64,000 nucleotides of DNA. Origin: Halobellus captivus (GTDB lineage Archaea; Halobacteriota; Halobacteria; Halobacteriales; Haloferacaceae). The stretch lies in the NCBI RefSeq assembly GCF_003697845.1, contig NZ_RDQE01000001.1:124001-188000 (forward strand), written 5' to 3'. Shown one piece after another: positions 1 to 64,000 of this stretch. How positions within the stretch are numbered: position 1 is the first letter of the stretch; the number at the start of each line of letters is the position of its first letter. The notes under the pieces are model-generated. The model was not told the DNA's origin and did not search any database. It was given only the letters and a program-made list of their open reading frames with translations. Both the position numbers and the translations under genes were made by a program.

Positions 1-28
1 TGAGAACGATCGAACCGGAACCGACCGA

Positions 29-1504
29 CTACGCCGGCGTCGCCGCGGCGTCGAGGGCGGCCCGCGCCTTCTCGGCTTCCGTCTGGACGACGAAGGAGCG
101 CTCGTCGGCGTACTCGGCGACCGCCTCGAGCGCCTCCCGCGTGCCTATCTGTCGGAGCGCCCAGCCGGCGGCCGCGCGGACGTCGTCGGAGTCGTCCTCC
201 GCGATCGCGTCGGCGAGCGGGTCGATCGCCCGGGTGTCGCCGATGAGTCCGAGCGCGCGCGCGGCGAGCGGCCGGACGTGGTCGTTCTCCATCGCCAGCT
301 TCTCCGCGAGCGGGCCGACCGCGTCGCCGTCGCCGATCTCGCCGAGCGCCTTGAACGTCGCCTTCTGGAGCTGCGGGTTCGAGTCCTCGTCGACGTACTC
401 GAGGAGCGTCTCGACCGCCTCCTCGGCCGCCATCTTTCCGAGGATGCGGATCGCGAACCGGTCGCGCTTGCCCGCTCGCCCGAGCAGTTCCTCGAGCGAC
501 GCCTCGGTCTTTCCGCGCTTGCCCATCCGTTCGAACGCCTCGAGACAGTGGCGTTCCATGAAGTCCGACTGGAGCGAGTCGAGCGCGAGCAGGATCATGT
601 CGACGTTGCCCTGCGCCTCGTGTTCCTTCAGCGCGGCCCACTCGACCGGGTAGTCCTTGTAGTGGCCGAGCACGTCGTAGTAGCCCTGCGCGCGCAGCTG
701 CTCGTGGGTCTCGAGGTCGTCCCACTCCTCGGCGTCCTCCAGGCCCTCCTCGAGCGCGTCGGTCGCCGCCAGGAGATCCGCGAGGGTCTCCGCGTCCTCG
801 TCGGGATCGAGTTCCGCGTCCGCGATCCCCGCCGCGACGGCGTCGAGGGCGGCGACGAGAACCGCGACTCCGTCGTCGTCGGTCCCTGCTTCGTCGTCCG
901 CCCCTGCCCCGCCGTCGGCTCCACCTTCGTCGTCCGTGTCACCGGCGTCCGTGTCGTCGTCGTCCACGTTCTCACCGTCCGCGGCGTCCGGATCCGTCTC
1001 GATCGCGTCCGCGTCGACGCCGTCGTCGACCGCCTCCGCGGCCGCGTCGACGAAGGCTTCGACCGCGTCGGCCGCGTCCTCGTGCCCCTCGGCGGTCCAC
1101 TCGGTGTCCTCGAGCGTCGAGACCGACGCCTCGATCGCCTCGACGACGTCCTCGGCGTAGGGGCCGCGGGCGTCCTCGAGTCCCTCGCGGAGCTCCGCGA
1201 TCCGGTCCTCGAGGTCGCCGCGCGGGTCGTCGGCGTCCTCGTCGTCCTCGTCGGGTTCGGGGAGGTCGGCACCCGCCAGGGCGTCCTCGGCGTCGTCGAG
1301 CAGCGCCTCGACGTCGTCGAGGGCCGCCTCGGTCCCGGCGTCCTCGAGTGCCGTCTCGATCTCGTCGAGGTACTCGGTCAGGGACTCCTCGGTCGCCTCG
1401 TCGGGGAGCGTCGGGGTGGTCGCCTCGGGCTCGTCCGTGTCCGCCTGGTCGGCGGCGTCGGCCTCCTCGGCGGCCTCCGCCGGCTCGTCGTCGCCGTTGC
1501 TCAT
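29..1504 (-). CDS. Acidic HEAT-repeat protein
   Basis: A 491-residue protein in two parts. Residues 1 to about 300 are a low-complexity, Asp/Glu/Ala-rich segment. The last 170 or so residues hold tandem HEAT/PBS-lyase-like helical repeats, each with an alanine-rich helix followed by a short acidic turn and a DP-x-A or AVGPLAEKL-type helix. Such repeats normally act as protein-binding scaffolds, and no catalytic motif is visible. I chose the ATG at 1504, starting MSNGDDEPAE, because a TATA-like CTTAATG lies about 27 bases upstream, which fits a leaderless transcript. The frame stays open further upstream. Partner and exact role are unknown. Confidence 0.8.
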   Translation of the reverse strand: MSNGDDEPAEAAEEADAADQADTDEPEATTPTLPDEATEESLTEYLDEIETALEDAGTEAALDDVEALLDDAEDALAGADLPEPDEDDEDADDPRGDLEDRIAELREGLEDARGPYAEDVVEAIEASVSTLEDTEWTAEGHEDAADAVEAFVDAAAEAVDDGVDADAIETDPDAADGENVDDDDTDAGDTDDEGGADGGAGADDEAGTDDDGVAVLVAALDAVAAGIADAELDPDEDAETLADLLAATDALEEGLEDAEEWDDLETHEQLRAQGYYDVLGHYKDYPVEWAALKEHEAQGNVDMILLALDSLQSDFMERHCLEAFERMGKRGKTEASLEELLGRAGKRDRFAIRILGKMAAEEAVETLLEYVDEDSNPQLQKATFKALGEIGDGDAVGPLAEKLAMENDHVRPLAARALGLIGDTRAIDPLADAIAEDDSDDVRAAAGWALRQIGTREALEAVAEYADERSFVVQTEAEKARAALDAAATPA

Positions 1505-1655
1505 ATACCGGAGAATGCGCGCGTAGTCCATTAAGACGTTTCCCTTCGCGGCGGGGGCCGTCCCCGACTCCGTCGTGGTCGGCACACGGTTCGCTCTCGC
1601 GACGCCGCCGTCGACTGCGACGGTCGGAATACCTCGTCACCTGTCGATGCCGGTT

Positions 1656-2273
1656 CTAGTGATCTTCACCCGGCGGAGCGGTCGCGCTTCCCTCGCGAGT
1701 CGCGTCAGTGGCCTCGACGAGCAACCGTGCCAGCGCAGCAGTCCATATCGCGGAGGCTGCGTAGCCGACCACGACGGCGACGTGCGAGCCGATCGCCAGC
1801 GGGGCGAGAAACAGGAGCGGGACACCGAATGGAACGACGGCGAAAGCGAGGAGCGTAACGAGCGGTTCGGGGCCGATCCCGCCGATCCGGACGACCGCCC
1901 ACAGGGCGACGACGCCGACGAACCCGAGGTACGCCCGGAGCGTCCGCCAGTCGGGAAGCAGGACCCGCCAGAGGAACGGGTCGTCCGGGTGAGCGACGGT
2001 TCCGTGGTCCGGCGAGGACGGGTCGCGGAGCGACGGGGCGACGACCAAGCGACGGACCACGACGGCACACGAGAGGCTCACTGCCGTCGCAACGGCGAAC
2101 GTCGAGACGACACCGGCGACGTACAGTGGTATCGACGGCTCGGCGTGCGGGAAGAAACGTTCGGTAGAGAGGTTCCGCGCCAGGTAGTGGACGGCCGGGA
2201 AGGCGACGACGAAGAACTGGATGACGGCCAGTCGCAGGAGGACGACCGGCGAGTCGTGACGAGCGGAGGGCAT
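1656..2273 (-). CDS. Hypothetical multi-pass membrane protein
   Basis: A 205-residue protein with about five hydrophobic stretches, near residues 8-30, 48-75, 112-130, 137-160 and 163-190, so it should be an integral membrane protein. A loop around residues 80-110 contains DPSSPDHG and DDPFLWRVLLPDWR. I recognise no family motif and no catalytic residues. It stands alone on the minus strand, between the HEAT-repeat gene and a tiny conserved-looking gene. Coding potential rests on the unbroken frame, haloarchaeal codon use and consistent hydrophobic segments. Confidence 0.65.
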   Translation of the reverse strand: MPSARHDSPVVLLRLAVIQFFVVAFPAVHYLARNLSTERFFPHAEPSIPLYVAGVVSTFAVATAVSLSCAVVVRRLVVAPSLRDPSSPDHGTVAHPDDPFLWRVLLPDWRTLRAYLGFVGVVALWAVVRIGGIGPEPLVTLLAFAVVPFGVPLLFLAPLAIGSHVAVVVGYAASAIWTAALARLLVEATDATREGSATAPPGEDH

Positions 2274-2322
2274 CGTCCGCGGGATCCGCCGCGAGTCGAA
2301 TAGTCGTTCCGGCGCGGGAGCG

Positions 2323-2484
2323 CTACCGTTCGAGTTCGACGGTCAGATCGGTCGCGATCCAGCCGTCAGTGTTGCCCTCCTCGGTGAACACGGTTCGGTC
2401 CGGCGAGGCGCGACTCGCCGTCACGGCGGGCAGTCGGTCGCTCGAGGGTTCGGGCTCGTGTTCGACGCGTTCTCCGCTGCTCAT
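2323..2484 (-). CDS. Small haloarchaeal protein, possibly DUF7331-like
   Basis: A 53-residue ORF that starts MSSGERVEHE and ends DGWIATDLTVELER. The tail, an aromatic-containing WIATD-type motif followed by alternating hydrophobic and charged residues, is typical of short haloarchaeal proteins I associate from memory with DUF7331, where W-I-x-S/T-D precedes the C-terminus. A TATA-like CCTATAACC lies about 27 bases upstream of the ATG with an A-rich BRE-like stretch before it, which suggests a leaderless single-gene transcript. Function is unknown; family assignment is tentative. Confidence 0.55.
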   Translation of the reverse strand: MSSGERVEHEPEPSSDRLPAVTASRASPDRTVFTEEGNTDGWIATDLTVELER

Positions 2485-2641
2485 TACCGGCCGCTCGGGG
2501 GCGGGAAGGGTTATAGGTTTCGGTCGACCTAAACCATGCGGGGCGGACGGGGATCCGAAGGGAGGAAAAGAACGCCGACGATGGCGGCGATCCGGACGGG
2601 CTATCGGAGGGCATTACCACGACGGCGGCGTCGGTCCGACG

Positions 2642-3727
2642 ATGACTGACTCGCTTTTCACGCCGTTCTCGCTGCGCGGCACGGAGATCCCGAACCGGAT
2701 CATGCTGTCGCCGATGTGTCAGTACTCCGCCGAGGAGGGGATGCCGAGCGAGTGGCATCGGGTCCACCTCGGCACCCGCGCGGTCGGCGGCGCGGGCGTC
2801 GTGATGGCGGAGGCGACGGGGGTCGAGCGACGCGGCCGCATCACCCCCGGCTGTCTCGGTATCTGGTCGGACGAACAGGCCGAGGCGCTGGAACCGATCA
2901 CGGAGTTCGTCCGGTCGCAGGGTGCGGTCCCCGGGATCCAGCTGGCCCACGCCGGCCGGAAGGCCTCCCACGCTCCGCCGAACGAGGGCGGCCACGCACT
3001 TCCCGAGGACCACGAGGACGGGTGGGAGACGATATCGGCGACCGACGAGCCGTATCCGGACGAGGAGCCGGCGGCGACCCGCCGGATGGACGCCGACGAT
3101 ATCGACGACGTGGTCGACGCGTTCGCCGCCGCCGCGGAGCGGTCCCTGTCGGCCGGCTTCGAGATCGCGGAGGTCCACGCCGCACACGGCTACCTCCTCC
3201 ACCAGTTCCTCTCGCCGGTCACCAACGACCGCGAGGACGAGTACGGCGGGAGCTTCGAGAACCGGACGCGACTGGTGCGCGAGGTCGTCGAGGCGGTTCG
3301 CGGGATCTGGCCGGACGACAAGCCCGTCTTCGTCCGTATCTCCGCGACCGACTGGCTCCCCGATCGCGACTCGTGGGACGTGGACGACTCGGTCCGGCTG
3401 GCTCCACTCCTCGCCGACGCCGGCGCGGACCTGATCGACGTCTCCGGCGGCGGGATCCATCCGGACCAGGAGCTCCCGAACGCGGGGCCAGGGTATCAGG
3501 TGCCGTACGCGGAGGCGATCCGTGAGGGAACGGACGTGCCCGTCGCCGCCGTCGGCGGGATCACGGAGCCGGCCCACGCCGACGCACTCGTGCGGAACGA
3601 TCGGGCCGACCTCGTCGCGCTCGGCCGCGAGATGCTCCGGCACCCCTACTGGCCGCTCGAGGCCGCCCACGAGCTCGACGCGGCGGTCGAGTGGCCCGTC
3701 CAGTACCGCCGCGGCCGGTTCGACTGA
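2642..3727 (+). CDS. Old Yellow Enzyme-family NAD(P)H:flavin oxidoreductase (YqjM class)
   Basis: A 361-residue FMN-binding TIM barrel of the OYE family. YqjM-class signatures are visible: SPMCQYS near the N-terminus with the flavin-tuning cysteine, HAGRKAS around residue 105, AAHGYLLHQFLSP around residue 185 with the substrate-binding histidine pair, then a YGGSFENR-type motif and the late GxI/GRE FMN-phosphate loop. Members reduce activated C=C bonds of enals, enones and nitro compounds with NAD(P)H in the cytoplasm. The frame is open for 270 bases upstream, but the ATG giving MTDSLFTPFSL matches the normal start of the family. The physiological substrate cannot be told from sequence. Confidence 0.9.
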   Translation: MTDSLFTPFSLRGTEIPNRIMLSPMCQYSAEEGMPSEWHRVHLGTRAVGGAGVVMAEATGVERRGRITPGCLGIWSDEQAEALEPITEFVRSQGAVPGIQLAHAGRKASHAPPNEGGHALPEDHEDGWETISATDEPYPDEEPAATRRMDADDIDDVVDAFAAAAERSLSAGFEIAEVHAAHGYLLHQFLSPVTNDREDEYGGSFENRTRLVREVVEAVRGIWPDDKPVFVRISATDWLPDRDSWDVDDSVRLAPLLADAGADLIDVSGGGIHPDQELPNAGPGYQVPYAEAIREGTDVPVAAVGGITEPAHADALVRNDRADLVALGREMLRHPYWPLEAAHELDAAVEWPVQYRRGRFD

Positions 3728-3807
3728 CGGTGCCCTGACTGTATCAACTGACGGTCGTCGGATCCCCGCGGCCGAGGTTTTTACCCGGCCACCGCGTAGG
3801 CGAGTAC

Positions 3808-4680
3808 ATGAGTTCCCGCGATCGACGCGACGACGACCTCGAGGAGCGGCTCGACGAGCTCGAGGACGTGCTCTCCGAGCTCCGGCGCGACCTTCGGGAA
3901 ACCGAACGCGACCGCCGCGGTCCCCCGCGCCCGCCCCGTCTCTCGGAGCTGGTACGGTTCACGGAGCAGTACACGATCCCGACGCTCATCGCCCTCCTGG
4001 AGACGACGATCAAGTCGCTCGAACTGCTCCAGGGAACGCTCCGGCTCGCCGATCCCGGCCGGAGCGTCACGGAGGGCGCGGAGGCGACCGGCGACCGCCT
4101 CGCGGACGTCCGCGACGGCGCGACGGCCGGGCTCTCCCGATCGCTCGCGGAGCTCCGAACCGCGCTCTCGGAGGCCGACCTCCCCGAGGACGCCGCCTCC
4201 CGTTCGATCATCGCCGACGCGCGCGACCTCACCGCGGAGATCGAATCGCGGATCGAGGAGGGACGCCGCGAGGCCGACGCGGCGCGGTCCCGACGGGACG
4301 AACGGGACGGGGACGGACGGGGGCGACGAGAGGACGGTCGACGGGGGGACGACGAGCGGGAGCGTCGCGGCCGCGGGGACGACCGAGCTCGGGACGGCGC
4401 GGTCCACATCGACGTGACCGATCCCGACGCCGACGGCGACGATCGGCCCGGGGAAGTCGAGGCCGAGGCCGAGGACGTCGACGACGCGGGCCGACCCGAG
4501 GTCGACGTCGAGTCCGAGTTGGAGTCGATCAAGCGCCAGCTCGACGACGACACGACGGGGACGGATCCCGCCGGCGACGGGGACGGTCCCGGTGATGAGG
4601 ACGGTTCCGCCGCGGACGACGATCCGGGATCGACCGCGGACGACGAGACGAACGGAGCCGACGACGCCGACGACCACTGA
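3808..4680 (+). CDS. Conserved haloarchaeal coiled-coil/acidic protein
   Basis: A 290-residue protein. Residues 5-35 are charged coiled coil (DLEERLDELEDVLSELRRD). A more hydrophobic helical middle, about residues 45-150, contains FTEQYTIPTLIALLETT. The C-terminal 130 residues are low-complexity Asp/Gly/Arg with hardly any order expected. No signal peptide or clear membrane segment is seen. The middle block looks like a conserved haloarchaeal domain, but I cannot name it with certainty. It ends 12 bases before a convergent gene. A role in a structural or scaffolding complex is only a guess. Confidence 0.7.
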   Translation: MSSRDRRDDDLEERLDELEDVLSELRRDLRETERDRRGPPRPPRLSELVRFTEQYTIPTLIALLETTIKSLELLQGTLRLADPGRSVTEGAEATGDRLADVRDGATAGLSRSLAELRTALSEADLPEDAASRSIIADARDLTAEIESRIEEGRREADAARSRRDERDGDGRGRREDGRRGDDERERRGRGDDRARDGAVHIDVTDPDADGDDRPGEVEAEAEDVDDAGRPEVDVESELESIKRQLDDDTTGTDPAGDGDGPGDEDGSAADDDPGSTADDETNGADDADDH

Positions 4681-4692
4681 GACGGGAGGGTC

Positions 4693-5442
4693 TCACCACT
4701 CCGCGCCCAGGTGGCCTGCGACGCGCCGAGCGGAGTCGACGAGCAGCCCGTCGTCGTCGGTGAACACCTCCAGTGCGACGGTGCCGTCGAACCCCTCCAG
4801 TTCGGCGCTCATCGCCTCGTAGTCCACCTCGCCGGCTCCGACCGGCATGTGCGTGTCGCCGCGGCGGCGCACGTCGTGACAGTGGAGGTGTGAGACCCGG
4901 TCGCCGTAGCGTCGGAGGAACCGCCGTATCGCCTCGTTCCCGCCCTCCATGTACGCGTGTCCCACGTCGAAACAGACCGCGGTGTCCGTCTCCCGGGCGA
5001 TGTCGCCGAGGACCGACAGCTGGATCCCGCGGTGCTGATGGCCGACGTTCTCGACGACGACCTCGACGCCCGCCTCCCGACCGGCGTCGGCGACACGCCG
5101 GAGCTGCTCGGCCGCGGTCTCGCGGAACTCGACGTCGTCGCGGTCGGCGGAGGTGGCGTGGAGGACGGCCTTCTCCGCGCCGAGCGCTCCCGCTCCCTCG
5201 AGCAGCCGCCGCTGGTAGGCCACGATGGCGTCGTTGACCTCGGACGCGTAGCTCGTCAGGGGTTGGCTGTACGGCAGGTGAACGGCCAGGTCCCGGCCGG
5301 CGAGCGCCCGGCCGAGCCGGCCGGGATCGATCGATTCCGGCGGGAGGCTCCCCGCGCCGACGCCGAGCTCGACGAAGTCGAACGCCGCCGGCGACGCCGC
5401 CAGTCGGTCGAGGTCGTCTCCGACGGTCACGCCGATGTCCAT
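4693..5442 (-). CDS. Sugar phosphate isomerase/epimerase family TIM-barrel protein
   Basis: A 249-residue xylose-isomerase-like (AP endonuclease 2 fold) TIM barrel. Likely metal ligands are placed as in the family: Glu in VVVENVGH, Asp and His in CFDVGHAYM, His in HLHCHDV, and a late Glu in VALEVFTDDD. Members isomerise or epimerise sugars and related polyols, or cut abasic sites. The short length and the lack of DNA-binding loops favour the isomerase-like group. I chose the ATG for MDIGVTVGDD, since the upstream frame is arginine- and proline-rich and looks non-coding. The exact substrate is unknown. Confidence 0.8.
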   Translation of the reverse strand: MDIGVTVGDDLDRLAASPAAFDFVELGVGAGSLPPESIDPGRLGRALAGRDLAVHLPYSQPLTSYASEVNDAIVAYQRRLLEGAGALGAEKAVLHATSADRDDVEFRETAAEQLRRVADAGREAGVEVVVENVGHQHRGIQLSVLGDIARETDTAVCFDVGHAYMEGGNEAIRRFLRRYGDRVSHLHCHDVRRRGDTHMPVGAGEVDYEAMSAELEGFDGTVALEVFTDDDGLLVDSARRVAGHLGAEW

Positions 5443-5497
5443 ACCGATCGGCTTCGCCGCGAGATACTTAACAAACGGCCGTCCGGACCCGGGTTCG

Positions 5498-6085
5498 CTA
5501 CTCCTCGTCGACGAGCGAGCCGAGCACGCGCTCGGCGTCGGCGGGCACGTCGAAGTCGTGGTAGTGCTCGCCCTTCTCCTTCGAGAGGACGTTGAGCGCG
5601 GCCGCCGCGCCGTCGCCGGCGGAGATGACCGCCTGCCACTCCTCGGCGCGGACCATCGCGCCCGTCGCGTAGGCGTCCTCCACGGAGGTCTCCATGTCCA
5701 CCCCGACGTCGACCGTGTCGTCCTCGGCGAACGCACAGCCGAGGCCCTCCGCGAGGTCGCGGCTCGCGCCCGTCGCGAGCACGACGTAGTCGGCGGCGTA
5801 CTCGTCGTCAGCGGTCGAGACGACGAAGCCGCCGTCCGTCGACTCGACGCCCGTGACCTCCACGCCCTGGTGACGCTCGACGCCGAAGTCGTCGACCTGG
5901 TCGCGCATCGTGTCGACGAGGAGGGTACCGTCGACCGACCCGATCCCGGGGTAGTTGAACAGGTGTGCCTTGTGCATCCACGTGCCGTCGGTGTCGAAGA
6001 CGGTCGTCTCGAGGCCGTTCTTCGCGGCGAAGAGGGCTGCGCTCAGACCTGCGGGGCCGCCGCCGACGACGATGACGTTTGCCAT
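5498..6085 (-). CDS. Thioredoxin reductase-like FAD-binding protein, one-domain
   Basis: A 195-residue flavoprotein that starts with a Rossmann dinucleotide motif (VVGGGPAGLSAAL). It continues with a TrxR-like FAD domain: LFNYPGIG, VLATGAS, and the closing GAMVR...AISAGDGAAAAL helix. Classical thioredoxin reductases are about 300 residues, with an inserted NADPH domain carrying a redox CxxC. Both the insert and the CxxC are missing here; the only cysteine is in GLGCAF. This is a known haloarchaeal short form, so it may transfer electrons to or from another partner. Start ATG at 6085 places the GxGxxG at residue 7, as usual. Confidence 0.8.
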   Translation of the reverse strand: MANVIVVGGGPAGLSAALFAAKNGLETTVFDTDGTWMHKAHLFNYPGIGSVDGTLLVDTMRDQVDDFGVERHQGVEVTGVESTDGGFVVSTADDEYAADYVVLATGASRDLAEGLGCAFAEDDTVDVGVDMETSVEDAYATGAMVRAEEWQAVISAGDGAAAALNVLSKEKGEHYHDFDVPADAERVLGSLVDEE

Positions 6086-6169
6086 ACCGAACACACGAGG
6101 GCGATCCGCATAAACGTCAGGTAACGGGAGGGTGATCGGGTGATCTGCGGGGAATCGGACGGCGGCGCT

Positions 6170-7243
6170 TCAGTCGTCCGCGAGCGGCGCGTCGAGGTCG
6201 ATCTCGCCGGCGTCGATCTCGGCTTCGACCTCCCTCGCGGCCGTCACCATGTTCTCGGTCTTGCCGTAGGCGATCTCGCGGGGGAGTAGCTTCAGCCCGC
6301 AGTCGGGCGAGATAGTCAGCTTCTCGGGCGGGACGACCCGGAGCCCCTGGCGGACGTTCTCCTTGATCTCCTCGACGGGCTCGATCTCGGCGGTGTGGGC
6401 GTCGACGACGCCGAGCGCGAGGTCGGGTTCGAACTCGTCCTCCTGGAACGTCGGGATCTGCTCGTAGTCGCCGTTACACAGCTCCACGTCGAACTCGTCG
6501 ATCGGGTAGTCGTTGATCTCGGGGTAGATCCGGGAGTAGTCGCCGTAACAGACGTGCAGTCCGATCCGCACGTCCTCGTCGATGCCGCTCACGATCCGGT
6601 CGAGCGCCTCGCCGACGATCGCGTGGTCCTCCGGCGTCGTCGCCAGCGCGGGCTCGTCGATCTGGATGTATCGTGCACCCGCCTCGACCAGCTTCTCGAC
6701 CTCCTCGTTGACGAGGTCCGCGAGGTCGTAGACCAGCTCCTCGGTGGAGGGGTACGCCTCGTTGAACGCCCAGAAGCCGAGCGTGTACGGTCCCGTGATC
6801 GGGACCTTGACGGGGCGCTCGGCGACGTTCGTGGTGAACGCGAACTCGTCGACGAGCCACGGCTCGTCGTAGGAGACCTCCTCGACGACCGAGGGTTTAT
6901 CGAAGTAGTTGTGGCCCCACACCTTTACCGGGCCGTTGAACTCGTAGCCGTCGATGCGCTCGGCGAAGAACTCCACCATCTCGTTGCGGCGCATCTCGCC
7001 GTCGACGACGGTGTCGAGCCCGGCACGCTCGTGCTCGTGCGTGATCAGCCGACAGGCGTCGTCGTGGGCCTCTTCGAGGTCCGACTCGTCGAACTTCGAG
7101 TCGGGGTCCTCGACGAGCTCGTCGGCGCGGTTCAGCCACTTCGGCTTCGGGTACGAGCCGACGACCGTCGTGAGCAGGAACGAGTCGTTCGGGTGGTCGG
7201 TCGGGCGGAACTGTTCGCGGTTGGCGGCTGGGTTTCGGACCAT
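6170..7243 (-). CDS. Methionine synthase, cobalamin-independent, C-terminal (catalytic) half
   Basis: A 357-residue protein matching the catalytic zinc-binding half of MetE. Zinc ligands appear in order: His and Cys in GLHVCYGDY, an acidic residue in DVELCNGDYEQ, and Cys in ISPDCGLKLLP. VVGSYPKP near the N-terminus and IDEPAL are also family signatures. It moves a methyl group from a folate or pterin donor to homocysteine to make methionine. Its ATG overlaps the stop of the upstream partner by one base (TAATG), so the two subunits are translationally coupled. In bacteria both halves form one chain of about 750 residues; in haloarchaea they are separate genes. Confidence 0.88.
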   Translation of the reverse strand: MVRNPAANREQFRPTDHPNDSFLLTTVVGSYPKPKWLNRADELVEDPDSKFDESDLEEAHDDACRLITHEHERAGLDTVVDGEMRRNEMVEFFAERIDGYEFNGPVKVWGHNYFDKPSVVEEVSYDEPWLVDEFAFTTNVAERPVKVPITGPYTLGFWAFNEAYPSTEELVYDLADLVNEEVEKLVEAGARYIQIDEPALATTPEDHAIVGEALDRIVSGIDEDVRIGLHVCYGDYSRIYPEINDYPIDEFDVELCNGDYEQIPTFQEDEFEPDLALGVVDAHTAEIEPVEEIKENVRQGLRVVPPEKLTISPDCGLKLLPREIAYGKTENMVTAAREVEAEIDAGEIDLDAPLADD

Positions 7244-8256
7244 TACTCGAGTACCTCCGTGGCGGCGGCGAGGGCGGACAGCTTCGCGCGGTACTTGTTC
7301 TCCGGCAGGTAGAACAGCTCGGTGTTCGGCGTCAGGTACGTCGTCTCGAAGTCGGCGGCCGGGGCCTGTCCCTCGAACCACTCGACGCGCTCGGCGATCG
7401 TCCCCGGCTCCTCGACGAGCGTGTTCTGCCCGTCGACGAGTCCGAGCGCGACCGAGTCGGTCGATCCGTACTCCTGAACGTTGTACACGGTGTCCTCGCG
7501 GTCGCCGGCGACCAGGTCCAGCCCGAGCGCGTCCGCGCCCGCCTCGTCGACGAGGTGGGCGTACAGCTTCTCGTCGAGCGCGCCGTAGAAGGTCTGGACG
7601 ACCACGTCGGCGTCGGTCGCGTCGGCGACCGTCGCGATCGCGTCGGTCGCGCGCTCCTCGGTCCCGTCCGCCGGCGGGTTCGTCACCAGCGACGGCTCGA
7701 GGACGAACAGCGTCTCGTGTGCGGGGAAGGCCTCGAGTTCGCCGGCGAGGAACTCGGCGATAGCGGCCTGGAACTCGTCGTCGTCGCCGTAGTGTTCGTC
7801 GGTCGCGAGCGCGGCGAGCGAGTACGGTCCCGGCAGCGTCGCCGCGAGCGGGGCGTCGCCGGAACCCGCCTCCTCGAGCAGCGCGCGCGCCGACTCGAGC
7901 TCGCCCGCCACGTCGCCGGAGAAGTCGAGGTCGCCGACGACTCGCGGGTCGCGGTAGAAGTTGTTGTTGTCGTAGTACCGCACGATCCCGCCGGTCTCGA
8001 CCTCGTCGTGGACCGTGAGCGGATGCGCGATCATGTCGTCCCAACGACCCTGTCCCTCGACGACGCGGTCGAGGTCAGCCTCGATCTGGTCGTCGACGAA
8101 CTCCGCGCGGACCTCGTCGTACGCCTCGGCGATCTCGCCCCCCTCGTCGCCGCTGAGGAGGTCGCCCTTCTGGTGGCCCTTCAGGTCCGACAGCGTCCCT
8201 TTCGCCCAGTCCGGGAGCGGATAGATCCCCGGCGTGGCCGCGACTCGTTCGGTCAT
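7243..8256 (-). CDS. Methionine synthase-related N-terminal-like subunit
   Basis: A 337-residue UROD/MetE-like TIM-barrel protein. It has YPLPDW near the N-terminus, a tyrosine/asparagine-rich RYYDNNNFYRD, TLPGPYSLAAL and LDLVAGD motifs, but not the HxC...C zinc ligands of the catalytic half. It is the first gene of the pair and is coupled to the next by a one-base stop/start overlap. The likely role is the partner or methyl-donor-binding subunit in methionine synthesis. ATG at 8256 has a TATA-like TATTATAC about 27 bases upstream; a GTG just before it is an alternative start. Confidence 0.82.
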   Translation of the reverse strand: MTERVAATPGIYPLPDWAKGTLSDLKGHQKGDLLSGDEGGEIAEAYDEVRAEFVDDQIEADLDRVVEGQGRWDDMIAHPLTVHDEVETGGIVRYYDNNNFYRDPRVVGDLDFSGDVAGELESARALLEEAGSGDAPLAATLPGPYSLAALATDEHYGDDDEFQAAIAEFLAGELEAFPAHETLFVLEPSLVTNPPADGTEERATDAIATVADATDADVVVQTFYGALDEKLYAHLVDEAGADALGLDLVAGDREDTVYNVQEYGSTDSVALGLVDGQNTLVEEPGTIAERVEWFEGQAPAADFETTYLTPNTELFYLPENKYRAKLSALAAATEVLE

Positions 8257-8373
8257 CACCGAGCGTTGGATATGCCGTTGTATAATATTTGCGAACCTGA
8301 TTTATGTCCTATGGTTATTCCTTCGGAACGGGCGAGCCGAACCCTTACCACCGATCGCGTGGAACCACGGCCC

Positions 8374-9354
8374 ATGTCAGTCGTCTCGCTCTTCCCCTCG
8401 GCGACCGAGGTCGCGGCGGCGCTCGGCGTCACGCCCGCCGCGGTCTCCCACCAGTGCGATCACCCGCCGGCGGTGACCGACCGGCCGACGCTCACGGGGC
8501 TCGTTCGCGACCTCGAGGACGACCCCGACGGGATCGACCGGATCGTCGCCCACGACGACACGTACTACCTCGACGGCGACGCGCTCGCCGCGGCCGACCC
8601 GGACGCGATACTCACGCAGGGCGTCTGTGCCGTCTGTGCGCTCGACGCGGGGCTCGCCCGCCGGGCGGTCGAGCGGCTCGACCTCGACGCCGCGGTGCTC
8701 GACGTCCACGCCGACGACCTCGCGGACGTGCTCGCGAACGTCGAACGGATCGGCGAGGCGGTCGGCCGTCGGGACGCCGCGGCCGAGCTCCGCGCAGACC
8801 TCGAAGCCCGGATCGACGCCGTCGCGGACGCGGTCCCGGGCGAGGTTGCGAGCTCCGGCTCCCCGGCGACTCTCGACTCCCGTCCCCGCGTCGCCGTCCT
8901 CGACTGGACCGACCCGGTCCGCCACGGCGGGCTCTGGATCCCCGACCTGATCCGTCTCGCAGGCGGAGCACCCGGACTCGTCGCGGCCGGCGAACGGTCC
9001 CGGAAGGTCGACCCCGAGGAGCTGCGCGCCTTCGACCCGGAGGTCCTCGTCGTGGGTCCCTGTAGCGCCGACGTCGCCGAGGCCGGCAGCCGGGCTCGGG
9101 AGCTGCTGGAACGCGAACCCCTCGACGACGTGGCCGCGGTGCGGGACGGACGGGTGTACGCGATGGACGGCACCGCCTACCTCAACCGCCACAGCCACCG
9201 CGTCGTCGACACGCTGGAGGCGCTCGCGGCCGTGATCCATCCGGAGTCCTTCGGGGAAACGGACGGGAGAGTCGGGCTCGTTCCGACCGGATCGGAGGGG
9301 ACGGGGAAACCGACCGCCGACCGCGACGCCCCCGACGAGCGAACCGCGGACTGA
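8374..9354 (+). CDS. BtuF-like cobalamin/substrate-binding protein, cytoplasmic form
   Basis: A 326-residue periplasmic-binding-protein fold of the BtuF/FepB type, starting directly with the first beta strand (MSVVSLFPSATEVAAALG). There is no signal peptide or lipobox. ILTQGVCAVCAL is a conserved cysteine-containing motif of this archaeal group. A mid-protein hinge helix (ADLEARIDAVADAV) separates two lobes, and the second lobe has WIPDLIRLAGG and VLVVGPC. The last 40 residues are variable and acidic. Lack of an export signal suggests an intracellular corrinoid or metal-chelate binder. It is divergent from the methionine synthase pair, but that pair is the cobalamin-independent type, so a functional link is not implied. 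Confidence 0.75.
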   Translation: MSVVSLFPSATEVAAALGVTPAAVSHQCDHPPAVTDRPTLTGLVRDLEDDPDGIDRIVAHDDTYYLDGDALAAADPDAILTQGVCAVCALDAGLARRAVERLDLDAAVLDVHADDLADVLANVERIGEAVGRRDAAAELRADLEARIDAVADAVPGEVASSGSPATLDSRPRVAVLDWTDPVRHGGLWIPDLIRLAGGAPGLVAAGERSRKVDPEELRAFDPEVLVVGPCSADVAEAGSRARELLEREPLDDVAAVRDGRVYAMDGTAYLNRHSHRVVDTLEALAAVIHPESFGETDGRVGLVPTGSEGTGKPTADRDAPDERTAD

Positions 9355-9368
9355 CCCGGAGCCCCGAC

Positions 9369-9935
9369 CTACTCCGTCCGTTCGAGTCGTAACACGGTGA
9401 GGGTCTCGAACGGGAACGACTCCTCGACGGCGACCACGTGATCGAAGCCGGCGTCCTCGACGAGCGCCAGCACCTCCTCGTATCCCGTCAACGACGAGAC
9501 GAGCAGGAGGACGGTTCCGCCCGGCGCGAGCACCCGATCGACGTCGGCGAGGAACGGCTCGATGAGCTCCCGCCCGGACTCGCCGCCCGAGAGCGCCTGC
9601 TCCATCCAGTCGTCCCACTCGTTCTCCGGATCGGTCGGGAGGTACGGCGGGTTGAAACACACCGTGTCGAACGCGTCGGCGCGGAACGGGTCGAGGAGGT
9701 CGGCCACCGCCGCCTCGACGCCCCGGTCGGCCGCCTCCCGGGCCGCGTGGGGGTTGCGGTCGCTGCCGACGACGCGGAGCCCGCGCTCCTCGGCGATCCG
9801 CTCCGCGACCCAGCCGGAACCGGTCCCGACCTCCAGCACGCGGCCGTGAGCGTCCTCCAGGGCCGCCTTGGCCAGGAGCCCGGAGTCCTTCGCGGGGCGA
9901 TACACGGTCGGCCCGTCGCGGTCGAGGGAGGTCAC
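9369..9935 (-). CDS. HemK2/MTQ2-type protein glutamine methyltransferase
   Basis: A 188-residue class I SAM methyltransferase with LEVGTGSGW as motif I and the diagnostic FNPPYLPT (NPPY) motif that recognises an amide side chain. Short HemK2/MTQ2 proteins methylate the glutamine of the GGQ loop of class-1 release factor (aRF1), working with a Trm112-like partner. GTG start at 9935 gives a 4-base GTGA overlap with the upstream mechanosensitive channel gene, which supports the start. It is the last gene of the L21e-RpoF-DUF655-KsgA cluster. Ends 14 bases from the convergent BtuF-like gene. Confidence 0.87.
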   Translation of the reverse strand: MTSLDRDGPTVYRPAKDSGLLAKAALEDAHGRVLEVGTGSGWVAERIAEERGLRVVGSDRNPHAAREAADRGVEAAVADLLDPFRADAFDTVCFNPPYLPTDPENEWDDWMEQALSGGESGRELIEPFLADVDRVLAPGGTVLLLVSSLTGYEEVLALVEDAGFDHVVAVEESFPFETLTVLRLERTE

Positions 9936-11101
9936 GCTCCCGATCCTCCCGAGGACGACCCCTCGTCCGTCTCACCCGACGGTTCGGGCTCGCCCTCGCC
10001 GCCGCCGATCCGCGCGTTCAGCTCGGCGTCCGCCCCCTTCGTTCGACTCGAGAGCGTCTGCTGCGGGAAGGGGATCGTGATCCCCTCGGCCTCGAACTCG
10101 GTCTTGATCGCGGCCATGACCGCGGTCTGGGTCCGCCAGCGCTTCCGCATGCTCGGGTTCGTGATCCAGTAGCGGACCCCGAGGACGACGGACGAGTCCG
10201 CGAACCGCTTGGTCACGACGTCGGGCTGTGGCATCCGGGCCACGCCGTCGAGCCCGGTGATCGCGTCCTCGATGACGTCCACGGCCACATCGAGGTCGGT
10301 CGTGTAGTCGACGCCGACCTCGATCTCGATACGGAGGCGGTTGCGACGCGACCGGTCGACGACCGCGCCCGCACGGACCTCGTCGTTCGGGAGGGTGACG
10401 ACCTCGCCGTCGAACGACCGGAGCCGCGTGTTGATGATCGATATCTCCGTGACGGTCCCCTCGTACTCGCCGATCGAGACCCAGTCGCCGACCTCGAACG
10501 GCCGCGAGAACATCAGGACGAACCCGGCGAGAGCGGCACCGAGGGTCTGTCTGGCGGCCATCCCCACGACGATCCCCAGGAACCCCGCCCCGACGAGGAG
10601 GCTGCCGACGTTGTCGGTGAAGAGGCCGATCGTCACGAGCGCGACCAGCGTGTAGACGCTCAACTGGACGATCCGCCGGAGCACCTCCTCCTGGTGTTCG
10701 GAGACCGCCGTGCTCTCGACGGAGAGTTCGCGGATCACGTCGCCGAGGAAGTCCGTGACCGCGTAGGCGCTCGCGAGCAGGATCACCGCGAGTACGACGT
10801 TCGACAGCTGGTCCGCGATCGCGGCGGACTGGACCGCGTCGACGAGCGCCCCGCTGCGTTCCCAGACGACGAGAAGCGACAGCACTCCCGCGGCGGTGGC
10901 CCCCGCGATCGTCGTCGAGAGCGCCAACCGCCGTGTCGAGGAGAGCTCCTCTTTCCGGCGTTTCAGCCGTCCGACGACCAGCCGGACGGCGACGACGAAT
11001 CCGACGATCGCCGCCGTGAGGAGGATCCGCCGGGCGTTCCCGCTCACGAGCCGATCGAGGTCGGCGAGCACGCCGACTAGGGCTTCGACCCCGGCGGTCA
11101 T
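9932..11101 (-). CDS. Small-conductance mechanosensitive channel, MscS family
   Basis: A 389-residue MscS-like channel. Predicted membrane helices lie near residues 22-42, 60-80, 98-118 and 140-162. The pore helix region is glycine/alanine-rich (LLVGAGFLGIVVGMAARQTLG) and is followed by the conserved FSRPFEVGDWVSIGEYEGTV beta domain. A long acidic, glycine-rich tail of about 40 residues follows residue 350. It should release osmolytes across the cytoplasmic membrane on hypo-osmotic shock. It sits inside a translation-related cluster between ksgA and the HemK2 gene, with a GTGA overlap to the latter. Confidence 0.9.
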   Translation of the reverse strand: MTAGVEALVGVLADLDRLVSGNARRILLTAAIVGFVVAVRLVVGRLKRRKEELSSTRRLALSTTIAGATAAGVLSLLVVWERSGALVDAVQSAAIADQLSNVVLAVILLASAYAVTDFLGDVIRELSVESTAVSEHQEEVLRRIVQLSVYTLVALVTIGLFTDNVGSLLVGAGFLGIVVGMAARQTLGAALAGFVLMFSRPFEVGDWVSIGEYEGTVTEISIINTRLRSFDGEVVTLPNDEVRAGAVVDRSRRNRLRIEIEVGVDYTTDLDVAVDVIEDAITGLDGVARMPQPDVVTKRFADSSVVLGVRYWITNPSMRKRWRTQTAVMAAIKTEFEAEGITIPFPQQTLSSRTKGADAELNARIGGGEGEPEPSGETDEGSSSGGSGA

Positions 11102-11140
11102 CGCCGTCCACCTCCGGTTCGAGTCCGGCCGGCCATCGTC

Positions 11141-12085
11141 TCACGCCTCCGCCGGCGACCCGTGCTCGCGGGCGAGTTCGGCGAGCGCCGCGAACGCCGA
11201 GGGGTCGAGCGTCCCCGGTCGGCGACCGAGCAGGTCCTCGTCGACCGCGTCCACGACCGCGTCCGGCGCGTCGAGCCCGGAGATGTGGGCGGTGTTGCGG
11301 ATCGCGTTCCGGACGGTCTTGCGCCGCTGGGTGAAGAGCGCCTTCACGAACCGGAGGAAGAACGCCTCGTCACCCACCTCGTAGTCGGGGTCCCGCGGCG
11401 TACACCGGACGACCGCGCTCTCGACGGCGGGTTGGGGGTCGAACGCCTCCTTCGGGATCCGCTCGACGACCTCGACGTTCGCGTAGTGCTGGGCGGAGAC
11501 GGAGAGGCGACCGTACTCGGACTCGCCGGCCGACGCGACCATCCGGTCGGCGAACTCCGCCTGAAACGTCAACACGAGCGACTTCTTTCGGGGCAGCAGC
11601 CGAAAGGCGATCTCCGAGGAGATCCCGTACGGCAGGTTCGCGACGCAGGCGGTGAAGTCGGGCAACTCGACCTCGAGCGCGTCGCCCTCGAGCACGGTGA
11701 GGGTTCCGGCGTCGACCGCGGCCGCGAACTCCTCGCGGAGGAACGCCGCGAACGGCGGGTCGCGTTCGATCACGGTCACCCGACCGACGGGTCCGCCCTC
11801 GGCGGCGTTGGAGGTGTCATCGTCGGAGTCGCCGGCGGCGGCGCCGCCCGCGCCGACCGCCGCGAGCAGCCGGTCCGTGAGCGCGCCCGCGCCGCCGCCG
11901 ACCTCGAGGAGGTGGCTCCGGTCGGCGTCCGCGGGGAGGTACGTCGGCAGCCGGTCGAGGACGCGGTCGTCGACGAGGAAGTGTTGATCGTTGTCGGGGT
12001 TCGCGCGGGTGCCGGCCCGCCGCGCGAGCGCGTCGGGGTCGCGGGTTCCGTACGCGTCCGCGGCCCCCGCCGATCGATCGGTCAT
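11141..12085 (-). CDS. ksgA: 16S rRNA dimethyladenosine transferase KsgA/RsmA (Dim1 family)
   Basis: A 314-residue SAM-dependent rRNA methyltransferase that dimethylates two adjacent adenines in the 3' hairpin of 16S rRNA. Visible motifs are DQHFLVDDRVLDRL at the N-terminus, LEVGGGAGALTDRLL (SAM loop) and NLPYGISSEI (catalytic N-L-P-Y). The C-terminal helical domain has FVKALFTQRRKTVRNAI. An acidic low-complexity insert (about residues 88-110, GDSDDDTSNAAEGG) follows motif I. ATG at 12085 is chosen because it gives the usual short lead to DQHFL. It lies 44 bases downstream of the DUF655 gene, in the conserved archaeal order. Confidence 0.93.
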   Translation of the reverse strand: MTDRSAGAADAYGTRDPDALARRAGTRANPDNDQHFLVDDRVLDRLPTYLPADADRSHLLEVGGGAGALTDRLLAAVGAGGAAAGDSDDDTSNAAEGGPVGRVTVIERDPPFAAFLREEFAAAVDAGTLTVLEGDALEVELPDFTACVANLPYGISSEIAFRLLPRKKSLVLTFQAEFADRMVASAGESEYGRLSVSAQHYANVEVVERIPKEAFDPQPAVESAVVRCTPRDPDYEVGDEAFFLRFVKALFTQRRKTVRNAIRNTAHISGLDAPDAVVDAVDEDLLGRRPGTLDPSAFAALAELAREHGSPAEA

Positions 12086-12129
12086 GGCCGCGCTACACGG
12101 TGGCTCGGGGTAAAAGTCCCGTTTCCTGG

Positions 12130-12732
12130 TCACTCCTCGCGGCCGACGAACGTCCGGTACTTCAGGTCGTCCTCGCGGATCTCCTCGACGATCCGCTCGA
12201 GGATCACCTCTCGGGGGCGGTGCAGGCCCGATATCCGACTCGAGACCTCCTCGAAGCTCTCGAAGGGGCCGCGCTTCCGTTCGTCGAGGACCCTGTTCCG
12301 GAGCTTCTTGCCGATCCCGGGCAGGAGGTTGAGCTGGTGGAGCCGGAGCGTGATCGGCCCCGCCTCGTTGTAGAAGTCGACGAACCGACGCTCGTCGTCG
12401 TCGACGATCGCCTCGACGGCGTACTCGACCTCGGCGGCCGCGTTCCGCGTGAGGTCGTCGAAGGCGACCTCGCGGTACCGCGAGACGGCCGGCCCGTCGA
12501 GGTCGATCCGGTCGCTCACGGAGACGTCGGCGTCCTCCTCCAGCGACAGCTCGTACAGCCCGAACGACGGGACGCCGACCGCGTACGCAACCGGGGACTT
12601 CTGGTAGCCCGGGCGGCCGTCGTCGGGTCGGCCGTTGGGGAGGACGTCGAGCAGGACGGCGACGGAACGCTCCTCCGTTCCGTCCTCGGAGGCCGAGTCG
12701 CGCTCGTCGGCGTCTGTCGCGTGATCGCTCAT
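12130..12732 (-). CDS. DUF655 family nucleic-acid-binding protein
   Basis: A 200-residue DUF655 protein. After an acidic N-terminus there is an OB/S1-like part: SVAVLLDVLPNGRP and a strand-rich VSVSDRIDLDG. A helix-hairpin-helix segment follows near residues 130-170, with LNLLPGIGKKLRNRVLDERKRGPFESFEEV. HhH motifs usually contact the nucleic acid backbone. DUF655 is regularly encoded between rpoF and ksgA in archaea, so a role in rRNA processing or in coupling transcription and translation is likely but inferred. ATG at 12732 starts MSDHATD; the frame is open 60 bases further upstream. Confidence 0.88.
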   Translation of the reverse strand: MSDHATDADERDSASEDGTEERSVAVLLDVLPNGRPDDGRPGYQKSPVAYAVGVPSFGLYELSLEEDADVSVSDRIDLDGPAVSRYREVAFDDLTRNAAAEVEYAVEAIVDDDERRFVDFYNEAGPITLRLHQLNLLPGIGKKLRNRVLDERKRGPFESFEEVSSRISGLHRPREVILERIVEEIREDDLKYRTFVGREE

Positions 12733-12862
12733 GTCAACAGGTAGCGCATCCGAGCGGTAAAAAACCGCCGCCGTCGGGGAAACGTCGGCCATCGGGGAAA
12801 CGTCGAACCTCCATCGGGTCGGAGCTCCGCCCGATCGGGCCGGATCCGACGATCCGCTCGGT

Positions 12863-13219
12863 CTAGGCGTACTTCGCGACGACGTCGAGGACCTCGTCGA
12901 GCTCGTCGCCGTCGAGCGAGTACCGTTCCTGAGCGAAGACGGAGCGGAGCTCCGTTCGGTCCTCGGGAAGGAGGTCGGTGATCTTGACCGCCGTCGGAAC
13001 GTCGATCCGTTCGAGCTCGGCGAGCTCCTCGACGAGCTCTCGGGACTCGTCGGCGTCGAGGTGACCGAAGCGGTTCACGTGTTCGATCGCGCGGGCCAGC
13101 TCGTACCGGAGCTCGCGCTCCTCGTCGGCCGCGCGGTCCGCCTCGATCTCGCCGAGGATCTCCTTCGCCTCCGCGGTGGTGAGGTACTCCTCGTCCAGCT
13201 TCTCCTTGAAGATCGTCAT
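12863..13219 (-). CDS. rpoF: DNA-directed RNA polymerase subunit F (Rpb4 family)
   Basis: A 118-residue Rpb4/RpoF subunit. It starts MTIFKEKLDEEYLTTAEAKEIL, has an all-helical body, and carries the HRDC-like C-terminal part with DLLPEDRTELRSVFAQE. With RpoE (Rpb7) it forms the stalk of archaeal RNA polymerase, which binds nascent RNA and helps open the promoter. The gene follows L21e after one base and precedes DUF655 after 130 bases, the order seen in many archaea. Length is normal for the family. Confidence 0.92.
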   Translation of the reverse strand: MTIFKEKLDEEYLTTAEAKEILGEIEADRAADEERELRYELARAIEHVNRFGHLDADESRELVEELAELERIDVPTAVKITDLLPEDRTELRSVFAQERYSLDGDELDEVLDVVAKYA

Positions 13220-13220
13220 C

Positions 13221-13511
13221 TTACTGCTGCTGGCTCATGTGGGCGGCGCGGACGACCAGCGTCTTGGTCTTGCCGCCGTCCGTGATCTCGACGGTGAACG
13301 CCGCGCCCTGCTTGCCCGTCACGGTGCCGGTTCGACCGTCGAAGCGGGGGTGAAAGCGCCCCTCCTGGACGCTCGGGTCGATCTTGAGGTGGACCCGGCT
13401 GCCCTCCTCGAACTCCTGGATCGCGCGCTGGGGCGGCGACGTTCCGCGGTCTCTCGGCTTGTTCGACAGCTTGTCTCGAGTGGCCTTCTGGGGTCCATTG
13501 GAACTCGGCAT
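13221..13511 (-). CDS. 50S ribosomal protein L21e
   Basis: A 96-residue ribosomal protein L21e with the family's SH3-like beta barrel: [26 protein letters not shown], then [23 protein letters not shown]. It is basic at the N-terminus and has the expected length. It is the first gene of a minus-strand cluster with rpoF, DUF655, ksgA, mscS and the release-factor methyltransferase, tying ribosome assembly, the polymerase stalk and rRNA modification together. A TATA-like TTTATAAC lies about 27 bases before the ATG. Confidence 0.95.
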
Positions 13512-13689
13512 GGTCGTTGGGGTACGGTTCCGCTGCCGCAGTTATAAATGGTGCGTTACGCGCCGGAGCGGCGAGCGACGCGGCTTTGAGCGTTCGACCC
13601 GACCGCGACTCCCGTCGACGTCGCCGGAAGCCCGACGCGACCCCCGTCATCGAAAGCCCTAATCGCTCGTCTCCCCTGATACGTTCGTA
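13512..13689. promoter_or_regulatory. Divergent promoter region between L21e cluster and mptA
   Basis: A 178-base intergenic segment with two back-to-back core promoters. Leftward, ATTTATAAC around 13533-13542 sits at the right distance for a leaderless L21e message. Rightward, an A-rich CGAAAG (BRE-like) followed by CCTAATC around 13650-13665 sits about 27 bases before the mptA ATG. I see no inverted repeat that would suggest a specific repressor. Confidence 0.55.
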
Positions 13690-14616
13690 ATGAGTCATCA
13701 GCTGCCGGACGTACAGGCGTCGGCCCCGGACGTCACCGTCGGGCTCTCGCAGGTCGGCGTCACCGGCGTGGAGAAGCTCGTCAAGCTCGCCCGCGGCGAC
13801 GAGCGACCGATCGTCCTCATGGCCGAGTTCGAGGTGTTCGTCGACCTCCCGAGCGGCCGGAAGGGGATCGACATGTCGCGGAACCTCGCGACGATAGACG
13901 AGATATTAGAGGAGATAACCCGCGAGGAGGCTTACCGGGTCGAGGACGTCTGTGGCGACGCCGCGGAGCGACTCCTGGAGAAACACGACTACACCACCAC
14001 CGCCGAGGTGTCGATGACGGCGGAGCTCGTCACCCGCGAGGACACGCCGGCCTCCGGGCTCGAGACCCAGAGCACGGCGACCATCCTCGCCAGCGCGACC
14101 GCGACCGACGAGGGGACCCGCGCCGAGATCGGCGCGGAGGTCACCGGGATGACGGTGTGTCCCTGTTCACAGGGGATGTCCGAGTCGCGCGCTCGCGAGG
14201 AGCTTCACCGGCTCGGCGTCGACGAGGAGACGACCGAGGCGTTCCTCGATGCGGTCCCGCAGCCGGGTCACTCCCAGCGCGGCCACGCCACGCTGACTAT
14301 CACCACGGACGGGAGCCCGGAGGTCGACCTCCGCGACGTGATCGACGTCGCCCGCGACTCGATGAGCGCGCGGATCTACAACATGGCGAAACGCCCTGAC
14401 GAGGACCACATGACCTATCACGCCCACGCGAACGCGAAGTTCGTCGAGGACTGCGTGCGTGCGCTCGCCGAGGGAACGCTCTCGGAGTTCGACCACCTCG
14501 CCGACGACGCCGTGATCCGCATGAAGCAGTCGAACGACGAGTCGATCCACCAGCACAACGCTCACGCCGAACGCGAGGTCACGATGGGCGACCTTCGCGA
14601 CGAACTCGGCGAGTAG
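13690..14616 (+). CDS. mptA: GTP cyclohydrolase MptA (Fe(II)-dependent, FolE2-like)
   Basis: A 308-residue member of the MptA/FolE2 family of tunnelling-fold GTP cyclohydrolases. It opens the GTP ring to give 7,8-dihydroneopterin 2',3'-cyclic phosphate, the first archaeal step to pterin cofactors and, in haloarchaea, to archaeosine. Visible features are [12 protein letters not shown] near the N-terminus, the metal-site cysteine block [14 protein letters not shown] near residue 155, the histidines in [15 protein letters not shown] and the C-terminal HQHNAHAE. Length is standard. It is divergent from the L21e cluster and has its own core promoter. Confidence 0.93.
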
Positions 14617-14681
14617 CCGCGGTTTCTCGGGGGCCGTTCCTCTCCCCGCTCCGGGACGCTCGCGTCGGTCCCTTCGAGAAC

Positions 14682-14735
14682 ATATATAAGTTCTGGTACG
14701 GTTCTACACGTTTGGAACTTCTATACAATACTATA
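14682..14735 (+). promoter_or_regulatory. tusA/SQR operon promoter with CAATACT site
   Basis: ATATATAAG at 14682-14690 is a strong TATA-like box. About 40 bases downstream lies TATACAATACTATA (14722-14735), containing the half-site CAATACT at 14726-14732, 32 bases before the tusA ATG. If the TATA box is used, the site lies just after the transcription start, a place expected for a repressor. The same half-site recurs at other sulfur and thiol genes in this window. Confidence 0.45.
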
Positions 14736-14764
14736 ACCACGGCGACCGAACGTCCGACCGTATC

Positions 14765-15007
14765 ATGACCGACACCGACATCGAACCCACCGACACCGTC
14801 GACGCGCGCGGGGCCGCCTGTCCCGGTCCGCTGATGGACCTCATCGGACGAGTCCGTTCGGCGAACTCGGGCGACGTCGTGTTGCTGTTGAGCGACGCCG
14901 AGCAGTCGCTCACGGACGTCTCGGAGTGGGTCGACGAGACCGACAACGAGCTACTCGCCGTCGAGGAAACGGGCGACGACTACCGCTTCTACGTGGAGGT
15001 GGCGTGA
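14765..15007 (+). CDS. TusA-like sulfur carrier protein (first copy)
   Basis: An 80-residue TusA/SirA fold. The persulfide-carrying cysteine sits in the classical CPxP motif (ARGAACPGPLMDLIGRVR, residues 13-30). TusA proteins accept sulfane sulfur from rhodaneses or DsrE proteins and hand it on. The gene starts an operon with an SQR-like flavoprotein (one base downstream) and DUF1641. The lack of a neighbouring tRNA thiolation gene and the presence of SQR, DsrE and rhodanese genes argue for sulfur oxidation or detoxification rather than tRNA modification. Regulated probably through the CAATACT element upstream. Confidence 0.9.
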   Translation: MTDTDIEPTDTVDARGAACPGPLMDLIGRVRSANSGDVVLLLSDAEQSLTDVSEWVDETDNELLAVEETGDDYRFYVEVA

Positions 15008-15008
15008 C

Positions 15009-16154
15009 GTGACCGATCGGGTCGCGATCCTCGGCGGCGGCACCGGCGGGACGGTGCTCGCGAACGGGCTCGCCGACCGGCTCGCTGCGGAGATCGACGG
15101 CGGCGACGTCGAGGTGACCCTGATCAACGACGGCCCCGACCACGTGTACAAGCCGGTGTGGCTGTACGTCCCCTTCGGGCAGCGCGAGCCCGCGGACGGT
15201 CGGCGGCCGCTCCGCGAACTCGTCGACTCCCGGATCGACCTCGTCGTCGACCGAGTGACCGGGATCGATACGGACGCGAAGGAGCTCGCGCTCCGTGACG
15301 CGGGCGCACCGCTTTCGTACGACTACCTCGTCGTCGCGACGGGATCGACGCTCGCGCCCGACGAGGTCCCGGGGCTGGCCGAGGGCGGCCACGACTACTA
15401 CTCGGAGTCCGGCGCGCTGGCGCTGCGCGACGACCTGCTCTCGATGACCGAGGGGCACCTCGTGGTGAGCGTCGTCGGGACGCCGCACATGTGCCCGGCC
15501 GCGCCGCTGGAGTTCGCGTTCATGGCCGACGACTGGTTCCGCGAGCGCGGGCTGCGCGAGGACGTCGAGGTCACGTACACCTACCCGATCAACCGCGTTC
15601 ACGGTAACCCCCACATCGCCGAGTGGGCCGAGCCGATCATGACGGAGCGCGACATCGGCGTGGAGACGTTCTTCAACGCCGACTCGGTCGACCCCGATGC
15701 GAAGACGGTGGCGTCGATGGAGGGAACCGAGATCGACTACGACGTCCTCGCCGCGATCCCGCCGCACCGCGGCGTCGACGTCGTCGCGGACGCCGACCTC
15801 GGCGACCGTGGTTGGGTCGACGTGGACAAACACACGCTGGAGGCCGAACGTGCCGAGAACGTGTACGCGATCGGCGACGCCGCGACGACCGGCGTACCCA
15901 AGGCGGGAAGCGTCGCCCACTACCAGGCGGGCGTCGTCGGGCGACGGCTCGCGAGCGAGGTCCGCGGCCGCCCCGCGACGGCGACGTACGACGGCAAGAC
16001 GCTGTGTTTCATCGAAACGGGCATGGACGCGGCCTCGTTCGTCGAGTTCGATTACGAGAACCCGCCGTCGCCCGCCCCGCCCTCGGAGAAGCTTCACTGG
16101 TCGAAGCTGGCGTACAACGAGTCCTATTGGCTCACCGCACGGGGGTTGCTCTGA
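15009..16154 (+). CDS. Sulfide:quinone oxidoreductase-like FAD protein
   Basis: A 381-residue two-dinucleotide-binding-domain flavoprotein of the SQR/FCSD group: GGGTGGTVLANGLADRL at the N-terminus, LVVATGST at about residue 105, and the second FAD motif VYAIGDAATTGVPKAGS near residue 290. Only two cysteines are present, in GTPHMCPAAPLEF near residue 163 and in TLCFIETGM near residue 335. They fall where SQRs carry the sulfide-reacting pair that bridges the flavin. It probably oxidises sulfide or a low-molecular-weight persulfide at the membrane and passes electrons to quinone. GTG start immediately follows the tusA stop; no other in-frame start fits the Rossmann motif. Confidence 0.82.
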   Translation: MTDRVAILGGGTGGTVLANGLADRLAAEIDGGDVEVTLINDGPDHVYKPVWLYVPFGQREPADGRRPLRELVDSRIDLVVDRVTGIDTDAKELALRDAGAPLSYDYLVVATGSTLAPDEVPGLAEGGHDYYSESGALALRDDLLSMTEGHLVVSVVGTPHMCPAAPLEFAFMADDWFRERGLREDVEVTYTYPINRVHGNPHIAEWAEPIMTERDIGVETFFNADSVDPDAKTVASMEGTEIDYDVLAAIPPHRGVDVVADADLGDRGWVDVDKHTLEAERAENVYAIGDAATTGVPKAGSVAHYQAGVVGRRLASEVRGRPATATYDGKTLCFIETGMDAASFVEFDYENPPSPAPPSEKLHWSKLAYNESYWLTARGLL

Positions 16155-16155
16155 G

Positions 16156-16854
16156 ATGACCGACGAACCCACGGACTCCGAAAGCGAGGACGTCGACCAC
16201 GGAGAGGCCGACGATGGGAACGCACCGCTCGACGGGGAGGCCGATCTCGACCGCGACGACCTCGAGGCCATCGTCGCGGAGAACCCCGAGGCGGTCGCGG
16301 CGTTCGTCGACCGCCTCGATGCGGTCAACGAGCTGCTCGACGTCGTCGCGCTCGGAGAGAGCGCGCTCACCGACGAGATGGTCGTCGACCTCGCGGGCAC
16401 GGCCTCGACGCTCGCGGAGTCGGCGGACGGGTTGGCCACCGACGAAACGGTCGACCTCGCGGCGACCGTCGGCGAGAACGGCGAGGAGCTCCGCGAGGCG
16501 ATGGAGACGCTGATCGAGCTCCAGCGGAGCGGAACCCTGGACGAGCTCGCGGAGCTCGGGGCGGTCGGCTCGCTCGCGACCGCCGCCCTCGACGACGGGA
16601 TGGTCCGCTCGCTCGCGGGCACCGGGGCCGCCCTCGGCGAGGTCGCGGACGCGGCCGCGGACGACGAGGTCCGGGAGGGAACCAAGACGCTCCTCGAGGG
16701 GCTCGGCGCGGCCCAACGGAGCGAGCCCGCGAAGGTCGGTGCATTGGGGCTCGCACGCGGACTCCGCGACCCCGAGATCCAGTACGGGCTGGGGTACGTG
16801 CTCGCGGTCTCGAAGGCGATCGGACGGTCGCGGTCGCCGGAAAACGAGTCCTAG
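16156..16854 (+). CDS. DUF1641 domain protein
   Basis: A 232-residue protein with an acidic first 50 residues, followed by an all-helical DUF1641-like region rich in alanine, leucine and short helices (AVAAFVDRLDAVNELLDVV, then ELGAVGSLATAALDDGMVRSLAGTG). The last part (ALGLARGLRDPEIQYGLGYVLAVSKAIG) is the most conserved-looking segment and may contact the membrane. DUF1641 genes often follow SQR-like or molybdopterin oxidoreductase genes. Here it starts one base after the SQR stop, so it is likely an accessory subunit that docks the flavoprotein. That role is inferred from position only. Confidence 0.78.
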   Translation: MTDEPTDSESEDVDHGEADDGNAPLDGEADLDRDDLEAIVAENPEAVAAFVDRLDAVNELLDVVALGESALTDEMVVDLAGTASTLAESADGLATDETVDLAATVGENGEELREAMETLIELQRSGTLDELAELGAVGSLATAALDDGMVRSLAGTGAALGEVADAAADDEVREGTKTLLEGLGAAQRSEPAKVGALGLARGLRDPEIQYGLGYVLAVSKAIGRSRSPENES

Positions 16855-16902
16855 CGGTCGCAGGCACGTTCCGTCCGTTCGACTCCGTCGAACCCCCGAG
16901 TG

Positions 16903-17346
16903 TCAAATCGACTTCCGCAGACAGGTGGCGGTCGTGGGACACAGGTCGGCGAATTCGGTCGTCCGCCGGATCGCCTCCGGCACCGCGTCCCGCTCTATCG
17001 TCTCGTAGCCGAGGTTCTCGAAGAATTCGGACGCGGTCGTGGTGAGCAGATACAGCGTTTCGACGCCGTTGTCCCGAGCCGTCCGTTCCAGCGCCTCACA
17101 GAGTGCCGTTCCGAACCCGTTCTCCCGCGCCCCTCGTTCGACGACGACCGATCGGAGCAACCCCTCGGTGTCGTAGATCTCGATCCCGCCGACGCCGACC
17201 CGCTCTCCGCGGTCGTATCCGACGTAGAACCGACCGGCCCCTGCCCTCACGTCGCTCGACGGCAGTCCGTTCCGCTCCAGCAGCGTTTCGACGTATCCTA
17301 TCGTCTCCTCGTCGGCCCGCTGGAGCGAGAGGGATACACCACTCAT
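16903..17346 (-). CDS. ArsN2-type GNAT acetyltransferase
   Basis: A 147-residue GNAT enzyme. The acetyl-CoA loop reads ENGFGTALCEALERTA, near residue 80, and the last third has YLLTTTASEFFENLGY. It ends with a block typical of the arsenic-resistance N-acetyltransferase ArsN2: RDAVPEAIRRTTEFADLCPTTATCL. Related ArsN proteins acetylate the amine of organoarsenicals such as arsenothricin. The ATG at 17346 (MSGVSLSLQ) is preferred over open frame further upstream, which is arginine-rich. Being inside a sulfur island may reflect thiol chemistry shared with arsenic, but this is not proven. Confidence 0.75.
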   Translation of the reverse strand: MSGVSLSLQRADEETIGYVETLLERNGLPSSDVRAGAGRFYVGYDRGERVGVGGIEIYDTEGLLRSVVVERGARENGFGTALCEALERTARDNGVETLYLLTTTASEFFENLGYETIERDAVPEAIRRTTEFADLCPTTATCLRKSI

Positions 17347-17417
17347 ATCCACTGCTACCGGCGGAAACGAGTTAATACTTCGTTCGAGCCGTGGCGTGCG
17401 TGACGCCGTAGCCGTAT

Positions 17418-18005
17418 TCAAACGAGCAGTTGAATGTCGGCGTCGGCCATGTCCTGGAAGGCGGAGGCCGCGCCCACGCCGGTCGTCACGCCGTCGTAGA
17501 AGTCGTCCTCGTCGTAGCCGAGCAGGTCGATCGTCATCTGACACGCCTGGAGGTCGACGCCGCTCGCGAGGGAGGTCTCGATCAGCTCCTCGACGGAGGC
17601 GACGTCGTTGTCCTCGATCCGGTTTCGCATCATCCGCGCGGTCATCCGGTCCATTCCCGGAAGCGCGGCGATGGCGTTCGGCAGCGGCATGTTGGGGTTG
17701 CCGACGGAGCTCAATCCGAGGTCCTTCGAGTTCTCCTCGTGGAGGATCTCGAGCCCCCAGAAGGTGTGGAAGACCGTGACGTCGTAGCCGAAGGCGGCGG
17801 CCGTGCTCGCGAGGATGAGCGGCGGGTACGCCATGTCCAGCGTTCCCTTCGTGGCGATGATCACCATCCTGTCGGCGCTCCCCTCGTCGACCTCGCTCCG
17901 GAGGTCGGAGACCTCGGCCTCCAACGCCTCGATCTGCGCGCGCAGCTCGGAGACGTCGTCGGGTGAGAGTTCGCCGTCGGCCGACGGCGGTGTGTCCGCG
18001 CTCAT
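17418..18005 (-). CDS. DsrE/DsrF/DrsH-like (DsrE2-type) sulfurtransferase
   Basis: A 195-residue DsrE-superfamily protein. A coiled-coil N-terminus (EALEAEVSDLRSEV) leads to the core strand MVIIATKGTLDMAYPPLILASTAAAFGYDVTVFHTFWG, then GVDLQACQMTIDLLGY with the likely persulfide cysteine. DsrE2-type proteins exchange sulfane sulfur or thiosulfonate with TusA. The gene lies one base downstream of a TusA gene, so the pair is almost surely one transcript and a working donor-acceptor couple. The short hydrophobic stretches suggest possible membrane association. Start ATG at 18005 follows the tusA stop directly. Confidence 0.87.
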   Translation of the reverse strand: MSADTPPSADGELSPDDVSELRAQIEALEAEVSDLRSEVDEGSADRMVIIATKGTLDMAYPPLILASTAAAFGYDVTVFHTFWGLEILHEENSKDLGLSSVGNPNMPLPNAIAALPGMDRMTARMMRNRIEDNDVASVEELIETSLASGVDLQACQMTIDLLGYDEDDFYDGVTTGVGAASAFQDMADADIQLLV

Positions 18006-18006
18006 C

Positions 18007-18261
18007 TCACTCCGCCTTCCGGACGTAGTGTTTGTACACTGCCGTCCCGTCCTCGGTGGCCTCGGCCTGGTCGACCAGCTCGGCACCCTCGGTCGACTCG
18101 GCCCAGCCCTTGATGTCGCTCATGCTCCCCGAGTCCGTCGAGACGACCTCGAGAACGTCGCCGGCCGCGAGGCCGTCGAACGCTCCCTTCGTCTTGATGA
18201 CGGGCATCGGGCAGTTCTGTCCTTTCACGTCGAGCGTCTCCGTCGCGGTTTCCGTGCTCAT
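18007..18261 (-). CDS. TusA-like sulfur carrier protein (second copy)
   Basis: An 84-residue TusA fold with the persulfide cysteine in KGQNCPMPVIKTKGAF (CPxP motif near residue 17). The C-terminal strand reads VYKHYVRKAE. It is the first gene of a two-gene minus-strand transcript with the DsrE2-type protein. It differs clearly from the first TusA of this window, so the two likely serve different partners: SQR for one, DsrE for this one. ATG at 18261 is the only good start. Confidence 0.92.
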   Translation of the reverse strand: MSTETATETLDVKGQNCPMPVIKTKGAFDGLAAGDVLEVVSTDSGSMSDIKGWAESTEGAELVDQAEATEDGTAVYKHYVRKAE

Positions 18262-18527
18262 GGTTGAATCCCCGTGTTGGGGCTATCACACAATATTGGA
18301 TGTCCGATGATAAGTGTGTCGATTCTTGTGGTTGACCTGAACTGCTGAACGACACTGATGCCTAGATCCGGGATCTCCTGACTCTTCATTCGCACGTACC
18401 TGCGTATATGCGCTGTAAAGACTGATTCAACCCGATACCGGCCGACGCTCGTTGCCTAGTATATTGTATAGTAAGTACACAACTATGGGAAGTCTTAAGT
18501 CGATACGTCCGATAGTAGAGAGCGTAC
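18262..18527. promoter_or_regulatory. Divergent sulfur-gene promoter region
   Basis: A 266-base AT-richer intergenic region between the tusA-dsrE pair and the rhodanese-MBL gene. ACACAATATT at 18288-18297 (CAATATT, one mismatch to CAATACT) lies 27-36 bases before the tusA start. AGTATATTGTATAGTA, around 18458-18474, has a TATTG/CAATA core on the other side, about 55-70 bases before the rhodanese-MBL ATG. A TATA-like CTTAAGT follows at about 18495. No small gene is convincing here. Confidence 0.45.
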
Positions 18528-19730
18528 ATGGACGCAGACGAGATGGACTTTCCGACGCCGGACTCGGACGTCGACTCGATCGCACCCGAAACGCTCAAAG
18601 ACCGCATCGACGCCGGGGAATCGGTGACGCTGCTCGACGCCCGGATGTCGAGCGATTACGAGGAGTGGCGCATCGACGGCGAGACCGTCGAGTCGATCAA
18701 CGTGCCGTACTTCCACTTCCTCGACGAGGAGATCGGCGACGACGTCCTCGCGTCGATCCCGGACGACGAGCACGTCACCGTGCTCTGTGCGAAGGGCGGC
18801 GCGAGCGAGTACGTCGCGGGCGCGCTCGCCGACCGCGGCTACGAAGTCGACCACCTCGAGGACGGCATGAACGGCTGGGCGTCGATCTACGAGGCCCACG
18901 AGGTGACCGGCTACGACGGCCCGGGGACGCTCCTCCAGTACCAGCGCCCCTCCAGCGGCTGTCTCGGCTACCTGCTCTACGACGGCGACGAGGCCGCCGT
19001 CGTCGACCCGCTGCGGGCGTTCACCGACCGCTACCTCGCCGACGCCGCGGAACTCGGCGTCGATCTGACGTACGCGTTCGACACGCACGTGCACGCGGAT
19101 CACGTCTCCGGGCTCCGTGAGTTGGCCGAGGAGGGCGTCGAGGCGGTCCTTCCCTCCGCCGCCGCCGACCGCGGCGTCACCTACGCGGACGAGGTCACGC
19201 TGACGGAGGACGGCGACGAGTTCGCCGTCGGATCGGCGACGATCGAGACGGTGTTCACGCCCGGCCACACCACGGGCATGACCTCCTACCTGCTCGGCGG
19301 GAGCCTGCTCGCGACCGGCGACGGTCTCTTCGTCGAGAGCGTCGCCCGTCCCGACCTCGAGGAGGGGGACGAGGGCGCGCCGGAGGCCGCCCGGTTGTTG
19401 TACGACTCGCTCCAGAACCGCGTGTTGACCCTCGACGACGACGTCCTCGTCGGCGGTGCGCACTTCAGTGACGCGGCCGAGTCGGCCGCGGACGGCACCT
19501 ACACCGCGCCGATCGGCGAGCTCCGCGAACGCATGGACGCGCTCTCGGTCGACGAGGATACGTTCGTCGAGACCGTCCTCGCGGACATGCCGCCCAGACC
19601 GGCCAACTACGAGGAGGTCATCGCCACCAACCTCGGGCAGAACGCCGTCGACGACGACGAGGCGTTCGCGCTCGAGCTCGGCCCGAACAACTGCGCCGCG
19701 AGCCAGGATGCGCTCACGAGCGACGACTGA
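18528..19730 (+). CDS. Rhodanese-metallo-beta-lactamase fusion, persulfide dioxygenase-like
   Basis: A 400-residue two-domain protein. Residues 18-125 form a rhodanese domain with LLDARMSSDYEEWRI and the active-site loop TVLCAKGGASEYVA. Residues 140-345 form an MBL-fold domain of the ETHE1 type, with THVHADHVSGL (HxHxDH), TPGHTTGMTSYL and LATGDGLF metal-site motifs. ETHE1-like enzymes oxidise glutathione- or other thiol-bound persulfide to sulfite, and rhodaneses move sulfane sulfur between thiols. The order here is rhodanese first, the reverse of CstB-type fusions. Expected to be cytoplasmic. An in-frame ATG at 18543 is an alternative start. Confidence 0.88.
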   Translation: MDADEMDFPTPDSDVDSIAPETLKDRIDAGESVTLLDARMSSDYEEWRIDGETVESINVPYFHFLDEEIGDDVLASIPDDEHVTVLCAKGGASEYVAGALADRGYEVDHLEDGMNGWASIYEAHEVTGYDGPGTLLQYQRPSSGCLGYLLYDGDEAAVVDPLRAFTDRYLADAAELGVDLTYAFDTHVHADHVSGLRELAEEGVEAVLPSAAADRGVTYADEVTLTEDGDEFAVGSATIETVFTPGHTTGMTSYLLGGSLLATGDGLFVESVARPDLEEGDEGAPEAARLLYDSLQNRVLTLDDDVLVGGAHFSDAAESAADGTYTAPIGELRERMDALSVDEDTFVETVLADMPPRPANYEEVIATNLGQNAVDDDEAFALELGPNNCAASQDALTSDD

Positions 19731-19787
19731 TCCGTCCGTGACGTCCCGCTCGCCCGCGACGCCGGTCTCCATCGGAGGTGACGCCGC

Positions 19788-20312
19788 GTGATCGACGCCG
19801 CGGCCGCCGACCTGCTCGGAGCCGGCACCGTCGACGCGCTGTTCCCCAACGGGATCTCGCGGTACGCGATCGGCGGGTTGCTCGTCGGGCTCGGAACCGT
19901 CCTGATCTACCTCGGGACGGGCATCACGGCGGGCGCGAGCACGTTCCTCGAGTCGACGCTCTCGTACGTCTCGGGGCGCTCGCGGTTCGCGCAGTACCGC
20001 GCCTCGCGCGACTGGCGCGTCGTGTTCACCCTCGGGATAATCGGCGGGGCGGCCGTCTACGCGCTGATATACCAGGGCGACCCCTGGTCCATCGCGGACA
20101 GCGCCTGGACCACCGAAGTCTCGCCGTGGCGGCTGTTCCTCGGCGGGATCCTCGTCGGGATCGGCACCCGCGTCGGGAAGGGGTGTACCTCCGGACACGG
20201 GATCTGCGGCGTCGGCTCGGTCTCGCGCACCTCCCTCGTCGGCGTGGCGACGTTCCTCGTCGTCGCGATCGTGACCGCGAACGCCGTCTCGGCGTTGGGG
20301 GTGGGGCTGTGA
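19788..20312 (+). CDS. YeeE/YedE family transporter, first half
   Basis: A 174-residue membrane protein with about four to five helices, at roughly residues 24-45, 78-97, 115-135 and 148-172. It carries the YeeE/YedE signature GKGCTSGHGICGVGSVSR, whose cysteines line the sulfur-transfer path in thiosulfate transporters of this family. Full-length family members are about 350 residues; this one and the next gene each supply half. The GTG start at 19788 is the first codon after a good spacing from the upstream MBL gene. It probably imports thiosulfate or a related sulfane-sulfur compound. Confidence 0.87.
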   Translation: MIDAAAADLLGAGTVDALFPNGISRYAIGGLLVGLGTVLIYLGTGITAGASTFLESTLSYVSGRSRFAQYRASRDWRVVFTLGIIGGAAVYALIYQGDPWSIADSAWTTEVSPWRLFLGGILVGIGTRVGKGCTSGHGICGVGSVSRTSLVGVATFLVVAIVTANAVSALGVGL

Positions 20313-20767
20313 GCCGACACCCGCTCTTCATGCCGCTGATCCTCGTCGGCGGGCTCGTCTTCGGGTTCGGGCTCGGGTTCAGCCACATGGCCCGTCCGGA
20401 GGTCGTCCTCGACTTCCTGACGTTCGACGACTTCGGACTCCTGTTCGTGATGTTCGGCGGCTCGATCGTCGCCGGGATCGCGTTCTGGACCCTGCCGAAA
20501 CTGCGCGGGTCGGCCCCGCTCACGGGGCGACCGTACGGCCGCCGGCTGAAGTCGTTCGACCGCGACGTCCTCGTCGGCGGGTCGATATTCGGCGTCGGCT
20601 GGGGGCTCTCCGGGATCTGTCCCGGGGCGGCCTACGCCAGCCTCGGCGTCGGCAACTGGCCGATCCTCTACGCGATCGGCGGGATGTTCGTCGGCGCGTA
20701 CGCACAGGGCGTCTGGCGCAGCCGGGACGCCGACGACGCGCCCGCCGCCGCACCGAGCGACGACTGA
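20309..20767 (+). CDS. YeeE/YedE family transporter, second half (DUF6691-like)
   Basis: A 152-residue membrane protein with about four helices. GLVFGFGLGFSHMARPEVVLDFL is the opening motif, and GVGWGLSGICPGAAYASLG holds the conserved cysteine of the second repeat. It starts with GTG inside the previous gene's stop (GTGA overlap), so the two halves are made together and must form one channel. The last 15 residues are a disordered alanine/aspartate tail. Together with the rhodanese-MBL gene just upstream, the pair suggests uptake of thiosulfate or persulfide sulfur followed by intracellular handling. Confidence 0.87.
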   Translation: MSRHPLFMPLILVGGLVFGFGLGFSHMARPEVVLDFLTFDDFGLLFVMFGGSIVAGIAFWTLPKLRGSAPLTGRPYGRRLKSFDRDVLVGGSIFGVGWGLSGICPGAAYASLGVGNWPILYAIGGMFVGAYAQGVWRSRDADDAPAAAPSDD

Positions 20768-20875
20768 CCGACGCGTTCCCGCGTCCACACGTTTCCGCTT
20801 CCGCCGGCCCGTGGCCGTTTTCGACTCCCTCGCACGGATCTCCTCTCCCCCGATCTCCCCTCGCGATACACCACC

Positions 20876-22177
20876 ATGACAGACGATCCATCCGACCCGA
20901 CCCGCTCGAGGGATCCGGCCCGCTCGACCGATCCGGCCGATCCGACCGTCTCGACCGACCGCATCGTCGATATCGCGACCGACCTGATCGGGCTCGACAC
21001 GCGAAATCCGCCCGGAGACGTCCGCGAGGCCGTCGATTACGTCGCCGGCCTGCTGGCGGCCGCCGGTTTCGAGACCGAGCGCGTCGTCACGGATCCGGCG
21101 AAGCCGAACCTGCTCGCGGTCCTGCCCGGTCGAACGGACCGGACCCTGCTGTACAACGGCCACGTCGACACCGTCCCGTTCGACGCGGCCGCGTGGAGCC
21201 ACGACCCGCTCGGCGATCGGGACGGCGATCGAGTCTACGGCCGCGGGGCGACCGACATGAAGGGGCCGCTCGCGGCGATGCTGGCCGCCGGGGAGTCGAT
21301 CGCCGCGACGGACGCCGACCCGCCGGTCACCCTCGCGTTCGCGGTCGTGAGCGACGAGGAGACCGGCGGCGACGCCGGCGTCGACACCCTCGTCGCGAGC
21401 GACGCGTTCGACCGGCTCGCGCCCGACGCCTGCGTCATCGGCGAGACGACCTGCTCGCGCGGTCGTCACTCGGTCACCGTCGCCGACCGCGGGAGCATCT
21501 GGCTGACGCTCCGCGCCGAGGGAACCGCCGCACACGGCTCGCGGCCGTCGCTCGGCGACAACGCGATCGACCGGCTCTGGGAGGCGGTCTCGCTGCTTCG
21601 CTCGCGGCTCACGGCCCGGGAGTTCGACCTCGACGCGGCGCTCCGGCCGATCGTCGAGGAGTCGGTCGAGTACTACGAGCCGACGCTCGGCGCGGACGAC
21701 GCACGTGACCTCTTCGAACACCCGACGGTGAACCTCGGGACGATCGAGGGCGGCGAGGCGGTGAACACCGTCCCGGACGCGGCGACCGCCCGCCTGGACG
21801 TGCGGCTGACCGCGGGCGTCGAGACCGCGGACGTGCTCGCGGACGTTCGCGACTGTCTCGCCGACTTCCCCGCGGTCTCGATCGCCGACGTGAGCTGGTC
21901 GGTGGGGAGCTACGAACCCGTCGACGGGACGCTCGTCGGAGCCGTCACCGACGCCGCGACCGCCGTTTCCGGCGAGCGCGTCTTCCGTCGGAGCGCCACC
22001 GGCGGCGGGGACGCGAAGACGTTCCGACACGCCGGCATCCGGACCGTCGAGTTCGCCTTCGGCACCGATACGGTCCACGCGGTCGACGAGTACACCACTC
22101 GCGAGGCGCTGGCGCGGAACGCCGAGGTGTACGCCGCACTGCCGTCGAGATGGGCGGAGCGGTTCGACGAGCGATAG
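20876..22177 (+). CDS. M20 family metallopeptidase/deacylase (ArgE/DapE-like)
   Basis: A 433-residue di-zinc hydrolase. Metal and catalytic motifs stand in family order: NGHVDTVPF (His and Asp), GRGATDMKGPLAA (bridging Asp), SDEETGG (catalytic Glu and metal Glu) and DTVHAVDEYT near the C-terminus (last His). The dimerisation domain lies around residues 210-320. The first 30 residues are a repetitive Thr/Asp/Pro/Arg extension not found in bacterial relatives. It cleaves an N-acyl amino acid or small peptide, but the precise substrate cannot be told. It does not look linked to its sulfur neighbours. Confidence 0.88.
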   Translation: MTDDPSDPTRSRDPARSTDPADPTVSTDRIVDIATDLIGLDTRNPPGDVREAVDYVAGLLAAAGFETERVVTDPAKPNLLAVLPGRTDRTLLYNGHVDTVPFDAAAWSHDPLGDRDGDRVYGRGATDMKGPLAAMLAAGESIAATDADPPVTLAFAVVSDEETGGDAGVDTLVASDAFDRLAPDACVIGETTCSRGRHSVTVADRGSIWLTLRAEGTAAHGSRPSLGDNAIDRLWEAVSLLRSRLTAREFDLDAALRPIVEESVEYYEPTLGADDARDLFEHPTVNLGTIEGGEAVNTVPDAATARLDVRLTAGVETADVLADVRDCLADFPAVSIADVSWSVGSYEPVDGTLVGAVTDAATAVSGERVFRRSATGGGDAKTFRHAGIRTVEFAFGTDTVHAVDEYTTREALARNAEVYAALPSRWAERFDER

Positions 22178-22200
22178 AGGCTGATCCCTCCGAAGCAAGC

Positions 22201-22245
22201 CTTTATACTGGTCCGAGAACAATAGTGTGTATGGAATCCAATACT
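22201..22245 (+). promoter_or_regulatory. Promoter and CAATACT site of thioredoxin-like gene
   Basis: CTTTATACT at about 22200-22208 lies 27 bases before the ATG and fits a leaderless start. GAACAATAGT (22217-22226) sits on the presumed transcription start, and a perfect CAATACT at 22239-22245 lies just inside the coding region. Their proximity to a thiol-redox gene matches the other sites. Confidence 0.4.
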
Positions 22246-22605
22246 GTATCGACGGGAGAGGACCACGCGAGGGACGCCCCGCGTGGTCGTCCGACCTCGC
22301 TCGCCGACGAGTCCGCCCTCGACGACTTCCTCGCCGACACCGACGCCGCGCTCGTCGAGTTCTACACCGAAGGGTGCGGGATCTGCGCGAGCATGGAGCC
22401 CGTCCTCGGCAACGTCGCCCGCACGGTCGACGTCGACGTGGCGCTCGTGAATCCCCGCGACGACCCGCCGCTCGTCGAGCGGTTCGACGTGCGCAGCGTG
22501 CCGCTCTTCGTCCTCTTCGTCGACGGCGAGCCGGTCGCCCGCCGCGCGGAGGGGTTCATCCCCGGAGACGACCTCACGGCGTGGGTTCGCGAGGTCGTCG
22601 AGTAA
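22231..22605 (+). CDS. Thioredoxin-like protein with CGIC active site
   Basis: A 124-residue thioredoxin fold. After a 35-residue variable N-terminus, the active site reads EFYTEGCGICASMEPVL, a CxxC with Gly-Ile between the cysteines in place of Gly-Pro and without the usual tryptophan before it. The cis-proline loop is RSVPLFVLF. The changed motif implies a redox potential unlike standard thioredoxin, perhaps for disulfide or persulfide reduction. It is cytoplasmic. It stands as a single gene, probably leaderless. Confidence 0.85.
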   Translation: MESNTVSTGEDHARDAPRGRPTSLADESALDDFLADTDAALVEFYTEGCGICASMEPVLGNVARTVDVDVALVNPRDDPPLVERFDVRSVPLFVLFVDGEPVARRAEGFIPGDDLTAWVREVVE

Positions 22606-22650
22606 CGGATCGGTAGTCGGATTTTTGTCCCCGGTCGACTCCGCGTACGC

Positions 22651-23868
22651 ATGGCGACCATTGCTAACGGGAAGTGGCGTGCGCTCGTTCTCGTCGGGAT
22701 CGCGGAACTGTTCGCGATGACCCTCTGGTTTAGCGGCACGGCGGTCGGCCCGGAACTGGCCGAGGCGTGGAGCCTCTCCGCCGCCGAGACGGCGTGGCTG
22801 ACGAACGCCGTCCAACTCGGGTTCGTCGTCGGTGCGCTGCTGTCGGCGTCATTCACCGTCGCTGACGTCGTTCCGCCACGGTATCTCTTCGCCGGCTCGG
22901 CGCTCACGGGCGCCGCCGTGACGGCGCTCATCGCCGGCGTCGTTTCCAGCGGCCTCCCGGCCATCGCTCTCCGATTCCTCACCGGCGTCACCCTCGCGGG
23001 CGTCTATCCGACGGGCATGAAGATGATGGCGGCGTGGTTCGACGAGGGACGTGGTCTCGCCATCGGCGTCCTCGTCGGCGCGCTCACCGTCGGCTCGGCG
23101 TCGCCACACCTCCTCCGAGCGATCGGCGGCGTCGGTCGTCCCGACCTCGTCCTCTACGGGACCGCGGGGCTCGCCGCCCTCGGCGGGCTTCTCGTCCTAG
23201 CGTACGAGGACGGCCCTCACCAGCCCGAGACGTCCCCGTTCGACCCCGGCGCGATCCGGCGTATCGTCACCGACCGCGGCGTCGTCCTGGCGAACGTCGG
23301 CTACTTCGGCCACATGTGGGAGCTGTACGCCGTCTGGACATGGGTCCCGATATATCTCGTCGCCAGCCTCGAGGCCGGGGGTACGGCGAACGCGGGACGG
23401 CTCGCTTCGCTCCTGGCGTTCGGAACCATCGCGATCGGCGGCGTGGGGGCCTGGATCGCGGGGTCGGCGGCCGACCGCTGGGGCCGATCCCTGGTGACGA
23501 GCGTCTCGATGGGCGTCTCCGGCACCGCCTGTCTCCTCGCCGGCCTCGTCTACGGCTCGTCGCTTCTCGTGGTCGTTCCGTTCGTCCTGGTCTGGGGGTT
23601 CTTCATCGTCGCGGACTCCGCACAGTTCTCCGCGGCCGTCTCGGAACTCGCCGACTCGAGCTACGTCGGCTCCGCGCTGACGCTCCAGACCGCCGTCGGC
23701 TTCCTCATCACCATGGCCTCCATCCGGCTGATCCCCGCGGTTCGGAACGTCGCCGGCTGGCGGTGGGCCTTCGTTCCGCTCGTGGTCGGTCCCCTCGTCG
23801 GGACGGGCGCGATGCTGTGGCTGCGGTCGCTCCCGGAGGCCGCCCGACTGGCGGACGGCCGCGGATAG
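22651..23868 (+). CDS. Major facilitator superfamily transporter
   Basis: A 405-residue MFS protein with 12 predicted helices, grouped six and six around a central loop at about residues 190-205 (EDGPHQPETSPFDP). Typical features are LWFSGTAVGPEL in helix 1, a GVYPTGMKMMAAWFDEGRG motif-A-like loop after helix 4, and AADRWGRSL between helices 8 and 9. The overall pattern resembles the CynX/NimT branch. The substrate cannot be assigned. It lies 45 bases downstream of the thioredoxin-like gene, so co-transcription is possible. Confidence 0.87.
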   Translation: MATIANGKWRALVLVGIAELFAMTLWFSGTAVGPELAEAWSLSAAETAWLTNAVQLGFVVGALLSASFTVADVVPPRYLFAGSALTGAAVTALIAGVVSSGLPAIALRFLTGVTLAGVYPTGMKMMAAWFDEGRGLAIGVLVGALTVGSASPHLLRAIGGVGRPDLVLYGTAGLAALGGLLVLAYEDGPHQPETSPFDPGAIRRIVTDRGVVLANVGYFGHMWELYAVWTWVPIYLVASLEAGGTANAGRLASLLAFGTIAIGGVGAWIAGSAADRWGRSLVTSVSMGVSGTACLLAGLVYGSSLLVVVPFVLVWGFFIVADSAQFSAAVSELADSSYVGSALTLQTAVGFLITMASIRLIPAVRNVAGWRWAFVPLVVGPLVGTGAMLWLRSLPEAARLADGRG

Positions 23869-23904
23869 AGTTCCATCCGACTGACGGACGGCGGCAGGGT
23901 TCCG

Positions 23905-24465
23905 TCACCCTCGCGGCGCCAGCGCGACGACCGCGAACGTCTCGGTGCGGGTCGTCCCGTGGACGACCTCGAAGCCGGCTCCCTCGAGCATCGCGGTCGC
24001 GTCCGCGAGGTCGTACCGCTCGTCGAGCGGCGGCCCGGCGGCGGCGTCGCCGTCGGCGGACCAGTCGAAGACGACGAACCGCCCCTCGGCCCGTAGCACT
24101 CTGGCGACCTCGGCGACCGCGTCGTCGTCGGCGAACTCGTGGAACGTCATCGTCGAGAAGGCGGCGTCGAGCTCGCCCGCCGCGAACGGCAGGTCGGCCA
24201 CGTCGCTCTCGACGAGTTCGACGTTCTCGGGGAGTCCCTTCTCGCGGTACGCCGCGTGCATCTCCGCCTGGAGGTCGACGCCGTACACCGTCCCGGCGTG
24301 GGGCGCGACGTCGTCGGTGTAGAATCCGGTCCCGCTGCCCAGGTCGGCGACGGCGTCGTCGTCGGGATCGACCGCGTCGACCAGCTCCTCGCGCGAGACC
24401 CAGGCGTAGCGCTCGGGGTCCTCGAGCTTCGCCGCCCGGTCGGCGTCGAACGTGTGAAATCCCAT
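23905..24465 (-). CDS. Class I SAM-dependent methyltransferase
   Basis: A 186-residue methyltransferase of the small-molecule type. DLGSGTGFYTDDVA is SAM motif I, YGVDLQAEM is motif II, and FSTMTFHEF with LRAEGRFVVFDW are motifs IV and V. It starts MGFHTFDADRAAKLED, a common opening of UbiE-like archaeal methyltransferases. The start lies 5 bases downstream of the stop of an aminotransferase gene, so the two are in one transcript. Substrate unknown. Confidence 0.87.
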   Translation of the reverse strand: MGFHTFDADRAAKLEDPERYAWVSREELVDAVDPDDDAVADLGSGTGFYTDDVAPHAGTVYGVDLQAEMHAAYREKGLPENVELVESDVADLPFAAGELDAAFSTMTFHEFADDDAVAEVARVLRAEGRFVVFDWSADGDAAAGPPLDERYDLADATAMLEGAGFEVVHGTTRTETFAVVALAPRG

Positions 24466-24469
24466 TCGG

Positions 24470-25588
24470 CTACGGTTCCCCGTTCAGCGCCTCGCACACC
24501 TCGTCGATCTCCCGCTCCGTCGAGACCGCGTGGACCGACACGCGGACCGCGTCCGGATGCGGCAGGTCGCGGATCACGATCCCCTGATCGAGGAGCCGCT
24601 CGACGGTCGCCTCGGGTTCCTCGACGTCGAACGTGACGAGCCCGGTCTCGTACTCGGCCGGGCTCAGGAGGCGCTCCTCGTCGACGCCCTCCTTCAGGCG
24701 GTCGGTGAGCGTCTCGATCCGGCTCTCGATCGCGTCGAGGCCGATCGACTCGATGGCGTCGATCCCCTCCAACAGGGCGACGTGTGCCGCCGGGGTTGTG
24801 GTGCCGACCTCGAATCGCTTCGCGCCGGGGGCGTACTCGATGTCGTGAGCGGTGGGCGTCTCCACGCCGCGGTAGCCGACGGTGCCGGGGGTCATCCCCT
24901 CGGCGACCGCGCGGTCGACGTAGAGGAAGCCCGCTCCCCACGGCCCGAGCAGCCACTTGTGGCCGGCGGCCGCGACCGCGTCCGCGCCCCACGCGTGGAC
25001 GTCCACCGGGACCTGCCCCGGCGACTGGACCGCGTCGACGAGCGTGAACGCGCCCGCGTCGTTCGCCACCTCGACGAGTTCCCGGACGGGGAGACGCGTG
25101 CCGTGCGTCCAGGTGATCGCGCTGAAACAGACGAGCCGCGCGTCCGTGACCGCGTCGGCGAACGCGTCGCGGTCGATCCGGCCGCCCTCGGTCTCGACGA
25201 CGCGGACCTCGATCCCGACCTCCTCCTCGAGCTGTCGCCAGGGGAGCACGCCCGCCGGGTGTTCGACGTCGGTCCGGACGACCACGTCGCCCGGCTGCCA
25301 GTCGATCGCGGCGGCGATCCGCGCGATCCCGTCGGTCGTACTCTCGGTTAGCGCGATCTCCTCGGGGTCGGCCCCCAGCAGCGCCGCGATCCGCTCGCGG
25401 ACCGTCTCGTAGGTCCCGAACGCGTGCTCGTACGGGTCCGTCTCGGCCACGTCGTACTCGTGGCCCGCGAGGAAGTCGGCGGCGGCGTCGACGACGAACT
25501 CCGGGCTCGGTCCGTGTGCGCCGTAGTTGAGGTACGCCGTCTCCTCGTCCAGCGCGGGAACGTCCGCCCGGAGTTCCCGCGGGGTCAT
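24470..25588 (-). CDS. Class V PLP-dependent aminotransferase
   Basis: A 372-residue cysteine desulfurase/isopenicillin-epimerase-like PLP enzyme. The Schiff-base lysine is in AAGHKWLLGPWG, near residue 200; the PLP-binding loop includes TESTTDGIARI and the aspartate of TLVDAVQSPGQV. A catalytic cysteine of the SufS type is not apparent, so it may be an epimerase, kynureninase-like enzyme or aminotransferase rather than a desulfurase. The ATG at 25588 is chosen. A GTG at 25618 overlapping the thioredoxin stop (GTGA) is a real alternative and would add ten residues. Confidence 0.85.
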   Translation of the reverse strand: MTPRELRADVPALDEETAYLNYGAHGPSPEFVVDAAADFLAGHEYDVAETDPYEHAFGTYETVRERIAALLGADPEEIALTESTTDGIARIAAAIDWQPGDVVVRTDVEHPAGVLPWRQLEEEVGIEVRVVETEGGRIDRDAFADAVTDARLVCFSAITWTHGTRLPVRELVEVANDAGAFTLVDAVQSPGQVPVDVHAWGADAVAAAGHKWLLGPWGAGFLYVDRAVAEGMTPGTVGYRGVETPTAHDIEYAPGAKRFEVGTTTPAAHVALLEGIDAIESIGLDAIESRIETLTDRLKEGVDEERLLSPAEYETGLVTFDVEEPEATVERLLDQGIVIRDLPHPDAVRVSVHAVSTEREIDEVCEALNGEP

Positions 25589-25614
25589 GCGGACCCCTCC
25601 GGCTTCGCGGTCAT

Positions 25615-25962
25615 TCACTCGAGCCGCCCGCTGACGGCCTCGCGGAGGGCGTCCTCGGTCTGTGCGCCGACCATTCGGTCGGCGACTTCACCGCCGGCGA
25701 ACACCAGGAGCGTCGGGATGCCCTGAACGCCGTACTCGGCGGCGAGTCCCTGGTGCTGATCGACGTCGACCTTCAGGACCGCCGCGTCCGTCCCGGACGC
25801 GACCGCCTCGACGGCCGGCTCCATCATCTGACAGGGACCACACCAGTCGGCGTAGAAGTCCACGAGCACCACGTCGTGCCCGGTCACGAAGTCGTCGAAG
25901 TCGTCGGCACTCTCGAGCGCGACGGGTTCGGTCGGCACGGGTTCGCTGGTTTGTGTCATCAT
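25615..25962 (-). CDS. Thioredoxin
   Basis: A 115-residue thioredoxin. FYADWCGPCQMMEPAVEA holds the standard WCGPC redox centre, and QGIPTLLVF the cis-proline loop. It keeps the cytoplasmic thiol pool reduced and can reduce persulfides on TusA, rhodanese or DsrE-type carriers. It heads the transcript with the class V aminotransferase and the methyltransferase. Two adjacent ATGs (25962 and 25959) both fit. A core promoter about 27 bases upstream and a CAATACT site upstream of that are shared almost base for base with the SafE operon. Confidence 0.95.
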   Translation of the reverse strand: MMTQTSEPVPTEPVALESADDFDDFVTGHDVVLVDFYADWCGPCQMMEPAVEAVASGTDAAVLKVDVDQHQGLAAEYGVQGIPTLLVFAGGEVADRMVGAQTEDALREAVSGRLE

Positions 25963-25982
25963 CGAGACGTACGCACCCCGTC

Positions 25983-26015
25983 CCCATAACGGTTTTGGAT
26001 GTCTAATACAATACT
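25983..26015 (-). promoter_or_regulatory. Thioredoxin promoter with CAATACT site
   Basis: Reading toward the gene, AGTATTGTAT (26015-26006) is followed after seven bases by CCAAAACCGTTAT, a BRE plus TATA-like core centred 27 bases before the ATG. The same two blocks with the same seven-base gap recur upstream of the DUF7512-safE operon. An activator-type position, just upstream of the BRE, is suggested. Confidence 0.5.
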
Positions 26016-26047
26016 CCGGGTCGGTCGGTTCGTGGGCGGAGCGTCGT

Positions 26048-27091
26048 TCACTCGCCACGCCGGGGCGATCCGGGGACGCCGCGGGTCCGTCGCACGGCGA
26101 GCGCGCCGTGATAGAGGATCATCGCACAGACGAGCAGCGCGGACCCGATCAGGAGGACGAAGCTGAGCCGGTCGAGGACCGGCATCGACAGCCACGAGGA
26201 GAGCTCGCCGATCCCGACCGCGGCGCTGGCGACGAGCAGCATGAGTCCGAAGTAGATCGTCACGTCGTCCTCGTCGACGTAGGCGGTCGCGCTCGAGCCG
26301 ATCCGCGCGCCGAGCGCGCTGCCCACGAGCAATGCCGTGACGATCCCGAGGTCGATCACGCCCGCGCGGCCGTAGGTGAACGCGCCGACCGCCCCGGACA
26401 TGAGCCCGCCGAAGAGGCTCGTCCCGACCGCGGCCGCGAGCGACGTGCCGATCACGTAGTAGATCGCGGGCATCCGGACGAACCCGCCGCCGACGCCGAG
26501 GAACCCGGAGACGAGCCCGACGCCGCCGCCGACGCCGGAGATCGTCCACAGCGACGCCCGGCTGCCGTCCGCGAGCGTGGTCATCGGCGGGATCTCGTAC
26601 GACTGGATCTTTCGGGCGATCGCCGGGACCTCGTCGGCGTCACCTTCGGAGTCGTCGCCGTCGTCATCGTCGGTATCCAGCGCGCTCCGCGTGAACAACA
26701 CGCCTATCGCCGCCAGCAGGAGCACGTACGCGACGCCGACGACGACGTTCGCGATCCCGAGCACCTCGAGTCCGAAGACGAGCCGGCTTCCGAGCTCGAT
26801 GCCGACGGAGATCCCGACGAACATCAGCGCGCCGAGCTTGTAGTCGACCTGCCCGGCGTCGTGGTGTTTCATCGTCGCGATCGCCGCGGTCCCGAACACG
26901 AACGCCATCGAGCTGCCGATGGCGACCGGGGCGGGATAGCCGAGGATCAACAGCGCGGGCGTGACGAGGAACGAGCCCCCCATCCCGAAGAACCCGAAGA
27001 ACACGCCGACCATGAAGCCGAAGGCGACGAACAGGCCGAAGATCTCCGGGCCGAGACCGAGGAGCTCGGTCGCCGCGATGGAGCCGATCAT
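26048..27091 (-). CDS. TauE/SafE family sulfite/organosulfur exporter
   Basis: A 347-residue membrane protein of the TauE/SafE family. It has about nine helices in two repeats, each opening with a glycine-rich motif: FFGMGGSFLVTPALLILGYP in the first and SGFLGVGGGFVRMPAIYYVIG in the second. A long acidic loop, about residues 143-160 (DTDDDDGDDSEGDAD), separates them. Family members move sulfite, sulfoacetate or other sulfur anions across the membrane. In bacterial cst operons a TauE partner stands beside SQR and rhodanese genes. The start overlaps the tiny upstream gene by ATGA. Confidence 0.9.
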   Translation of the reverse strand: MIGSIAATELLGLGPEIFGLFVAFGFMVGVFFGFFGMGGSFLVTPALLILGYPAPVAIGSSMAFVFGTAAIATMKHHDAGQVDYKLGALMFVGISVGIELGSRLVFGLEVLGIANVVVGVAYVLLLAAIGVLFTRSALDTDDDDGDDSEGDADEVPAIARKIQSYEIPPMTTLADGSRASLWTISGVGGGVGLVSGFLGVGGGFVRMPAIYYVIGTSLAAAVGTSLFGGLMSGAVGAFTYGRAGVIDLGIVTALLVGSALGARIGSSATAYVDEDDVTIYFGLMLLVASAAVGIGELSSWLSMPVLDRLSFVLLIGSALLVCAMILYHGALAVRRTRGVPGSPRRGE

Positions 27092-27249
27092 CTCGCCTTC
27101 GCGAGCCGATCCAGGACGGCCGGCCCGACCGCCTCCTCCACGGCCCCGTACCCGACGTAGAGGGCGATCGCCTCGAGGAGGACGACTCCGATCACCGCGA
27201 GTGCCTGTACCGACGGCGACGCGCCCGCGAGGAGCTCCGTGCCGGTCAT
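27088..27249 (-). CDS. Small membrane protein, DUF7512-like
   Basis: A 53-residue protein with one clear hydrophobic helix (about residues 15-36) that ends YVGYGAV, followed by a short amphipathic tail with an ALDRLAKAR-like end. Such YVGYG-bearing mini-proteins are, from memory, annotated as DUF7512 in haloarchaea and are typical neighbours of TauE/SafE genes. The stop overlaps the exporter start by ATGA, so a stoichiometric partner or stabilising subunit is likely. Too short for reliable homology without a search. Confidence 0.7.
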   Translation of the reverse strand: MTGTELLAGASPSVQALAVIGVVLLEAIALYVGYGAVEEAVGPAVLDRLAKAR

Positions 27250-27311
27250 CGGCTCCCCCCGTCCTCCGTCGTCCGCGTTCCGTGCCGGATCGGTCGATCG
27301 ATGTCGGTCAT
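27246..27311 (-). CDS. Possible 21-residue leader ORF of the safE operon
   Basis: A short ORF that begins MTDIDRPIRHGTRTT and ends in an ATGA overlap with the DUF7512-like gene. The TATA-like GTTATATC at 27336-27343 is about 27 bases from this ATG rather than from the downstream one, so a leaderless transcript would start at this codon. It may be a coupling leader peptide rather than a functional protein. Evidence is positional only. Confidence 0.4.
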   Translation of the reverse strand: MTDIDRPIRHGTRTTEDGGSR

Positions 27312-27335
27312 GTACTCGAGGATAGCCGACAGGGA

Positions 27336-27368
27336 GATATAACGGTTTTGGGTTAGTTGTACAATACT
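27336..27368 (-). promoter_or_regulatory. safE operon promoter with CAATACT site
   Basis: In the gene direction AGTATTGTAC (27368-27359) is followed by a seven-base gap and CCAAAACCGTTAT, continuing to ATATC. It is nearly identical to the thioredoxin promoter. The match in spacing and core suggests common control by one factor that binds just upstream of the BRE. Confidence 0.5.
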
Positions 27369-27535
27369 ATATTCGAGTGGGAGACGGGAAACGATAGATA
27401 ACGTATTCGTATTATTTCTCGTGATTCGTTCCGATCACACCGATCCGTCGAATCGGCGCGTTTCACTCGCGATTTCCAGTCGATCCGCGTCGAGGGACCG
27501 TTCCACTTCCTCGAGACGTCGATCCGATGGTCGAT

Positions 27536-27574
27536 CGTATCGTGTGTTTTCATGGGACTATTTAACACGATACG
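27536..27574. repeat. Ten-base inverted repeat around a TATA-like loop
   Basis: CGTATCGTGT (27536-27545) and ACACGATACG (27565-27574) form a perfect 10-bp inverted repeat with a 19-base spacer that contains CTATTTA. It could be an operator, a hairpin terminator for either strand, or a promoter covered by its own dyad. It lies in a 286-base region (27369-27654) with no convincing gene. The small membrane gene at 27655 has its own TATA-like CATTTATG near 27626-27633. Confidence 0.45.
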
Positions 27575-27654
27575 TCGTGACTCCGAGCCAACGTGTTCCC
27601 CGTTCGTGGGAATATCCATCCCTCCATTTATGTACGGGACGCGTACTGGCGGGT

Positions 27655-27879
27655 ATGAGCCACTCATCACGTTCGTCTCGCATCGACCTCGACGCGGCGT
27701 TCAAGGCGTTCGGTGCGGTGACGATCCTGATCGGGGTCGTCCTCACCGTCGGCGTGCTGGCGCTCACCGACCCGTTCGGCGAGTACGTCACGACCACGCC
27801 GGCGGCGACCGGAAGCCTGCTCTTCACCGGGCTGCTCGCCGCGGTCGGCTACGCGGCCTACGCGCTCCGCCGCCGCTGA
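27655..27879 (+). CDS. Small two-helix membrane protein
   Basis: A 74-residue protein with a polar start (MSHSSRSSRIDLDAAFKAF), two hydrophobic helices at about residues 18-38 and 50-70, a connecting turn DPFGEYVTTTP, and an RRR end that should face the cytoplasm. It is preceded at about -27 by a TATA-like CATTTATG, consistent with a leaderless single-gene message. It resembles the generic two-helix mini-proteins of haloarchaea; I cannot assign a family or a function. Confidence 0.65.
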   Translation: MSHSSRSSRIDLDAAFKAFGAVTILIGVVLTVGVLALTDPFGEYVTTTPAATGSLLFTGLLAAVGYAAYALRRR

Positions 27880-28011
27880 GGCCCGCAAAGCGTGTCGACG
27901 GTCGGCCCGGCCCGCCGTCGACGGTCGGTCCGACTCGATTCACCCCGACCCACTGCGTCGATCCGCCGCTTGGCCCGAACCGCGCTTGGTCGTCGACCGA
28001 CGACGATGGAA

Positions 28012-28042
28012 CTATATAGTCTTGACTATATTGCACAATACA
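28012..28042 (+). promoter_or_regulatory. dsrE promoter with dyad TATTG-CA-CAATA
   Basis: CTATATAG at 28012-28019 sits about 27 bases before the dsrE ATG, so the message should be leaderless. Right on the transcription start lies TATTGCACAATACA, a dyad with two-base spacer (TATTG/CAATA), ending at the ATG. The position suggests a repressor or a strong initiator element. Confidence 0.5.
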
Positions 28043-28389
28043 TGTCTGGCACACCGGACGACGTGGAGACGTTGGGGATCGTACTCGAAACCGCCGATCC
28101 CGAGCGCGCTTGGAACGCGTTCCGGCTCGGACTCACCGCCCTGGAGGACGGACGGGACGTCTCCGTGTTCCTCCTGGGTGAGGGAGTCGAAGCCGAGGAG
28201 ATCACGGACGACGAGTTCGACGTGCGGGACCGCATGGAGGCGTTCGACGAGGCGGGCGGGGAGCTGCTCGCGTGCGGGACGTGCCTGGAGATGCGGAAAC
28301 GCGACGGAAGCGAGGTCTGTCCGATATCGACGATGAACGACCTACTCGAGGTCGTGACGACCGCCGATCGAGTCCTGACTATCGGCTGA
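28042..28389 (+). CDS. DsrE family protein
   Basis: A 115-residue DsrE-fold protein. The first strand reads TLGIVLETADPERAWNAFRLGLTALE, typical of DsrE/YchN folds. Later, LLACGTCLEMRKRDGSEVCPIS holds three cysteines, including a CGTC that probably carries the persulfide. It is shorter than the DsrE2-type protein at 17.4 kb and likely a soluble sulfur carrier. It is divergent in function but convergent in position with the downstream regulator gene: they run tail to tail with a 12-base gap. Confidence 0.87.
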   Translation: MSGTPDDVETLGIVLETADPERAWNAFRLGLTALEDGRDVSVFLLGEGVEAEEITDDEFDVRDRMEAFDEAGGELLACGTCLEMRKRDGSEVCPISTMNDLLEVVTTADRVLTIG

Positions 28390-28401
28390 GCGACCGGCGT
28401 C

Positions 28402-28800
28402 CTAACTCGGCGCAGTTACCGACTCTGCGCCCTCGTACTTGTCCTCGAACTCCTGGATGAGCTGGCCCATCTTCGCGTACCAGTCGTTCAACATCCGCTG
28501 CATCTCTCCCGAGATCTTCTCGGGGTCGGTCGGCTGGTAGACGTGGTAGTAGCCGCCCTGGTCGTAGTTGATCTGTTCCTTGCTGATGAACCCGGTCTGG
28601 AGGAGCCGCTGGACCGCACGGTAGGCGGTCGAGCGCTCCCGGTCGACGGCCTCGCCGATCTCGTCGATCGTCAGCGGCTCCTCGCTCTCGACGAGCACCT
28701 GGAAACACTCCCTGTCCAGCGGTTTGAGTCCGTGGAAACACTCCAGTAACCCCTCACACTCCATGTCGCTCCGGAGCTGTTCGGCCAACGAGTCTGGCAT
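28402..28800 (-). CDS. TrmB-family thiol-containing transcription regulator, OxsR-like
   Basis: A 132-residue winged-helix protein. The N-terminus carries closely set cysteines (MECEGLLECFHGLKPLDRECF, residues 13-33, three Cys). The winged helix follows, with EPLTIDEIGEAVDRERSTAYRAVQRLLQTGF, and then a tyrosine-rich wing (INYDQGGYYHVY) and a C-terminal dimer helix (MLNDWYAKMGQLIQEFEDKY). From memory this layout matches OxsR of Haloferax volcanii, a TrmB-family factor whose activity depends on a cysteine during hypochlorite stress. Here it sits within a sulfur/thiol island, making it the best local candidate to read the CAATACT sites. ATG at 28800 gives the expected length. Confidence 0.82.
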   Translation of the reverse strand: MPDSLAEQLRSDMECEGLLECFHGLKPLDRECFQVLVESEEPLTIDEIGEAVDRERSTAYRAVQRLLQTGFISKEQINYDQGGYYHVYQPTDPEKISGEMQRMLNDWYAKMGQLIQEFEDKYEGAESVTAPS

Positions 28801-28825
28801 GGTATTGCCCGCGAGTACGCCCCGT

Positions 28826-28861
28826 GTGCGTAAAAGGCTTGTGTATAGAACACACAATTCC
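28826..28861 (-). promoter_or_regulatory. Autoregulatory-looking dyad upstream of the OxsR-like gene
   Basis: CTTTTACG around 28829-28836 is a likely TATA box for the regulator. Just upstream, TTGTGT...ACACAA (28839-28857) is a perfect six-base dyad with a seven-base spacer, followed by GTGTG. ACACAATTCC (28852-28861) overlaps it and partly matches the CAATACT half-site. An autoregulatory operator is plausible. Confidence 0.45.
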
Positions 28862-28905
28862 GTGTGAACAGGCCCGTACTCGCCGATGTCCCCGATCTCG
28901 CGGGC

Positions 28906-29757
28906 TCAGGCCGATCGCGGCGGCGGCACCAGGAAGACGTTGCCGGTCGCGTTCACGACGACCTCCTCGCTCACACTGCCGAGGAGGAGTCGCCGCAGGC
29001 GGCTCCGACCGCGCGATCCGAGGAGCAAGGTGCTCGGCTCGTGTTCGCGCTCGGCGGCGAGGATCTCCGCCGCGAGATCCCCGCGTCTGACGTCGGTGCG
29101 GGCCTCGAGCCCCCACTCGTCGAGCCGGTCCCCGAGCTCACCGAGTCGTGCCTCCACGTCGCCCTCGTCGCCGGTGTCGTCCTTCGGCGACCGCACGTGA
29201 ACCAGCGTGACCTCCTCGGTCGCGTGCCGGAGGTACTCGAACGTCTCGAAGGCGCGCTCGGCGTTCTCCGAGAAGTCGGTTGCGAAGAGCGTTCGCTTGA
29301 ACAGGTGTCGGCGCACGGTCTCGGGGTCGTCGACGCCGCGTTCGATCCGATCGACGAGCAGCGGCACCACCGTGGTCCTGGCCAGGTTCCGTGCCGTCGA
29401 CCCGATGACGCGGTTCTCGAGCGGGCTCTTCCCCCGTGATCCGACGAGGATCAGGTCCGCGCCGACCGCGCCGGCGATCCCGTTGATCCGTCGGTGTGGC
29501 GTCCCCCGAACCACGTGCGTCTCGACGTCGAACCCGGCGGCCTCGATCGTCGACCGGTAGCGGCGGAGCCCGCGTTTCCGACGCTTCTCGAAGTCGATCC
29601 CGGGCATCCCGGAGTGGACGTTCGAGGGCACCACCGTCACGAGATGGATCCGATCGACGCCGATCCGCGAGAGACAGTTCAGCCCGGTCTCCGACTCGAC
29701 CATCGTCTCGCTCGCCGTCGAGAGGTCGGTCGCGAGCACGGCCGACTTCCCGCTCAT
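28906..29757 (-). CDS. Tandem universal stress protein (UspA family)
   Basis: A 283-residue protein with two UspA domains. The first (residues 5-140) has AVLATDLSTASE at its start and LILVGSRGKSPLENRVIGSTARNLARTTVVPLL as its ATP-binding GxxG-S-type loop. The second (residues 152-283) repeats TLFATDFSENAERA and TLLLGSRGRSRLRRLLLGSVSEEVVVNA. Tandem Usp proteins bind nucleotides and respond to stress. A strong GGAGGAGG lies just before the ATG at 29757, unusual in a window with many leaderless genes. A perfect CAATACT site lies about 110 bases upstream. Confidence 0.88.
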   Translation of the reverse strand: MSGKSAVLATDLSTASETMVESETGLNCLSRIGVDRIHLVTVVPSNVHSGMPGIDFEKRRKRGLRRYRSTIEAAGFDVETHVVRGTPHRRINGIAGAVGADLILVGSRGKSPLENRVIGSTARNLARTTVVPLLVDRIERGVDDPETVRRHLFKRTLFATDFSENAERAFETFEYLRHATEEVTLVHVRSPKDDTGDEGDVEARLGELGDRLDEWGLEARTDVRRGDLAAEILAAEREHEPSTLLLGSRGRSRLRRLLLGSVSEEVVVNATGNVFLVPPPRSA

Positions 29758-29946
29758 CGGCTCCTCCTCCACTCTCGGTTCCTCTCCCGTCCTCGGCCCC
29801 TCCGCCGAGCTCGCCCCGATCCCCGTTCCGCCGCTCCATGCTGGCCGACAGTATTCTTCATACTGTACAATACTCTCGTCCGGAGATAAAACCCGCGGTC
29901 GTGTGACACCGAGGAGTATTCCCCGCGGGCGCCCGTCTCCCCGGGC
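29758..29946. promoter_or_regulatory. Divergent promoter region, usp and small gene
   Basis: Region between the minus-strand tandem usp and the plus-strand small gene. AGTATTCTTCATACT (29850-29864) is an inverted repeat, and the next bases, GTACAATACT (29865-29874), hold a perfect CAATACT. AGATAAAAC around 29882-29890 is TATA-like for the plus strand. The usp side has an SD-type GGAGGAGG, so its transcript must have a 5' leader. Confidence 0.45.
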
Positions 29947-30108
29947 ATGACCGACGACGAGCCCGGACTCGCGGACGCGGTCGATCGATTCCTCGATGAG
30001 GCGGACGCGGCGTTCGACCAGTACGACCAGGGGTACGCCGACGCCGACGCGACCGTCGCGGTGCTTCGAAGCCACGCCGACGACCTGCGGGACGCCCTCG
30101 AGGAGTGA
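29947..30108 (+). CDS. Small acidic helical protein
   Basis: A 53-residue, very acidic ORF: MTDDEPGLADAVDRF, then repeated A/D/Y-rich helices (FDQYDQGYADADATVAVL) and LRDALEE at the end. Codon use is haloarchaeal and the composition is typical of haloarchaeal cytoplasmic mini-proteins. It may belong to a conserved small-protein family but I do not recognise it with certainty. No cysteine is present, so a direct thiol function is unlikely. Confidence 0.5.
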   Translation: MTDDEPGLADAVDRFLDEADAAFDQYDQGYADADATVAVLRSHADDLRDALEE

Positions 30109-30156
30109 ACGCGGGCGTGACGCCGAGTGACGCGTCGTGCCGTTCGGGCGGTGGAT

Positions 30157-30978
30157 TCAGGCTCGTGCGCCGATCAGCTCCCGAACGCGGGCGACGTGCT
30201 CGCCGAATGCCGGATCGCCGCGCTCGCGCGGGCGGTCCACGTCGACGTCGACGACCTCGCGGACGCGACCCGGCTCGGCGGCCATCACCACGATCCGGTC
30301 GGCGAGCGTCACCGCCTCGGCGACGTCGTGGGTGACGAAGAGCACGGTCTTCCCCGTCGACGCCCACACGTCGAGCAGTTCGCGCTGGAGCATCTCGCGG
30401 GTCTGTGCGTCGACCGCGCCGAACGGCTCGTCCATCAACAGGAGAGTCGGATCGACGGCGAGCGCCCGCGCGATGGCGACGCGCTGTTTCATCCCGCCCG
30501 ACAGCGACTTCGGATACGACTCGCGGAACTCCGACAGCCCGACGAGTTCGAGCATTTCGTCGACCCGCGCCGCGCGTTCGCCGGCCGACCGGTCGCTCCG
30601 ATCGAGTCCGAACCCGACGTTCTCCTCGACGGTGAGCCACGGGAACAGATGGTACTCCTGGAAGACGACGCCCATGTCGGTCGTGGGGCCCGTCACCGGC
30701 GACCCCCCCAACCGAACCTCGCCGTCCGTGGCGTCGGCGAGTCCGGCGATGATCCGGAACAGCGTCGTCTTCCCGCAGCCGGAGGGACCGACGAGACAGA
30801 GGAACTCCCCGTCTTCGACCCCGAACGACACCTCCTCGAGCGCGCGGACCGGGTCGCCCTCCCCGTCGTACGTCTTCCCGACGCCGTCGACGACGACGCC
30901 CGTCTCGCTCGAACCACCGCCCGTCTCGGTCGCCGGATCTTCGTTCACGTCCGCCGGGTCCCCGTTCACGCCTGCCAT
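30157..30978 (-). CDS. ABC transporter ATP-binding protein, SsuB/TauB type
   Basis: A 273-residue ATPase of the nitrate/sulfonate/taurine/bicarbonate uptake branch. Walker A is GPSGCGKTTLFRI, the Q-loop is VVFQEYHLFPWLTV, the signature is LSGGMKQRVAIARAL, Walker B LLLMDEPFGAVD, and the switch histidine is in FVTHDVAEA. A disordered N-terminal 30 residues precede the domain. It overlaps the permease gene by 13 bases. With the Tat lipoprotein and permease it makes a full importer; the nearby sulfur island favours sulfonates, but nitrate or a thiamine precursor remain possible. Confidence 0.88.
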   Translation of the reverse strand: MAGVNGDPADVNEDPATETGGGSSETGVVVDGVGKTYDGEGDPVRALEEVSFGVEDGEFLCLVGPSGCGKTTLFRIIAGLADATDGEVRLGGSPVTGPTTDMGVVFQEYHLFPWLTVEENVGFGLDRSDRSAGERAARVDEMLELVGLSEFRESYPKSLSGGMKQRVAIARALAVDPTLLLMDEPFGAVDAQTREMLQRELLDVWASTGKTVLFVTHDVAEAVTLADRIVVMAAEPGRVREVVDVDVDRPRERGDPAFGEHVARVRELIGARA

Positions 30979-31769
30979 ATCAACACCCGCCGTTGAGCCG
31001 CACGGAACGCCACGTCGACGAGGAGATACATCAGGCTCAACACGAGGATGTACGCGATCACCTTGTCGACGAGGAGGTTGTTGCTCGCCCGAAGGATCTC
31101 GCGTCCGACGCCCGGCACGCCGAATATCTCGGAGGCGACGACGAGCATCCAGCAGCGTCCGAGGCCGGTTCGGATCCCGGTCATGATCCCCGGCAGCGAC
31201 GCCGGGAGAACGATCGACCGGACCATGTCGAGGTCGCTGCGGACTCCGAGCGTCCGGCCCACGTCGAGGAGGTCCTTCGACACGCCCTCGACGGCCCCGT
31301 AGGCCGCGTAGAAGTTGATCCAGAACGCGCCGACGGCGATGATGAACGCCGCGCCCGCGTCGTTGATCCCGAACCACGCGATCGCGAACCCGATCAGCGC
31401 GAGCGGCGGGACCGGCCGAAGAACCCGAACGAGCGGCGCGGTGACGTCGTCGAGGAGCCCGCTCCAGGCGAAGGCGACGCCGGCGGCGACGCCGAGTCCC
31501 GTCCCGACGATCGTGCCGGGGAGCCAGTGGCGGACGCTCGACCACAGCGCGGCGGTCATCGTGCCGGACGCGAGCTCCTCGAGGAAAGTCCCCGCGACCG
31601 CGGCCGGCGAGGGCAACACGTACGCGGGCTGTGTGAGCGAGACGAGATACCAGAGGGCGAGGAACCCGACGATGCCGGCGATCCCGCGGAGGAGCCGGCG
31701 GGGATCGCCGAGATCGAATCCGGCCCGCAGACCGTTTCCGTCGAGTTCCCGTCCGATATCGGTGGCCAT
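30966..31769 (-). CDS. ABC transporter permease, SsuC/TauC type
   Basis: A 267-residue permease with about six helices (near residues 28-46, 75-98, 108-128, 135-155, 190-215 and 235-258). The EAA-type cytoplasmic loop appears as GVSKDLLDVGRTLGVRSDLDMVRSIVLPASLPGIMTG. Length and sequence match the SsuC/TauC/NrtB group. Its ATG overlaps the binding-protein stop (ATG at 31769), and its 3' end overlaps the ATPase start by 13 bases, so all three are cotranslated. The functional unit is a two-subunit membrane channel. Confidence 0.88.
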   Translation of the reverse strand: MATDIGRELDGNGLRAGFDLGDPRRLLRGIAGIVGFLALWYLVSLTQPAYVLPSPAAVAGTFLEELASGTMTAALWSSVRHWLPGTIVGTGLGVAAGVAFAWSGLLDDVTAPLVRVLRPVPPLALIGFAIAWFGINDAGAAFIIAVGAFWINFYAAYGAVEGVSKDLLDVGRTLGVRSDLDMVRSIVLPASLPGIMTGIRTGLGRCWMLVVASEIFGVPGVGREILRASNNLLVDKVIAYILVLSLMYLLVDVAFRAAQRRVLIWQA

Positions 31770-32791
31770 CAGAGCGACTCGTAGACGCTCGGATCGAAGA
31801 CCTGCTCGTTCGTGAGCCGCTCGTCGATCTGTCCGTTGTTCGCCGCGAACTCCGAGAAGACGGGCGTCGCGTCGGTGATCTCCGCGGGATCGGTGACGAA
31901 GTTCGACAGCGGCGAGTCGAGAGCCTTCCGGGCCCGGTCCGCGGGCATTCCGATTCCCTCCTCGACGTGGGCCGCTGTCGCGTCGGGGTTCTCGTTGATG
32001 AAGTCGGTGGCACGGACGTGCTCCTCCAGGAACTGTGCGGCGAGCGGGGAGTCGCGGACCGCGTCGCTCATCAGGGTGACGGCGGCCGGCTGTCCGGGAA
32101 GGATCTCCGCGGCAGTTCGGAGCATCGTGACGGACGACCCCTCCTCGTCGGCGATCGTGGGAACCGGCTCCATGATCGAGGTGCCGTCGATCTCGTCGTT
32201 GGCGATCGCCTGCCAGACCGCGCTCGCGCCGCCTATCTCGATGATCTCGACGTCGTCGCTCGCCTCGGGATCGACGCCGACCTCCCCGAGCCAGTACCGG
32301 AGCAGTACGTCGGGGACGCTGCCCTGCGGGAAGGTGCCGAAGCGGAAGGGGCGGTCGTTCTCCTCCGCCCACATCGCGAACGCCTCCGCGCCGTGCTCCT
32401 CGAACGTCGGACGGAACGACGACTCCGCCATGATCCCCATCGGCTCGCGGATGTTCGCCGCCGTCACCTGTGCCGGGATGTCGCGATCGATGACGATCAT
32501 CGCCGGTACGATTCCGAACATGGCGACGTCGATGTCGCCGCCGCCGAACGCCTGGATGATCGCGGGGCCGTCGGTGAACTCCTCGCCGGTGATCTCGGCG
32601 TCGATCTCGGAGAAGTAGCCCTCTCCCTCCATCACGTACCACTGGAGGTCCGGATATATCGGCATGTGCGCGACGGTCAACTCCTCCAGTCCGTCATCGC
32701 CGCCGAGACATCCGGCGATCCCCGCCGTCGCGGTTCCGCCCGCGGCCGCGAGGAAGGACCGCCGTGAGACTCCCGGGTTTCGCTGGTTCAT
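31769..32791 (-). CDS. ABC substrate-binding lipoprotein (Tat-exported, SsuA/THI5-like)
   Basis: A 340-residue binding protein with a twin-arginine signal and lipobox: SRRSFLAAAGGTATAGIAGC, where the Cys near residue 27 would be lipidated. The mature part is an SsuA/NMT1/THI5-like fold (EELTVAHMPIYPDLQWYVMEGEGYF, AFGGGDIDVAMFG, FRFGTFPQGSVPDVLLRYWL). It captures the substrate at the outer face and passes it to the permease. ATG at 32791 gives a complete signal sequence. The ligand cannot be read from sequence; sulfonates, nitrate and pyrimidine precursors share this fold. Confidence 0.88.
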   Translation of the reverse strand: MNQRNPGVSRRSFLAAAGGTATAGIAGCLGGDDGLEELTVAHMPIYPDLQWYVMEGEGYFSEIDAEITGEEFTDGPAIIQAFGGGDIDVAMFGIVPAMIVIDRDIPAQVTAANIREPMGIMAESSFRPTFEEHGAEAFAMWAEENDRPFRFGTFPQGSVPDVLLRYWLGEVGVDPEASDDVEIIEIGGASAVWQAIANDEIDGTSIMEPVPTIADEEGSSVTMLRTAAEILPGQPAAVTLMSDAVRDSPLAAQFLEEHVRATDFINENPDATAAHVEEGIGMPADRARKALDSPLSNFVTDPAEITDATPVFSEFAANNGQIDERLTNEQVFDPSVYESL

Positions 32792-33029
32792 GTCGATCCA
32801 ACGGGATCGGGGATCAATACCCTCGCGCCACCAGCAATCGCCGACCGTACCGGTGACGAGGTTACGTCCCGATATCCGTCGCTTCACGCTTCTCGAGCGG
32901 GCTTTCCACCGATCCACTCGATCCCTCGCGTCCGCGATAGCCGTAACGATTGCCGGTCTTCGGGACGGGGATCCCGTTCCGTCGTCCCGACCCGCGGTCG
33001 TTTATGGTTCCCGCGCGCGACGGTCCGGC

Positions 33030-33941
33030 ATGGTCTCGGAGATCTTCGACCCCGACGCGTGGGAGCCGGTTACCGACGAGTTCGAGGACGTGACGTACCA
33101 CCGGGCTCGCGACGTACCCGTCGTCCGGATCGCGTTCGACCGGCCCGAGGTCCGGAACGCGTTCCGTCCGGGGACCGTCGACGAGCTGTACGCCGCCCTC
33201 GATCACGCGCGAAAGCGGGCCGACGTCGGCTGCGTCCTCCTGACGGGCAACGGTCCCTCGGAGAAGGACGGCGGCTGGGCGTTCTGCGCGGGCGGCGACC
33301 AGTCCGTCCGGGGCGGCTCGGGCTACGAGTACCGCGACGACGACGAGGCGAGCGAGGCGGACGACCCGCTCGTCCGCGAGGCGAAGGCGGGGCGGCTCCA
33401 CGTCCTCGAGGTCCAGCGACTGATCCGGTTCATGCCGAAGCCCGTCGTCGCGGTCGTGCCGGGCTGGGCGGTCGGCGGCGGCCACTCGCTCCACGTCGTC
33501 TGTGACCTCACTCTCGCGAGCGCGGAGCACGCGAAGTTCCTCCAGACCGACCCCGACGTCGCCTCCTTCGACGGCGGGTTCGGCTCGGCGTACCTGGCGA
33601 AACAGATCGGTCAGAAGAAGGCCCGCGAGGTGTTCTTCCGCGGGAAGACCTACTCCGCGGCGGAGGCCGCGGACATGGGGATGGTCAACGAGGCGATCCC
33701 GCACGAGGAGCTCGAGGCCGTCGCGCTCGAGTGGGCCGAGGAGATGACCGCGAAGTCGCCGACCGCGATGCGGATGCTGAAGTACGCCTTCAACCTGACC
33801 GACGACGGCATGGTCGGCCAGCAGGTGTTCGCCGGCGAGGCCACCCGGCTGGCGTACATGACCGACGAGGCCCAGGAGGGTCGCGACGCCTTCCTCGAGA
33901 AGCGCGAGCCCGCGTTCGACGAGTACCCCTGGCACTACTGA
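33030..33941 (+). CDS. menB: 1,4-dihydroxy-2-naphthoyl-CoA synthase MenB
   Basis: A 303-residue crotonase-fold enzyme close to MenB. It closes the ring of o-succinylbenzoyl-CoA to give the naphthoate ring of menaquinone. Marks are AFDRPEVRNAFRPGT, GGWAFCAGGDQSVRG (a MenB-type FC-x-GGDQ), VPGWAVGGGHSLHVVCDLT (oxyanion glycines), DVASFDGGFGSAYLAKQIG and the C-terminal FDEYPWHY-like end. A TATA-like TTTATGG about 27 bases upstream supports the start. Quinone made here would serve the SQR and Etf routes in the same cell, though these genes are not one operon. Confidence 0.92.
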   Translation: MVSEIFDPDAWEPVTDEFEDVTYHRARDVPVVRIAFDRPEVRNAFRPGTVDELYAALDHARKRADVGCVLLTGNGPSEKDGGWAFCAGGDQSVRGGSGYEYRDDDEASEADDPLVREAKAGRLHVLEVQRLIRFMPKPVVAVVPGWAVGGGHSLHVVCDLTLASAEHAKFLQTDPDVASFDGGFGSAYLAKQIGQKKAREVFFRGKTYSAAEAADMGMVNEAIPHEELEAVALEWAEEMTAKSPTAMRMLKYAFNLTDDGMVGQQVFAGEATRLAYMTDEAQEGRDAFLEKREPAFDEYPWHY

Positions 33942-33960
33942 TCGAACTCGAACGTAGCCG

Positions 33961-34096
33961 CGGTCGGCGCGTGCCTCCGAGCGCCCGTCAGGGCGGGAGG
34001 AGCCCGCGCGAGGGACGCGGTGAGCGCTCGAAGAGCGTGAACCGCGAGGCTGGGGAGGCGTGAGGTGCGGAGCGGGGCGGGGCGGGATTCGAAGGG
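33961..34096 (+). repeat. Structured repeat element, copy A
   Basis: An element of about 136 bases, almost the reverse complement of 35719-35857. From 5' to 3' it has a hairpin near GCGCCC-GTCA-GGGCG, a conserved block GAGGAGCCCGCGCGAGGGA, a long imperfect hairpin (CGCGGT...CGCTC-GAA-GAGCG...ACCGCG, 34016-34046), then GAGGCTGGGGAGGCGTGAGG and a GATTCGAAGGG end. It follows menB directly. It is the left part of a 557-base region without a protein gene (33942-34498). Confidence 0.7.
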
Positions 34097-34499
34097 ACGG
34101 GCGGGTCGGTCCTGCCCGGACGACGCAAGCACTCGGAGCCCGGAACGGCGAGCGAAGCGAGCCGCATGCCCGGATCGGGCGCGCAGCGAGTCCCGGCGGG
34201 TCGACCCGTCCGGGGCTTCGGCGGTCGTGTTCCGGGTCCCATCACTCACGGAGCACTCGTTGAGGTGCTTACTTCGCTCGCGTCCGCGCTCACCACCCGT
34301 TCCCTGCTTCGAATCCCTCCCAGCCGAGCCGCAGCGCTCACGGTGTGTGAGCGCCGCGACGTGCGGGGGAAGGGATTCGAACCAACGAAAGACGGTCCGG
34401 GCATGCGGCTCGCTTCGCTCGCGGTCCGGGCTGCGACTTTCCGGGTTCGAACCCTTCTGATCAGACTCCTGCGGCTCGCGAATTGCTCGCCGCAGGAGT
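34097..34499. repeat. Hairpin array with tRNA-end-like boxes downstream of tRNA-Leu
   Basis: Gene-free stretch made of hairpins and TTCGAA boxes. Hairpins: GGCGAGCGAAGCGAGCC around 34152; GCGCTCA/TGAGCGC (34334-34340 and 34348-34354); a GCTCGCTTCGCTCGC-type stem near 34408; and ACTCCTGCGGC/GCCGCAGGAGT (34465-34475 and 34489-34499) with a 13-base loop, ending exactly at the tRNA 3' end. A 23-base segment at the tRNA 3' end (34498-34520) is duplicated exactly at 34361-34383. A third T-arm-like box lies at 34439-34454. Confidence 0.6.
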
Positions 34500-34583
34500 G
34501 CGGGGGAAGGGATTCGAACCCTCGAACCTCTACAGGAGCGGATCTTAAGTCCGCCGCTTTTGGCCAGGCTCAGCCACCCCCGC
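34499..34583 (-). tRNA. tRNA-Leu (UAA)
   Basis: An 85-nt class II tRNA on the minus strand. The acceptor stem GCGGGGG pairs with CCCCCGC and is followed by discriminator A at 34499. The D arm has TGGCTGAGCCTGGCCAAAAGCG. The anticodon stem-loop GGACTTAAGATCC gives anticodon TAA. A variable arm (GCTCCTGTAGAGG) and T arm GAGGGTTCGAATCCCTTCC follow. No intron is seen and no CCA is encoded. It reads UUA codons, and possibly UUG by wobble. A perfect 11-bp hairpin sits immediately downstream, likely for termination or 3' processing. Confidence 0.95.
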
Positions 34584-34637
34584 GCGGATCCGGGTACCGC
34601 CGGCGGGGTCAAACCCCTTTCGGAACCCGGACCGCCC

Positions 34638-35000
34638 TCACCAGTCGACCGACAGCGTTCCGTCGCCGTGCGGGTCCGGCGCGATCTCCTCATCGGTCCG
34701 GCGGTCGACGACGTGGATGACGCCGCGCTCCTTCTTCGCCGGGCAGACCTCCGCGGCGCGAACGTTCTCGGCCAGGTCGTCCTCGCCGACGTAGTAGGTC
34801 CGCGGCTTCGCCATCCCGCTCACCACGTCCATCTCCCAGTTGTCGGCGACCTCCGCGCACTTGCCCGCGCCGAAGCACTTGTTCGCCTCGAAGACGATCT
34901 TGTACGGCTTCTCCTCGATCGGCGGCCCCTCGCCGCCGATGTCGCTCGCCGAGAGGACGTCGTCGTCTCCGTCGGCGTTCCCCTCGTTGTCGTCGCTCAT
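34638..35000 (-). CDS. Ferredoxin of the 3Fe-4S type
   Basis: A 120-residue ferredoxin. The cluster ligands read NKCFGAGKCAEVA (Cys, then Ala where a 4Fe ferredoxin would have Cys or Asp, then Cys) and EVCPAKKER. This C-x2-A-x2-C...CP pattern is that of single [3Fe-4S] ferredoxins, as in P450-partner ferredoxins. The first 30 residues are an acidic tail and the last 20 a haloarchaeal extension. It is a soluble one-electron carrier. No obvious redox partner lies next to it. Upstream frame is open but arginine-rich, so ATG at 35000 is preferred. Confidence 0.85.
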   Translation of the reverse strand: MSDDNEGNADGDDDVLSASDIGGEGPPIEEKPYKIVFEANKCFGAGKCAEVADNWEMDVVSGMAKPRTYYVGEDDLAENVRAAEVCPAKKERGVIHVVDRRTDEEIAPDPHGDGTLSVDW

Positions 35001-35184
35001 ACCTCTCGATCGGTGACCGCGGGACTTTCGTCTGTCGGTCGCGCGGTCCCGGGTCGGCTCGACCGACGCGTCCACGGGCCGCGCGGACGACCGGACGTCG
35101 GTCCGCCATCGGTCACGAGCGCCCGCGAGACGCCCGCCGACCGGAGTCGAACGCTTCAAGTATTCGCTGGCTGTTCGTAGGGAC

Positions 35185-35556
35185 ATGAAAGACCAGGGAC
35201 GCTCCACGCGCAAGCGAACCGGCGGCCGACTGAAGCCCGCCGCGAAGAAGAAGCGCCACCAGCTCGGCCGCGAGCCCGCCGAGACGACGGTCGGCGAGAC
35301 CCGCGTTCAGTACATCGACTCCCGCGGCAACGAGCGGAAGGTCCGCGCGCTCGCGACGAACGTCGCGCAGGTCGCCGACGGCGGCGAGGTCGTCGAGGCC
35401 GATATCGAGGACGTCGTCGAGAACCCCTCGAACGTCAACTACGTCCGCCGGAACATCGTCACCAAGGGTGCCGTCATCGAGACGAGCGAGGGGCGCGCCC
35501 GCGTCACCTCCCGACCCGGCCAGACCGGCCAGGTCAACGCGGTCCTGATCGAGTAG
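35185..35556 (+). CDS. 30S ribosomal protein S8e
   Basis: A 123-residue archaeal S8e. The basic N-terminus MKDQGRSTRKRTGGRLKPA is diagnostic and followed by KKKRHQLGREPAET. The body is a beta barrel (VQYIDSRGNERKVRAL, IVTKGAVIETSEGRARVTSRPGQ). The length is normal for the family. It binds 16S rRNA in the small subunit. It stands alone, with the ferredoxin gene divergent on its left and a repeat element downstream. Confidence 0.95.
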   Translation: MKDQGRSTRKRTGGRLKPAAKKKRHQLGREPAETTVGETRVQYIDSRGNERKVRALATNVAQVADGGEVVEADIEDVVENPSNVNYVRRNIVTKGAVIETSEGRARVTSRPGQTGQVNAVLIE

Positions 35557-35718
35557 TTACGCCGTCGACCTCGGCGGAGCCGACCGTTCGGCAACGCGAT
35601 CCACGACCCGATAGTCCCCACTCGACCGCTCGGTACGGCGTCGTCGTCGACGTGACACCGGAGAACGTCCCCGAAGCCCCCGCCTCGCGGCTGCCCTCTT
35701 GAGTCCCGCACCGCCTCG

Positions 35719-35857
35719 CCCCTTCGAGTCCCACCCCGCACCGTTCCACACCTCACGCCTCCCCAGCCTCGTCAGTCGCCTTCGCTTCACTCGGCGACTG
35801 ACTCCCTCGCGCGGGCTCCTCGCGCCCGTCAGGGCGCTCGGAGGCACGCGCCGACCG
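35719..35857 (-). repeat. Structured repeat element, copy B (inverted)
   Basis: About 139 bases, inverted relative to copy A at 33961-34096. It keeps the same flanking blocks, but its main hairpin is different: GTCAGTCGCC (35771-35780) pairs perfectly with GGCGACTGAC (35793-35802). The second hairpin GCGCCC-TGAC-GGGCGC is perfect here and imperfect in A. It fills most of the 364-base stretch between rps8e and RNase HII, where I see no gene. Confidence 0.7.
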
Positions 35858-35920
35858 TCTTCGTCCCACAACTGCCGACCGATCTCAAGGTATTTGTCCA
35901 TCGGGGCGTCCGATCCGGCC

Positions 35921-36598
35921 ATGTACGTCGGCGTCGACGAGGCCGGAAAGGGCCCAGTCCTCGGACCGATGGTCGCCGCGGCGGTCCGCGCGGACCCGGA
36001 GAGCCTGCCGGCCGACGTCGACGACTCGAAGCGCGTCGCGCCCGATCGGCGGCGGGAGATCGCGGCCGCGCTCCGCGCGGCCGACGCGGTCGACGTCGCG
36101 GTCGCGACCGTCGAGACGAGCGAGATCGACGCGCCCGATACGGACATGAACACCCTCACCGTCCGCGGACAGGCGCGGGCGGTTCGGGGGGTGGCCCGGG
36201 CCGGCGACCGCGTCGTCGCCGACGCGGGCGATACCTCCGAGGCGCGGTTCGCGCGGCGGCTGCGGGGGTTCGTGGTGGATCCGGAACGAGAGACCGTCGC
36301 TCCCGTCGCGGACGTCGCCGTCGACGCCGCCCACGGCGCGGACGAGTCCGACCCGGTCGTCGGCGCGGCGAGCATCGTCGCGAAGGTCGCCCGCGACGCC
36401 CGCGTCGCCGCCATCGACGCGTCCTACCCCGCGTACGACCGCGTCGGCAGCGGCTACCCGAGCGACCCGACGACGCGCGCGTTCCTCGCCGCGTACGTGG
36501 CCGATCACGGCGACGTCCCGCCGCACGCACGGCGGTCCTGGTCGACGTGCGCGGACGCGCTCGCGGCCGCCGAGCAGTCGGGACTCGACGAGTTCTGA
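35921..36598 (+). CDS. rnhB: Ribonuclease HII
   Basis: A 225-residue RNase HII. The catalytic carboxylates sit in GVDEAGKGPVLGPM (Asp-Glu, residues 5-6), DDSKRVAP, VVADAGD and the late VAVDAAHGADESDPVVGAASIVAKVARD. Close to the C-terminus YPSDPTTRAFLAAY is a family motif. It cuts the RNA strand of RNA-DNA hybrids and single ribonucleotides in DNA. The ATG at 35921 puts the DEAG at its usual place; the open frame upstream runs through repeat copy B and is not coding. Confidence 0.93.
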   Translation: MYVGVDEAGKGPVLGPMVAAAVRADPESLPADVDDSKRVAPDRRREIAAALRAADAVDVAVATVETSEIDAPDTDMNTLTVRGQARAVRGVARAGDRVVADAGDTSEARFARRLRGFVVDPERETVAPVADVAVDAAHGADESDPVVGAASIVAKVARDARVAAIDASYPAYDRVGSGYPSDPTTRAFLAAYVADHGDVPPHARRSWSTCADALAAAEQSGLDEF

Positions 36599-36618
36599 AG
36601 ACAAAAACCCCGACCGAA

Positions 36619-37605
36619 CTACTCTTCACGCAGCGCCAGCGCCGCCAACAGCGCCTCCAGTTGGACCTGCTCGTTCGCGCCCTCGGCGATCCGGTAGTCG
36701 GTCTCGCCGATCCGCTCCATCAACCGGACGGCCTCACGCTCGTGGAGGTCGAACTCCCAGACTGAGCGGTGAAGCTGGTCGATCACGTCGCCGCCGGCCA
36801 TCCCGGTGTCGGTGAGCAGGGTGTCGAGGGTCGCGCGCGCCTTCGTGAAGTCGCCCGCCAACGCGTCGGTCACCATCGACTCGATCTCCTCGGGCCGGGC
36901 GGTCGCCGTGATCGCGTACACCGCCTCCTCGTCGACCACGTCGCCGGTCGTCGCCGCGGCCTGAAGCGAGTTTATCGCGCGGCGCATGTCGCCGTCGGCA
37001 GCGTAGACGAGCGCGTCGACGCCCGCGTCCGTCACCTCGATCCCCTCGGCGGCCGCGATCTCACGAGTCTGACTGGCGACGGCCTCGTCGGAGAGCGGCG
37101 AGAAGCGGAAGACGGCACACCGCGACTGGATCGGGTCGATGATCTTCGAGGAGTAGTTACACGAGAGGATGAAGCGGGTGTTGTCGGAGAACTGCTCCAT
37201 CGTCCGGCGAAGCGCTGATTGGGCGTCATCCGTGAGCGAGTCGGCCTCGTCGAGGAACACGATCCGGAAGTCGCCGCCGAACGACGACCGCGCGAACCCC
37301 TTGATCCGGTCGCGGACCACGTCGATCCCGCGCTGGTCGGAGGCGTTGAGCTCGAGGAAGTTACCGCGCCAGTTGTCCTCGCCGTAGATCTCGCGGGCGA
37401 TGGCGGTGGCCGCGGTGGTCTTTCCTACACCAGCTGGACCACTGAAAAGAAGGTGCGGAACGTCGTCCTGCTCGATGTAACTTCCGAGGCGTTCGACGAT
37501 CTCCTCCTGGCCGTGGATGTCCTCCAGCGTCTGTGGCCGGTACTTCTCGATCCAGATCTCCCGGCCCGTCGCGGTCGCAGCCGGCTGCTCGTCGGCCTCG
37601 CTCAT
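36619..37605 (-). CDS. rfcS: Replication factor C small subunit
   Basis: A 328-residue AAA+ clamp-loader subunit. Walker A is [18 protein letters not shown], Walker [18 protein letters not shown], sensor 1 [12 protein letters not shown], and the arginine finger SRC motif lies in [12 protein letters not shown]. The C-terminal helical collar follows residue 230. With RfcL it loads the PCNA clamp onto primed DNA. The length matches intein-free RfcS; many haloarchaea carry inteins in this gene, but none is present here. It lies tail to tail with RNase HII, 20 bases apart. Confidence 0.95.
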
Positions 37606-37696
37606 TGAGGGATCGGAGGGTCGGCGGGGTGATAAACGAACCGAGAGTCCGTCGGGGACGATCGGGGCGGCGGCGGGGTCGAGGACGCCGGTTCGA

Positions 37697-38641
37697 TCAC
37701 GCGTCGCCCGCCATCGACGCGGTCCGCCGTCGGAATTCGTCGCGGAACTCGGTCAGCGCTGGGACGTTCGCTTCGAACGCCTCGAGCCGCCGCCGGTCCT
37801 CCGGGTCGATCCGGGGCGTGGCGATCAGGGTCGCGACCCCGGTCGAGACGGTCCGAGCTCGCCAGCCGACGTATCCCGTCGCGATCCACGGCGGGAGGTC
37901 CGCGAGCGACACGGCGTTCCGCCAGGCGAACTCGCGGCTTCCCTTCAGTCCCAGGAGGGCGATCCGGTCGTCGAGCGGGTCGAACAGCGCGTCGACTCCG
38001 GCGACGCCCGCGGCGTCGTACACCTCGACGAGCGCCTCCTGGACGACCGAAACGAGCCGGGCGAGGACGTCGTTTATGCGGTCGTGATCGGCCCGCTTGT
38101 GCCCGCGGTCCGGATCGATCCCGACGTCCCGGAGCGTGTACGTGAGGTCGTAGCTGATGTGCGCGTTGATCCCGAGGAGGGCGTCCTGGGCGACGAGAGT
38201 GTCGCCGCGGGCGGCCGCGCCGAACGCCACGATCCACGCCCGCGGGAGCGCGTCGAACTCGCGGCGCTCGAACGCGAGGAACGCCCGCCGGTAGTGCTCC
38301 GCGAACGCGACGAGGTACGACGCGACCCACTCGTCGTCGACGAACTCGCCGGCTTCGATCGCCGCGGCGACCGCCTCCGTCATCCGGACGTACACCGTGA
38401 GGAACACCGACCGCCGGTCGCCGCGGTCGCGGAGTCGTGACTCGGCTCGAGCCAGCCGCTCGGCGACGTCGTCGACGGACGAGAAGGGGTCCGCGAGGGG
38501 GTCGACGAGCCCGGCGTCGGGTTCAGTGTCGGCTACCTCCGCGACGAGTCGGTCGGCGTTCACGCCGGTCCCCCGTCGGTAGGCGGCCAGCAACGCCCTG
38601 GCCTCAGTGGTCGTCGGGAGCGCGGCGCGGATCGGGATCAT
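37697..38641 (-). CDS. DUF5995 family protein
   Basis: A 314-residue, mostly helical protein. The best landmarks are [28 protein letters not shown] and [14 protein letters not shown] near residue 170, which I associate with DUF5995. Then DHDRINDVL, a helical middle and [22 protein letters not shown] follow. Conserved His and Asp pairs (NAHISYD, DHDRIND) could bind a metal, and several alanine-rich helices suggest membrane proximity without a clear transmembrane segment. Function is unknown. The stop is 9 bases from a small membrane gene on the same strand that may precede it in one transcript. Confidence 0.8.
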
Positions 38642-38649
38642 TCGATCCG

Positions 38650-38892
38650 TCAGAGCCGCTGGAGCTCGTAGGCGAACACCCAGATCCCCATCAACACGCC
38701 GACGGGGACGACGACCTCGGCGATCTCCTCGGAGACCGGCAGTTCGGCGACGTCGACGAGCAGCCGGGTCGTCGTCGCGGCGATCTGTGCGAACAGTTCG
38801 AACTCCTCGCGGATCGTGTTGGTCAGTATCGATCCGACGACCAGCGTCACCATCGCGGCAACGCCGTGGATCGTCCCCCGGACGTGTGGCAT
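38650..38892 (-). CDS. Small two-helix membrane protein
   Basis: An 80-residue protein with a first helix at about residues 8-26 (GVAAMVTLVVGSILTNTI) and a second near 60-77 (VVVPVGVLMGIWVFAYEL), separated by an amphipathic EEFELFAQIAATTTRLLVDVAEL. ATG at 38892 gives MPHVRGTIHG. It lies 8 bases upstream of the DUF5995 gene on the same strand, so the two are likely cotranscribed. No family is recognised. Confidence 0.6.
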   Translation of the reverse strand: MPHVRGTIHGVAAMVTLVVGSILTNTIREEFELFAQIAATTTRLLVDVAELPVSEEIAEVVVPVGVLMGIWVFAYELQRL

Positions 38893-38980
38893 GTCCAAGA
38901 CATCCCGAACGGGGAGTATAGGGTTTTCGCCGGAAGGGGCGAACGGCACCGTCCGCCAGCTCTCGTCGGTCCCGTCCCGA

Positions 38981-39934
38981 TCACTCGAACTCGGCGACGA
39001 GTTCGGGGACGACGTCGAAGAGGTCGCCGACGATCCCGTAGTCGGCGATGTCGAAGATGGGCGCGTTCGGGTCGGTGTTGATCGCGACGATCGTGTCCGA
39101 ACCCTTCATGCCCGCGACGTGCTGGACCGCCCCGGAGATGCCGACCGCGATGTAGACGTCGGGGGTGACGACCTTGCCCGACTGGCCGACCTGGCGGTTC
39201 TTCGGGAGCCATCCGTTGTCGACGATCGGCCGCGACGACGAGAGCGTCGCGCCGAGCGCGTCCGCGAGCTCCTCGACGAGGTCGAGGTTCTCCTCCTCGC
39301 CGATCCCGCGCCCGACCGAGACGAGCACGTCGGCGTCCGCGATGTCGACGTCGCCGCCGCCGACCTCCTCGAACCCCTTGACGCGCGCGCCCGACTCGGG
39401 GGCCTCGACGTCGACCGATCCGATCTCGGCGTCCCCGACACCTTCGGCGGGAACGAACTCGCCGCCGCGAACCGTGAGACAGAACCGGTCTCCCTCGACC
39501 GCGACGGTCGTCTCCACCTTCGAGCCGTACATCTCGCGGGTGACCGTCAGACCGTCGGCGGCGTCGTACTCGAAGCCGAGGACGTCGGCCACGAGCGGAA
39601 CGTCCAGCCGCTCCGCGACCGCGGGCGCGTAGTCGAGCCCGTTGACGGAGTTGGGCGTGAGGATCGCGGCCGGGTCGACCCGCTCCGCGAGCTCCTCGAC
39701 GGCGGCCGCGTAGACGGTGTGATCGAACTCCTCGCCGTTCTCGACGGCGTGGATCCGGTCGACTCCCGGGCGGTTCAGCTCGTCGGCGAACCGCTCGACG
39801 TCGCCGGCGACGACCGCGACGTGGAGGTCGCCGTCGAGGGCGTCCGCCAGCTCGCGGCCGGCGGTGAGCAGTTCGAGCGAGACGTCGCGAAGGTCGCCGC
39901 GGCGGTGTTCGGAGACGACGAGAACGTCGCTCAT
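38981..39934 (-). CDS. etfA: Electron transfer flavoprotein subunit alpha
   Basis: A 317-residue EtfA. The N-terminal domain starts [17 protein letters not shown]. The C-terminal FAD-binding domain shows [10 protein letters not shown], then [44 protein letters not shown] and a late [26 protein letters not shown], all diagnostic. With EtfB it carries electrons from acyl-CoA dehydrogenases to the quinone pool. ATG at 39934 makes a TGATG overlap with etfB; a GTG at 39937 is the other option. Confidence 0.95.
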
Positions 39935-40722
39935 CACGCGTCCACCCCCTTATCACGCAGGACCTCGGCAAGGCGTCCCGCGGCCTCGCCGGCGTCCCCC
40001 TCGATGATCTCCGCGTCGGACTCGCTCTCGGGCTCGTACATCTCCGTCAGCGTCAGCGTGCTCTCGACGTCGGCGGCGGAGAGCCCGAGGTCCTCCAACT
40101 CCGTCACGGCGATCTCCTTGCGCTGGGCCTGTCGGATCCCGCGGAGGCTCGCGTATCGCGGCTCGTTGAGCCCGGTCTGGACGGTCAACACGGCGGGCAG
40201 GTCGACCTCGGTCAGCTCCTCTATTCCCCCTTCCAGCTCGCGGTGGACGTTCGCGACGCCCGCGTCGGCGTCGAGCTCCAGGTCGTTGACGACCGCGGCG
40301 TGCTCGAAGCCGATCCGCTCGGCGAGCGCGACGCCGGTCGCGCCGAAGGCGGTGTCGGCCGCCTGGACGCCGCCTAAGACGAGGTCCGGCTCCTCGTCGT
40401 CGACGACCGCCTCGAGGACGTCGACCTTCGAGGAGACGTCGGCGAAGGTCCCCTCGAAGGCGTCGTCCCAGACGCGAACGGCGCGGTCGGCGCCCTTCGC
40501 GAGGGCCATTCGGATCGTCTCCTCGGCGCGCACGGGGCCGATAGTGACGGCGACGACCTCGTCGGCGATCCCGGCCTCAGCGAGCTGGACGGCCGCCTCC
40601 ACGGCGTAGTCGTCCCACTCGTTGAGGTCGTACTCGAGGTCCGACGCCGCGATGTCGGTCCCCTCGATCTCGAAGTCGTCGTCGGGCTCTCCGACCTCCT
40701 TTACGGTCACGAGGACTTTCAT
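39934..40722 (-). CDS. etfB: Electron transfer flavoprotein subunit beta
   Basis: A 262-residue EtfB. Landmarks are MKVLVTVKEVGEPDD, LNEWDDYAVEAAVQLAE, VTIGPVRAEETIRMALAKGADRAV (AMP-binding domain), and LVLGGVQAADTAFGATGVALAE. A recognition-loop-like LNEPRYASLRGIRQAQRKEI occurs near residue 205. The Cys/Leu anchor for electron-donor docking is thus in the usual place. It is the first gene of the pair, so the alpha subunit is made by coupling at TGATG. The last 40 residues are acidic. Confidence 0.95.
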   Translation of the reverse strand: MKVLVTVKEVGEPDDDFEIEGTDIAASDLEYDLNEWDDYAVEAAVQLAEAGIADEVVAVTIGPVRAEETIRMALAKGADRAVRVWDDAFEGTFADVSSKVDVLEAVVDDEEPDLVLGGVQAADTAFGATGVALAERIGFEHAAVVNDLELDADAGVANVHRELEGGIEELTEVDLPAVLTVQTGLNEPRYASLRGIRQAQRKEIAVTELEDLGLSAADVESTLTLTEMYEPESESDAEIIEGDAGEAAGRLAEVLRDKGVDA

Positions 40723-40766
40723 GAACGATCCTCCGGCGGTCGGGAGGTAATGGTTTTCGAAACGCG

Positions 40767-42158
40767 TCAGTCGTCCGCGCTCGCGGGGTCGCCGTCGCCG
40801 CCCGCCGTCCGGTTCGGCAGCATCGGCGTGCCGTCGGCGCGAGGCCCGAGACGCGGTCCGTGCGGGCCGTCGTCGGGGTCGATCCGCCGGCGAGTCCGGT
40901 AGTCGGTCGACCGTTCGACGGGGGTACGGCCGATCGCCGTGATCATCTCGACGTAGTCGTCGAACGAGCGGTACTCGCCGTACTCGCCGCCCGCGCGCTT
41001 CGTGATCTCCTCCGAGAGGATCGTCCCCATGAAGTCGTCCGCGCCGCAGTTGAGCAGTTTGAGCCCGTGCGCGTCGCCCGACTTCACCCACGACGCCTGG
41101 ACGTGGTCGACGTTGTCGAGGAAGAGCCGGGCCACCGCGACGACGAGTTCGTCCTCGTCGCGGGAGGGTCCGGAGTCGACGACGCCCTGGCGGTACAGCG
41201 GCGTGTTCCGATGGATGAAGGAGAGCGGCACGAACTCGGTGATCCCGCCGGTTCGGTCCTGGAGGTCCCGGATCACCTCCAGGTGCTCCGCGCGGTGTTC
41301 GACCGTCTCGACGTGGCCGTACATCATCGTCGAGGTGACGTCGAGGCCGGCCGCCATCGCGCCCTCCATCGCGGCGACCCAGTCGTCGGTTCGGATCTTC
41401 CCCGGACAGATCACGTCTCGCACCTCGTCGACGAGGATCTCGGCGGCGGTACCCGGCGCGGAGTCGAGCCCGGCGTCGGCGAGGTCGCGGTACACCGACT
41501 CGTACTCCCAGTCGGTGCCGCGTTTGGCGTGGTAGGCCTCCTCCGGCGTCATCGAGTGGAGGTGGACGCCGCCGACCGACATCGCCTCCATCTGCTCGAG
41601 GTAGGTTCCCGGGTCGGTCGCGTACGCCTCCGGCGGCTTGTAGTTCACCTCGCTCGCGGGGTCGTCGTAGCCTTCGAGGACCTCGTGGTGCTCCGCGTTC
41701 AGCGCGAACGCTGGGTGGAGCCCGGAGACGGAACACACTTCGTAGATCCCCATCTCGAGGGCGTCCTCGACGACCGCCCCCGACTCGGCGGGCGGCTTGG
41801 TGAAGCCGGCGTGGTCGACGTCGCTATCGGCCTCGAACGCGTGCGCGGAGTCCTTGAAGTTACAGAACAGACAGCCCGTGTTGCAGGCGGTGGTGACGTT
41901 GTTGTTGAGGTTGGCGACGAAGGTCACCTCGTCGCCGACCGTCTCGGCGCGACGGCGGTCGGCGAGTTCCAAGACGGCCTCCTTGCGGACCGGGTCGATC
42001 CCGTCGGCGTCGGTCCCGGTCGCGAGCAGCTCGGTCGCGTCGTCGACGGAGAGTCGGGTCCCGTCACGGGCCTTCTCGAGTGCGTTCTCGAACGACTGGT
42101 CGGTTGCCGGCTCGGCAAAGTCGAAGTCGTTCTGGTCCGGGTCGCGCTCCGTCGTCAT
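40767..42158 (-). CDS. cofH: F420 biosynthesis radical SAM enzyme CofH
   Basis: A 463-residue CofH, the second half of FO synthase. It joins 5-amino-6-(ribitylamino)uracil with tyrosine. The radical SAM cluster motif is ACNTGCLFCNF (CxxxCxxC) near residue 90, followed by EVCSVSGLHPAFAL, GVHLHSMTPEEA, DSAPGTAAEILVDEVR and a typical C-terminal MGTILSEEITKRAGGEYGEY. The product FO is the deazaflavin part of F420. CofG is not in the window. A TATA-like TTTTTATCC lies 27 bases upstream of the ATG, and the divergent LysE-like gene has an almost identical box. Confidence 0.93.
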   Translation of the reverse strand: MTTERDPDQNDFDFAEPATDQSFENALEKARDGTRLSVDDATELLATGTDADGIDPVRKEAVLELADRRRAETVGDEVTFVANLNNNVTTACNTGCLFCNFKDSAHAFEADSDVDHAGFTKPPAESGAVVEDALEMGIYEVCSVSGLHPAFALNAEHHEVLEGYDDPASEVNYKPPEAYATDPGTYLEQMEAMSVGGVHLHSMTPEEAYHAKRGTDWEYESVYRDLADAGLDSAPGTAAEILVDEVRDVICPGKIRTDDWVAAMEGAMAAGLDVTSTMMYGHVETVEHRAEHLEVIRDLQDRTGGITEFVPLSFIHRNTPLYRQGVVDSGPSRDEDELVVAVARLFLDNVDHVQASWVKSGDAHGLKLLNCGADDFMGTILSEEITKRAGGEYGEYRSFDDYVEMITAIGRTPVERSTDYRTRRRIDPDDGPHGPRLGPRADGTPMLPNRTAGGDGDPASADD

Positions 42159-42300
42159 CCCCCTACCGTCCCGGCGCCACGGATAAAAACGGGGCGGTCA
42201 CGGCACCGGTCTCGACACGCGTGGGACGCGGTCGTGCGGGGGCGTGCGGCGGCGGTCCGCGTCGGACGGTTTTTATCCGCGGACCTCCCCTCGGCACGTG

Positions 42301-42930
42301 ATGGCAGCCGGATTCGCCCTCGATCCGCCGACGTACGCCCTGTTCGTGTTGGCGGCGGTGACGCTGATCGTCACGCCGGGACCCGACACGCTGTTCGTGC
42401 TCTCACGAGGGATCGACGGACGGACGGCCGGACTCCGCGCCGCCCTCGGCGTCACGGTCGGTATCCTGTTTCACACCGCGCTCGTCGTCGTCGGGGTCGC
42501 GGCGGTCTACCGGGCAGTCCCCGGCGCGGAACGAGTCGTCCGCGTCGTCGGGGCAGTCTACCTCTGTTATCTCGGGATCGACACGCTCCGCTCGGCCGGA
42601 AACGAGAGGTCGGCGGCGACGGACGGTGGGGTGCGTGAGGGGTTCCTCGTCAACGCGCTCAACCCGCAGGTCGCGCTGTTCTTCCTCGCGTTCCTTCCCG
42701 GATTCGTCGCGGGCGGAGGTGGGGGGACCGCTTTCGGCTCGGGAAGCGGGGCGGCGATCGCGGTCCTCGGGGCCACCTACGCCGTGCTCACCGCGGTCTA
42801 CCTCGGTGGCGTCGCGGTCGCCGCCGACGGGGCCGCGGAGATCCTTCGGGCCGAACGGACCGGCCGCCTGCTGGACCGGGTCGCCGGCGGGATCCTGCTG
42901 TTACTCGGCGTGTGGCTGCTGGTCGGGTGA
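42301..42930 (+). CDS. LysE/RhtB family amino acid exporter
   Basis: A 209-residue membrane protein with six predicted helices. LIVTPGPDTLFVLSRGIDGRTAGLRAALGVTVG is the LysE/RhtB signature (TPGP...G-x-AGLxAALG), and GFLVNALNPQVALFFLAFLPGF is the second conserved block. A glycine-rich loop (GGGGGTAFGSGSG) interrupts the middle. It exports amino acids or related compounds. It is divergent from cofH, each with its own TATA box; no functional link is evident. Confidence 0.88.
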   Translation: MAAGFALDPPTYALFVLAAVTLIVTPGPDTLFVLSRGIDGRTAGLRAALGVTVGILFHTALVVVGVAAVYRAVPGAERVVRVVGAVYLCYLGIDTLRSAGNERSAATDGGVREGFLVNALNPQVALFFLAFLPGFVAGGGGGTAFGSGSGAAIAVLGATYAVLTAVYLGGVAVAADGAAEILRAERTGRLLDRVAGGILLLLGVWLLVG

Positions 42931-42962
42931 ACGGGACGGGAAGCCGCCGATCACTCCCCGTC

Positions 42963-43925
42963 TCACCTCACCGGCACGCCGGTCCAGTCCTCGCGTCCCC
43001 GGCGGGCCGACTCCGCTCCGGCGCGTCGCCGGAGTCGCTCGATCCGGTCGGCCGTCGGCGGATGCGTCGAGAGCCAGCGCTCCAGCGGGTCGTCCGTGTC
43101 GCGGTGGGTCGACAGGGACGCGAACGGCCACGTCGGATCGGTCGCACGGTCGATCCGTCGGAGCGCCCGCGCGAGCGCGAGCGGGTCGCCGGTCACCTCG
43201 GCCGCGCGGTCGTCGGCGACGAACTCCCGCCTGCGCGAGTGGGTCCGTGCCAGAAGCGTCACGAGAACGAACGACGCCACCAGCCCCCCGGCGAGGAGGC
43301 GGTGAAGCCGGGCGAAGGTGCCGGAACGGTCGCCCGGTCGGCCGCGGATCCACGCCGACCCGCCGGCGAGTCCCGACAGCGCCAGCAGCGCGGGCAGCGT
43401 CGCGAGCGTGAAAAGCCCGACGACGGTCCGGGCGAATCCGTCGACGAGCGCGGCCGCCAGCCCGTCCTTCGTCTCGAGGTGGGCGAGCTCGTGTGCGAGG
43501 ATCGCCTCGAGCTCCCGCGGCGGGAGCAGCCGGAAGAGCGAGCGGTCGACCACGAGCGCGCCGCCGCCGGGTCCGCCGACCGCGAACGCGTTCGGCGCGC
43601 GTGCGTCGGCGACGTACAGCGTGGGACGATCGACGGCCATCCGGGCGACGAGCGCGTCGAGCCGCCGGTGGAGCTCCGGGGCGCGCTCGCGCGGGATCGG
43701 GTCGGCGTCGACCGCCGCGAGGAGCCGCGCCGTGCCGAACCGATAGCTCAGATACGCGGACCCGAGCGTGACTGCGACGAGAAGCAGGACCGTCCCGGCG
43801 GCTCCCGGACGGAGCGACCAGAGCGCACGGAGCGTCCGGAAGACGAGGAACGCCGCGGCGAGGTAGCCCGCGAGGAGGGCGACGCCGACGGTCGTCGTCG
43901 CGAGCCGGAAGGCGAGCCGGGCCAT
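42963..43925 (-). CDS. M48 family membrane metalloprotease (HtpX-like)
   Basis: A 320-residue HtpX-like protease. Two N-terminal helices lie at residues 5-28 and 42-60. The zinc site is AILAHELAHLETKDG (HExxH) near residue 160, with further helices at about 175-200 and 220-240, and the third ligand probably in RRREFVADDRAAEV. STHPPTADRIERLRR near the C-terminus is a typical M48 end. It likely degrades misfolded membrane proteins from the cytoplasmic side. ATG at 43925 starts the first helix directly. Confidence 0.9.
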   Translation of the reverse strand: MARLAFRLATTTVGVALLAGYLAAAFLVFRTLRALWSLRPGAAGTVLLLVAVTLGSAYLSYRFGTARLLAAVDADPIPRERAPELHRRLDALVARMAVDRPTLYVADARAPNAFAVGGPGGGALVVDRSLFRLLPPRELEAILAHELAHLETKDGLAAALVDGFARTVVGLFTLATLPALLALSGLAGGSAWIRGRPGDRSGTFARLHRLLAGGLVASFVLVTLLARTHSRRREFVADDRAAEVTGDPLALARALRRIDRATDPTWPFASLSTHRDTDDPLERWLSTHPPTADRIERLRRRAGAESARRGREDWTGVPVR

Positions 43926-44035
43926 ACGCTCGCTAGGGGTCCGGGGGGCAAACGCGTTGCGTCGGGGTCGTCCGTTCGAGGGACGCGGGCCGCTTCGAGG
44001 GAAACGGTAATCATCCGCGGCGAGAAGACGGGACC

Positions 44036-45115
44036 ATGGACCCACGCGTACGCGAACACGCGGAGACGATCGCGAACCACTCGACCGGCATCGAGGCCGG
44101 CGACGACGTCGTCATCCAGCTCCCGAAGGAGGCCGAGGACCTCGCGGTCGCGCTCCACGAGATCTGTGGCGACCGCGGGGCGAACCCGGTGTACCTCAAC
44201 TACTCGAAGCGGGCGGACCGGGCGTTCAAACGCGCCGCCGACGGGTTCGAGGAACCGTCCCACCGGCGCGCGCTCTACGAGGAGACTGACGTGTTCGTGA
44301 TCGCTCGGGGCGGCCTCAACGTCACGGAGGACGCCGACGTCGACCCGGAGACGAACGCCGCGTACAACCGCGCGATGGAGGAGGTCAAACGGACCCGTCT
44401 CTCGAAGACGTGGTGTCTCACGCAGTTCCCCACCTCCGGGCACGCCCAGCTGGCGGGAATGAGCACCGAGGCGTACGAGGACTTCGTGTGGGACGCCGTC
44501 TCGCTCGACTGGGAGGCACAACGCGAGTTCCAGGCGGGAATGGTCGAGATCCTGGACGACGCCGACGAGGTGCGTATCCGGTCCGGCGAGGAGACGGACC
44601 TCACGCTCGACGTCTCCGGGAACGCCACCCTCAACGACCACGGCGAGAAGAACCTCCCCGGCGGCGAGGTGTTCACCGCGCCCGTCCGCGACGGCGTCGA
44701 CGGCGAGGTGTACTTCGACCTCCCGCTGTACCGGTACGGCCGCGAGATCGAGGGGGTCCGCCTGCGGTTCGAGGACGGCGAGGTGGTCTCACACGCCGCC
44801 GAGCGCAACGAGGACCTGCTCGGCGGCATCCTCGACACCGACGAGGGGTCGCGACGCCTCGGCGAGCTGGGAATCGGGATGAACCGACAGATCGACCGGT
44901 TCACCTACAACATGCTGTTCGACGAGAAGATGGGCGACACCGTCCACATGGCGGTCGGTTCCGCGTACCCGGAGACGGTCGGCGAGGGGAACGAGGTCAA
45001 CGAGTCCGCCGAACACGTCGACATGATCGTCGACATGAGCGAGGACTCGGTCATCGAGGTCGACGGTGAGGTCGTCCAGCGGAACGGCACGTTCGTCTTC
45101 GAGAACGAGTTCTAG
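44036..45115 (+). CDS. M29 family aminopeptidase (AmpS/thermophilic type)
   Basis: A 359-residue M29 aminopeptidase. Two-metal-site motifs stand in order: GGEVFTAPVRDGVDGE near residue 215 (Glu ligand), HAAERNEDLL, RRLGELGIGMNRQIDRFTYNMLFDEKMGDTVHMAVGSAYPETVG (Glu, His and acid ligands), and HVDMIVDMSEDS. It removes N-terminal residues from peptides in the cytoplasm. A TATA-like GGTAATCAT lies about 27 bases upstream. Its final 25 bases are copied exactly 107 bases further on. Confidence 0.92.
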   Translation: MDPRVREHAETIANHSTGIEAGDDVVIQLPKEAEDLAVALHEICGDRGANPVYLNYSKRADRAFKRAADGFEEPSHRRALYEETDVFVIARGGLNVTEDADVDPETNAAYNRAMEEVKRTRLSKTWCLTQFPTSGHAQLAGMSTEAYEDFVWDAVSLDWEAQREFQAGMVEILDDADEVRIRSGEETDLTLDVSGNATLNDHGEKNLPGGEVFTAPVRDGVDGEVYFDLPLYRYGREIEGVRLRFEDGEVVSHAAERNEDLLGGILDTDEGSRRLGELGIGMNRQIDRFTYNMLFDEKMGDTVHMAVGSAYPETVGEGNEVNESAEHVDMIVDMSEDSVIEVDGEVVQRNGTFVFENEF

Positions 45116-45222
45116 CCGGAACGAGGGCGGCGCGGTTTTTCCCTGCAGGTTTTGCCCGCCCGAGCGGAGCGAGGGTGGGGAAAAGGTGCGACGGTAGGTT
45201 CGTCTTCGAGAACGAGTTCTAG
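45091..45222. repeat. Direct repeat of aminopeptidase 3' end with intervening hairpin
   Basis: The final 25 bases of the aminopeptidase gene (45091-45115), encoding TFVFENEF-stop, recur exactly at 45198-45222. The copy overlaps the stop codon of the next, minus-strand gene. Between them lies a GGTTTTTCCC...GGGGAAAA inverted pair and a GCCCGAGCGGAGCGAGGG-type hairpin. The segment looks like a small duplication or insertion; it may also act as a two-way terminator. Confidence 0.65.
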
Positions 45223-46256
45223 TCGTCGTCCGTGTCCGTTTCGAGCGGGCGCGGCCCGATCCCGACGAGGCGAGCGTACGGGAAGCAGGCGAACGCCAGC
45301 GCCCCGAGCGTGTCGTATCCCAGATCCGAAAGGGTGTCCGTGAGGTAGCGTTCGAAACTCCACCGGAAGTAGAACTCACGAAAGGCGTATTCGTACACCT
45401 CGAAGACGGCACCGATCGTGAACACGATCGCGGGGAGGAACAGGAACAGCCGCCTCGGGGTCGCGAACGCCGTCGGTCGTAACAGGTAGATAATGCCCGC
45501 GACGCCGAACCCGGACAGCGAGTGGGTCACCACGTCCCAGAACCAATAGCGCGTGTACACCCCCCACGCCAGCCCGAGGAAGTGGAACGCCGTGACGGAA
45601 ACCGAGAGGAGTGCGACCGCGACCCAGACGATCCGCCATTCGGGCCCGGACGCAACACCCGAGACGACCTCCGACAGAGGGGCCCGACTCGCGCGTTCTC
45701 GGGTCCCGCAAGGGCGACGGTCCCCACCGAGCGTTCCGGTGTTCACGGCGAGAACCGAGATCGTCGCCCCGAAGACGATCGTGGCACCGACGACGACCAT
45801 GACGCCGCCGTGACCGGGCGTGTACGTGACGAGAAGCGAACCGGTTCCCCACAGCGAGACGATCAGGGCGAGCGCGAGCCAGACGTCGTACCAACGACGA
45901 TCGGGAGTGGTGTTCAACAGTCCCAGAAGCACGAGAACTCCGAGCAGAACCACCTCCGAGACCATGCCGAACGGAACGATCCCGAAGATCAGGAGCCCGC
46001 CGGTCGCCGCCCACTGGAGCCGTCGATCGTTGCGCCACGCTCCGACGGCCGCGATCGATGCGACGATCGGGATCGCGACGACTGAGACGGCGAGCGCTAT
46101 CGTACCGACGGGCGTCGACGGAAGCCCGTCAGCGGCCGTCGTCGTCCCGGATACGAGGGCGGCGGACAGGAGGACGGCCATCGGGATCGCGAGCAGGGTC
46201 GGGAGCGTACGGAGGCTTCGACGGATGGGGTTCCGTACGTCAGCGATTTCGGACAC
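45219..46256 (-). CDS. Multi-pass membrane protein, DUF2238/YjdF-like C-terminus
   Basis: A 345-residue membrane protein with about nine hydrophobic segments. The N-terminal half has a paired set of helices (17-35, 48-72, 84-110, 115-140, 148-170). The C-terminal half has YTRYWFWDVVTHSLSGFGVAGI and FTIGAVFEVYEYAFREF, then DTLSDLGYDTLGALAF, resembling DUF2238/YjdF proteins with conserved acidic and histidine residues within helices. A polar linker at residues 172-195 holds charged residues. The 3' end lies inside the duplicated aminopeptidase tail. Function unknown. Confidence 0.78.
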   Translation of the reverse strand: MSEIADVRNPIRRSLRTLPTLLAIPMAVLLSAALVSGTTTAADGLPSTPVGTIALAVSVVAIPIVASIAAVGAWRNDRRLQWAATGGLLIFGIVPFGMVSEVVLLGVLVLLGLLNTTPDRRWYDVWLALALIVSLWGTGSLLVTYTPGHGGVMVVVGATIVFGATISVLAVNTGTLGGDRRPCGTRERASRAPLSEVVSGVASGPEWRIVWVAVALLSVSVTAFHFLGLAWGVYTRYWFWDVVTHSLSGFGVAGIIYLLRPTAFATPRRLFLFLPAIVFTIGAVFEVYEYAFREFYFRWSFERYLTDTLSDLGYDTLGALAFACFPYARLVGIGPRPLETDTDDD

Positions 46257-46339
46257 GTCTCGGACTCGTCGAAGGCGGTATTAAACCTGATCCGCGATCG
46301 ACGCATACGTTTATCCAGCAACATCGTCTATGTGGACGC

Positions 46340-46627
46340 ATGCCCGAGGAAGTCCTCTTCGAATCGGAGAGTCGCCGGAGCCGCGAGGAGATCGCCTCGT
46401 ATCTCCGAACCGTCGCGGACTCGCTCGACGCCGGCAACGCGATCACGCTCACGCGGGGCGAACAGTCCGTGACGATGGAGCCGCCCGCGCGACCGACCTT
46501 CGAGGTGAAAGCCGAACGGGAGGGCCCCGCCGACGGCCCCGGCGAGTTGAGCGTCGAGTTCGAACTCGAGTGGGACGAGGGGGACGCCGGCGGCGACGGC
46601 GGCGGGAGCGACCTCGAGATCGAGTAG
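46340..46627 (+). CDS. Amphi-Trp domain protein
   Basis: A 95-residue amphi-Trp domain protein. The pattern is EEVLFESESRRSREEIASYLRTVADSLDAGNAITLTRGEQSVTMEPP, followed by a beta-rich stretch with an acidic FELEW end. The domain, with its amphipathic helix and Trp, is known only by its sequence and appears in archaea and some bacteria; function is uncharacterised. TTTATCC about 27 bases upstream supports the ATG at 46340 over an out-of-frame ATG ten bases earlier. An 11-bp tandem repeat follows its stop. Confidence 0.87.
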   Translation: MPEEVLFESESRRSREEIASYLRTVADSLDAGNAITLTRGEQSVTMEPPARPTFEVKAEREGPADGPGELSVEFELEWDEGDAGGDGGGSDLEIE

Positions 46628-46642
46628 CGACGGAAGAAGCGA

Positions 46643-46697
46643 GACGGAACCGGGACGGAAGCGAGACGGAAGCGAGACGGAACCGGGACGGACGCGG
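46643..46697. repeat. Five 11-bp tandem repeats
   Basis: Units of the form GACGGAACCGG or GACGGAAGCGA are repeated five times without gaps, the last one degenerate, preceded by one broken 14-base unit. The tract lies between the amphi-Trp gene and the convergent HalX regulator. It is likely a slippage-prone minisatellite; no coding role is apparent. Confidence 0.75.
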
Positions 46698-46712
46698 CGA
46701 TCGGCCGATCCC

Positions 46713-47336
46713 TCAGGAAACGTTCGTCGATATCTCGGCGAAGGCGTCCTCCGCCGAGAGGCGGTCGAGCGTCTCGTCGACCTCCGTTCGAACCGCCTCC
46801 ATCCGCTCGACGAGCTCGTCGTACTCCTCGGTGTCCGTCGTCCCCGAGGCCTCGAGCGCCGCCTTCTTCGAGGCGAGCGCGAAGAAGCGCTGGCTCCGTT
46901 CGTCGAAGGCGGCACGCTCGAGGAGCACCTCGACGAGCGCGGTGAGGCCCTCGCGGGTGACGGGTTTGGTCTTGTAGTCGTCGAACGGCATGTCGACGAT
47001 GTCGACGTCGGGCTCGACCGCGGTCAACATCGCGACCCGCGCGTCGTACCCCGCCGACCGGATCTCGGAGAGCACCTCGTGACCGGAGAGGTCCGGCATC
47101 CGCCGGTCGAGGAGGACCACGTCGACGTCGTCGTCCATCTCCTCGAGGGCCCTCTCGCCGCTCGTGGCGATCCGGACGTCGTAGCGTCCGTCGAGGTAGA
47201 CGCGGTACAGCTCGGCCAGATCGGGCTCGTCGTCGACGGCGAGGACGATCGGAGGCGAGCCGTCCGAAGGCGAGCTGCCCGGAGACGATCGGGCGGGGGA
47301 CGATCCGTCGGGATCGGAGGGCGAGCCGTCGGTCAT
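46713..47336 (-). CDS. HalX-domain response regulator
   Basis: A 207-residue response regulator. The receiver domain (residues 28-140) has VLAVDDEPDLAELY with the acidic pair, VVLLDRRMPDLSG with the phospho-accepting Asp, MLTAVEP and the KPVTREGL switch lysine. The C-terminal HalX domain (about 145-200, LERAAFDERSQRFFALASKKAALEA) is a coiled coil found in haloarchaeal regulators and lacks a DNA-binding motif. The N-terminal 25 residues are Ser/Pro-rich. The start overlaps a 26-residue upstream ORF by ATGA. No sensor kinase gene is adjacent. Confidence 0.9.
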   Translation of the reverse strand: MTDGSPSDPDGSSPARSSPGSSPSDGSPPIVLAVDDEPDLAELYRVYLDGRYDVRIATSGERALEEMDDDVDVVLLDRRMPDLSGHEVLSEIRSAGYDARVAMLTAVEPDVDIVDMPFDDYKTKPVTREGLTALVEVLLERAAFDERSQRFFALASKKAALEASGTTDTEEYDELVERMEAVRTEVDETLDRLSAEDAFAEISTNVS

Positions 47337-47413
47337 GGCCGAACGGGTGCGTCGAGGCGGTCTCGCTCCGTACCCGTCGACGCGGCACGCTGTGAAACGG
47401 TTCGTCCGCTCAT
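47333..47413 (-). CDS. Possible 26-residue leader ORF of the HalX regulator
   Basis: Short ORF MSGRTVSQRAASTGTERD..., ending in an ATGA overlap with the response regulator start. ATATAAAAC at 47437-47445 stands about 27 bases upstream of this ATG, so the transcript should begin here and the regulator be reached by coupling. There is no homology that I recognise. Confidence 0.4.
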   Translation of the reverse strand: MSGRTVSQRAASTGTERDRLDAPVRP

Positions 47414-47585
47414 GCTCCGCCGTACGGACCATGGCGATATAAAACCTGTCGGGTGGGTATCAAAACGGATAATCCGGATCCGGCGCCGGACTCTCGAACC
47501 GAGGCGGGAAAACCCTCCCGGCGCGGTCGTCGAAGCGCCGTGACCCAAAGGCACATTTACGCGCGTGCCGTATCGGGGATAACGA

Positions 47586-48809
47586 ATGTCTCATAGCCCC
47601 TCACTGCCGGACCGCCCCCGTCTCGAGCTCGATCCGGAGATGAGCGAGGCGGAACGGCTCGAGGCGATCCGGCAACACTACCGACGGATCGTCCACGTGA
47701 ACGACGAACTCGAGGACCGCCTCGAGGACGCGCAGGGACGGCGGGGCGACCTCAAAGCCGACGTCGACGAGTTGAAACGCGAAAACGAGGTGTTGAAGAC
47801 CTCCTCGCTGTACATCGCCTCCGTCGAGGAGCTCACCGAGGACGGCGTCGTCATCAAACAGCACGGCAACAACCAGGAGGTGCTGACGCAGGCGGCGACC
47901 CGACTGGACGCCGACCTCCGCCCCGGCGACCGCGTCGCGATCAACGACTCGTTCGCGATCCAGCAGGTGCTCGACGACGAGACCGACTCCAGAGCGCAGG
48001 CGATGGAGGTCACGGAGTCGCCGGACGTCGAGTACGCCGACATCGGCGGGATCGACGAGCAGATCCGCGAGGTGCGCGAGGCCGTCGAGGACCCCCTCGA
48101 GAACCCCGAGCAGTTCGAGGCCGTCGGCGTCGAGCCGCCGAGCGGCGTCCTCCTTCACGGCCCGCCGGGGACCGGCAAGACGATGCTGGCGAAGGCGGTC
48201 GCCAACGAGTCCGACGCCACGTTCATCAAGATGGCCGGCTCCGAGCTGGTTCGGAAGTTCATTGGCGAGGGCTCCCGGCTCGTCCGTGACCTCTTCGAGC
48301 TCGCCGCCGACCGCGAGCCTGCGGTGATCTTCATCGACGAGATCGACGCGGTCGCCTCCAAGCGGACGGACTCGAAGACCTCCGGCGACGCCGAGGTCCA
48401 GCGCACGATGATGCAGCTACTCAGCGAGATGGACGGCTTCGACGAGCGCGGGGAGATCCGCATCATCGCCGCCACCAACCGCTTCGACATGCTCGACGAG
48501 GCGATCCTGCGTCCGGGCCGGTTCGACCGGCTCATCGAGGTCCCCGAGCCCGACGCCGAGGGGCGCGAGCGCATCCTCGAGATCCACACCCAGGAGATGA
48601 ACGTCGCCGACGGGGTCGACGTCGGCGCGATCGCGGGCGACCTGGAGGGGTACAGCGGCGCCGACATCGCCTCGATGGCGACCGAGGCGGGGATGTTCGC
48701 GATCCGCGAGGGACGCACCGAGGTGGTCCAGTCGGACTTCGAACGGGCCGGGGAGAAGCTCCAGGACGTCGAGGGAACCGACGAGCAGGTCATCCACTAC
48801 CAGTACTGA
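47586..48809 (+). CDS. Proteasome-activating nucleotidase PAN
   Basis: A 407-residue AAA+ regulatory ATPase. An N-terminal coiled coil (residues 18-80) is followed by an OB domain with [13 protein letters not shown]. The ATPase module contains [20 protein letters not shown] (Walker A), [14 protein letters not shown] (Walker B), ATNRFD and [14 protein letters not shown] (arginine fingers). It unfolds substrates and opens the 20S proteasome gate. The C-terminus reads VIHYQY, so the penultimate residue is Gln instead of the Tyr of the canonical HbYX gate-opening motif. CATTTACG about 27 bases upstream supports the start. Confidence 0.94.
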
Positions 48810-48841
48810 CCGGCGTCGGCTCCCCACGTCCCTCCGTCTCC

Positions 48842-48933
48842 CTCTTTCCGTCCCCCGCCTCAACGTCTCTCCGCATCCACTCTTTCCGTCCCCCGCCTCA
48901 ACGTCTCTCCGCATCCACTCTTTCCGTCCCCCA
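48842..48933. repeat. 38-bp tandem repeat, about 2.4 copies
   Basis: A pyrimidine-rich unit beginning CTCTTTCCGTCCCCC and ending CTCTCCGCATCCA starts at 48842, 48880 and 48918. The first two copies appear identical; the third stops after about 16 bases. The tract separates PAN from the arginine decarboxylase gene and is T/C-rich on the plus strand, so it may serve as a terminator for PAN. Confidence 0.75.
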
Positions 48934-48993
48934 CCCACACCTCTCCGCCCCCGCTTCGCAATCCATTAGCGGGTCGGTCGTCGACGGCTGAAC

Positions 48994-49539
48994 ATGAACA
49001 CCATCCACGTCGCCGGCGGCGTCGGCGTCGCCGACACGGCGATGGCCTCCTACGACGCCGCGCTCGCGGACGCGAACCTCCACAACTACAACCTCGTCGC
49101 CGTCTCGTCGGTGATCCCCGCGGAGGCGACGGTTCGGGCGGTCGAGACGGTCCCCGACCTCGGTCCCGCGGGGAACGCGCTCACCGTGGTGGAGGCGCGT
49201 CGGACGGTCGGACCGAGCGACGAGGTGGACTTCCGCGAGGGGGGGCGTTCGGGCGCGGAGGACGCCGCGGACAAGCGTGCACCCCGACGGCGGCCGAACG
49301 TCGCCGCCGGGCTCGGCTGGGCGACCGGCCCAGGTCCGGGGATCTTCTACGAGGTGACCGGCGAGGACTCGGAGTCGGTCCGCGACCGGATCCACGCCGG
49401 GCTGGACGCCGGATCGTCGCTGCGAGACTGGGAACTCACCGGCCGGGAAACTCGCGTCGAGGCCGCGATCCCCGAGCCGGATCGGTACACCACGGCGGTC
49501 GTAATCGCGGCGTACGGCGAGTCCGAATCGGTCCTCTGA
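48994..49539 (+). CDS. Pyruvoyl-dependent arginine decarboxylase
   Basis: A 181-residue PdaD. The self-cleavage site is the Ser-Ser of NLVAVSSVIPAEA, near residue 38; cleavage makes a pyruvoyl-capped alpha chain. FYEVTGEDSESVRDRIHAGLDAG and the AAGLGWATGPGPGIFYEV region form the conserved core. The product agmatine feeds polyamine synthesis and agmatidine modification of archaeal tRNA-Ile2. The spacer at residues 70-98 is lengthened and basic compared with shorter family members. CATTAGCG stands about 27 bases upstream. Confidence 0.92.
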   Translation: MNTIHVAGGVGVADTAMASYDAALADANLHNYNLVAVSSVIPAEATVRAVETVPDLGPAGNALTVVEARRTVGPSDEVDFREGGRSGAEDAADKRAPRRRPNVAAGLGWATGPGPGIFYEVTGEDSESVRDRIHAGLDAGSSLRDWELTGRETRVEAAIPEPDRYTTAVVIAAYGESESVL

Positions 49540-49592
49540 GGCGTCATCAAGATTGATTTTGGTCGAGCCGTTATCCCATCGCGACGCGATCC

Positions 49593-50936
49593 ATGGTGCT
49601 CGAGAACGTCGACCGATACGATCCCGAGCGCACGTCGAACGTGGGCGAGCGGGCGGTCGTCGTCGGGGGGAGCGTGGCCGGGCTGTGTGCGGCTCGCGTG
49701 CTGGCGGACGCGTTCGCGGAGGTCGTCGTCGTCGAGCGTGACGGGATCCCGGAGACCCCGCGTGCCCGCGACGGGGCGCCACAGACCAGCCACCCGCACG
49801 CCATGCTGGAGGCCGGCCGGGCGACCATCGAGGACCTGTTTCCCGGGTTCGGCGAGCGGGTCCTCGCCGGCGGCGGGCTTCTGATCGACGCCGCTCGGGA
49901 GATGCGGTACTTCGACGGAGGGGACTTCCTCGCGGACGGTCCGGAGCGGCTTCCGATGTACTGTGCGAGCCGCGCGCTGTTCGAGCATGCCATTCGGCGG
50001 GGACTCGATAGGACTCCCTCGGTGAGTCAGCGCGGAAACCGTGCGTTCACGACCTACCGGACCGACGACGACGGCAACGTGACGGGCGTCGAGTTCCGCG
50101 ACGAGGACGGCGCATCGGGGACGCTGGAGGCGGACCTCGTCGTCGACGCGACCGGTCGCACGAGCCGGACTCCCTCGTGGCTCGAGGCGGAGGGATACGA
50201 CCCGCCGGCGGAGTCGTCCGTCGAGATCGACGTGACTTACAGCACGATCCGGGTGGCGCGCCCGGAGTCGGTCCGTCACGCGCTCGTCGTCCCGCCGGAC
50301 CCGCCGCGGACGCGAGGCGCCGCCGCGATCCCGATCGAGGACGGCCAGTGGGAGGTGATCCTCCAGGGCGTCCACGGCGACGACGCGCCGACCGACAGGG
50401 AGGGGCTCGTCGCGTTCGCCGAGCGCTTCCCGGTCGGCGAGGTGGCCGAACTCGTCCGCGACCGCGAGTGGACGAGCGAAGGGGTCCACCACTACCCGTT
50501 TCCCGCGAGCCTCCGGCGACACTACGACCGACTGGACCGCTTCCCGGACGGTCTGGTCGTCACCGGCGACGCGCTCGCGAGTTTCAACCCCATATACGGC
50601 CAGGGGATGTCGGTGGCGGCGCTGGACGCGCTGTTGCTCCACCACGCGCTGGCGTCTGGCGAGACCGACGACCTCGGGCCGCGTTTCTTCGACCGTGCCG
50701 CGGACGTCGTCGACGCGGTCTGGAACGTCGCCGTCGGCTCCGACTTCGAGTTCGAGGCGACGACGGGCCCGAAACCCGCCGGAACCGACCTGTTCAACCG
50801 GTACGTCGACCGGCTCGTCTCGACCGCGCACGACGACGGCCGAGTGACCGATGCCTACTACCGCGTCTTCCGACTGGAGCGGGAACCGACCTCGCTCCTG
50901 CGACCGGGCGTGCTGTGGCGCGTGCTGGCTCCGTGA
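49593..50936 (+). CDS. FAD-dependent monooxygenase/halogenase-like oxidoreductase
   Basis: A 447-residue flavoprotein of the group A monooxygenase/geranylgeranyl reductase fold. The Rossmann motif AVVVGGSVAGLCAARVLADAF starts near residue 21. VVDATGRTSRTPSWLE lies mid-protein, and VTGDALASFNPIYGQGMSVAALDALLL is the second FAD motif with the typical GD...P...G-Q-G-M. It probably acts on a hydrophobic substrate. The C-terminal helical region resembles uncharacterised family members. The substrate cannot be assigned from sequence. Confidence 0.85.
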   Translation: MVLENVDRYDPERTSNVGERAVVVGGSVAGLCAARVLADAFAEVVVVERDGIPETPRARDGAPQTSHPHAMLEAGRATIEDLFPGFGERVLAGGGLLIDAAREMRYFDGGDFLADGPERLPMYCASRALFEHAIRRGLDRTPSVSQRGNRAFTTYRTDDDGNVTGVEFRDEDGASGTLEADLVVDATGRTSRTPSWLEAEGYDPPAESSVEIDVTYSTIRVARPESVRHALVVPPDPPRTRGAAAIPIEDGQWEVILQGVHGDDAPTDREGLVAFAERFPVGEVAELVRDREWTSEGVHHYPFPASLRRHYDRLDRFPDGLVVTGDALASFNPIYGQGMSVAALDALLLHHALASGETDDLGPRFFDRAADVVDAVWNVAVGSDFEFEATTGPKPAGTDLFNRYVDRLVSTAHDDGRVTDAYYRVFRLEREPTSLLRPGVLWRVLAP

Positions 50937-51038
50937 ACGGGATCCGTTGACGACGAGGGGGGCTCTCGCCGCCGACGGAGAGCGATCGCCGTCGCCGACG
51001 CCTTTTTGAGTCGGGTCCGCGTACACCGGGTGTCTTCG

Positions 51039-51416
51039 ATGAACGGCAATAACCCGTACGCCGGACCGCCGGGCGTGACCGACGCGGGCGAACCCGCGCC
51101 GGTCGACCTCTCCCCGGAACAGGAACGGCGACTCAGGCGGACGGTGGCGGGGATCGTCTCCCGTACCGAATCGTATCTCCCGGACGGCTACGCGGTCGGC
51201 TCGGAGCTCTCGGTCGGAACCGACGGCCCGCAGGCGACCGTCGCCGTCAACCCGCCGGCGGGCCATCCGGTCACCGCGGGGTTCACGCCGGACCTCGACG
51301 AGCTCGAGGCCGGGATCGCCGACTCCGACGCCGACGAGGTCGCCCGCGGGTTGGCCGCCAGCGCCGCGATCCAGGTCATGGACGCCGTCGGCGACGTGAC
51401 GCCGACCGCGAAGTAA
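51039..51416 (+). CDS. DUF5811 family protein
   Basis: A 125-residue protein beginning MNGNNPYAGPPG. The central part ERRLRRTVAGIVSRTESYLPDGYAVGSELS and PQATVAVNPPAGHPVTAGFTPDLDE, and the end VARGLAASAAIQV, match my memory of the haloarchaeal DUF5811 family. It is soluble and of unknown function. It is a single gene, 112 bases before a GTG-initiated membrane protein. Confidence 0.78.
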   Translation: MNGNNPYAGPPGVTDAGEPAPVDLSPEQERRLRRTVAGIVSRTESYLPDGYAVGSELSVGTDGPQATVAVNPPAGHPVTAGFTPDLDELEAGIADSDADEVARGLAASAAIQVMDAVGDVTPTAK

Positions 51417-51527
51417 CGGCTCCGACCTCGAAGTGACCGCGTCGGCGACGCCGTCGGCGTAGTCAGGTCGTTCCCACTGGACGGGATAGACGGAAAGACC
51501 CTTGGGATAACCCGAGGAACGTTCGGT

Positions 51528-52616
51528 GTGAACGGGGTCGAGATCGGTCTCCGTCTGCTCGCCGGGATCCTCCTCATCCTGGCCAACGGCTTCTTCGTCG
51601 CGATCGAGTTCGCGCTGACCCGCGTCCGCCAGTACCCCGAGTCGGCGTTCGACACACCTGGATTACGACGGGCCTGGGAGATGACCGAGGACCTCGAGAT
51701 CTATCTCACGAGCTGCCAGGTCGGCATCTCCGCGACGAGCATCGCCGTCGGGATCGTCGCGGAACCGGCGCTGGCGACGCTTCTCGAACCCGCCTTCGAG
51801 AACACGCTTCTGGCGTCGATAGGCGCCGGCGGGATCGTCGGGTTCCTGATCATCAACCTGCTTCACCTGACGCACGGGGAGCAGACCCCGACGTATCTCG
51901 GCGTCGAGCGGACGCGGTTCGTCGCCCGTTACGGCGCGAAGCCGCTGTACTGGTTCGCGAAGCTGATCTCTCCCGTCATCACGGTCGGCGACGGCGTCGC
52001 CAAGTGGACGCTCGGGCTCTTCGGGGTCGAGATGACCGGCGCGTGGCTCGAGGCCGAGTCCGACCGGATCGAGTCGCGGGCGGAGCTCAGACACCGGCTC
52101 GGCTCCGTCCTCGATCGGGGCGGCCTCCCGGAGGAGCGAAAGACCGAGATCCTCAACGCGCTCACCGTCGGCGAGCGCCCGGTGAGCGAGGTGATGACTC
52201 CCCGTGAGGACGTCGTGTTCCTCTCGACGACCGCCTCGATCGAGGAGAACCTCGACCGGATCGGCGGGAGTCCGCACACGCGGTTCCCGCTGATCGGCGA
52301 CGACCCGGGCGACTTCCGCGGGATCGTCTACGTGCCGGCGGTCGTCGACCGAATCGACGCGCTGCGTGAGGGGACCGCGAGCCTCGAGGACGTCGCCGCG
52401 ACCCCCATGACGCTCGGTGCGAACACGTCGATAAGCGAGGTCGTCGATCGGTTCCAGACGGAACACCAGGAGCTCGCGCTCGTGTGTGACGCGGACGGAA
52501 CCGTCGTGGGACTGGTCACCGCCACGGACGCCCTCGAGGCGGTGATGGGCGAGATCGAGGATCCTCTCGACATCGCCTTGGGAGGACGATCGGAAGACGA
52601 CGGTTCGATCGCGTGA
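51528..52616 (+). CDS. CNNM/CorC-type membrane protein with CBS domains
   Basis: A 362-residue protein with a CNNM transmembrane domain (residues 4-185: LLAGILLILANGFFVAIEFALTRVR, TSCQVGISATSIAVGIVAEPAL, GFLIINLLHLTHGEQTPTYLGVE). A pair of CBS domains follows from about residue 220 (VSEVMTPREDVVFLSTTASIEEN and ...MTLGANTSISEVVDRFQ...LVTATDALEAVMGEIEDPL). A CorC_HlyC C-terminal domain is missing. Relatives move or sense magnesium or cobalt. GTG is used as start; the frame is closed just upstream. Confidence 0.88.
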   Translation: MNGVEIGLRLLAGILLILANGFFVAIEFALTRVRQYPESAFDTPGLRRAWEMTEDLEIYLTSCQVGISATSIAVGIVAEPALATLLEPAFENTLLASIGAGGIVGFLIINLLHLTHGEQTPTYLGVERTRFVARYGAKPLYWFAKLISPVITVGDGVAKWTLGLFGVEMTGAWLEAESDRIESRAELRHRLGSVLDRGGLPEERKTEILNALTVGERPVSEVMTPREDVVFLSTTASIEENLDRIGGSPHTRFPLIGDDPGDFRGIVYVPAVVDRIDALREGTASLEDVAATPMTLGANTSISEVVDRFQTEHQELALVCDADGTVVGLVTATDALEAVMGEIEDPLDIALGGRSEDDGSIA

Positions 52617-52655
52617 ACGTCGGCGAAGCGATCGAGTGAACCCCGATCCCGAATA

Positions 52656-52688
52656 CTATCGACTCTCCCGCTGTTCGGCCTCGTTCAG
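52656..52688 (-). pseudogene. Displaced copy of the chorismate mutase C-terminus
   Basis: A 33-base segment on the minus strand encoding LNEAEQRESR and a stop. It matches the end of the intact chorismate mutase gene (53390-53422, LNKAEQRESR) at 28 of 33 bases, with one amino acid change. The two lie in the same orientation about 734 bases apart and flank the PIN-antitoxin pair. It looks like the original 3' end, left behind when the module integrated with its own replacement tail. Confidence 0.75.
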
Positions 52689-52753
52689 GTAGTCGACTGG
52701 TGTAACAGAGACAGCACGGATTGCCGCTATTCGCCACCTTCTCCGAATCGACG

Positions 52754-53146
52754 CTAGTCCACCAACTCTGCCGGTGGGACGGCACCGTTATCCAGCAGTT
52801 CGCCGTCGAACGTGACCAGCGTCGCGTCGATATCTTCGGCAAGGGCGAGAAGAACGCAATCGAGCGTGTACAGTAACGTGTCTTGTTGAAGACTGTACGC
52901 CGCAATCTGGTCGCTGATTTCCGGTGCGTAGATGTCGACGTTCCCGTAGACATCCGTCAGTACCTCCTCAACGCGCTCCTGTTCCACGCGTTTCTTTTTC
53001 GTCAACACCGACCGAATCTCCATGAGGTTGAGAATCGACGTACAGAATTCGTGACTCTCGTTCAGGAGTTCGGTCGCTACGTCGCCCCGACCCGGTTCGT
53101 CCGTGAGGCTGGCGACGAAAACGTTCGTGTCGACGAACACCTTCAT
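52754..53146 (-). CDS. PIN-domain ribonuclease toxin (VapC-like)
   Basis: A 130-residue PIN nuclease. The catalytic acids fit the family: FVDTNVFVASL (Asp5), an ILNLMEIRSVL-type Glu near residue 43, LYTLDCVLLALAEDIDATLVTFDGELL (Asp pair near residues 95 and 113). VapC-like toxins cleave tRNA or rRNA. The start overlaps the stop of the small upstream gene by ATGA, a typical toxin-antitoxin arrangement. GC content is slightly lower than in its neighbours, and the module is flanked by direct repeats, so it is likely acquired. Confidence 0.88.
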   Translation of the reverse strand: MKVFVDTNVFVASLTDEPGRGDVATELLNESHEFCTSILNLMEIRSVLTKKKRVEQERVEEVLTDVYGNVDIYAPEISDQIAAYSLQQDTLLYTLDCVLLALAEDIDATLVTFDGELLDNGAVPPAELVD

Positions 53147-53295
53147 CGACGTTCTCGTGTTTCGCGTACCGCCGCGACGGAGTCGATATCGACATCAGCC
53201 AGTCGTCCCGACAGTAGGTCGCCGAGCTTATCCCCTGACTCGTCGTCTCCGTCGGTCTGTCTCGACCAATCCGGCGGCGTCGCGTAACTCCCCAT
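53143..53295 (-). CDS. Antitoxin of the PIN module (small VapB-like)
   Basis: A 50-residue protein (MGSYATPPDWSRQTDGDDES...) with a C-terminal RLADVDIDSVAAVRETRERR helix. It lies directly upstream of the PIN toxin with an ATGA overlap. There is no AbrB or ribbon-helix-helix fold visible, so the N-terminal DNA-binding part may be atypical or absent; the helical C-terminus could bind the toxin. The assignment rests on position. Confidence 0.7.
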   Translation of the reverse strand: MGSYATPPDWSRQTDGDDESGDKLGDLLSGRLADVDIDSVAAVRETRERR

Positions 53296-53389
53296 ACTGA
53301 CGAGTACAGGAGTTGGTTATAAATCAGTTTGGCCGTCGCACGTTGTCCCTGATTCGGCGGCACTCGTTGACCTTCGAGGGTGTTGCGTC

Positions 53390-53686
53390 CTACCGACTCT
53401 CCCGCTGCTCCGCCTTGTTCAACTCGATAAGCAGCCTGAAGATCGCCTTCACGAGGTTGACGTCGACGTCGAACTGCTCGGCGTTCTCGCCGGCTCGCTC
53501 CATCACGCGGGCCTCCTGTGACTCGTCGGTGGTCGGGAGGTCTCGCTTCTCTTTCACCTGCGCCACCGTGTCGGCGACGTACGTCCGGCGGGCGATCAGT
53601 TCGACGATCTCTTGATCGATGTCCTCGATCTCCCGGCGGAGTTCGTCGAGGCTCATCTCTTCGGGGTCGGATGTGTCAGTACTCAT
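53390..53686 (-). CDS. Chorismate mutase, AroQ class
   Basis: A 98-residue AroQ-type helical chorismate mutase. DELRREIEDIDQEIVELIARRTYVADTVAQVKEKR holds the catalytic Arg and Lys of the first long helix, and ARVMERAGENAEQF and VKAIFRLLIELNKAEQRES supply the rest. It converts chorismate to prephenate on the way to phenylalanine and tyrosine. The start overlaps the shikimate kinase stop by ATGA, so both work in one aromatic transcript. Its 3' end was replaced by the PIN-module integration, yet the protein is intact. Confidence 0.92.
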   Translation of the reverse strand: MSTDTSDPEEMSLDELRREIEDIDQEIVELIARRTYVADTVAQVKEKRDLPTTDESQEARVMERAGENAEQFDVDVNLVKAIFRLLIELNKAEQRESR

Positions 53687-54582
53687 GGTGAATCACCGAT
53701 GTACGCGCCGTCGTTTCGCGTCGTCGTCCGTCGAAGGGTTCCCGCCCGGTCGGCCCACAGGTCCGTGAGGGCGTCGAGGTCGGCGTCGGGATCGGCGGCG
53801 TCCGCGACGGCGACGACGCTCGGCCCTGTTCCCGAGAGCGACACCCCCGACGCGCGGGGCATCGCCTCGACGGCGGGGTCCGTGTCGAACCCGAGCGCGG
53901 CCGAGAAGGCGAGCCCGTTCACCGTCATCGCCTCCGTGTAGCGTCCGTCAGCGGCCAGGTCGTCCACGAGGTCGGCCATCGACGCGACCGCGCCACAGCG
54001 CTCGACGTCGGCGTCTGCGCTGTAGGCCCGTTCGGGCGGCGTCCACACGAGAACGTCCCAGTCGACCGGGTCGCGGGCGCGGAGGCGGTCCTCGCCGTTG
54101 TCGGTGAGACAGACGCCGCCCAGCATCGAGGCGGAGGCATCGTCGAACGCGCCGGTGACGGTGACGCCGGCCTCGCGGGCGGCGCGAACGCCGAGCCGGC
54201 AGGCGTCGAGCCGGGTCACGTCGACCGCGGGGTCGGCGTCGTCGCCGACCGTCAGCCCGAGCGCGTCGCAGGTCGCGAGAACGGTCGCGTTGGCGGCCGC
54301 ACTGGAACTCTTGAGTCCCGCCGCCAGCGGCACGTCGCTGTCGGTCCGGACGACGCCGCCTTCCCCGTCGCCCCACCGCTCCGTCGCGAGCGCGACGCAG
54401 CGTTCGATCAGCGCCGTGTCGCCGTCGGGGTCCTCGGCGATGGTTCCCTCGACGGCGTCGGTTTCGGGGTCGAGTTCGACCCTGGCTCGCGTCTCGACGT
54501 CGAGGCCGAAGGCCGCCCCCGTCCCCGTCGCCAGGGCGTTCAACACGGTTCCCGCGCCGAGCGCGGCCGCCCGTCCCTCCAT
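53683..54582 (-). CDS. Archaeal shikimate kinase (GHMP family)
   Basis: A 299-residue GHMP-family shikimate kinase, unrelated to bacterial AroK. The phosphate loop is in DVPLAAGLKSSSAAANATVLA near residue 90, and the C-terminal substrate motif is ASGVSLSGTGPSVVAVAD. Opening MEGRAAALGAGTVLNALATGTGAAFG is characteristic of the archaeal enzyme. It phosphorylates shikimate before the EPSP step. A TATA-like CTAACCC lies about 27 bases upstream of the ATG at 54582, supporting this start over the open frame further upstream. Confidence 0.93.
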   Translation of the reverse strand: MEGRAAALGAGTVLNALATGTGAAFGLDVETRARVELDPETDAVEGTIAEDPDGDTALIERCVALATERWGDGEGGVVRTDSDVPLAAGLKSSSAAANATVLATCDALGLTVGDDADPAVDVTRLDACRLGVRAAREAGVTVTGAFDDASASMLGGVCLTDNGEDRLRARDPVDWDVLVWTPPERAYSADADVERCGAVASMADLVDDLAADGRYTEAMTVNGLAFSAALGFDTDPAVEAMPRASGVSLSGTGPSVVAVADAADPDADLDALTDLWADRAGTLRRTTTRNDGAYIGDSP

Positions 54583-54721
54583 ACACGCACTCGCGCCGAG
54601 GGCCCCCAAAGGGTTAGCGATCGCGGCGAGCCTGTCGGGGCGGACCCGACGGACCGGGACGGATCCGCCCCGTTCTCCCGCGAGCGCGGTCCTTTTCACG
54701 TCGGCGGTCGGAGCGACCGGT

Positions 54722-55180
54722 ATGTCCGCATCCGCACCCGGCGACGTCCCGCCGACCTCGATCGGCGTCGACCTCCGCGAGGAGGGGGTGGTGGTCGAGT
54801 ACCTCGACGGCCGAACCACGCTGTATCGCGGCGTCCCCGAGGCCGCAGAGGGGACGGTCACCGCCGGGCCGGGCAAGGAGACGCACGTGCTCGTCACCGA
54901 CCCGACGGAGACCGAGGGCGTGATGACCTACGTCAACGACTACAACACCGGCGAGGAGATCCTCCGCGACTCGGGCGTGGGCCGCGTCGTGGTCGACGCC
55001 GGCGAGACCGACGAGGTGTTCCCCGGGGTGATCGTCGGCCGCGAGGGGCAGCGCAACCGGGTGATAGCCGACCCGGAGGTGGCCGGCGGCCGCGTGTTCG
55101 TGTTCGTCGAGGACGGCTGGACCGAGGAGAGCTACGAGATCGTTTCCGGGCCCGAGGAGGGGCTCGACGCGCACCGCTAA
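54722..55180 (+). CDS. DUF5796 family protein
   Basis: A 152-residue protein, all-beta in appearance: IGVDLREEGVVVEYLDGRTTLYRGVP, then GPGKETHVLVTD, GVMTYVNDYNTGEEILRDSGVGRVV and GREGQRNRVIADPEVAGGRVFVFVEDGW. From memory this matches haloarchaeal DUF5796, function unknown. It has a TATA-like CTTTTCACG about 27 bases upstream and lies 13 bases before another small gene in the same direction, so the two probably form one transcript. Confidence 0.8.
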   Translation: MSASAPGDVPPTSIGVDLREEGVVVEYLDGRTTLYRGVPEAAEGTVTAGPGKETHVLVTDPTETEGVMTYVNDYNTGEEILRDSGVGRVVVDAGETDEVFPGVIVGREGQRNRVIADPEVAGGRVFVFVEDGWTEESYEIVSGPEEGLDAHR

Positions 55181-55193
55181 GGGGGACCCGACC

Positions 55194-55436
55194 GTGAGCC
55201 TCGCGAAACCCTGGCGTGACCTCGATCGCTCGACCGTCGGGAGCGCTCCGGCCCGGTACGGGCTCTACGAGCTCGGCGACGACGGGAAGGAAACCGTGCG
55301 GTTCGGGACGGGCGTCCTCCGCGACGAGCTGAAGGAAGTGCTCGCCTACGAACCGGACGCGACCCGCGTCCGGTGGGAGACCGCGGACTCGGCGGCACAC
55401 GCCGAGCGGCTCCTCGCCGACCACGTCGAGGAGTGA
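55194..55436 (+). CDS. Small DUF7508-like protein
   Basis: An 80-residue protein: MSLAKPWRDLDRSTVGSAPARYGLYELGDDG, then a beta-rich part and a helical ADSAAHAERLLADHVEE end. The opening SLAKPWRDLDR and YGLYELGD recur in haloarchaeal proteins that I recall as DUF7508. GTG start, 13 bases after the DUF5796 stop. Likely soluble. Function unknown. Confidence 0.7.
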   Translation: MSLAKPWRDLDRSTVGSAPARYGLYELGDDGKETVRFGTGVLRDELKEVLAYEPDATRVRWETADSAAHAERLLADHVEE

Positions 55437-55456
55437 GTCGGCTCCGCCATCCGTGG

Positions 55457-56362
55457 TCAGTCGTGGTTCATCGCTCCGTCGTCGGAGGGGTTGACGTCCG
55501 AGTCGCCGTAGATCATCGCCCGTTCGACGTCGATCCGGACCGACTCGATCCGACCGCCGACCGCGGCGACGGCCGCGAGGACGGGATACGTGACCGGCAG
55601 GTCCCGGTAGAGATACGCCTGGACGTCGGAGACGACCTCGCCGACGTTCGTCGACCGCTCCCCGTCCATGCGCTCCCGCTGTCGGCGGGCCGCGATCTCG
55701 TCACACGTCCCGTCGAGGACGTTCAACCGCGCGCGGTACGCGTCGAGCGCGCCGAAGTCCGCCATCTCGAAGTCCCGGCGTGCGAACGTCGTGACCTCAT
55801 CGACGATCGGCGAGAGGTCCTCGCGGGCGCGAGCGACCGACGCCGACTCCGACTCGACGACGTCGACGAGCTCCTCGCGACGCTCGATCGCCTCGGTCGT
55901 CCTCGCCAAAAGCGACGAGCGATACCGCTCGTGAAGCGTCGGCTCGCGAGTGAGCGCGACCGCGAGCTCCGGGCTGAACTCCGCGGCGAGGCTGCGTTCG
56001 TAGGTGTCGTTGTACTCCTCCTCGTAGTGCGGGACGGACATGACCGTCTCCTGATAGGCGTTCCGGACAGCGACGAGGCCGGGTCCGGTGCTCCCCGTTC
56101 CGCCTCGAAACCGCGAGGGGTTCGAAGTCCCGCCCGTCATCGCCGGCGATCCCGCGGTGGGTCCCGCTCCCGCCGTCGGGGTCGCCTCCGCCGCGATCCC
56201 TCGAAGGCGCGATCGGAACGCCTCGAACGCCTCCCGTTCGTCGACGGTCCGCCGACGCTCGACGCGGAGGGCATCGCGGGCGTCGCGCAGGGCGGACTCG
56301 GCGCTACGTAGTCTCTCGCTGCCGTCGAAGTCATGCCGATTCCCGAGATCGGTCGTCGCCAT
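55457..56362 (-). CDS. DUF7260-like haloarchaeal helical protein
   Basis: A 301-residue, mainly helical protein. The N-terminal 50 residues are a coiled coil (SERLRSAESALRDARDALRVERRRTVDEREAF). A flexible Gly/Thr/Ser segment follows. The block AVRNAYQETVMSVPHYEEEYNDTYERSLAAEFSPELA is the clearest landmark and resembles the DUF7260 family as I recall it. No membrane helix or catalytic motif is seen. I chose the ATG at 56362: a TATA-like ATTATGAC lies about 27 bases upstream, overlapping the alternative ATG at 56389. Confidence 0.7.
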   Translation of the reverse strand: MATTDLGNRHDFDGSERLRSAESALRDARDALRVERRRTVDEREAFEAFRSRLRGIAAEATPTAGAGPTAGSPAMTGGTSNPSRFRGGTGSTGPGLVAVRNAYQETVMSVPHYEEEYNDTYERSLAAEFSPELAVALTREPTLHERYRSSLLARTTEAIERREELVDVVESESASVARAREDLSPIVDEVTTFARRDFEMADFGALDAYRARLNVLDGTCDEIAARRQRERMDGERSTNVGEVVSDVQAYLYRDLPVTYPVLAAVAAVGGRIESVRIDVERAMIYGDSDVNPSDDGAMNHD

Positions 56363-56389
56363 GGTTCGAGAAATACGTTCTCCCGTCAT

Positions 56390-56608
56390 AATCGATTATA
56401 TGTGGCGTATATCGTCGGGTAGAGCACGCTATACGACTATATATGTTGGACAATATCGATCCGATAAATCCTTGAACAGACGTCGAATACGAGGTCTAGA
56501 TCTGTACTATATAGAATACATAGATATATGTGGTGCTATCGTTCACTACCCCCCTTCGTATATTCCTCATAGCATGGTATTTACGTGGTCTTCGTCCACG
56601 ATCCGGTG
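56390..56608. promoter_or_regulatory. AT-rich control region of the pst operon
   Basis: A 219-base AT-rich region, striking in a high-GC window. TATATGTGG occurs twice in the same direction (56397-56405 and 56525-56533). CTATACGACTATATATG and GTACTATATAGAATACATAGATATATG are further AT repeats, and GGACAATATC at about 56449 is a weak CAATACT relative. GTATTTAC around 56578-56585 is the likely TATA box of pstS at -27. A phosphate-responsive operator is expected here; these repeats are the best candidates. Confidence 0.5.
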
Positions 56609-57655
56609 ATGGCACCCAGCCAGAACCTGGAGACGGAGGGTATTACCCGACGGAGATCGCTCGCGGCGCTCGCCGGTGCCGGCGCGCTGGCGCTCGCGGG
56701 CTGTACGGAGACGGAAGGCGAGGGCGGTTCGGGTGACGGCAGTTCCGGTGACGGCAGCTCCGGAGACGACGGGTCGAGCGGGGGGTCCGACTCGCTCTCC
56801 GGATCGATCAACATCGCGGGATCGAGCACGGTCTTCCCTCTGATGAGCGCGGTTGCGGAGGACTTCGCGGCCGACAACCCCGACGTCTCGATCGACATCA
56901 GCTCGACCGGGTCCGGCGGAGGGTTCTCGAACTTCTTCTGCGTCGGCGAGACCGACTTCAACAACGCGAGCCGGCCGATCCAGCCGGAAGAGGAGGAGCT
57001 GTGCGAGGAGAACGGCGTCGAGTGGGTCGAGCTGATCGCCGCGACCGACGCTCTCACCGTCGTGATCAACAACGACAACGACTTCGCGACGGAGATGACC
57101 GTCGACGAACTCTCACAGATCTGGCAGTCCGACGCCGCCGAGATGTGGAGCGACGTGCGCGACGAGTGGCCCGACGAGGAGATCGAGCGGTACGGCGCCG
57201 CCGACACCTCGGGAACGTACGACTACTTCATCGAGAACGTCATGGGAGAGGACGGCCACACCGACGACTACCAGGCGACCGAGCAGGACAACACCATCGC
57301 CTCGGGCGTCGAGGGAAGCGAATACGCGATCGGCTACTTCGGGTTCGCCTACTGGTTCCAGAACCAGGACCAGGTCACGCCGGTCGCTATCGACAACGGT
57401 AACGGGCCGGTCGAACCCAGCCTCGAAACCGCGTCCTCCGGCGAATACGCCCCGCTCTCGCGGCCGCTTTTCACCTACCCGTCGATCGAGTCGCTCGGCG
57501 AGGAACACGTCCAGGAGTTCGCCCGCTACTTCGTCAGCCAGACCACCAACGAGGACCTCGTCGCCGGCGACGTGGGGTACGTCCCCGCGACCGAGGAGAC
57601 GCAGGAGGAACAGATGCAGGTCCTCGAGGACGCGATCGAGCAGGCGCAGGGCTGA
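56609..57655 (+). CDS. pstS: Phosphate ABC transporter substrate-binding protein PstS
   Basis: A 348-residue lipoprotein. The signal is twin-arginine with a lipobox (ITRRRSLAALAGAGALALAGC). A Ser/Gly-rich linker (GDGSSGDDGSS) follows the Cys. The PstS fold shows SINIAGSSTVFPLMSAVAEDFA and DISSTGSGGGFSNFFCVGETDFNNASRPI, with the phosphate-contacting STV and TGSGGG loops, and AADTSGTYDYFIENVM. It captures phosphate outside the membrane. ATG at 56609 leaves a complete Tat signal; an upstream ATG at 56585 is less likely given the TATA position. Confidence 0.93.
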   Translation: MAPSQNLETEGITRRRSLAALAGAGALALAGCTETEGEGGSGDGSSGDGSSGDDGSSGGSDSLSGSINIAGSSTVFPLMSAVAEDFAADNPDVSIDISSTGSGGGFSNFFCVGETDFNNASRPIQPEEEELCEENGVEWVELIAATDALTVVINNDNDFATEMTVDELSQIWQSDAAEMWSDVRDEWPDEEIERYGAADTSGTYDYFIENVMGEDGHTDDYQATEQDNTIASGVEGSEYAIGYFGFAYWFQNQDQVTPVAIDNGNGPVEPSLETASSGEYAPLSRPLFTYPSIESLGEEHVQEFARYFVSQTTNEDLVAGDVGYVPATEETQEEQMQVLEDAIEQAQG

Positions 57656-57712
57656 GACCCGCGTCATGAACCGGTGTATTGATTTACGACAGCGTTCGAT
57701 CACCGACCGTCC

Positions 57713-58687
57713 GTGACAGATAGCACCGAGAGTCCGGATCTACAGCGCCGGAGCGGGCTCACACGACTGAAGGAGGGAACCTACGGGGGGCTCTTCGCCG
57801 CCTGCGCGGCGATCACCCTGCTCACGACGGTCGCGATCATCGTGACCCTGCTGTCGGACGCAGTGGCGTTTTTCTCTCAAGTACCGATCACCGAATTCCT
57901 AACGAGCACCAGCTGGAGTCCGAACCCGCGCGGAGGCGGTCAGACGTTCGGGATCGTCGCGTTGGTCATCGGAACGCTCACCGTGACGATCACGGCGGCG
58001 TTCGTCGCGCTTCCGGTCGGAACGCTGACCGCGATCTACCTCAGCGAGTACGCGACGTCGAACGCGCGCTCGATACTGAAACCGCTCCTGGAGATCCTCG
58101 CCGGGATCCCGACGGTCGTGTACGGATACTTCGCGTTGGTGTACATCACGCCGGCGTTGAAGGCGACGCTGTTCCCGGAGATGAGTACCTTCAACGCGCT
58201 GTCGGCCTCGCTGATGGTCGGGATCATGACGATCCCGATGGTGTCGTCGATCTCGGAGGACGCCATGAGCGCGGTGCCGGACGACCTACGGCAGGCCGGA
58301 TACGGGCTCGGCGCGACGAAGTTCGAGGTGTCGACCGGGATCGTCGTCCCCGCGTCGATCTCCGGGATCGCCTCCTCGTACATCCTCGCCGTCTCGCGGG
58401 CGATCGGTGAGACGATGATCGTCGTCGTCGCGATGGGCGCACAGGCGCGGATGCCGACCGTCGGGGAGACGGTTCTCGGGATCCCCTTCATCAACCCCGC
58501 CGACGTCCTGCTCGACTCCGGCATGACGATCACGGTCGCGATGGTCCAGATCGCCGGCGGCGACCTGACGGGGGGAACGATCCCGTACGACGCGATGTTC
58601 GCGCTCGGACTCACGCTGTTCGTGGTGACTCTCGTAATGAACGTACTCAGTGACATCATCGCGGAACGCTACCGGGAGGAGTACTGA
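57713..58687 (+). CDS. pstC: Phosphate ABC transporter permease PstC
   Basis: A 324-residue permease with six main helices. Family signatures are GTLTVTITAAFVALPVGTLTAIYLSEYA, LEILAGIPTVVYGYFALVYITPAL, and the cytoplasmic coupling loop EDAMSAVPDDLRQAGYGLGATKFEVS. The C-terminus ends DIIAERYREEY. It starts with GTG, 57 bases after pstS. It dimerises with PstA to make the phosphate channel. The one-base overlap with pstA (TGATG) points to coupled translation. Confidence 0.93.
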   Translation: MTDSTESPDLQRRSGLTRLKEGTYGGLFAACAAITLLTTVAIIVTLLSDAVAFFSQVPITEFLTSTSWSPNPRGGGQTFGIVALVIGTLTVTITAAFVALPVGTLTAIYLSEYATSNARSILKPLLEILAGIPTVVYGYFALVYITPALKATLFPEMSTFNALSASLMVGIMTIPMVSSISEDAMSAVPDDLRQAGYGLGATKFEVSTGIVVPASISGIASSYILAVSRAIGETMIVVVAMGAQARMPTVGETVLGIPFINPADVLLDSGMTITVAMVQIAGGDLTGGTIPYDAMFALGLTLFVVTLVMNVLSDIIAERYREEY

Positions 58688-60465
58688 TGGCGACCGACAC
58701 CGACACCGCTCGGATCGAGGGATTCGGGGAGGTGAGCCGCGTCCGCGGGATCGTCTTCGAGTACCTCTCGCTCGGGGCCTCAGTGCTCGGCATCTTCGCG
58801 CTCGCGGTGCTGCTCATCTACGTCACGATCGACGCCTTCGACCTGGCGGGAACGAGCCCAGTGTGGCTGCTGACGTACTTCGTCACGCTCGTGGTTCCGT
58901 TCCTCGCGTTCTGTCTGTACAGCGCCCGCGACCGCGAGGTGACCCGACGCGCGGTCACGGTGAGTGGCGGCGGCCTCGTCGCGGTCGCCGCGGTTTTCAC
59001 CGCAATCGAGACGTTCGTCGGCCAGATCCCGCGACTCAATTGGCAGCTCGCGTATCTCTTCGTCGTCGTCGCTCCGCTTACCGGGTACCTCGTTTACGTC
59101 GGGGCACGCGGTCGCCCCGGGGCGGTCGGGTTCGGACTCGTCGGACGCCTGATCGGCGGCACCGCGATCGGGCTGGCGTTCTCCGTCCTCTTTTTAGTAT
59201 TCGACGAGCGGCTGTGGTTCCTCGCGTACACGATCGGGATCGTCCCGGCGGCTCTCGTGTACGGATACGGACGCGTCCGTGACGTCTCGGTCGCCTCGGC
59301 TGCCGCCATTCCGATCGCGGTCCTCGGGGTGCTCGTGGCGGTGCTTCTACGGCCCGTCGTCGACGTCTATCCGACGACGGTGTTCATTTACCTCTGGACG
59401 CTGGCGATCCCGATCGCGGCGGCCGGCGCCCTGCTGGTGAACGGTCGCGGGAACCGGACGGCGGCACTGGTCGCGGGAGGCGTTCCGCTCGCCCTCGCGG
59501 TCGTCATCGGACTGTTCGGACGGGCCGCGGGGCTCGGGGTCGGCGGGCCGAACGCGCTTCTCGTCATTAGCGTGGCGGGCGTCCCGACCGCCGTCTACCT
59601 CCATCGCGTGTTCGATGTCGGCGAGGGGGTGACGGGACTGGGGGTTCCCGTCCTGCTCGTCGGCGGGGCGCTCGTCGGGGCGTTCGTCGTCGAAACGTTC
59701 GGGATCCCGACCCCGAACCCGTGGGTGAGCGAAACGTTCCTCACGGAGGCACCCTCCCGGAACGCCCGGGATGCCGGGCTGTATCCGGCGATCGTCGGTT
59801 CGGTGATCATCATCGCGATGGTCGCCGTGTTTTCGTTCGTCCTCGGAGTCGCGACGTCGGTGTTCCTGGAGGAGTACACCGCAGACAGCGGAGTCATCGG
59901 CGCACTGACGCGGCTACTCCAGATCAACATCGCGAACCTCGCTGCGGTCCCGTCCGTCGTTTACGGCCTGCTCGGACTGGGTCTCTTCGCGAACCTCCTC
60001 GGGTTCGGCTTCGGGACCGCGGTGACCGTGTCGCTGACGCTGTCGCTTCTCATCCTACCGATCACGATCATCTCCGCACAGGAGGCGATCCGATCAGTCC
60101 CGGACGACCTGCGGCGCGGGTCGGACGCGATGGGCGCGACGCGCTGGCAGACGACCAAGAACGTCGTCCTACCGGAAGCGTTCCCCGGTATCCTGACCGG
60201 AACGATACTCGCGCTCGGGCGGGCGATCGGCGAGACCGCGCCGCTCATCATGGTCGGCGCGGCGACGACGGTGTTCAGCGCGCCGAGCAGCCTGTTCAGC
60301 AAGTTCAGCGCGATGCCGATGCAGATCTACGCATGGGCGAACTTCCCGCAGGAGGAGTTCCGATACGGCGTCGTCGCCGCAGGCGTTATCACGCTGTTGA
60401 TCATTCTCATCGGCATGAACGGCACGGCGATACTGCTGCGGAACCGCGCGGAACGGGGGACCTAA
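58687..60465 (+). CDS. pstA: Phosphate ABC transporter permease PstA, long form
   Basis: A 592-residue PstA, about twice the length of bacterial PstA (near 300). The conserved permease is in the C-terminal 260 residues: [53 protein letters not shown], and the coupling loop [26 protein letters not shown]. The N-terminal 330 residues add eight to ten extra membrane helices with no known motif. The extension is contiguous and in frame, so it is a real fused domain, as in other haloarchaea. Its function is unknown. Confidence 0.92.
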
Positions 60466-60466
60466 C

Positions 60467-61312
<846 letters not shown>

Positions 61313-62020
61313 ATGCCCAGAGAGAACTACCAAAAGCGGCTCGAGGACCTCAGCGAGGACGTCGTCGGCATGGGCGACCTCGTTCTCGAGCGGTACGACG
61401 CCGCGATCGAGGCGGCCGAGACCGGCGACGACGACCTCGCACGGGACGTCATCGAGGGTGACCACGAGGTCAACGAGCGCTACCTCGAACTCGAGGAGGA
61501 GTGTACCGAACTGCTCGCGCTCCAGCAGCCGGTCGCGGGCGACCTCCGGCTGGTGACGGCCTCGTTCAAGGTGATCACCGACCTCGAGCGCGTCGCCGAC
61601 CTCGCGACCAACCTCGCCGGCTACGGCGGCGACGACGGCGGACTCCATCCGGCGGTCGAGTTCCGGAAACTCGGCCACGCCGCCGGCGACATGGTCGCCG
61701 ACGCGGTGGCCGCCTACGAGGCGGGAGACCCCGAGGCGTGTCGGGCGGTCGCCGCCCGCGACGACGACCTCGACGAGCGGTGTCGGCGGGCGAGCGAGGC
61801 GGTCGTCCGCGACCTGCTCGAGGCCGACCGCGCGCGGGTCGAGGCGGCCGGAGCGGACCGGAACGTCGAGACGGAGGCCGACGAGCTGGCCGCCGCGATC
61901 GACGACGTCTCCCGCGCGCTGCTGGCGATACGGGACATCGAGCGCGTGGGCGACCACGCGGTCAACATCGCCGCTCGGACGCTGTACATGGTCGAGAACG
62001 ACGACGAACTGATCTACTGA
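61313..62020 (+). CDS. phoU: Phosphate signalling protein PhoU
   Basis: A 235-residue two-repeat helical PhoU. Each half carries the conserved acidic cluster that binds metal: FKVITDLERVADLATNLAG in the first and LLAIRDIERVGDHAVNIAARTLY in the second. It reads transporter activity and tunes phosphate uptake or its signalling. The ATG follows the pstB stop with no gap. An extended loop in the second repeat (EAAGADRNVETEADEL) is typical of haloarchaea. Confidence 0.93.
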   Translation: MPRENYQKRLEDLSEDVVGMGDLVLERYDAAIEAAETGDDDLARDVIEGDHEVNERYLELEEECTELLALQQPVAGDLRLVTASFKVITDLERVADLATNLAGYGGDDGGLHPAVEFRKLGHAAGDMVADAVAAYEAGDPEACRAVAARDDDLDERCRRASEAVVRDLLEADRARVEAAGADRNVETEADELAAAIDDVSRALLAIRDIERVGDHAVNIAARTLYMVENDDELIY

Positions 62021-62074
62021 GCCGACGACGAACCGGGCTACCGAGGCGGCGACACGCGGAACCGAGAGGACGTC

Positions 62075-62539
62075 ATGACATCCACCGACACCCCGGACGA
62101 CGACACGGAACCGATCGGCGGCGACGCCGAACCCACGACGCTCACGTTCATGTGCGTGCGGAACGCCGGGCGCAGCCAGATGGCCACGGCGTTCGCGGAG
62201 CGCGAGCGCGCCGAGCGCGGTCTCGAGGACGTAGTCGAGATCGTCACCGGCGGGACGGCTCCCGCCGACGAGGTCCACGACGTGGTCGTCGAGGCGCTCG
62301 CGGAGGTCGGACTCGACGTGAACGGACGGACCCCCCGACACGTGTCGGAGACGACGCTCGCGGCGTCGGACTTCGTCGCGACGATGGGGTGTTCGACGCT
62401 GGAGCTGCCCGGCGTCGACACCGACGATTGGGACCTCGACGACCCCGGCGAGCGCCCGATCGAGGAGGTCCGAGAGATCCGCGACGAGATCGAACGCCGG
62501 GTGGTCGCCCTCTTCGACGAGCGGTTCGGCGAGCGATAG
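62075..62539 (+). CDS. Low molecular weight phosphatase/arsenate reductase-like protein
   Basis: A 154-residue LMW-PTPase fold. The phosphate-binding loop is FMCVRNAGRSQMA (C-x5-R-S) near residue 25, followed by VVEALAEVGLDVNGRTPRHV and DFVATMGCSTLELPGV; the latter cysteine could be the second redox Cys of thioredoxin-coupled arsenate reductases. A DW-x-LDDPGE motif provides the general acid Asp. It lies 54 bases after phoU, and Pst takes up arsenate along with phosphate, so an arsenate reductase role fits. A protein phosphatase role remains possible. Confidence 0.82.
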   Translation: MTSTDTPDDDTEPIGGDAEPTTLTFMCVRNAGRSQMATAFAERERAERGLEDVVEIVTGGTAPADEVHDVVVEALAEVGLDVNGRTPRHVSETTLAASDFVATMGCSTLELPGVDTDDWDLDDPGERPIEEVREIRDEIERRVVALFDERFGER

Positions 62540-62599
62540 GCGGCCGGCCTCCTCGAAACGACCCGCCCTTTTCGACTCGCTCGTCCCCGAGCGGCCCGC

Positions 62600-63025
62600 T
62601 CAGTCTCCGTCGCGCACGACTCGCGTCCCCGCGACGTGGTCGCCGACCCGCCGGTCGCCGTCGGTGAGGACGACGACCGCGGCTCCGACCAGGTAGAAGA
62701 CCGCGCCGTCGACGACCCGCAGGAGCGTCCGGACCGCCGCCGCACGCGGTCCACACGGCGAGCCGTCGGACCCGAGGACGACGAGCCCGAACAGTCGCTT
62801 GCCGGGCGTTCGCGCGAGCGTCCCCTCGAAGACGACGTGGTAGCCGAGGTACGCGATCGGGAAGGCCCACCGTCCCGAAAGCGGGGCGACGCCGGCGAGA
62901 AGCGAGAGCGCGACCCCGGCGAGCCCGAGGAGGAGACCGACGACCAGCGCGTCGACGACGACCGCGCCCCCGCGCCGGAGGAGCGGTCCCACGTCGGCGC
63001 CGGCGTCGAGTCGGGGGCGATCCAT
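62600..63025 (-). CDS. RDD family membrane protein
   Basis: A 141-residue RDD-domain protein with three helices (about 20-45, 48-62 and 100-120). RRGGAVVVDALVVGLLLG is the RD-type opening in which the second D is moved, and LARTPGKRLFGLVVLGSDGSPCGPRAAAVRTLLR is the classical GKR...R block. RDD proteins may act as ion antiporters or transport helpers. It sits alone, tail to tail with the phosphatase gene. Confidence 0.85.
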   Translation of the reverse strand: MDRPRLDAGADVGPLLRRGGAVVVDALVVGLLLGLAGVALSLLAGVAPLSGRWAFPIAYLGYHVVFEGTLARTPGKRLFGLVVLGSDGSPCGPRAAAVRTLLRVVDGAVFYLVGAAVVVLTDGDRRVGDHVAGTRVVRDGD

Positions 63026-63112
63026 ACGGATCGGCCGCTCGGTCCGAGGATAAAACGATCGGGAACCGGACGACCGTCGACGTCGCCCGGCTCGCGGCCG
63101 TCGGCGTGAGAG

Positions 63113-63580
63113 TCAGTCCTTCCCGCCGGTCGAGGCTCCGACCTCCCGTCGACCGGAGATCCGGGTCCCTCCGTCGTCGTCTCCAGTCGACTCGATCACG
63201 AACCCGAGGTCCACGTAGAACGCCTCCAACTCCGCGTCGAACGCCGCGGTGACGCGGTCGGTCTCCGGGTCGGACTCGGCGGCCCGAACCGCGCCGGCGA
63301 CGAGCGCGGACCCGATCCCCCTGCCGCGTCGCGCCCGCCTGACCGCGACCGCGTCGACGTGGCGACGTCCCGGTTCCGGACGGGTCGTCACCAGTGCCCC
63401 GACGACCGAACCGGTGCGCTCGAAACGGGCGACGAGGACGTCCCCGGCGTCGATCCGGTCGATAAGGCCGTCCGCGTCGGTCTCGAGCATCGCGGCGTCG
63501 AGCACGCGGAGGACGTCGAGCCGGTCGTCGGGGGTCGCGGTCTCGACGCCGACGCCGTCCGGCGGGGAGCGGTCGCTCAC
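63113..63580 (-). CDS. GNAT family N-acetyltransferase
   Basis: A 155-residue GNAT protein. The acetyl-CoA loop is RRARRGRGIGSALVAGAVRAAE near residue 88 (R-x-x-G-x-G). LEAFYVDLGFVIE is the C-terminal FY-x-x-x-GF motif. GTG start at 63580 overlaps the stop of the SAMP2-like gene by GTGA, so both come from one message. The same neighbour order, an acetyltransferase after samp2, is found in other haloarchaea as I recall. Substrate unknown; modification or processing of the ubiquitin-like neighbour can only be suggested. Confidence 0.82.
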   Translation of the reverse strand: MSDRSPPDGVGVETATPDDRLDVLRVLDAAMLETDADGLIDRIDAGDVLVARFERTGSVVGALVTTRPEPGRRHVDAVAVRRARRGRGIGSALVAGAVRAAESDPETDRVTAAFDAELEAFYVDLGFVIESTGDDDGGTRISGRREVGASTGGKD

Positions 63581-63804
63581 GCGTCCCGGTCCGACCCCTC
63601 GCCAGCCCCGCCCTGGATCAGCCGGAGCAGCCGTACCCGGTCGGCGTCGACGGGGCGGTCGCCGGGGACGGGGGAGCCGTCGACGAGGACCGACGCCTCC
63701 TGGGGGTGGAAGCCGGCGGCGCGTATCAGGTCGGCGTAGGTCGCGTCCTCGTCGACGGCGTGTACCTCCTCGTCGCCGCCGACGACGTCGACGGTCACGT
63801 CCAT
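63577..63804 (-). CDS. Ubiquitin-like small archaeal modifier, SAMP2-like, with C-terminal extension
   Basis: A 75-residue ubiquitin/MoaD-fold protein: MDVTVDVVGGDEEVHAVDEDATYADLIRAAGFHP, then VLVDGSPVPGDRPVDADRVRLLRLIQGG. It resembles SAMP2 of Haloferax volcanii, which ends at the di-glycine and serves as both protein modifier and sulfur carrier for tRNA thiolation. Here nine residues (AGEGSDRDA) follow the GG before the stop, so the active tail would have to be freed by a protease. The stop overlaps the GNAT start by GTGA, confirming the frame. Confidence 0.85.
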   Translation of the reverse strand: MDVTVDVVGGDEEVHAVDEDATYADLIRAAGFHPQEASVLVDGSPVPGDRPVDADRVRLLRLIQGGAGEGSDRDA

Positions 63805-63840
63805 GCGTCGACCTCCGAACCCCCTCGCGTCCCCATTCGT

Positions 63841-64000
63841 TTACCCGTCCAGCCGCTCGCGGAGGAGCCCGTTGACCTGGCCGGGGTCGGCGCTCCCGCC
63901 GGTCGCCTGCATCACCTGTCCGACGAGGAAGTTGATCGCGCCGTCGTCGCCGTCGTGGTAGTCCGCGACCGCCTCCGGGTTGTCGTCGATGGCGGCGTCG
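63841..64000 (-). CDS. gatB: Asp/Glu-tRNA amidotransferase subunit GatB, C-terminal end (partial)
   Basis: Only the last 52 codons are in the window; the gene runs off the right edge. The visible end, DDNPEAVADYHDGDDGAINFLVGQVMQATGGSADPGQVN followed by LLRERLDG, is the YqeY-like tail of GatB with the diagnostic FLVGQVM. GatB transamidates Glu-tRNA-Gln or Asp-tRNA-Asn with GatA and GatC. It lies 36 bases upstream of the SAMP2-like gene on the same strand, so they may share a transcript. Confidence 0.9.
   Translation of the reverse strand, partial: DAAIDDNPEAVADYHDGDDGAINFLVGQVMQATGGSADPGQVNGLLRERLDG

Follow-up and report, generated by a model that had tools for sequence, protein, structure and literature searches.

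A dispersed non-coding repeat of haloarchaea with a conserved frame and apparently exchanged hairpins

Introduction

An inverted pair of repeats, copies A and B, lies within a 64,000-nt stretch of haloarchaeal DNA (the whole stretch is called the window here) and raises the question of why a hairpin should be kept as a structure when its sequence is replaced inside a conserved frame. A sequence-only reading of the window had described long shared blocks around a main hairpin of unrelated sequence, and had suggested selection for folding or an active exchange mechanism. The source genome has a GC content of 69%, and its nearest named relatives, judged by the eS8 ribosomal protein gene, include Halorubrum rubrum, H. 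aquaticum, H. cibi and H. halodurans. The two copies were used here to search for further family members, to compare their stems and to follow their sites in these relatives.

Results

Copies A and B in the window

Both copies were present where the sequence-only reading had placed them, with the repeat blocks and both hairpins as described. The two quoted blocks, GAGGAGCCCGCGCGAGGGA and the one beginning GAGGCTGGGG, each occur exactly twice in the window, once per strand. The inverted repeat has a first arm of 55 nt (33961-34015 with 35803-35857, 91% complementary) and a second arm of 62 nt (34045-34106 with 35710-35771, 85% complementary). The stem between the shared blocks differs as claimed, being CGCGGTGAGCGCTCGAAGAGCGTGAACCGC in copy A and GTCAGTCGCCGAGTGAAGCGAAGGCGACTGAC on the minus strand in copy B (P2 in Table 1). 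Two further parts, absent from the earlier description, were found in both copies: an upstream structured hairpin, P0/P1, and a downstream second module that belongs to full-length copies and is shortened in B.

Table 1. Coordinates of copies A and B and their parts in the window
Feature	Position	Strand	Remarks
Copy A, full-length element (core and second module)	33961..34220	+	starts 20 nt past the menB stop codon
Copy A, P0 5' strand GCGCG	33967..33971	+	pairs with 34005-34009 CGCGC
Copy A, P1 hairpin CTCC-GA-GCGCCC / GGGCGG-GA-GGAG, loop GTCA	33975..34002	+	covariation
Copy A, P0 3' strand CGCGC	34005..34009	+	covariation, length coupling
Copy A, invariant GAGGGA linker ahead of the variable stem	34010..34015	+	(nearly) invariant alignment columns
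Copy A, P2 hypervariable hairpin, class a, apical loop C-GAA-G	34016..34045	+	
Copy A, conserved single-stranded motif GAGGCTGGGGAGGCGTGAGGTGCGG	34046..34070	+	
Copy A, second module GGGATTCGAAGGG ... GGGGCTTCG, closing stem CGGGCGGGTCGG / TCGACCCGTCCG	34084..34220	+	covariation over 25 copies
Copy B, inverted, between the eS8 gene (35185-35556, +) and rnhB (from 35921, +)	35672..35857	-	
Copy B, P1 hairpin	35816..35843	-	loop TGAC, reverse complement of GTCA in copy A
Copy B, GAGGGA linker	35803..35808	-	
Copy B, P2 hairpin, class e (GTCAGTCGCC / GGCGACTGAC)	35771..35802	-	
Copy B, conserved motif GAGGCTGGGGAGGCGTGAGGTGTGG	35746..35770	-	
Copy B, second module, shortened and rearranged	35672..35732	-	

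The rnhB gene beside copy B encodes ribonuclease HII, and a tRNA-Leu gene sits between the two copies. As a separate observation, a 29-nt stretch over the 3' end of tRNA-Leu(TAA), at 34361-34389, recurs 137 nt away at 34498-34526 with 27 of 29 positions identical and resembles the attachment-site remnant of an integrated element.

A family of dozens of copies

Searching its own genome with copy A by blastn returned 47 matches. An alignment of 36 of these copies was used to build a covariance model with P0, P1 and P2, and the model found 76 copies in the source genome at E ≤ 0.01. A search of the window with a loose motif pattern was uninformative because shuffled controls also matched, and the covariance model was used instead. 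The sequence-only reading had counted against itself the case in which only two degenerate copies existed; the opposite was found, and that case is ruled out by the 76 family copies.

The search of the genome and its relatives that the same reading had proposed thus revealed a dispersed family, present in the source genome, in all 52 Halorubrum genomes searched and in 77 of 194 genomes sampled across the Halobacteria (covariance model, E ≤ 1e-4). Halorubrum genomes carried from 11 to at least 77 matches each, the high counts being lower bounds since about 75 candidates were scored per genome. Distant loci were read by eye because the E-values of the model are rough; read in this way, the stems of members in other families differ widely, and GCGCGAGGGA - hairpin - GAGG(C/T)TGGGGAGG or a near version of it is retained. 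One weak match was located on a plasmid, of Halorubrum salinarum. No family match was found in the phage collection searched, and three pattern matches in viral contigs were chance hits outside the frame, so a virus-borne origin was rejected. In Rfam, the element matched no family, with nothing near a gathering score even at a relaxed E-value; the sole Rfam match in the window was the tRNA. The motifs of this repeat were not described in the open-access literature searched. The family is an undescribed non-coding repeat of haloarchaea, unnamed in the sources searched.

Anatomy of the element

The copies share a fixed frame, GGYGGCGCG - P1 - CGCGAGGGA - P2 - GAGGCTGGGGAGGCGTGAGGTGCGG, frequently with a second hairpin module after it. 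Read 5' to 3', the order is the short helix P0 (GCGCG/CGCGC), which closes the P1 hairpin; P1 itself, with a tandem G-A step; GAGGGA; P2; GAGGCTGGGGAGGCGTGAGGTGCGG; and G-rich TGCGG units. GAGGGA and GAGGCTGGGGAGG are conserved parts of this frame, and its unpaired motifs are conserved across genera. The core measures about 107 nt (range 100-140 nt), and the full element, as delimited by near-identical copies, 323-379 nt (about 345 nt). Many copies continue with a second module, GGGACTCAAAGGGGC - long stem - GGGGCTTTG. There are two or three hairpins per element. Some full copies show a 6-nt GCGGTG/CACCGC match at their ends, with no consistent terminal inverted repeats beyond that.

Other arrangements were also seen. 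An alternative 3' module, GTTGAGGAGCGGATTCACAGATCGACCGGAGACGACGCCAGC...TTTTCGAGGAG, is present in L004, L009, L030, L138 and L140, so that no fewer than two distinct modules can follow the core. L034, L045 (copy A), L150, L004, L009, L007, L011 and L017 carry a micro-insert of some 48 nt with twin hairpins, AGGG-hairpin-TTGAAGCCGG-hairpin-GCGAC, whose own stems vary; in three cases it lies at the 3' foot of P2, and it is similar to the SMR elements known from Haloquadratum. In at least five copies (L014, L025, L151, L152 and L162), the G-rich tail contains another inserted hairpin cassette, about 80 nt long, CCCGCGAGNGAAACGAGCGGG...CTTCCGGTAG. At L028 (1499-1960), two elements stand face to face in one intergenic gap, the second with a duplicated GAGGYTGGGGAGGGC motif.

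The stems covary and the loop rule is strand-specific

The sequence-only reading had proposed selection for folding and a test of covariation in aligned stems. Alignment of 108 copies revealed paired changes in the stems, and the covariation, the coupled lengths of P0 and a strand-specific rule for GNA loops uphold the proposal. The covariation score was 0.416 compared to 0.129 in shuffled controls, with 87% compared to 70% of cells paired and 289 compared to 80 double-change cells; these controls ignore kinship between copies. When the partner strand was slid, the score fell to 0.028-0.113, and a slide of one column reduced it to about 0.03. All ten P1 pairs change on both sides, with 95-97% of cells paired, as do all four modelled P2 pairs; over both stems, 81-97% of cells are paired despite differing sequences. 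P0 has long and short forms, and in 96 of 99 copies both strands have the same form. In the case of the closing stem of the second module, 94% of cells were paired over 25 copies, and 38 double-change cells were counted against a mean of 7.6 and a maximum of 20 in shuffled controls that again ignore kinship. Comparison of the copies indicates that it is the structure that is selected: the helices are kept as such, and their sequence is free.

There are 64 distinct P2 sequences among the copies of the source genome, and 94% of these fold more than 2 s.d. better than their shuffles. Closed GNA triloops, in which N can be any of the four bases, cap 31 of the 64 hairpins, whereas the mirror TNC loops cap four. 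On the folding strand, G-T pairs outnumber A-C mismatches by 21 to 8 in P2 and by 15 to 0 in two P0 pairs, and G-U wobbles exceed A-C mismatches by 14 to 4 in the second-module stem. These asymmetries suggest that the G/A-rich strand folds as a single strand, either RNA or single-stranded DNA. The wobble bias is compatible with both. GNA loops closed by C-G form exceptionally stable DNA mini-hairpins (PMC4686876), and the triloop preference therefore leans towards single-stranded DNA.

Hairpins differ between orthologous sites

Four relatives, H. rubrum, H. aquaticum, H. cibi and H. halodurans, have the frame both beside menB and between eS8 and rnhB; in most other Halorubrum species the eS8-rnhB gap is short and empty, with no copy B. 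The P2 of copy A is 97% identical to that of H. rubrum and 33-60% identical to those of H. aquaticum, H. cibi and H. halodurans, whereas P1 identity is 78-89% in all four. Copy B displays the same pattern of P2 replacement across species, with the H. cibi copy disrupted by an extra insert. Only in H. aquaticum is the P2 of A, 42 nt long, identical to that of B, as if it had been transferred from one to the other. The A and B of H. halodurans have an unusual P1 in common, but not P2. Within the source genome, P1 and P2 classes were found in most combinations. The exchange that the sequence-only reading had put forward is supported by these sites, where unrelated P2 classes occupy a frame that is kept in related species, and by the mixing of P1 and P2 classes within the genome.

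Loops inverted between related copies were also observed (L006 compared to L001, GTCA/TGAC; L019 compared to L033, GGAGCGAAGCGGAG/CTCCGCTTCGCTCC), and may reflect template switching, or recombination, at the hairpins. Ectopic recombination or gene conversion is the route that we infer for P2 turnover. Haloarchaea carry out gene conversion efficiently, but the tracts measured in Haloferax are long: sites separated by 600 bp are nearly always converted together (PMC8223754), and the swapping of a 30-nt stem alone fits poorly with this. The stem classes could alternatively be old subfamilies.

Genomic context and dispersal

Genes were called with a home-made codon-usage finder, which recovered the known genes of the window. 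None of 75 cores overlapped a predicted gene. The 5' neighbour of the element was on the same strand in 40 of these copies and on the opposite strand in 34. Some copies adjoin gene starts. No T-tract was seen after the hairpins and no orientation bias was found, and a fixed orientation to genes or an intrinsic terminator was ruled out on these grounds. The AT content at -30 was 0.38 upstream of the 75 elements, compared to 0.65 upstream of genes at the same loci; with no AT-rich peak upstream of copies, no own promoter was seen.

Near-identical copies were found in unrelated flanks (97% over 323 nt, 93% over 345 nt and 93% over 379 nt), with no target duplication visible at the ends of these three copy pairs. 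At one tRNA-linked locus (C12:6078), the element is missing from some relatives and inverted in others. The non-coding flanks there are too diverged among relatives for an exact empty site or a junction to be made out. No transposase, terminal repeat or target duplication could be tied to the element. Such copies in unrelated flanks, together with presence or absence and inverted orientation between relatives, lend indirect support to mobility.

A Y1 transposase search, in which RAYTs were pooled with IS200 TnpA, found one gene in the source genome. That sole IS200-type locus has no end sequence in common with the element. The same search gave no Y1 match in 11 of the 52 Halorubrum genomes, most of which nevertheless have 54-76 copies. 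The published H. lacusprofundi PATE neither matched the covariance model nor aligned. A derivation from IS200/IS605 is not supported, since full copy numbers persist in genomes with no Y1 match, the IS200 ends are not shared and the Halorubrum PATE is unrelated.

Discussion

Comparison of sequences reveals a family with a common structure, stem turnover, modular mixing and dispersal. The best explanation, to which we assign a probability of roughly 0.55, is that A and B are non-coding, dispersed intergenic repeats of haloarchaea that act like REP/BIME or miniature mobile elements, with hairpins exchanged by recombination; the element is probably a non-autonomous mobile repeat. A recognising factor, a mobility mechanism, a type of nucleic acid and a function can be proposed from this. 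Either as RNA or as single-stranded DNA, the G/A-rich strand would fold on its own, and a conserved factor of the host or the element would recognise the unpaired frame motifs and the hairpin geometry. Copies may spread by a copying mechanism, the conserved frame may let hairpins pass between them in ectopic recombination or gene conversion, and the fold would act as a filter on the exchanged hairpins. The class-wide spread and the strong conservation of motifs could equally mean a host function instead.

Several other explanations were weighed against this one. A multi-copy structured RNA family, transcribed as its own RNA or as part of a 3' UTR, with a protein-binding fold in which P2 is a spacer helix of free sequence, is unlikely. 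The strong covariation in the core stems and the second module agrees with it, as do the excess of G-U wobbles over A-C mismatches in P2, two P0 pairs and the second-module stem, and the enrichment of copies in convergent gene gaps. GNRA loops, the usual choice of RNA, are however rarer here than GNA triloops. The latter are unusually stable as DNA (PMC4686876). An AT-rich promoter peak is absent, orientation to neighbouring genes is near random, copy number within a single genus ranges from 11 in one species to 75 or more in another, and there is no Rfam family. An active-ncRNA PATE reported in Halobacterium, as cited in PMC10544981, speaks for an RNA. A rather improbable reading gives the repeat, as DNA or RNA, a cis-acting role for the host at the ends of genes, in 3' processing, transcription stop, or as a nucleoid or topoisomerase site. 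Its appeal is that the copies are all intergenic, that 35% of the classified copies (25 of 71) are in gaps between convergent genes, compared to 7% (7 of 101) for the remaining gaps of 60 nt or more, and that the family is conserved across the class. This sits badly with the lack of a fixed orientation and of a T-tract, with copies beside gene starts too, with the very uneven copy number between species and with orthologous sites that are often empty.

It is very unlikely that the element is a PATE, that is, an IS200/IS605 deletion derivative moved by TnpA through single-stranded hairpins. PATEs are abundant and palindromic and have neither terminal inverted repeats nor target duplications, according to PMC3119063, and the element also has no target duplication in three copy pairs and no predicted genes over 75 cores; the Y1, end-sequence and PATE comparisons given above argue against it. 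Least probable, at a few chances in a hundred, are passive DNA palindromes that decay free of selection, with stem replacement as mere template switching at hairpins. Some loops are indeed inverted (GTCA in A and TGAC in B; the apex of L019 compared to L033), but P1 and P2 stay paired although their sequences differ, loops and wobbles are strand-asymmetric, and unpaired motifs are conserved across genera. The strand-specific loop rule in particular disfavours this as a full explanation.

Mobile-like repeats with exchanged hairpins remain our preferred reading, and dozens of them stand on a haloarchaeal chromosome, unnamed in the sources searched. With more than 60 distinct structure-preserving stem replacements, a single genome supplies a natural series, and a test bed for hairpin exchange in polyploid archaea and for selection on RNA compared to single-stranded DNA. 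There is also a practical bearing on assembly, on probe and primer design and on the interpretation of intergenic regions in model haloarchaea.

Among known systems, MITEs are likewise short, non-autonomous, dispersed and intergenic, but the ends of the element match over just 6 nt in some copies, with no target duplication seen in three copy pairs and no parent transposon identified in a limited search. The PATEs and SMRs of Haloquadratum are non-coding and palindromic, have no transposase and reach about 200 per genome, and SMR-A elements insert in PATE palindromes (PMC3119063); the hairpin inserts inside the present elements are reminiscent of the latter. Unlike PATEs, the element has no IS605-like ends, and the Halorubrum PATE in virus HRTV-DL1 gave no match. 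Stem turnover in a fixed frame is a further difference, not described for PATEs or SMRs in the text consulted (PMC3119063). RepRanger reports REP-like palindromes in archaea, with no haloarchaeon named in the portion of its text available (PMC12306157).

The REP/BIME sequences are high-copy extragenic hairpins with a short conserved tag, alternative complementary residues in the stem and many stem and loop subfamilies (PMC3733652). The element differs from them in its conserved sequence, which lacks the GTAG or CGTC that marks the foot of their 20-40 bp palindromes, and in its size, with a core of 100-140 nt and a full length of about 345 nt; it is archaeal, has two or three hairpins, and no RAYT partner was found for it in the Y1 search, which pooled RAYTs with IS200 TnpA. 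It was not filed as a REP because the tag, the size and the known partner are absent. The closest likeness is nevertheless to these repeats of the GTAG and CGTC families: the present ones are also high-copy, extragenic and hairpin-forming, with a fixed tag and varying complementary stems. A bolder version of this comparison, which we regard as unlikely for now, would have a conserved factor read the folded strand (RNA or single-stranded DNA) by its unpaired frame, with the hairpins as cassettes swapped among dozens of copies, making the repeat, throughout the haloarchaeal class, an archaeal counterpart of the REP/RAYT system with machinery of its own.
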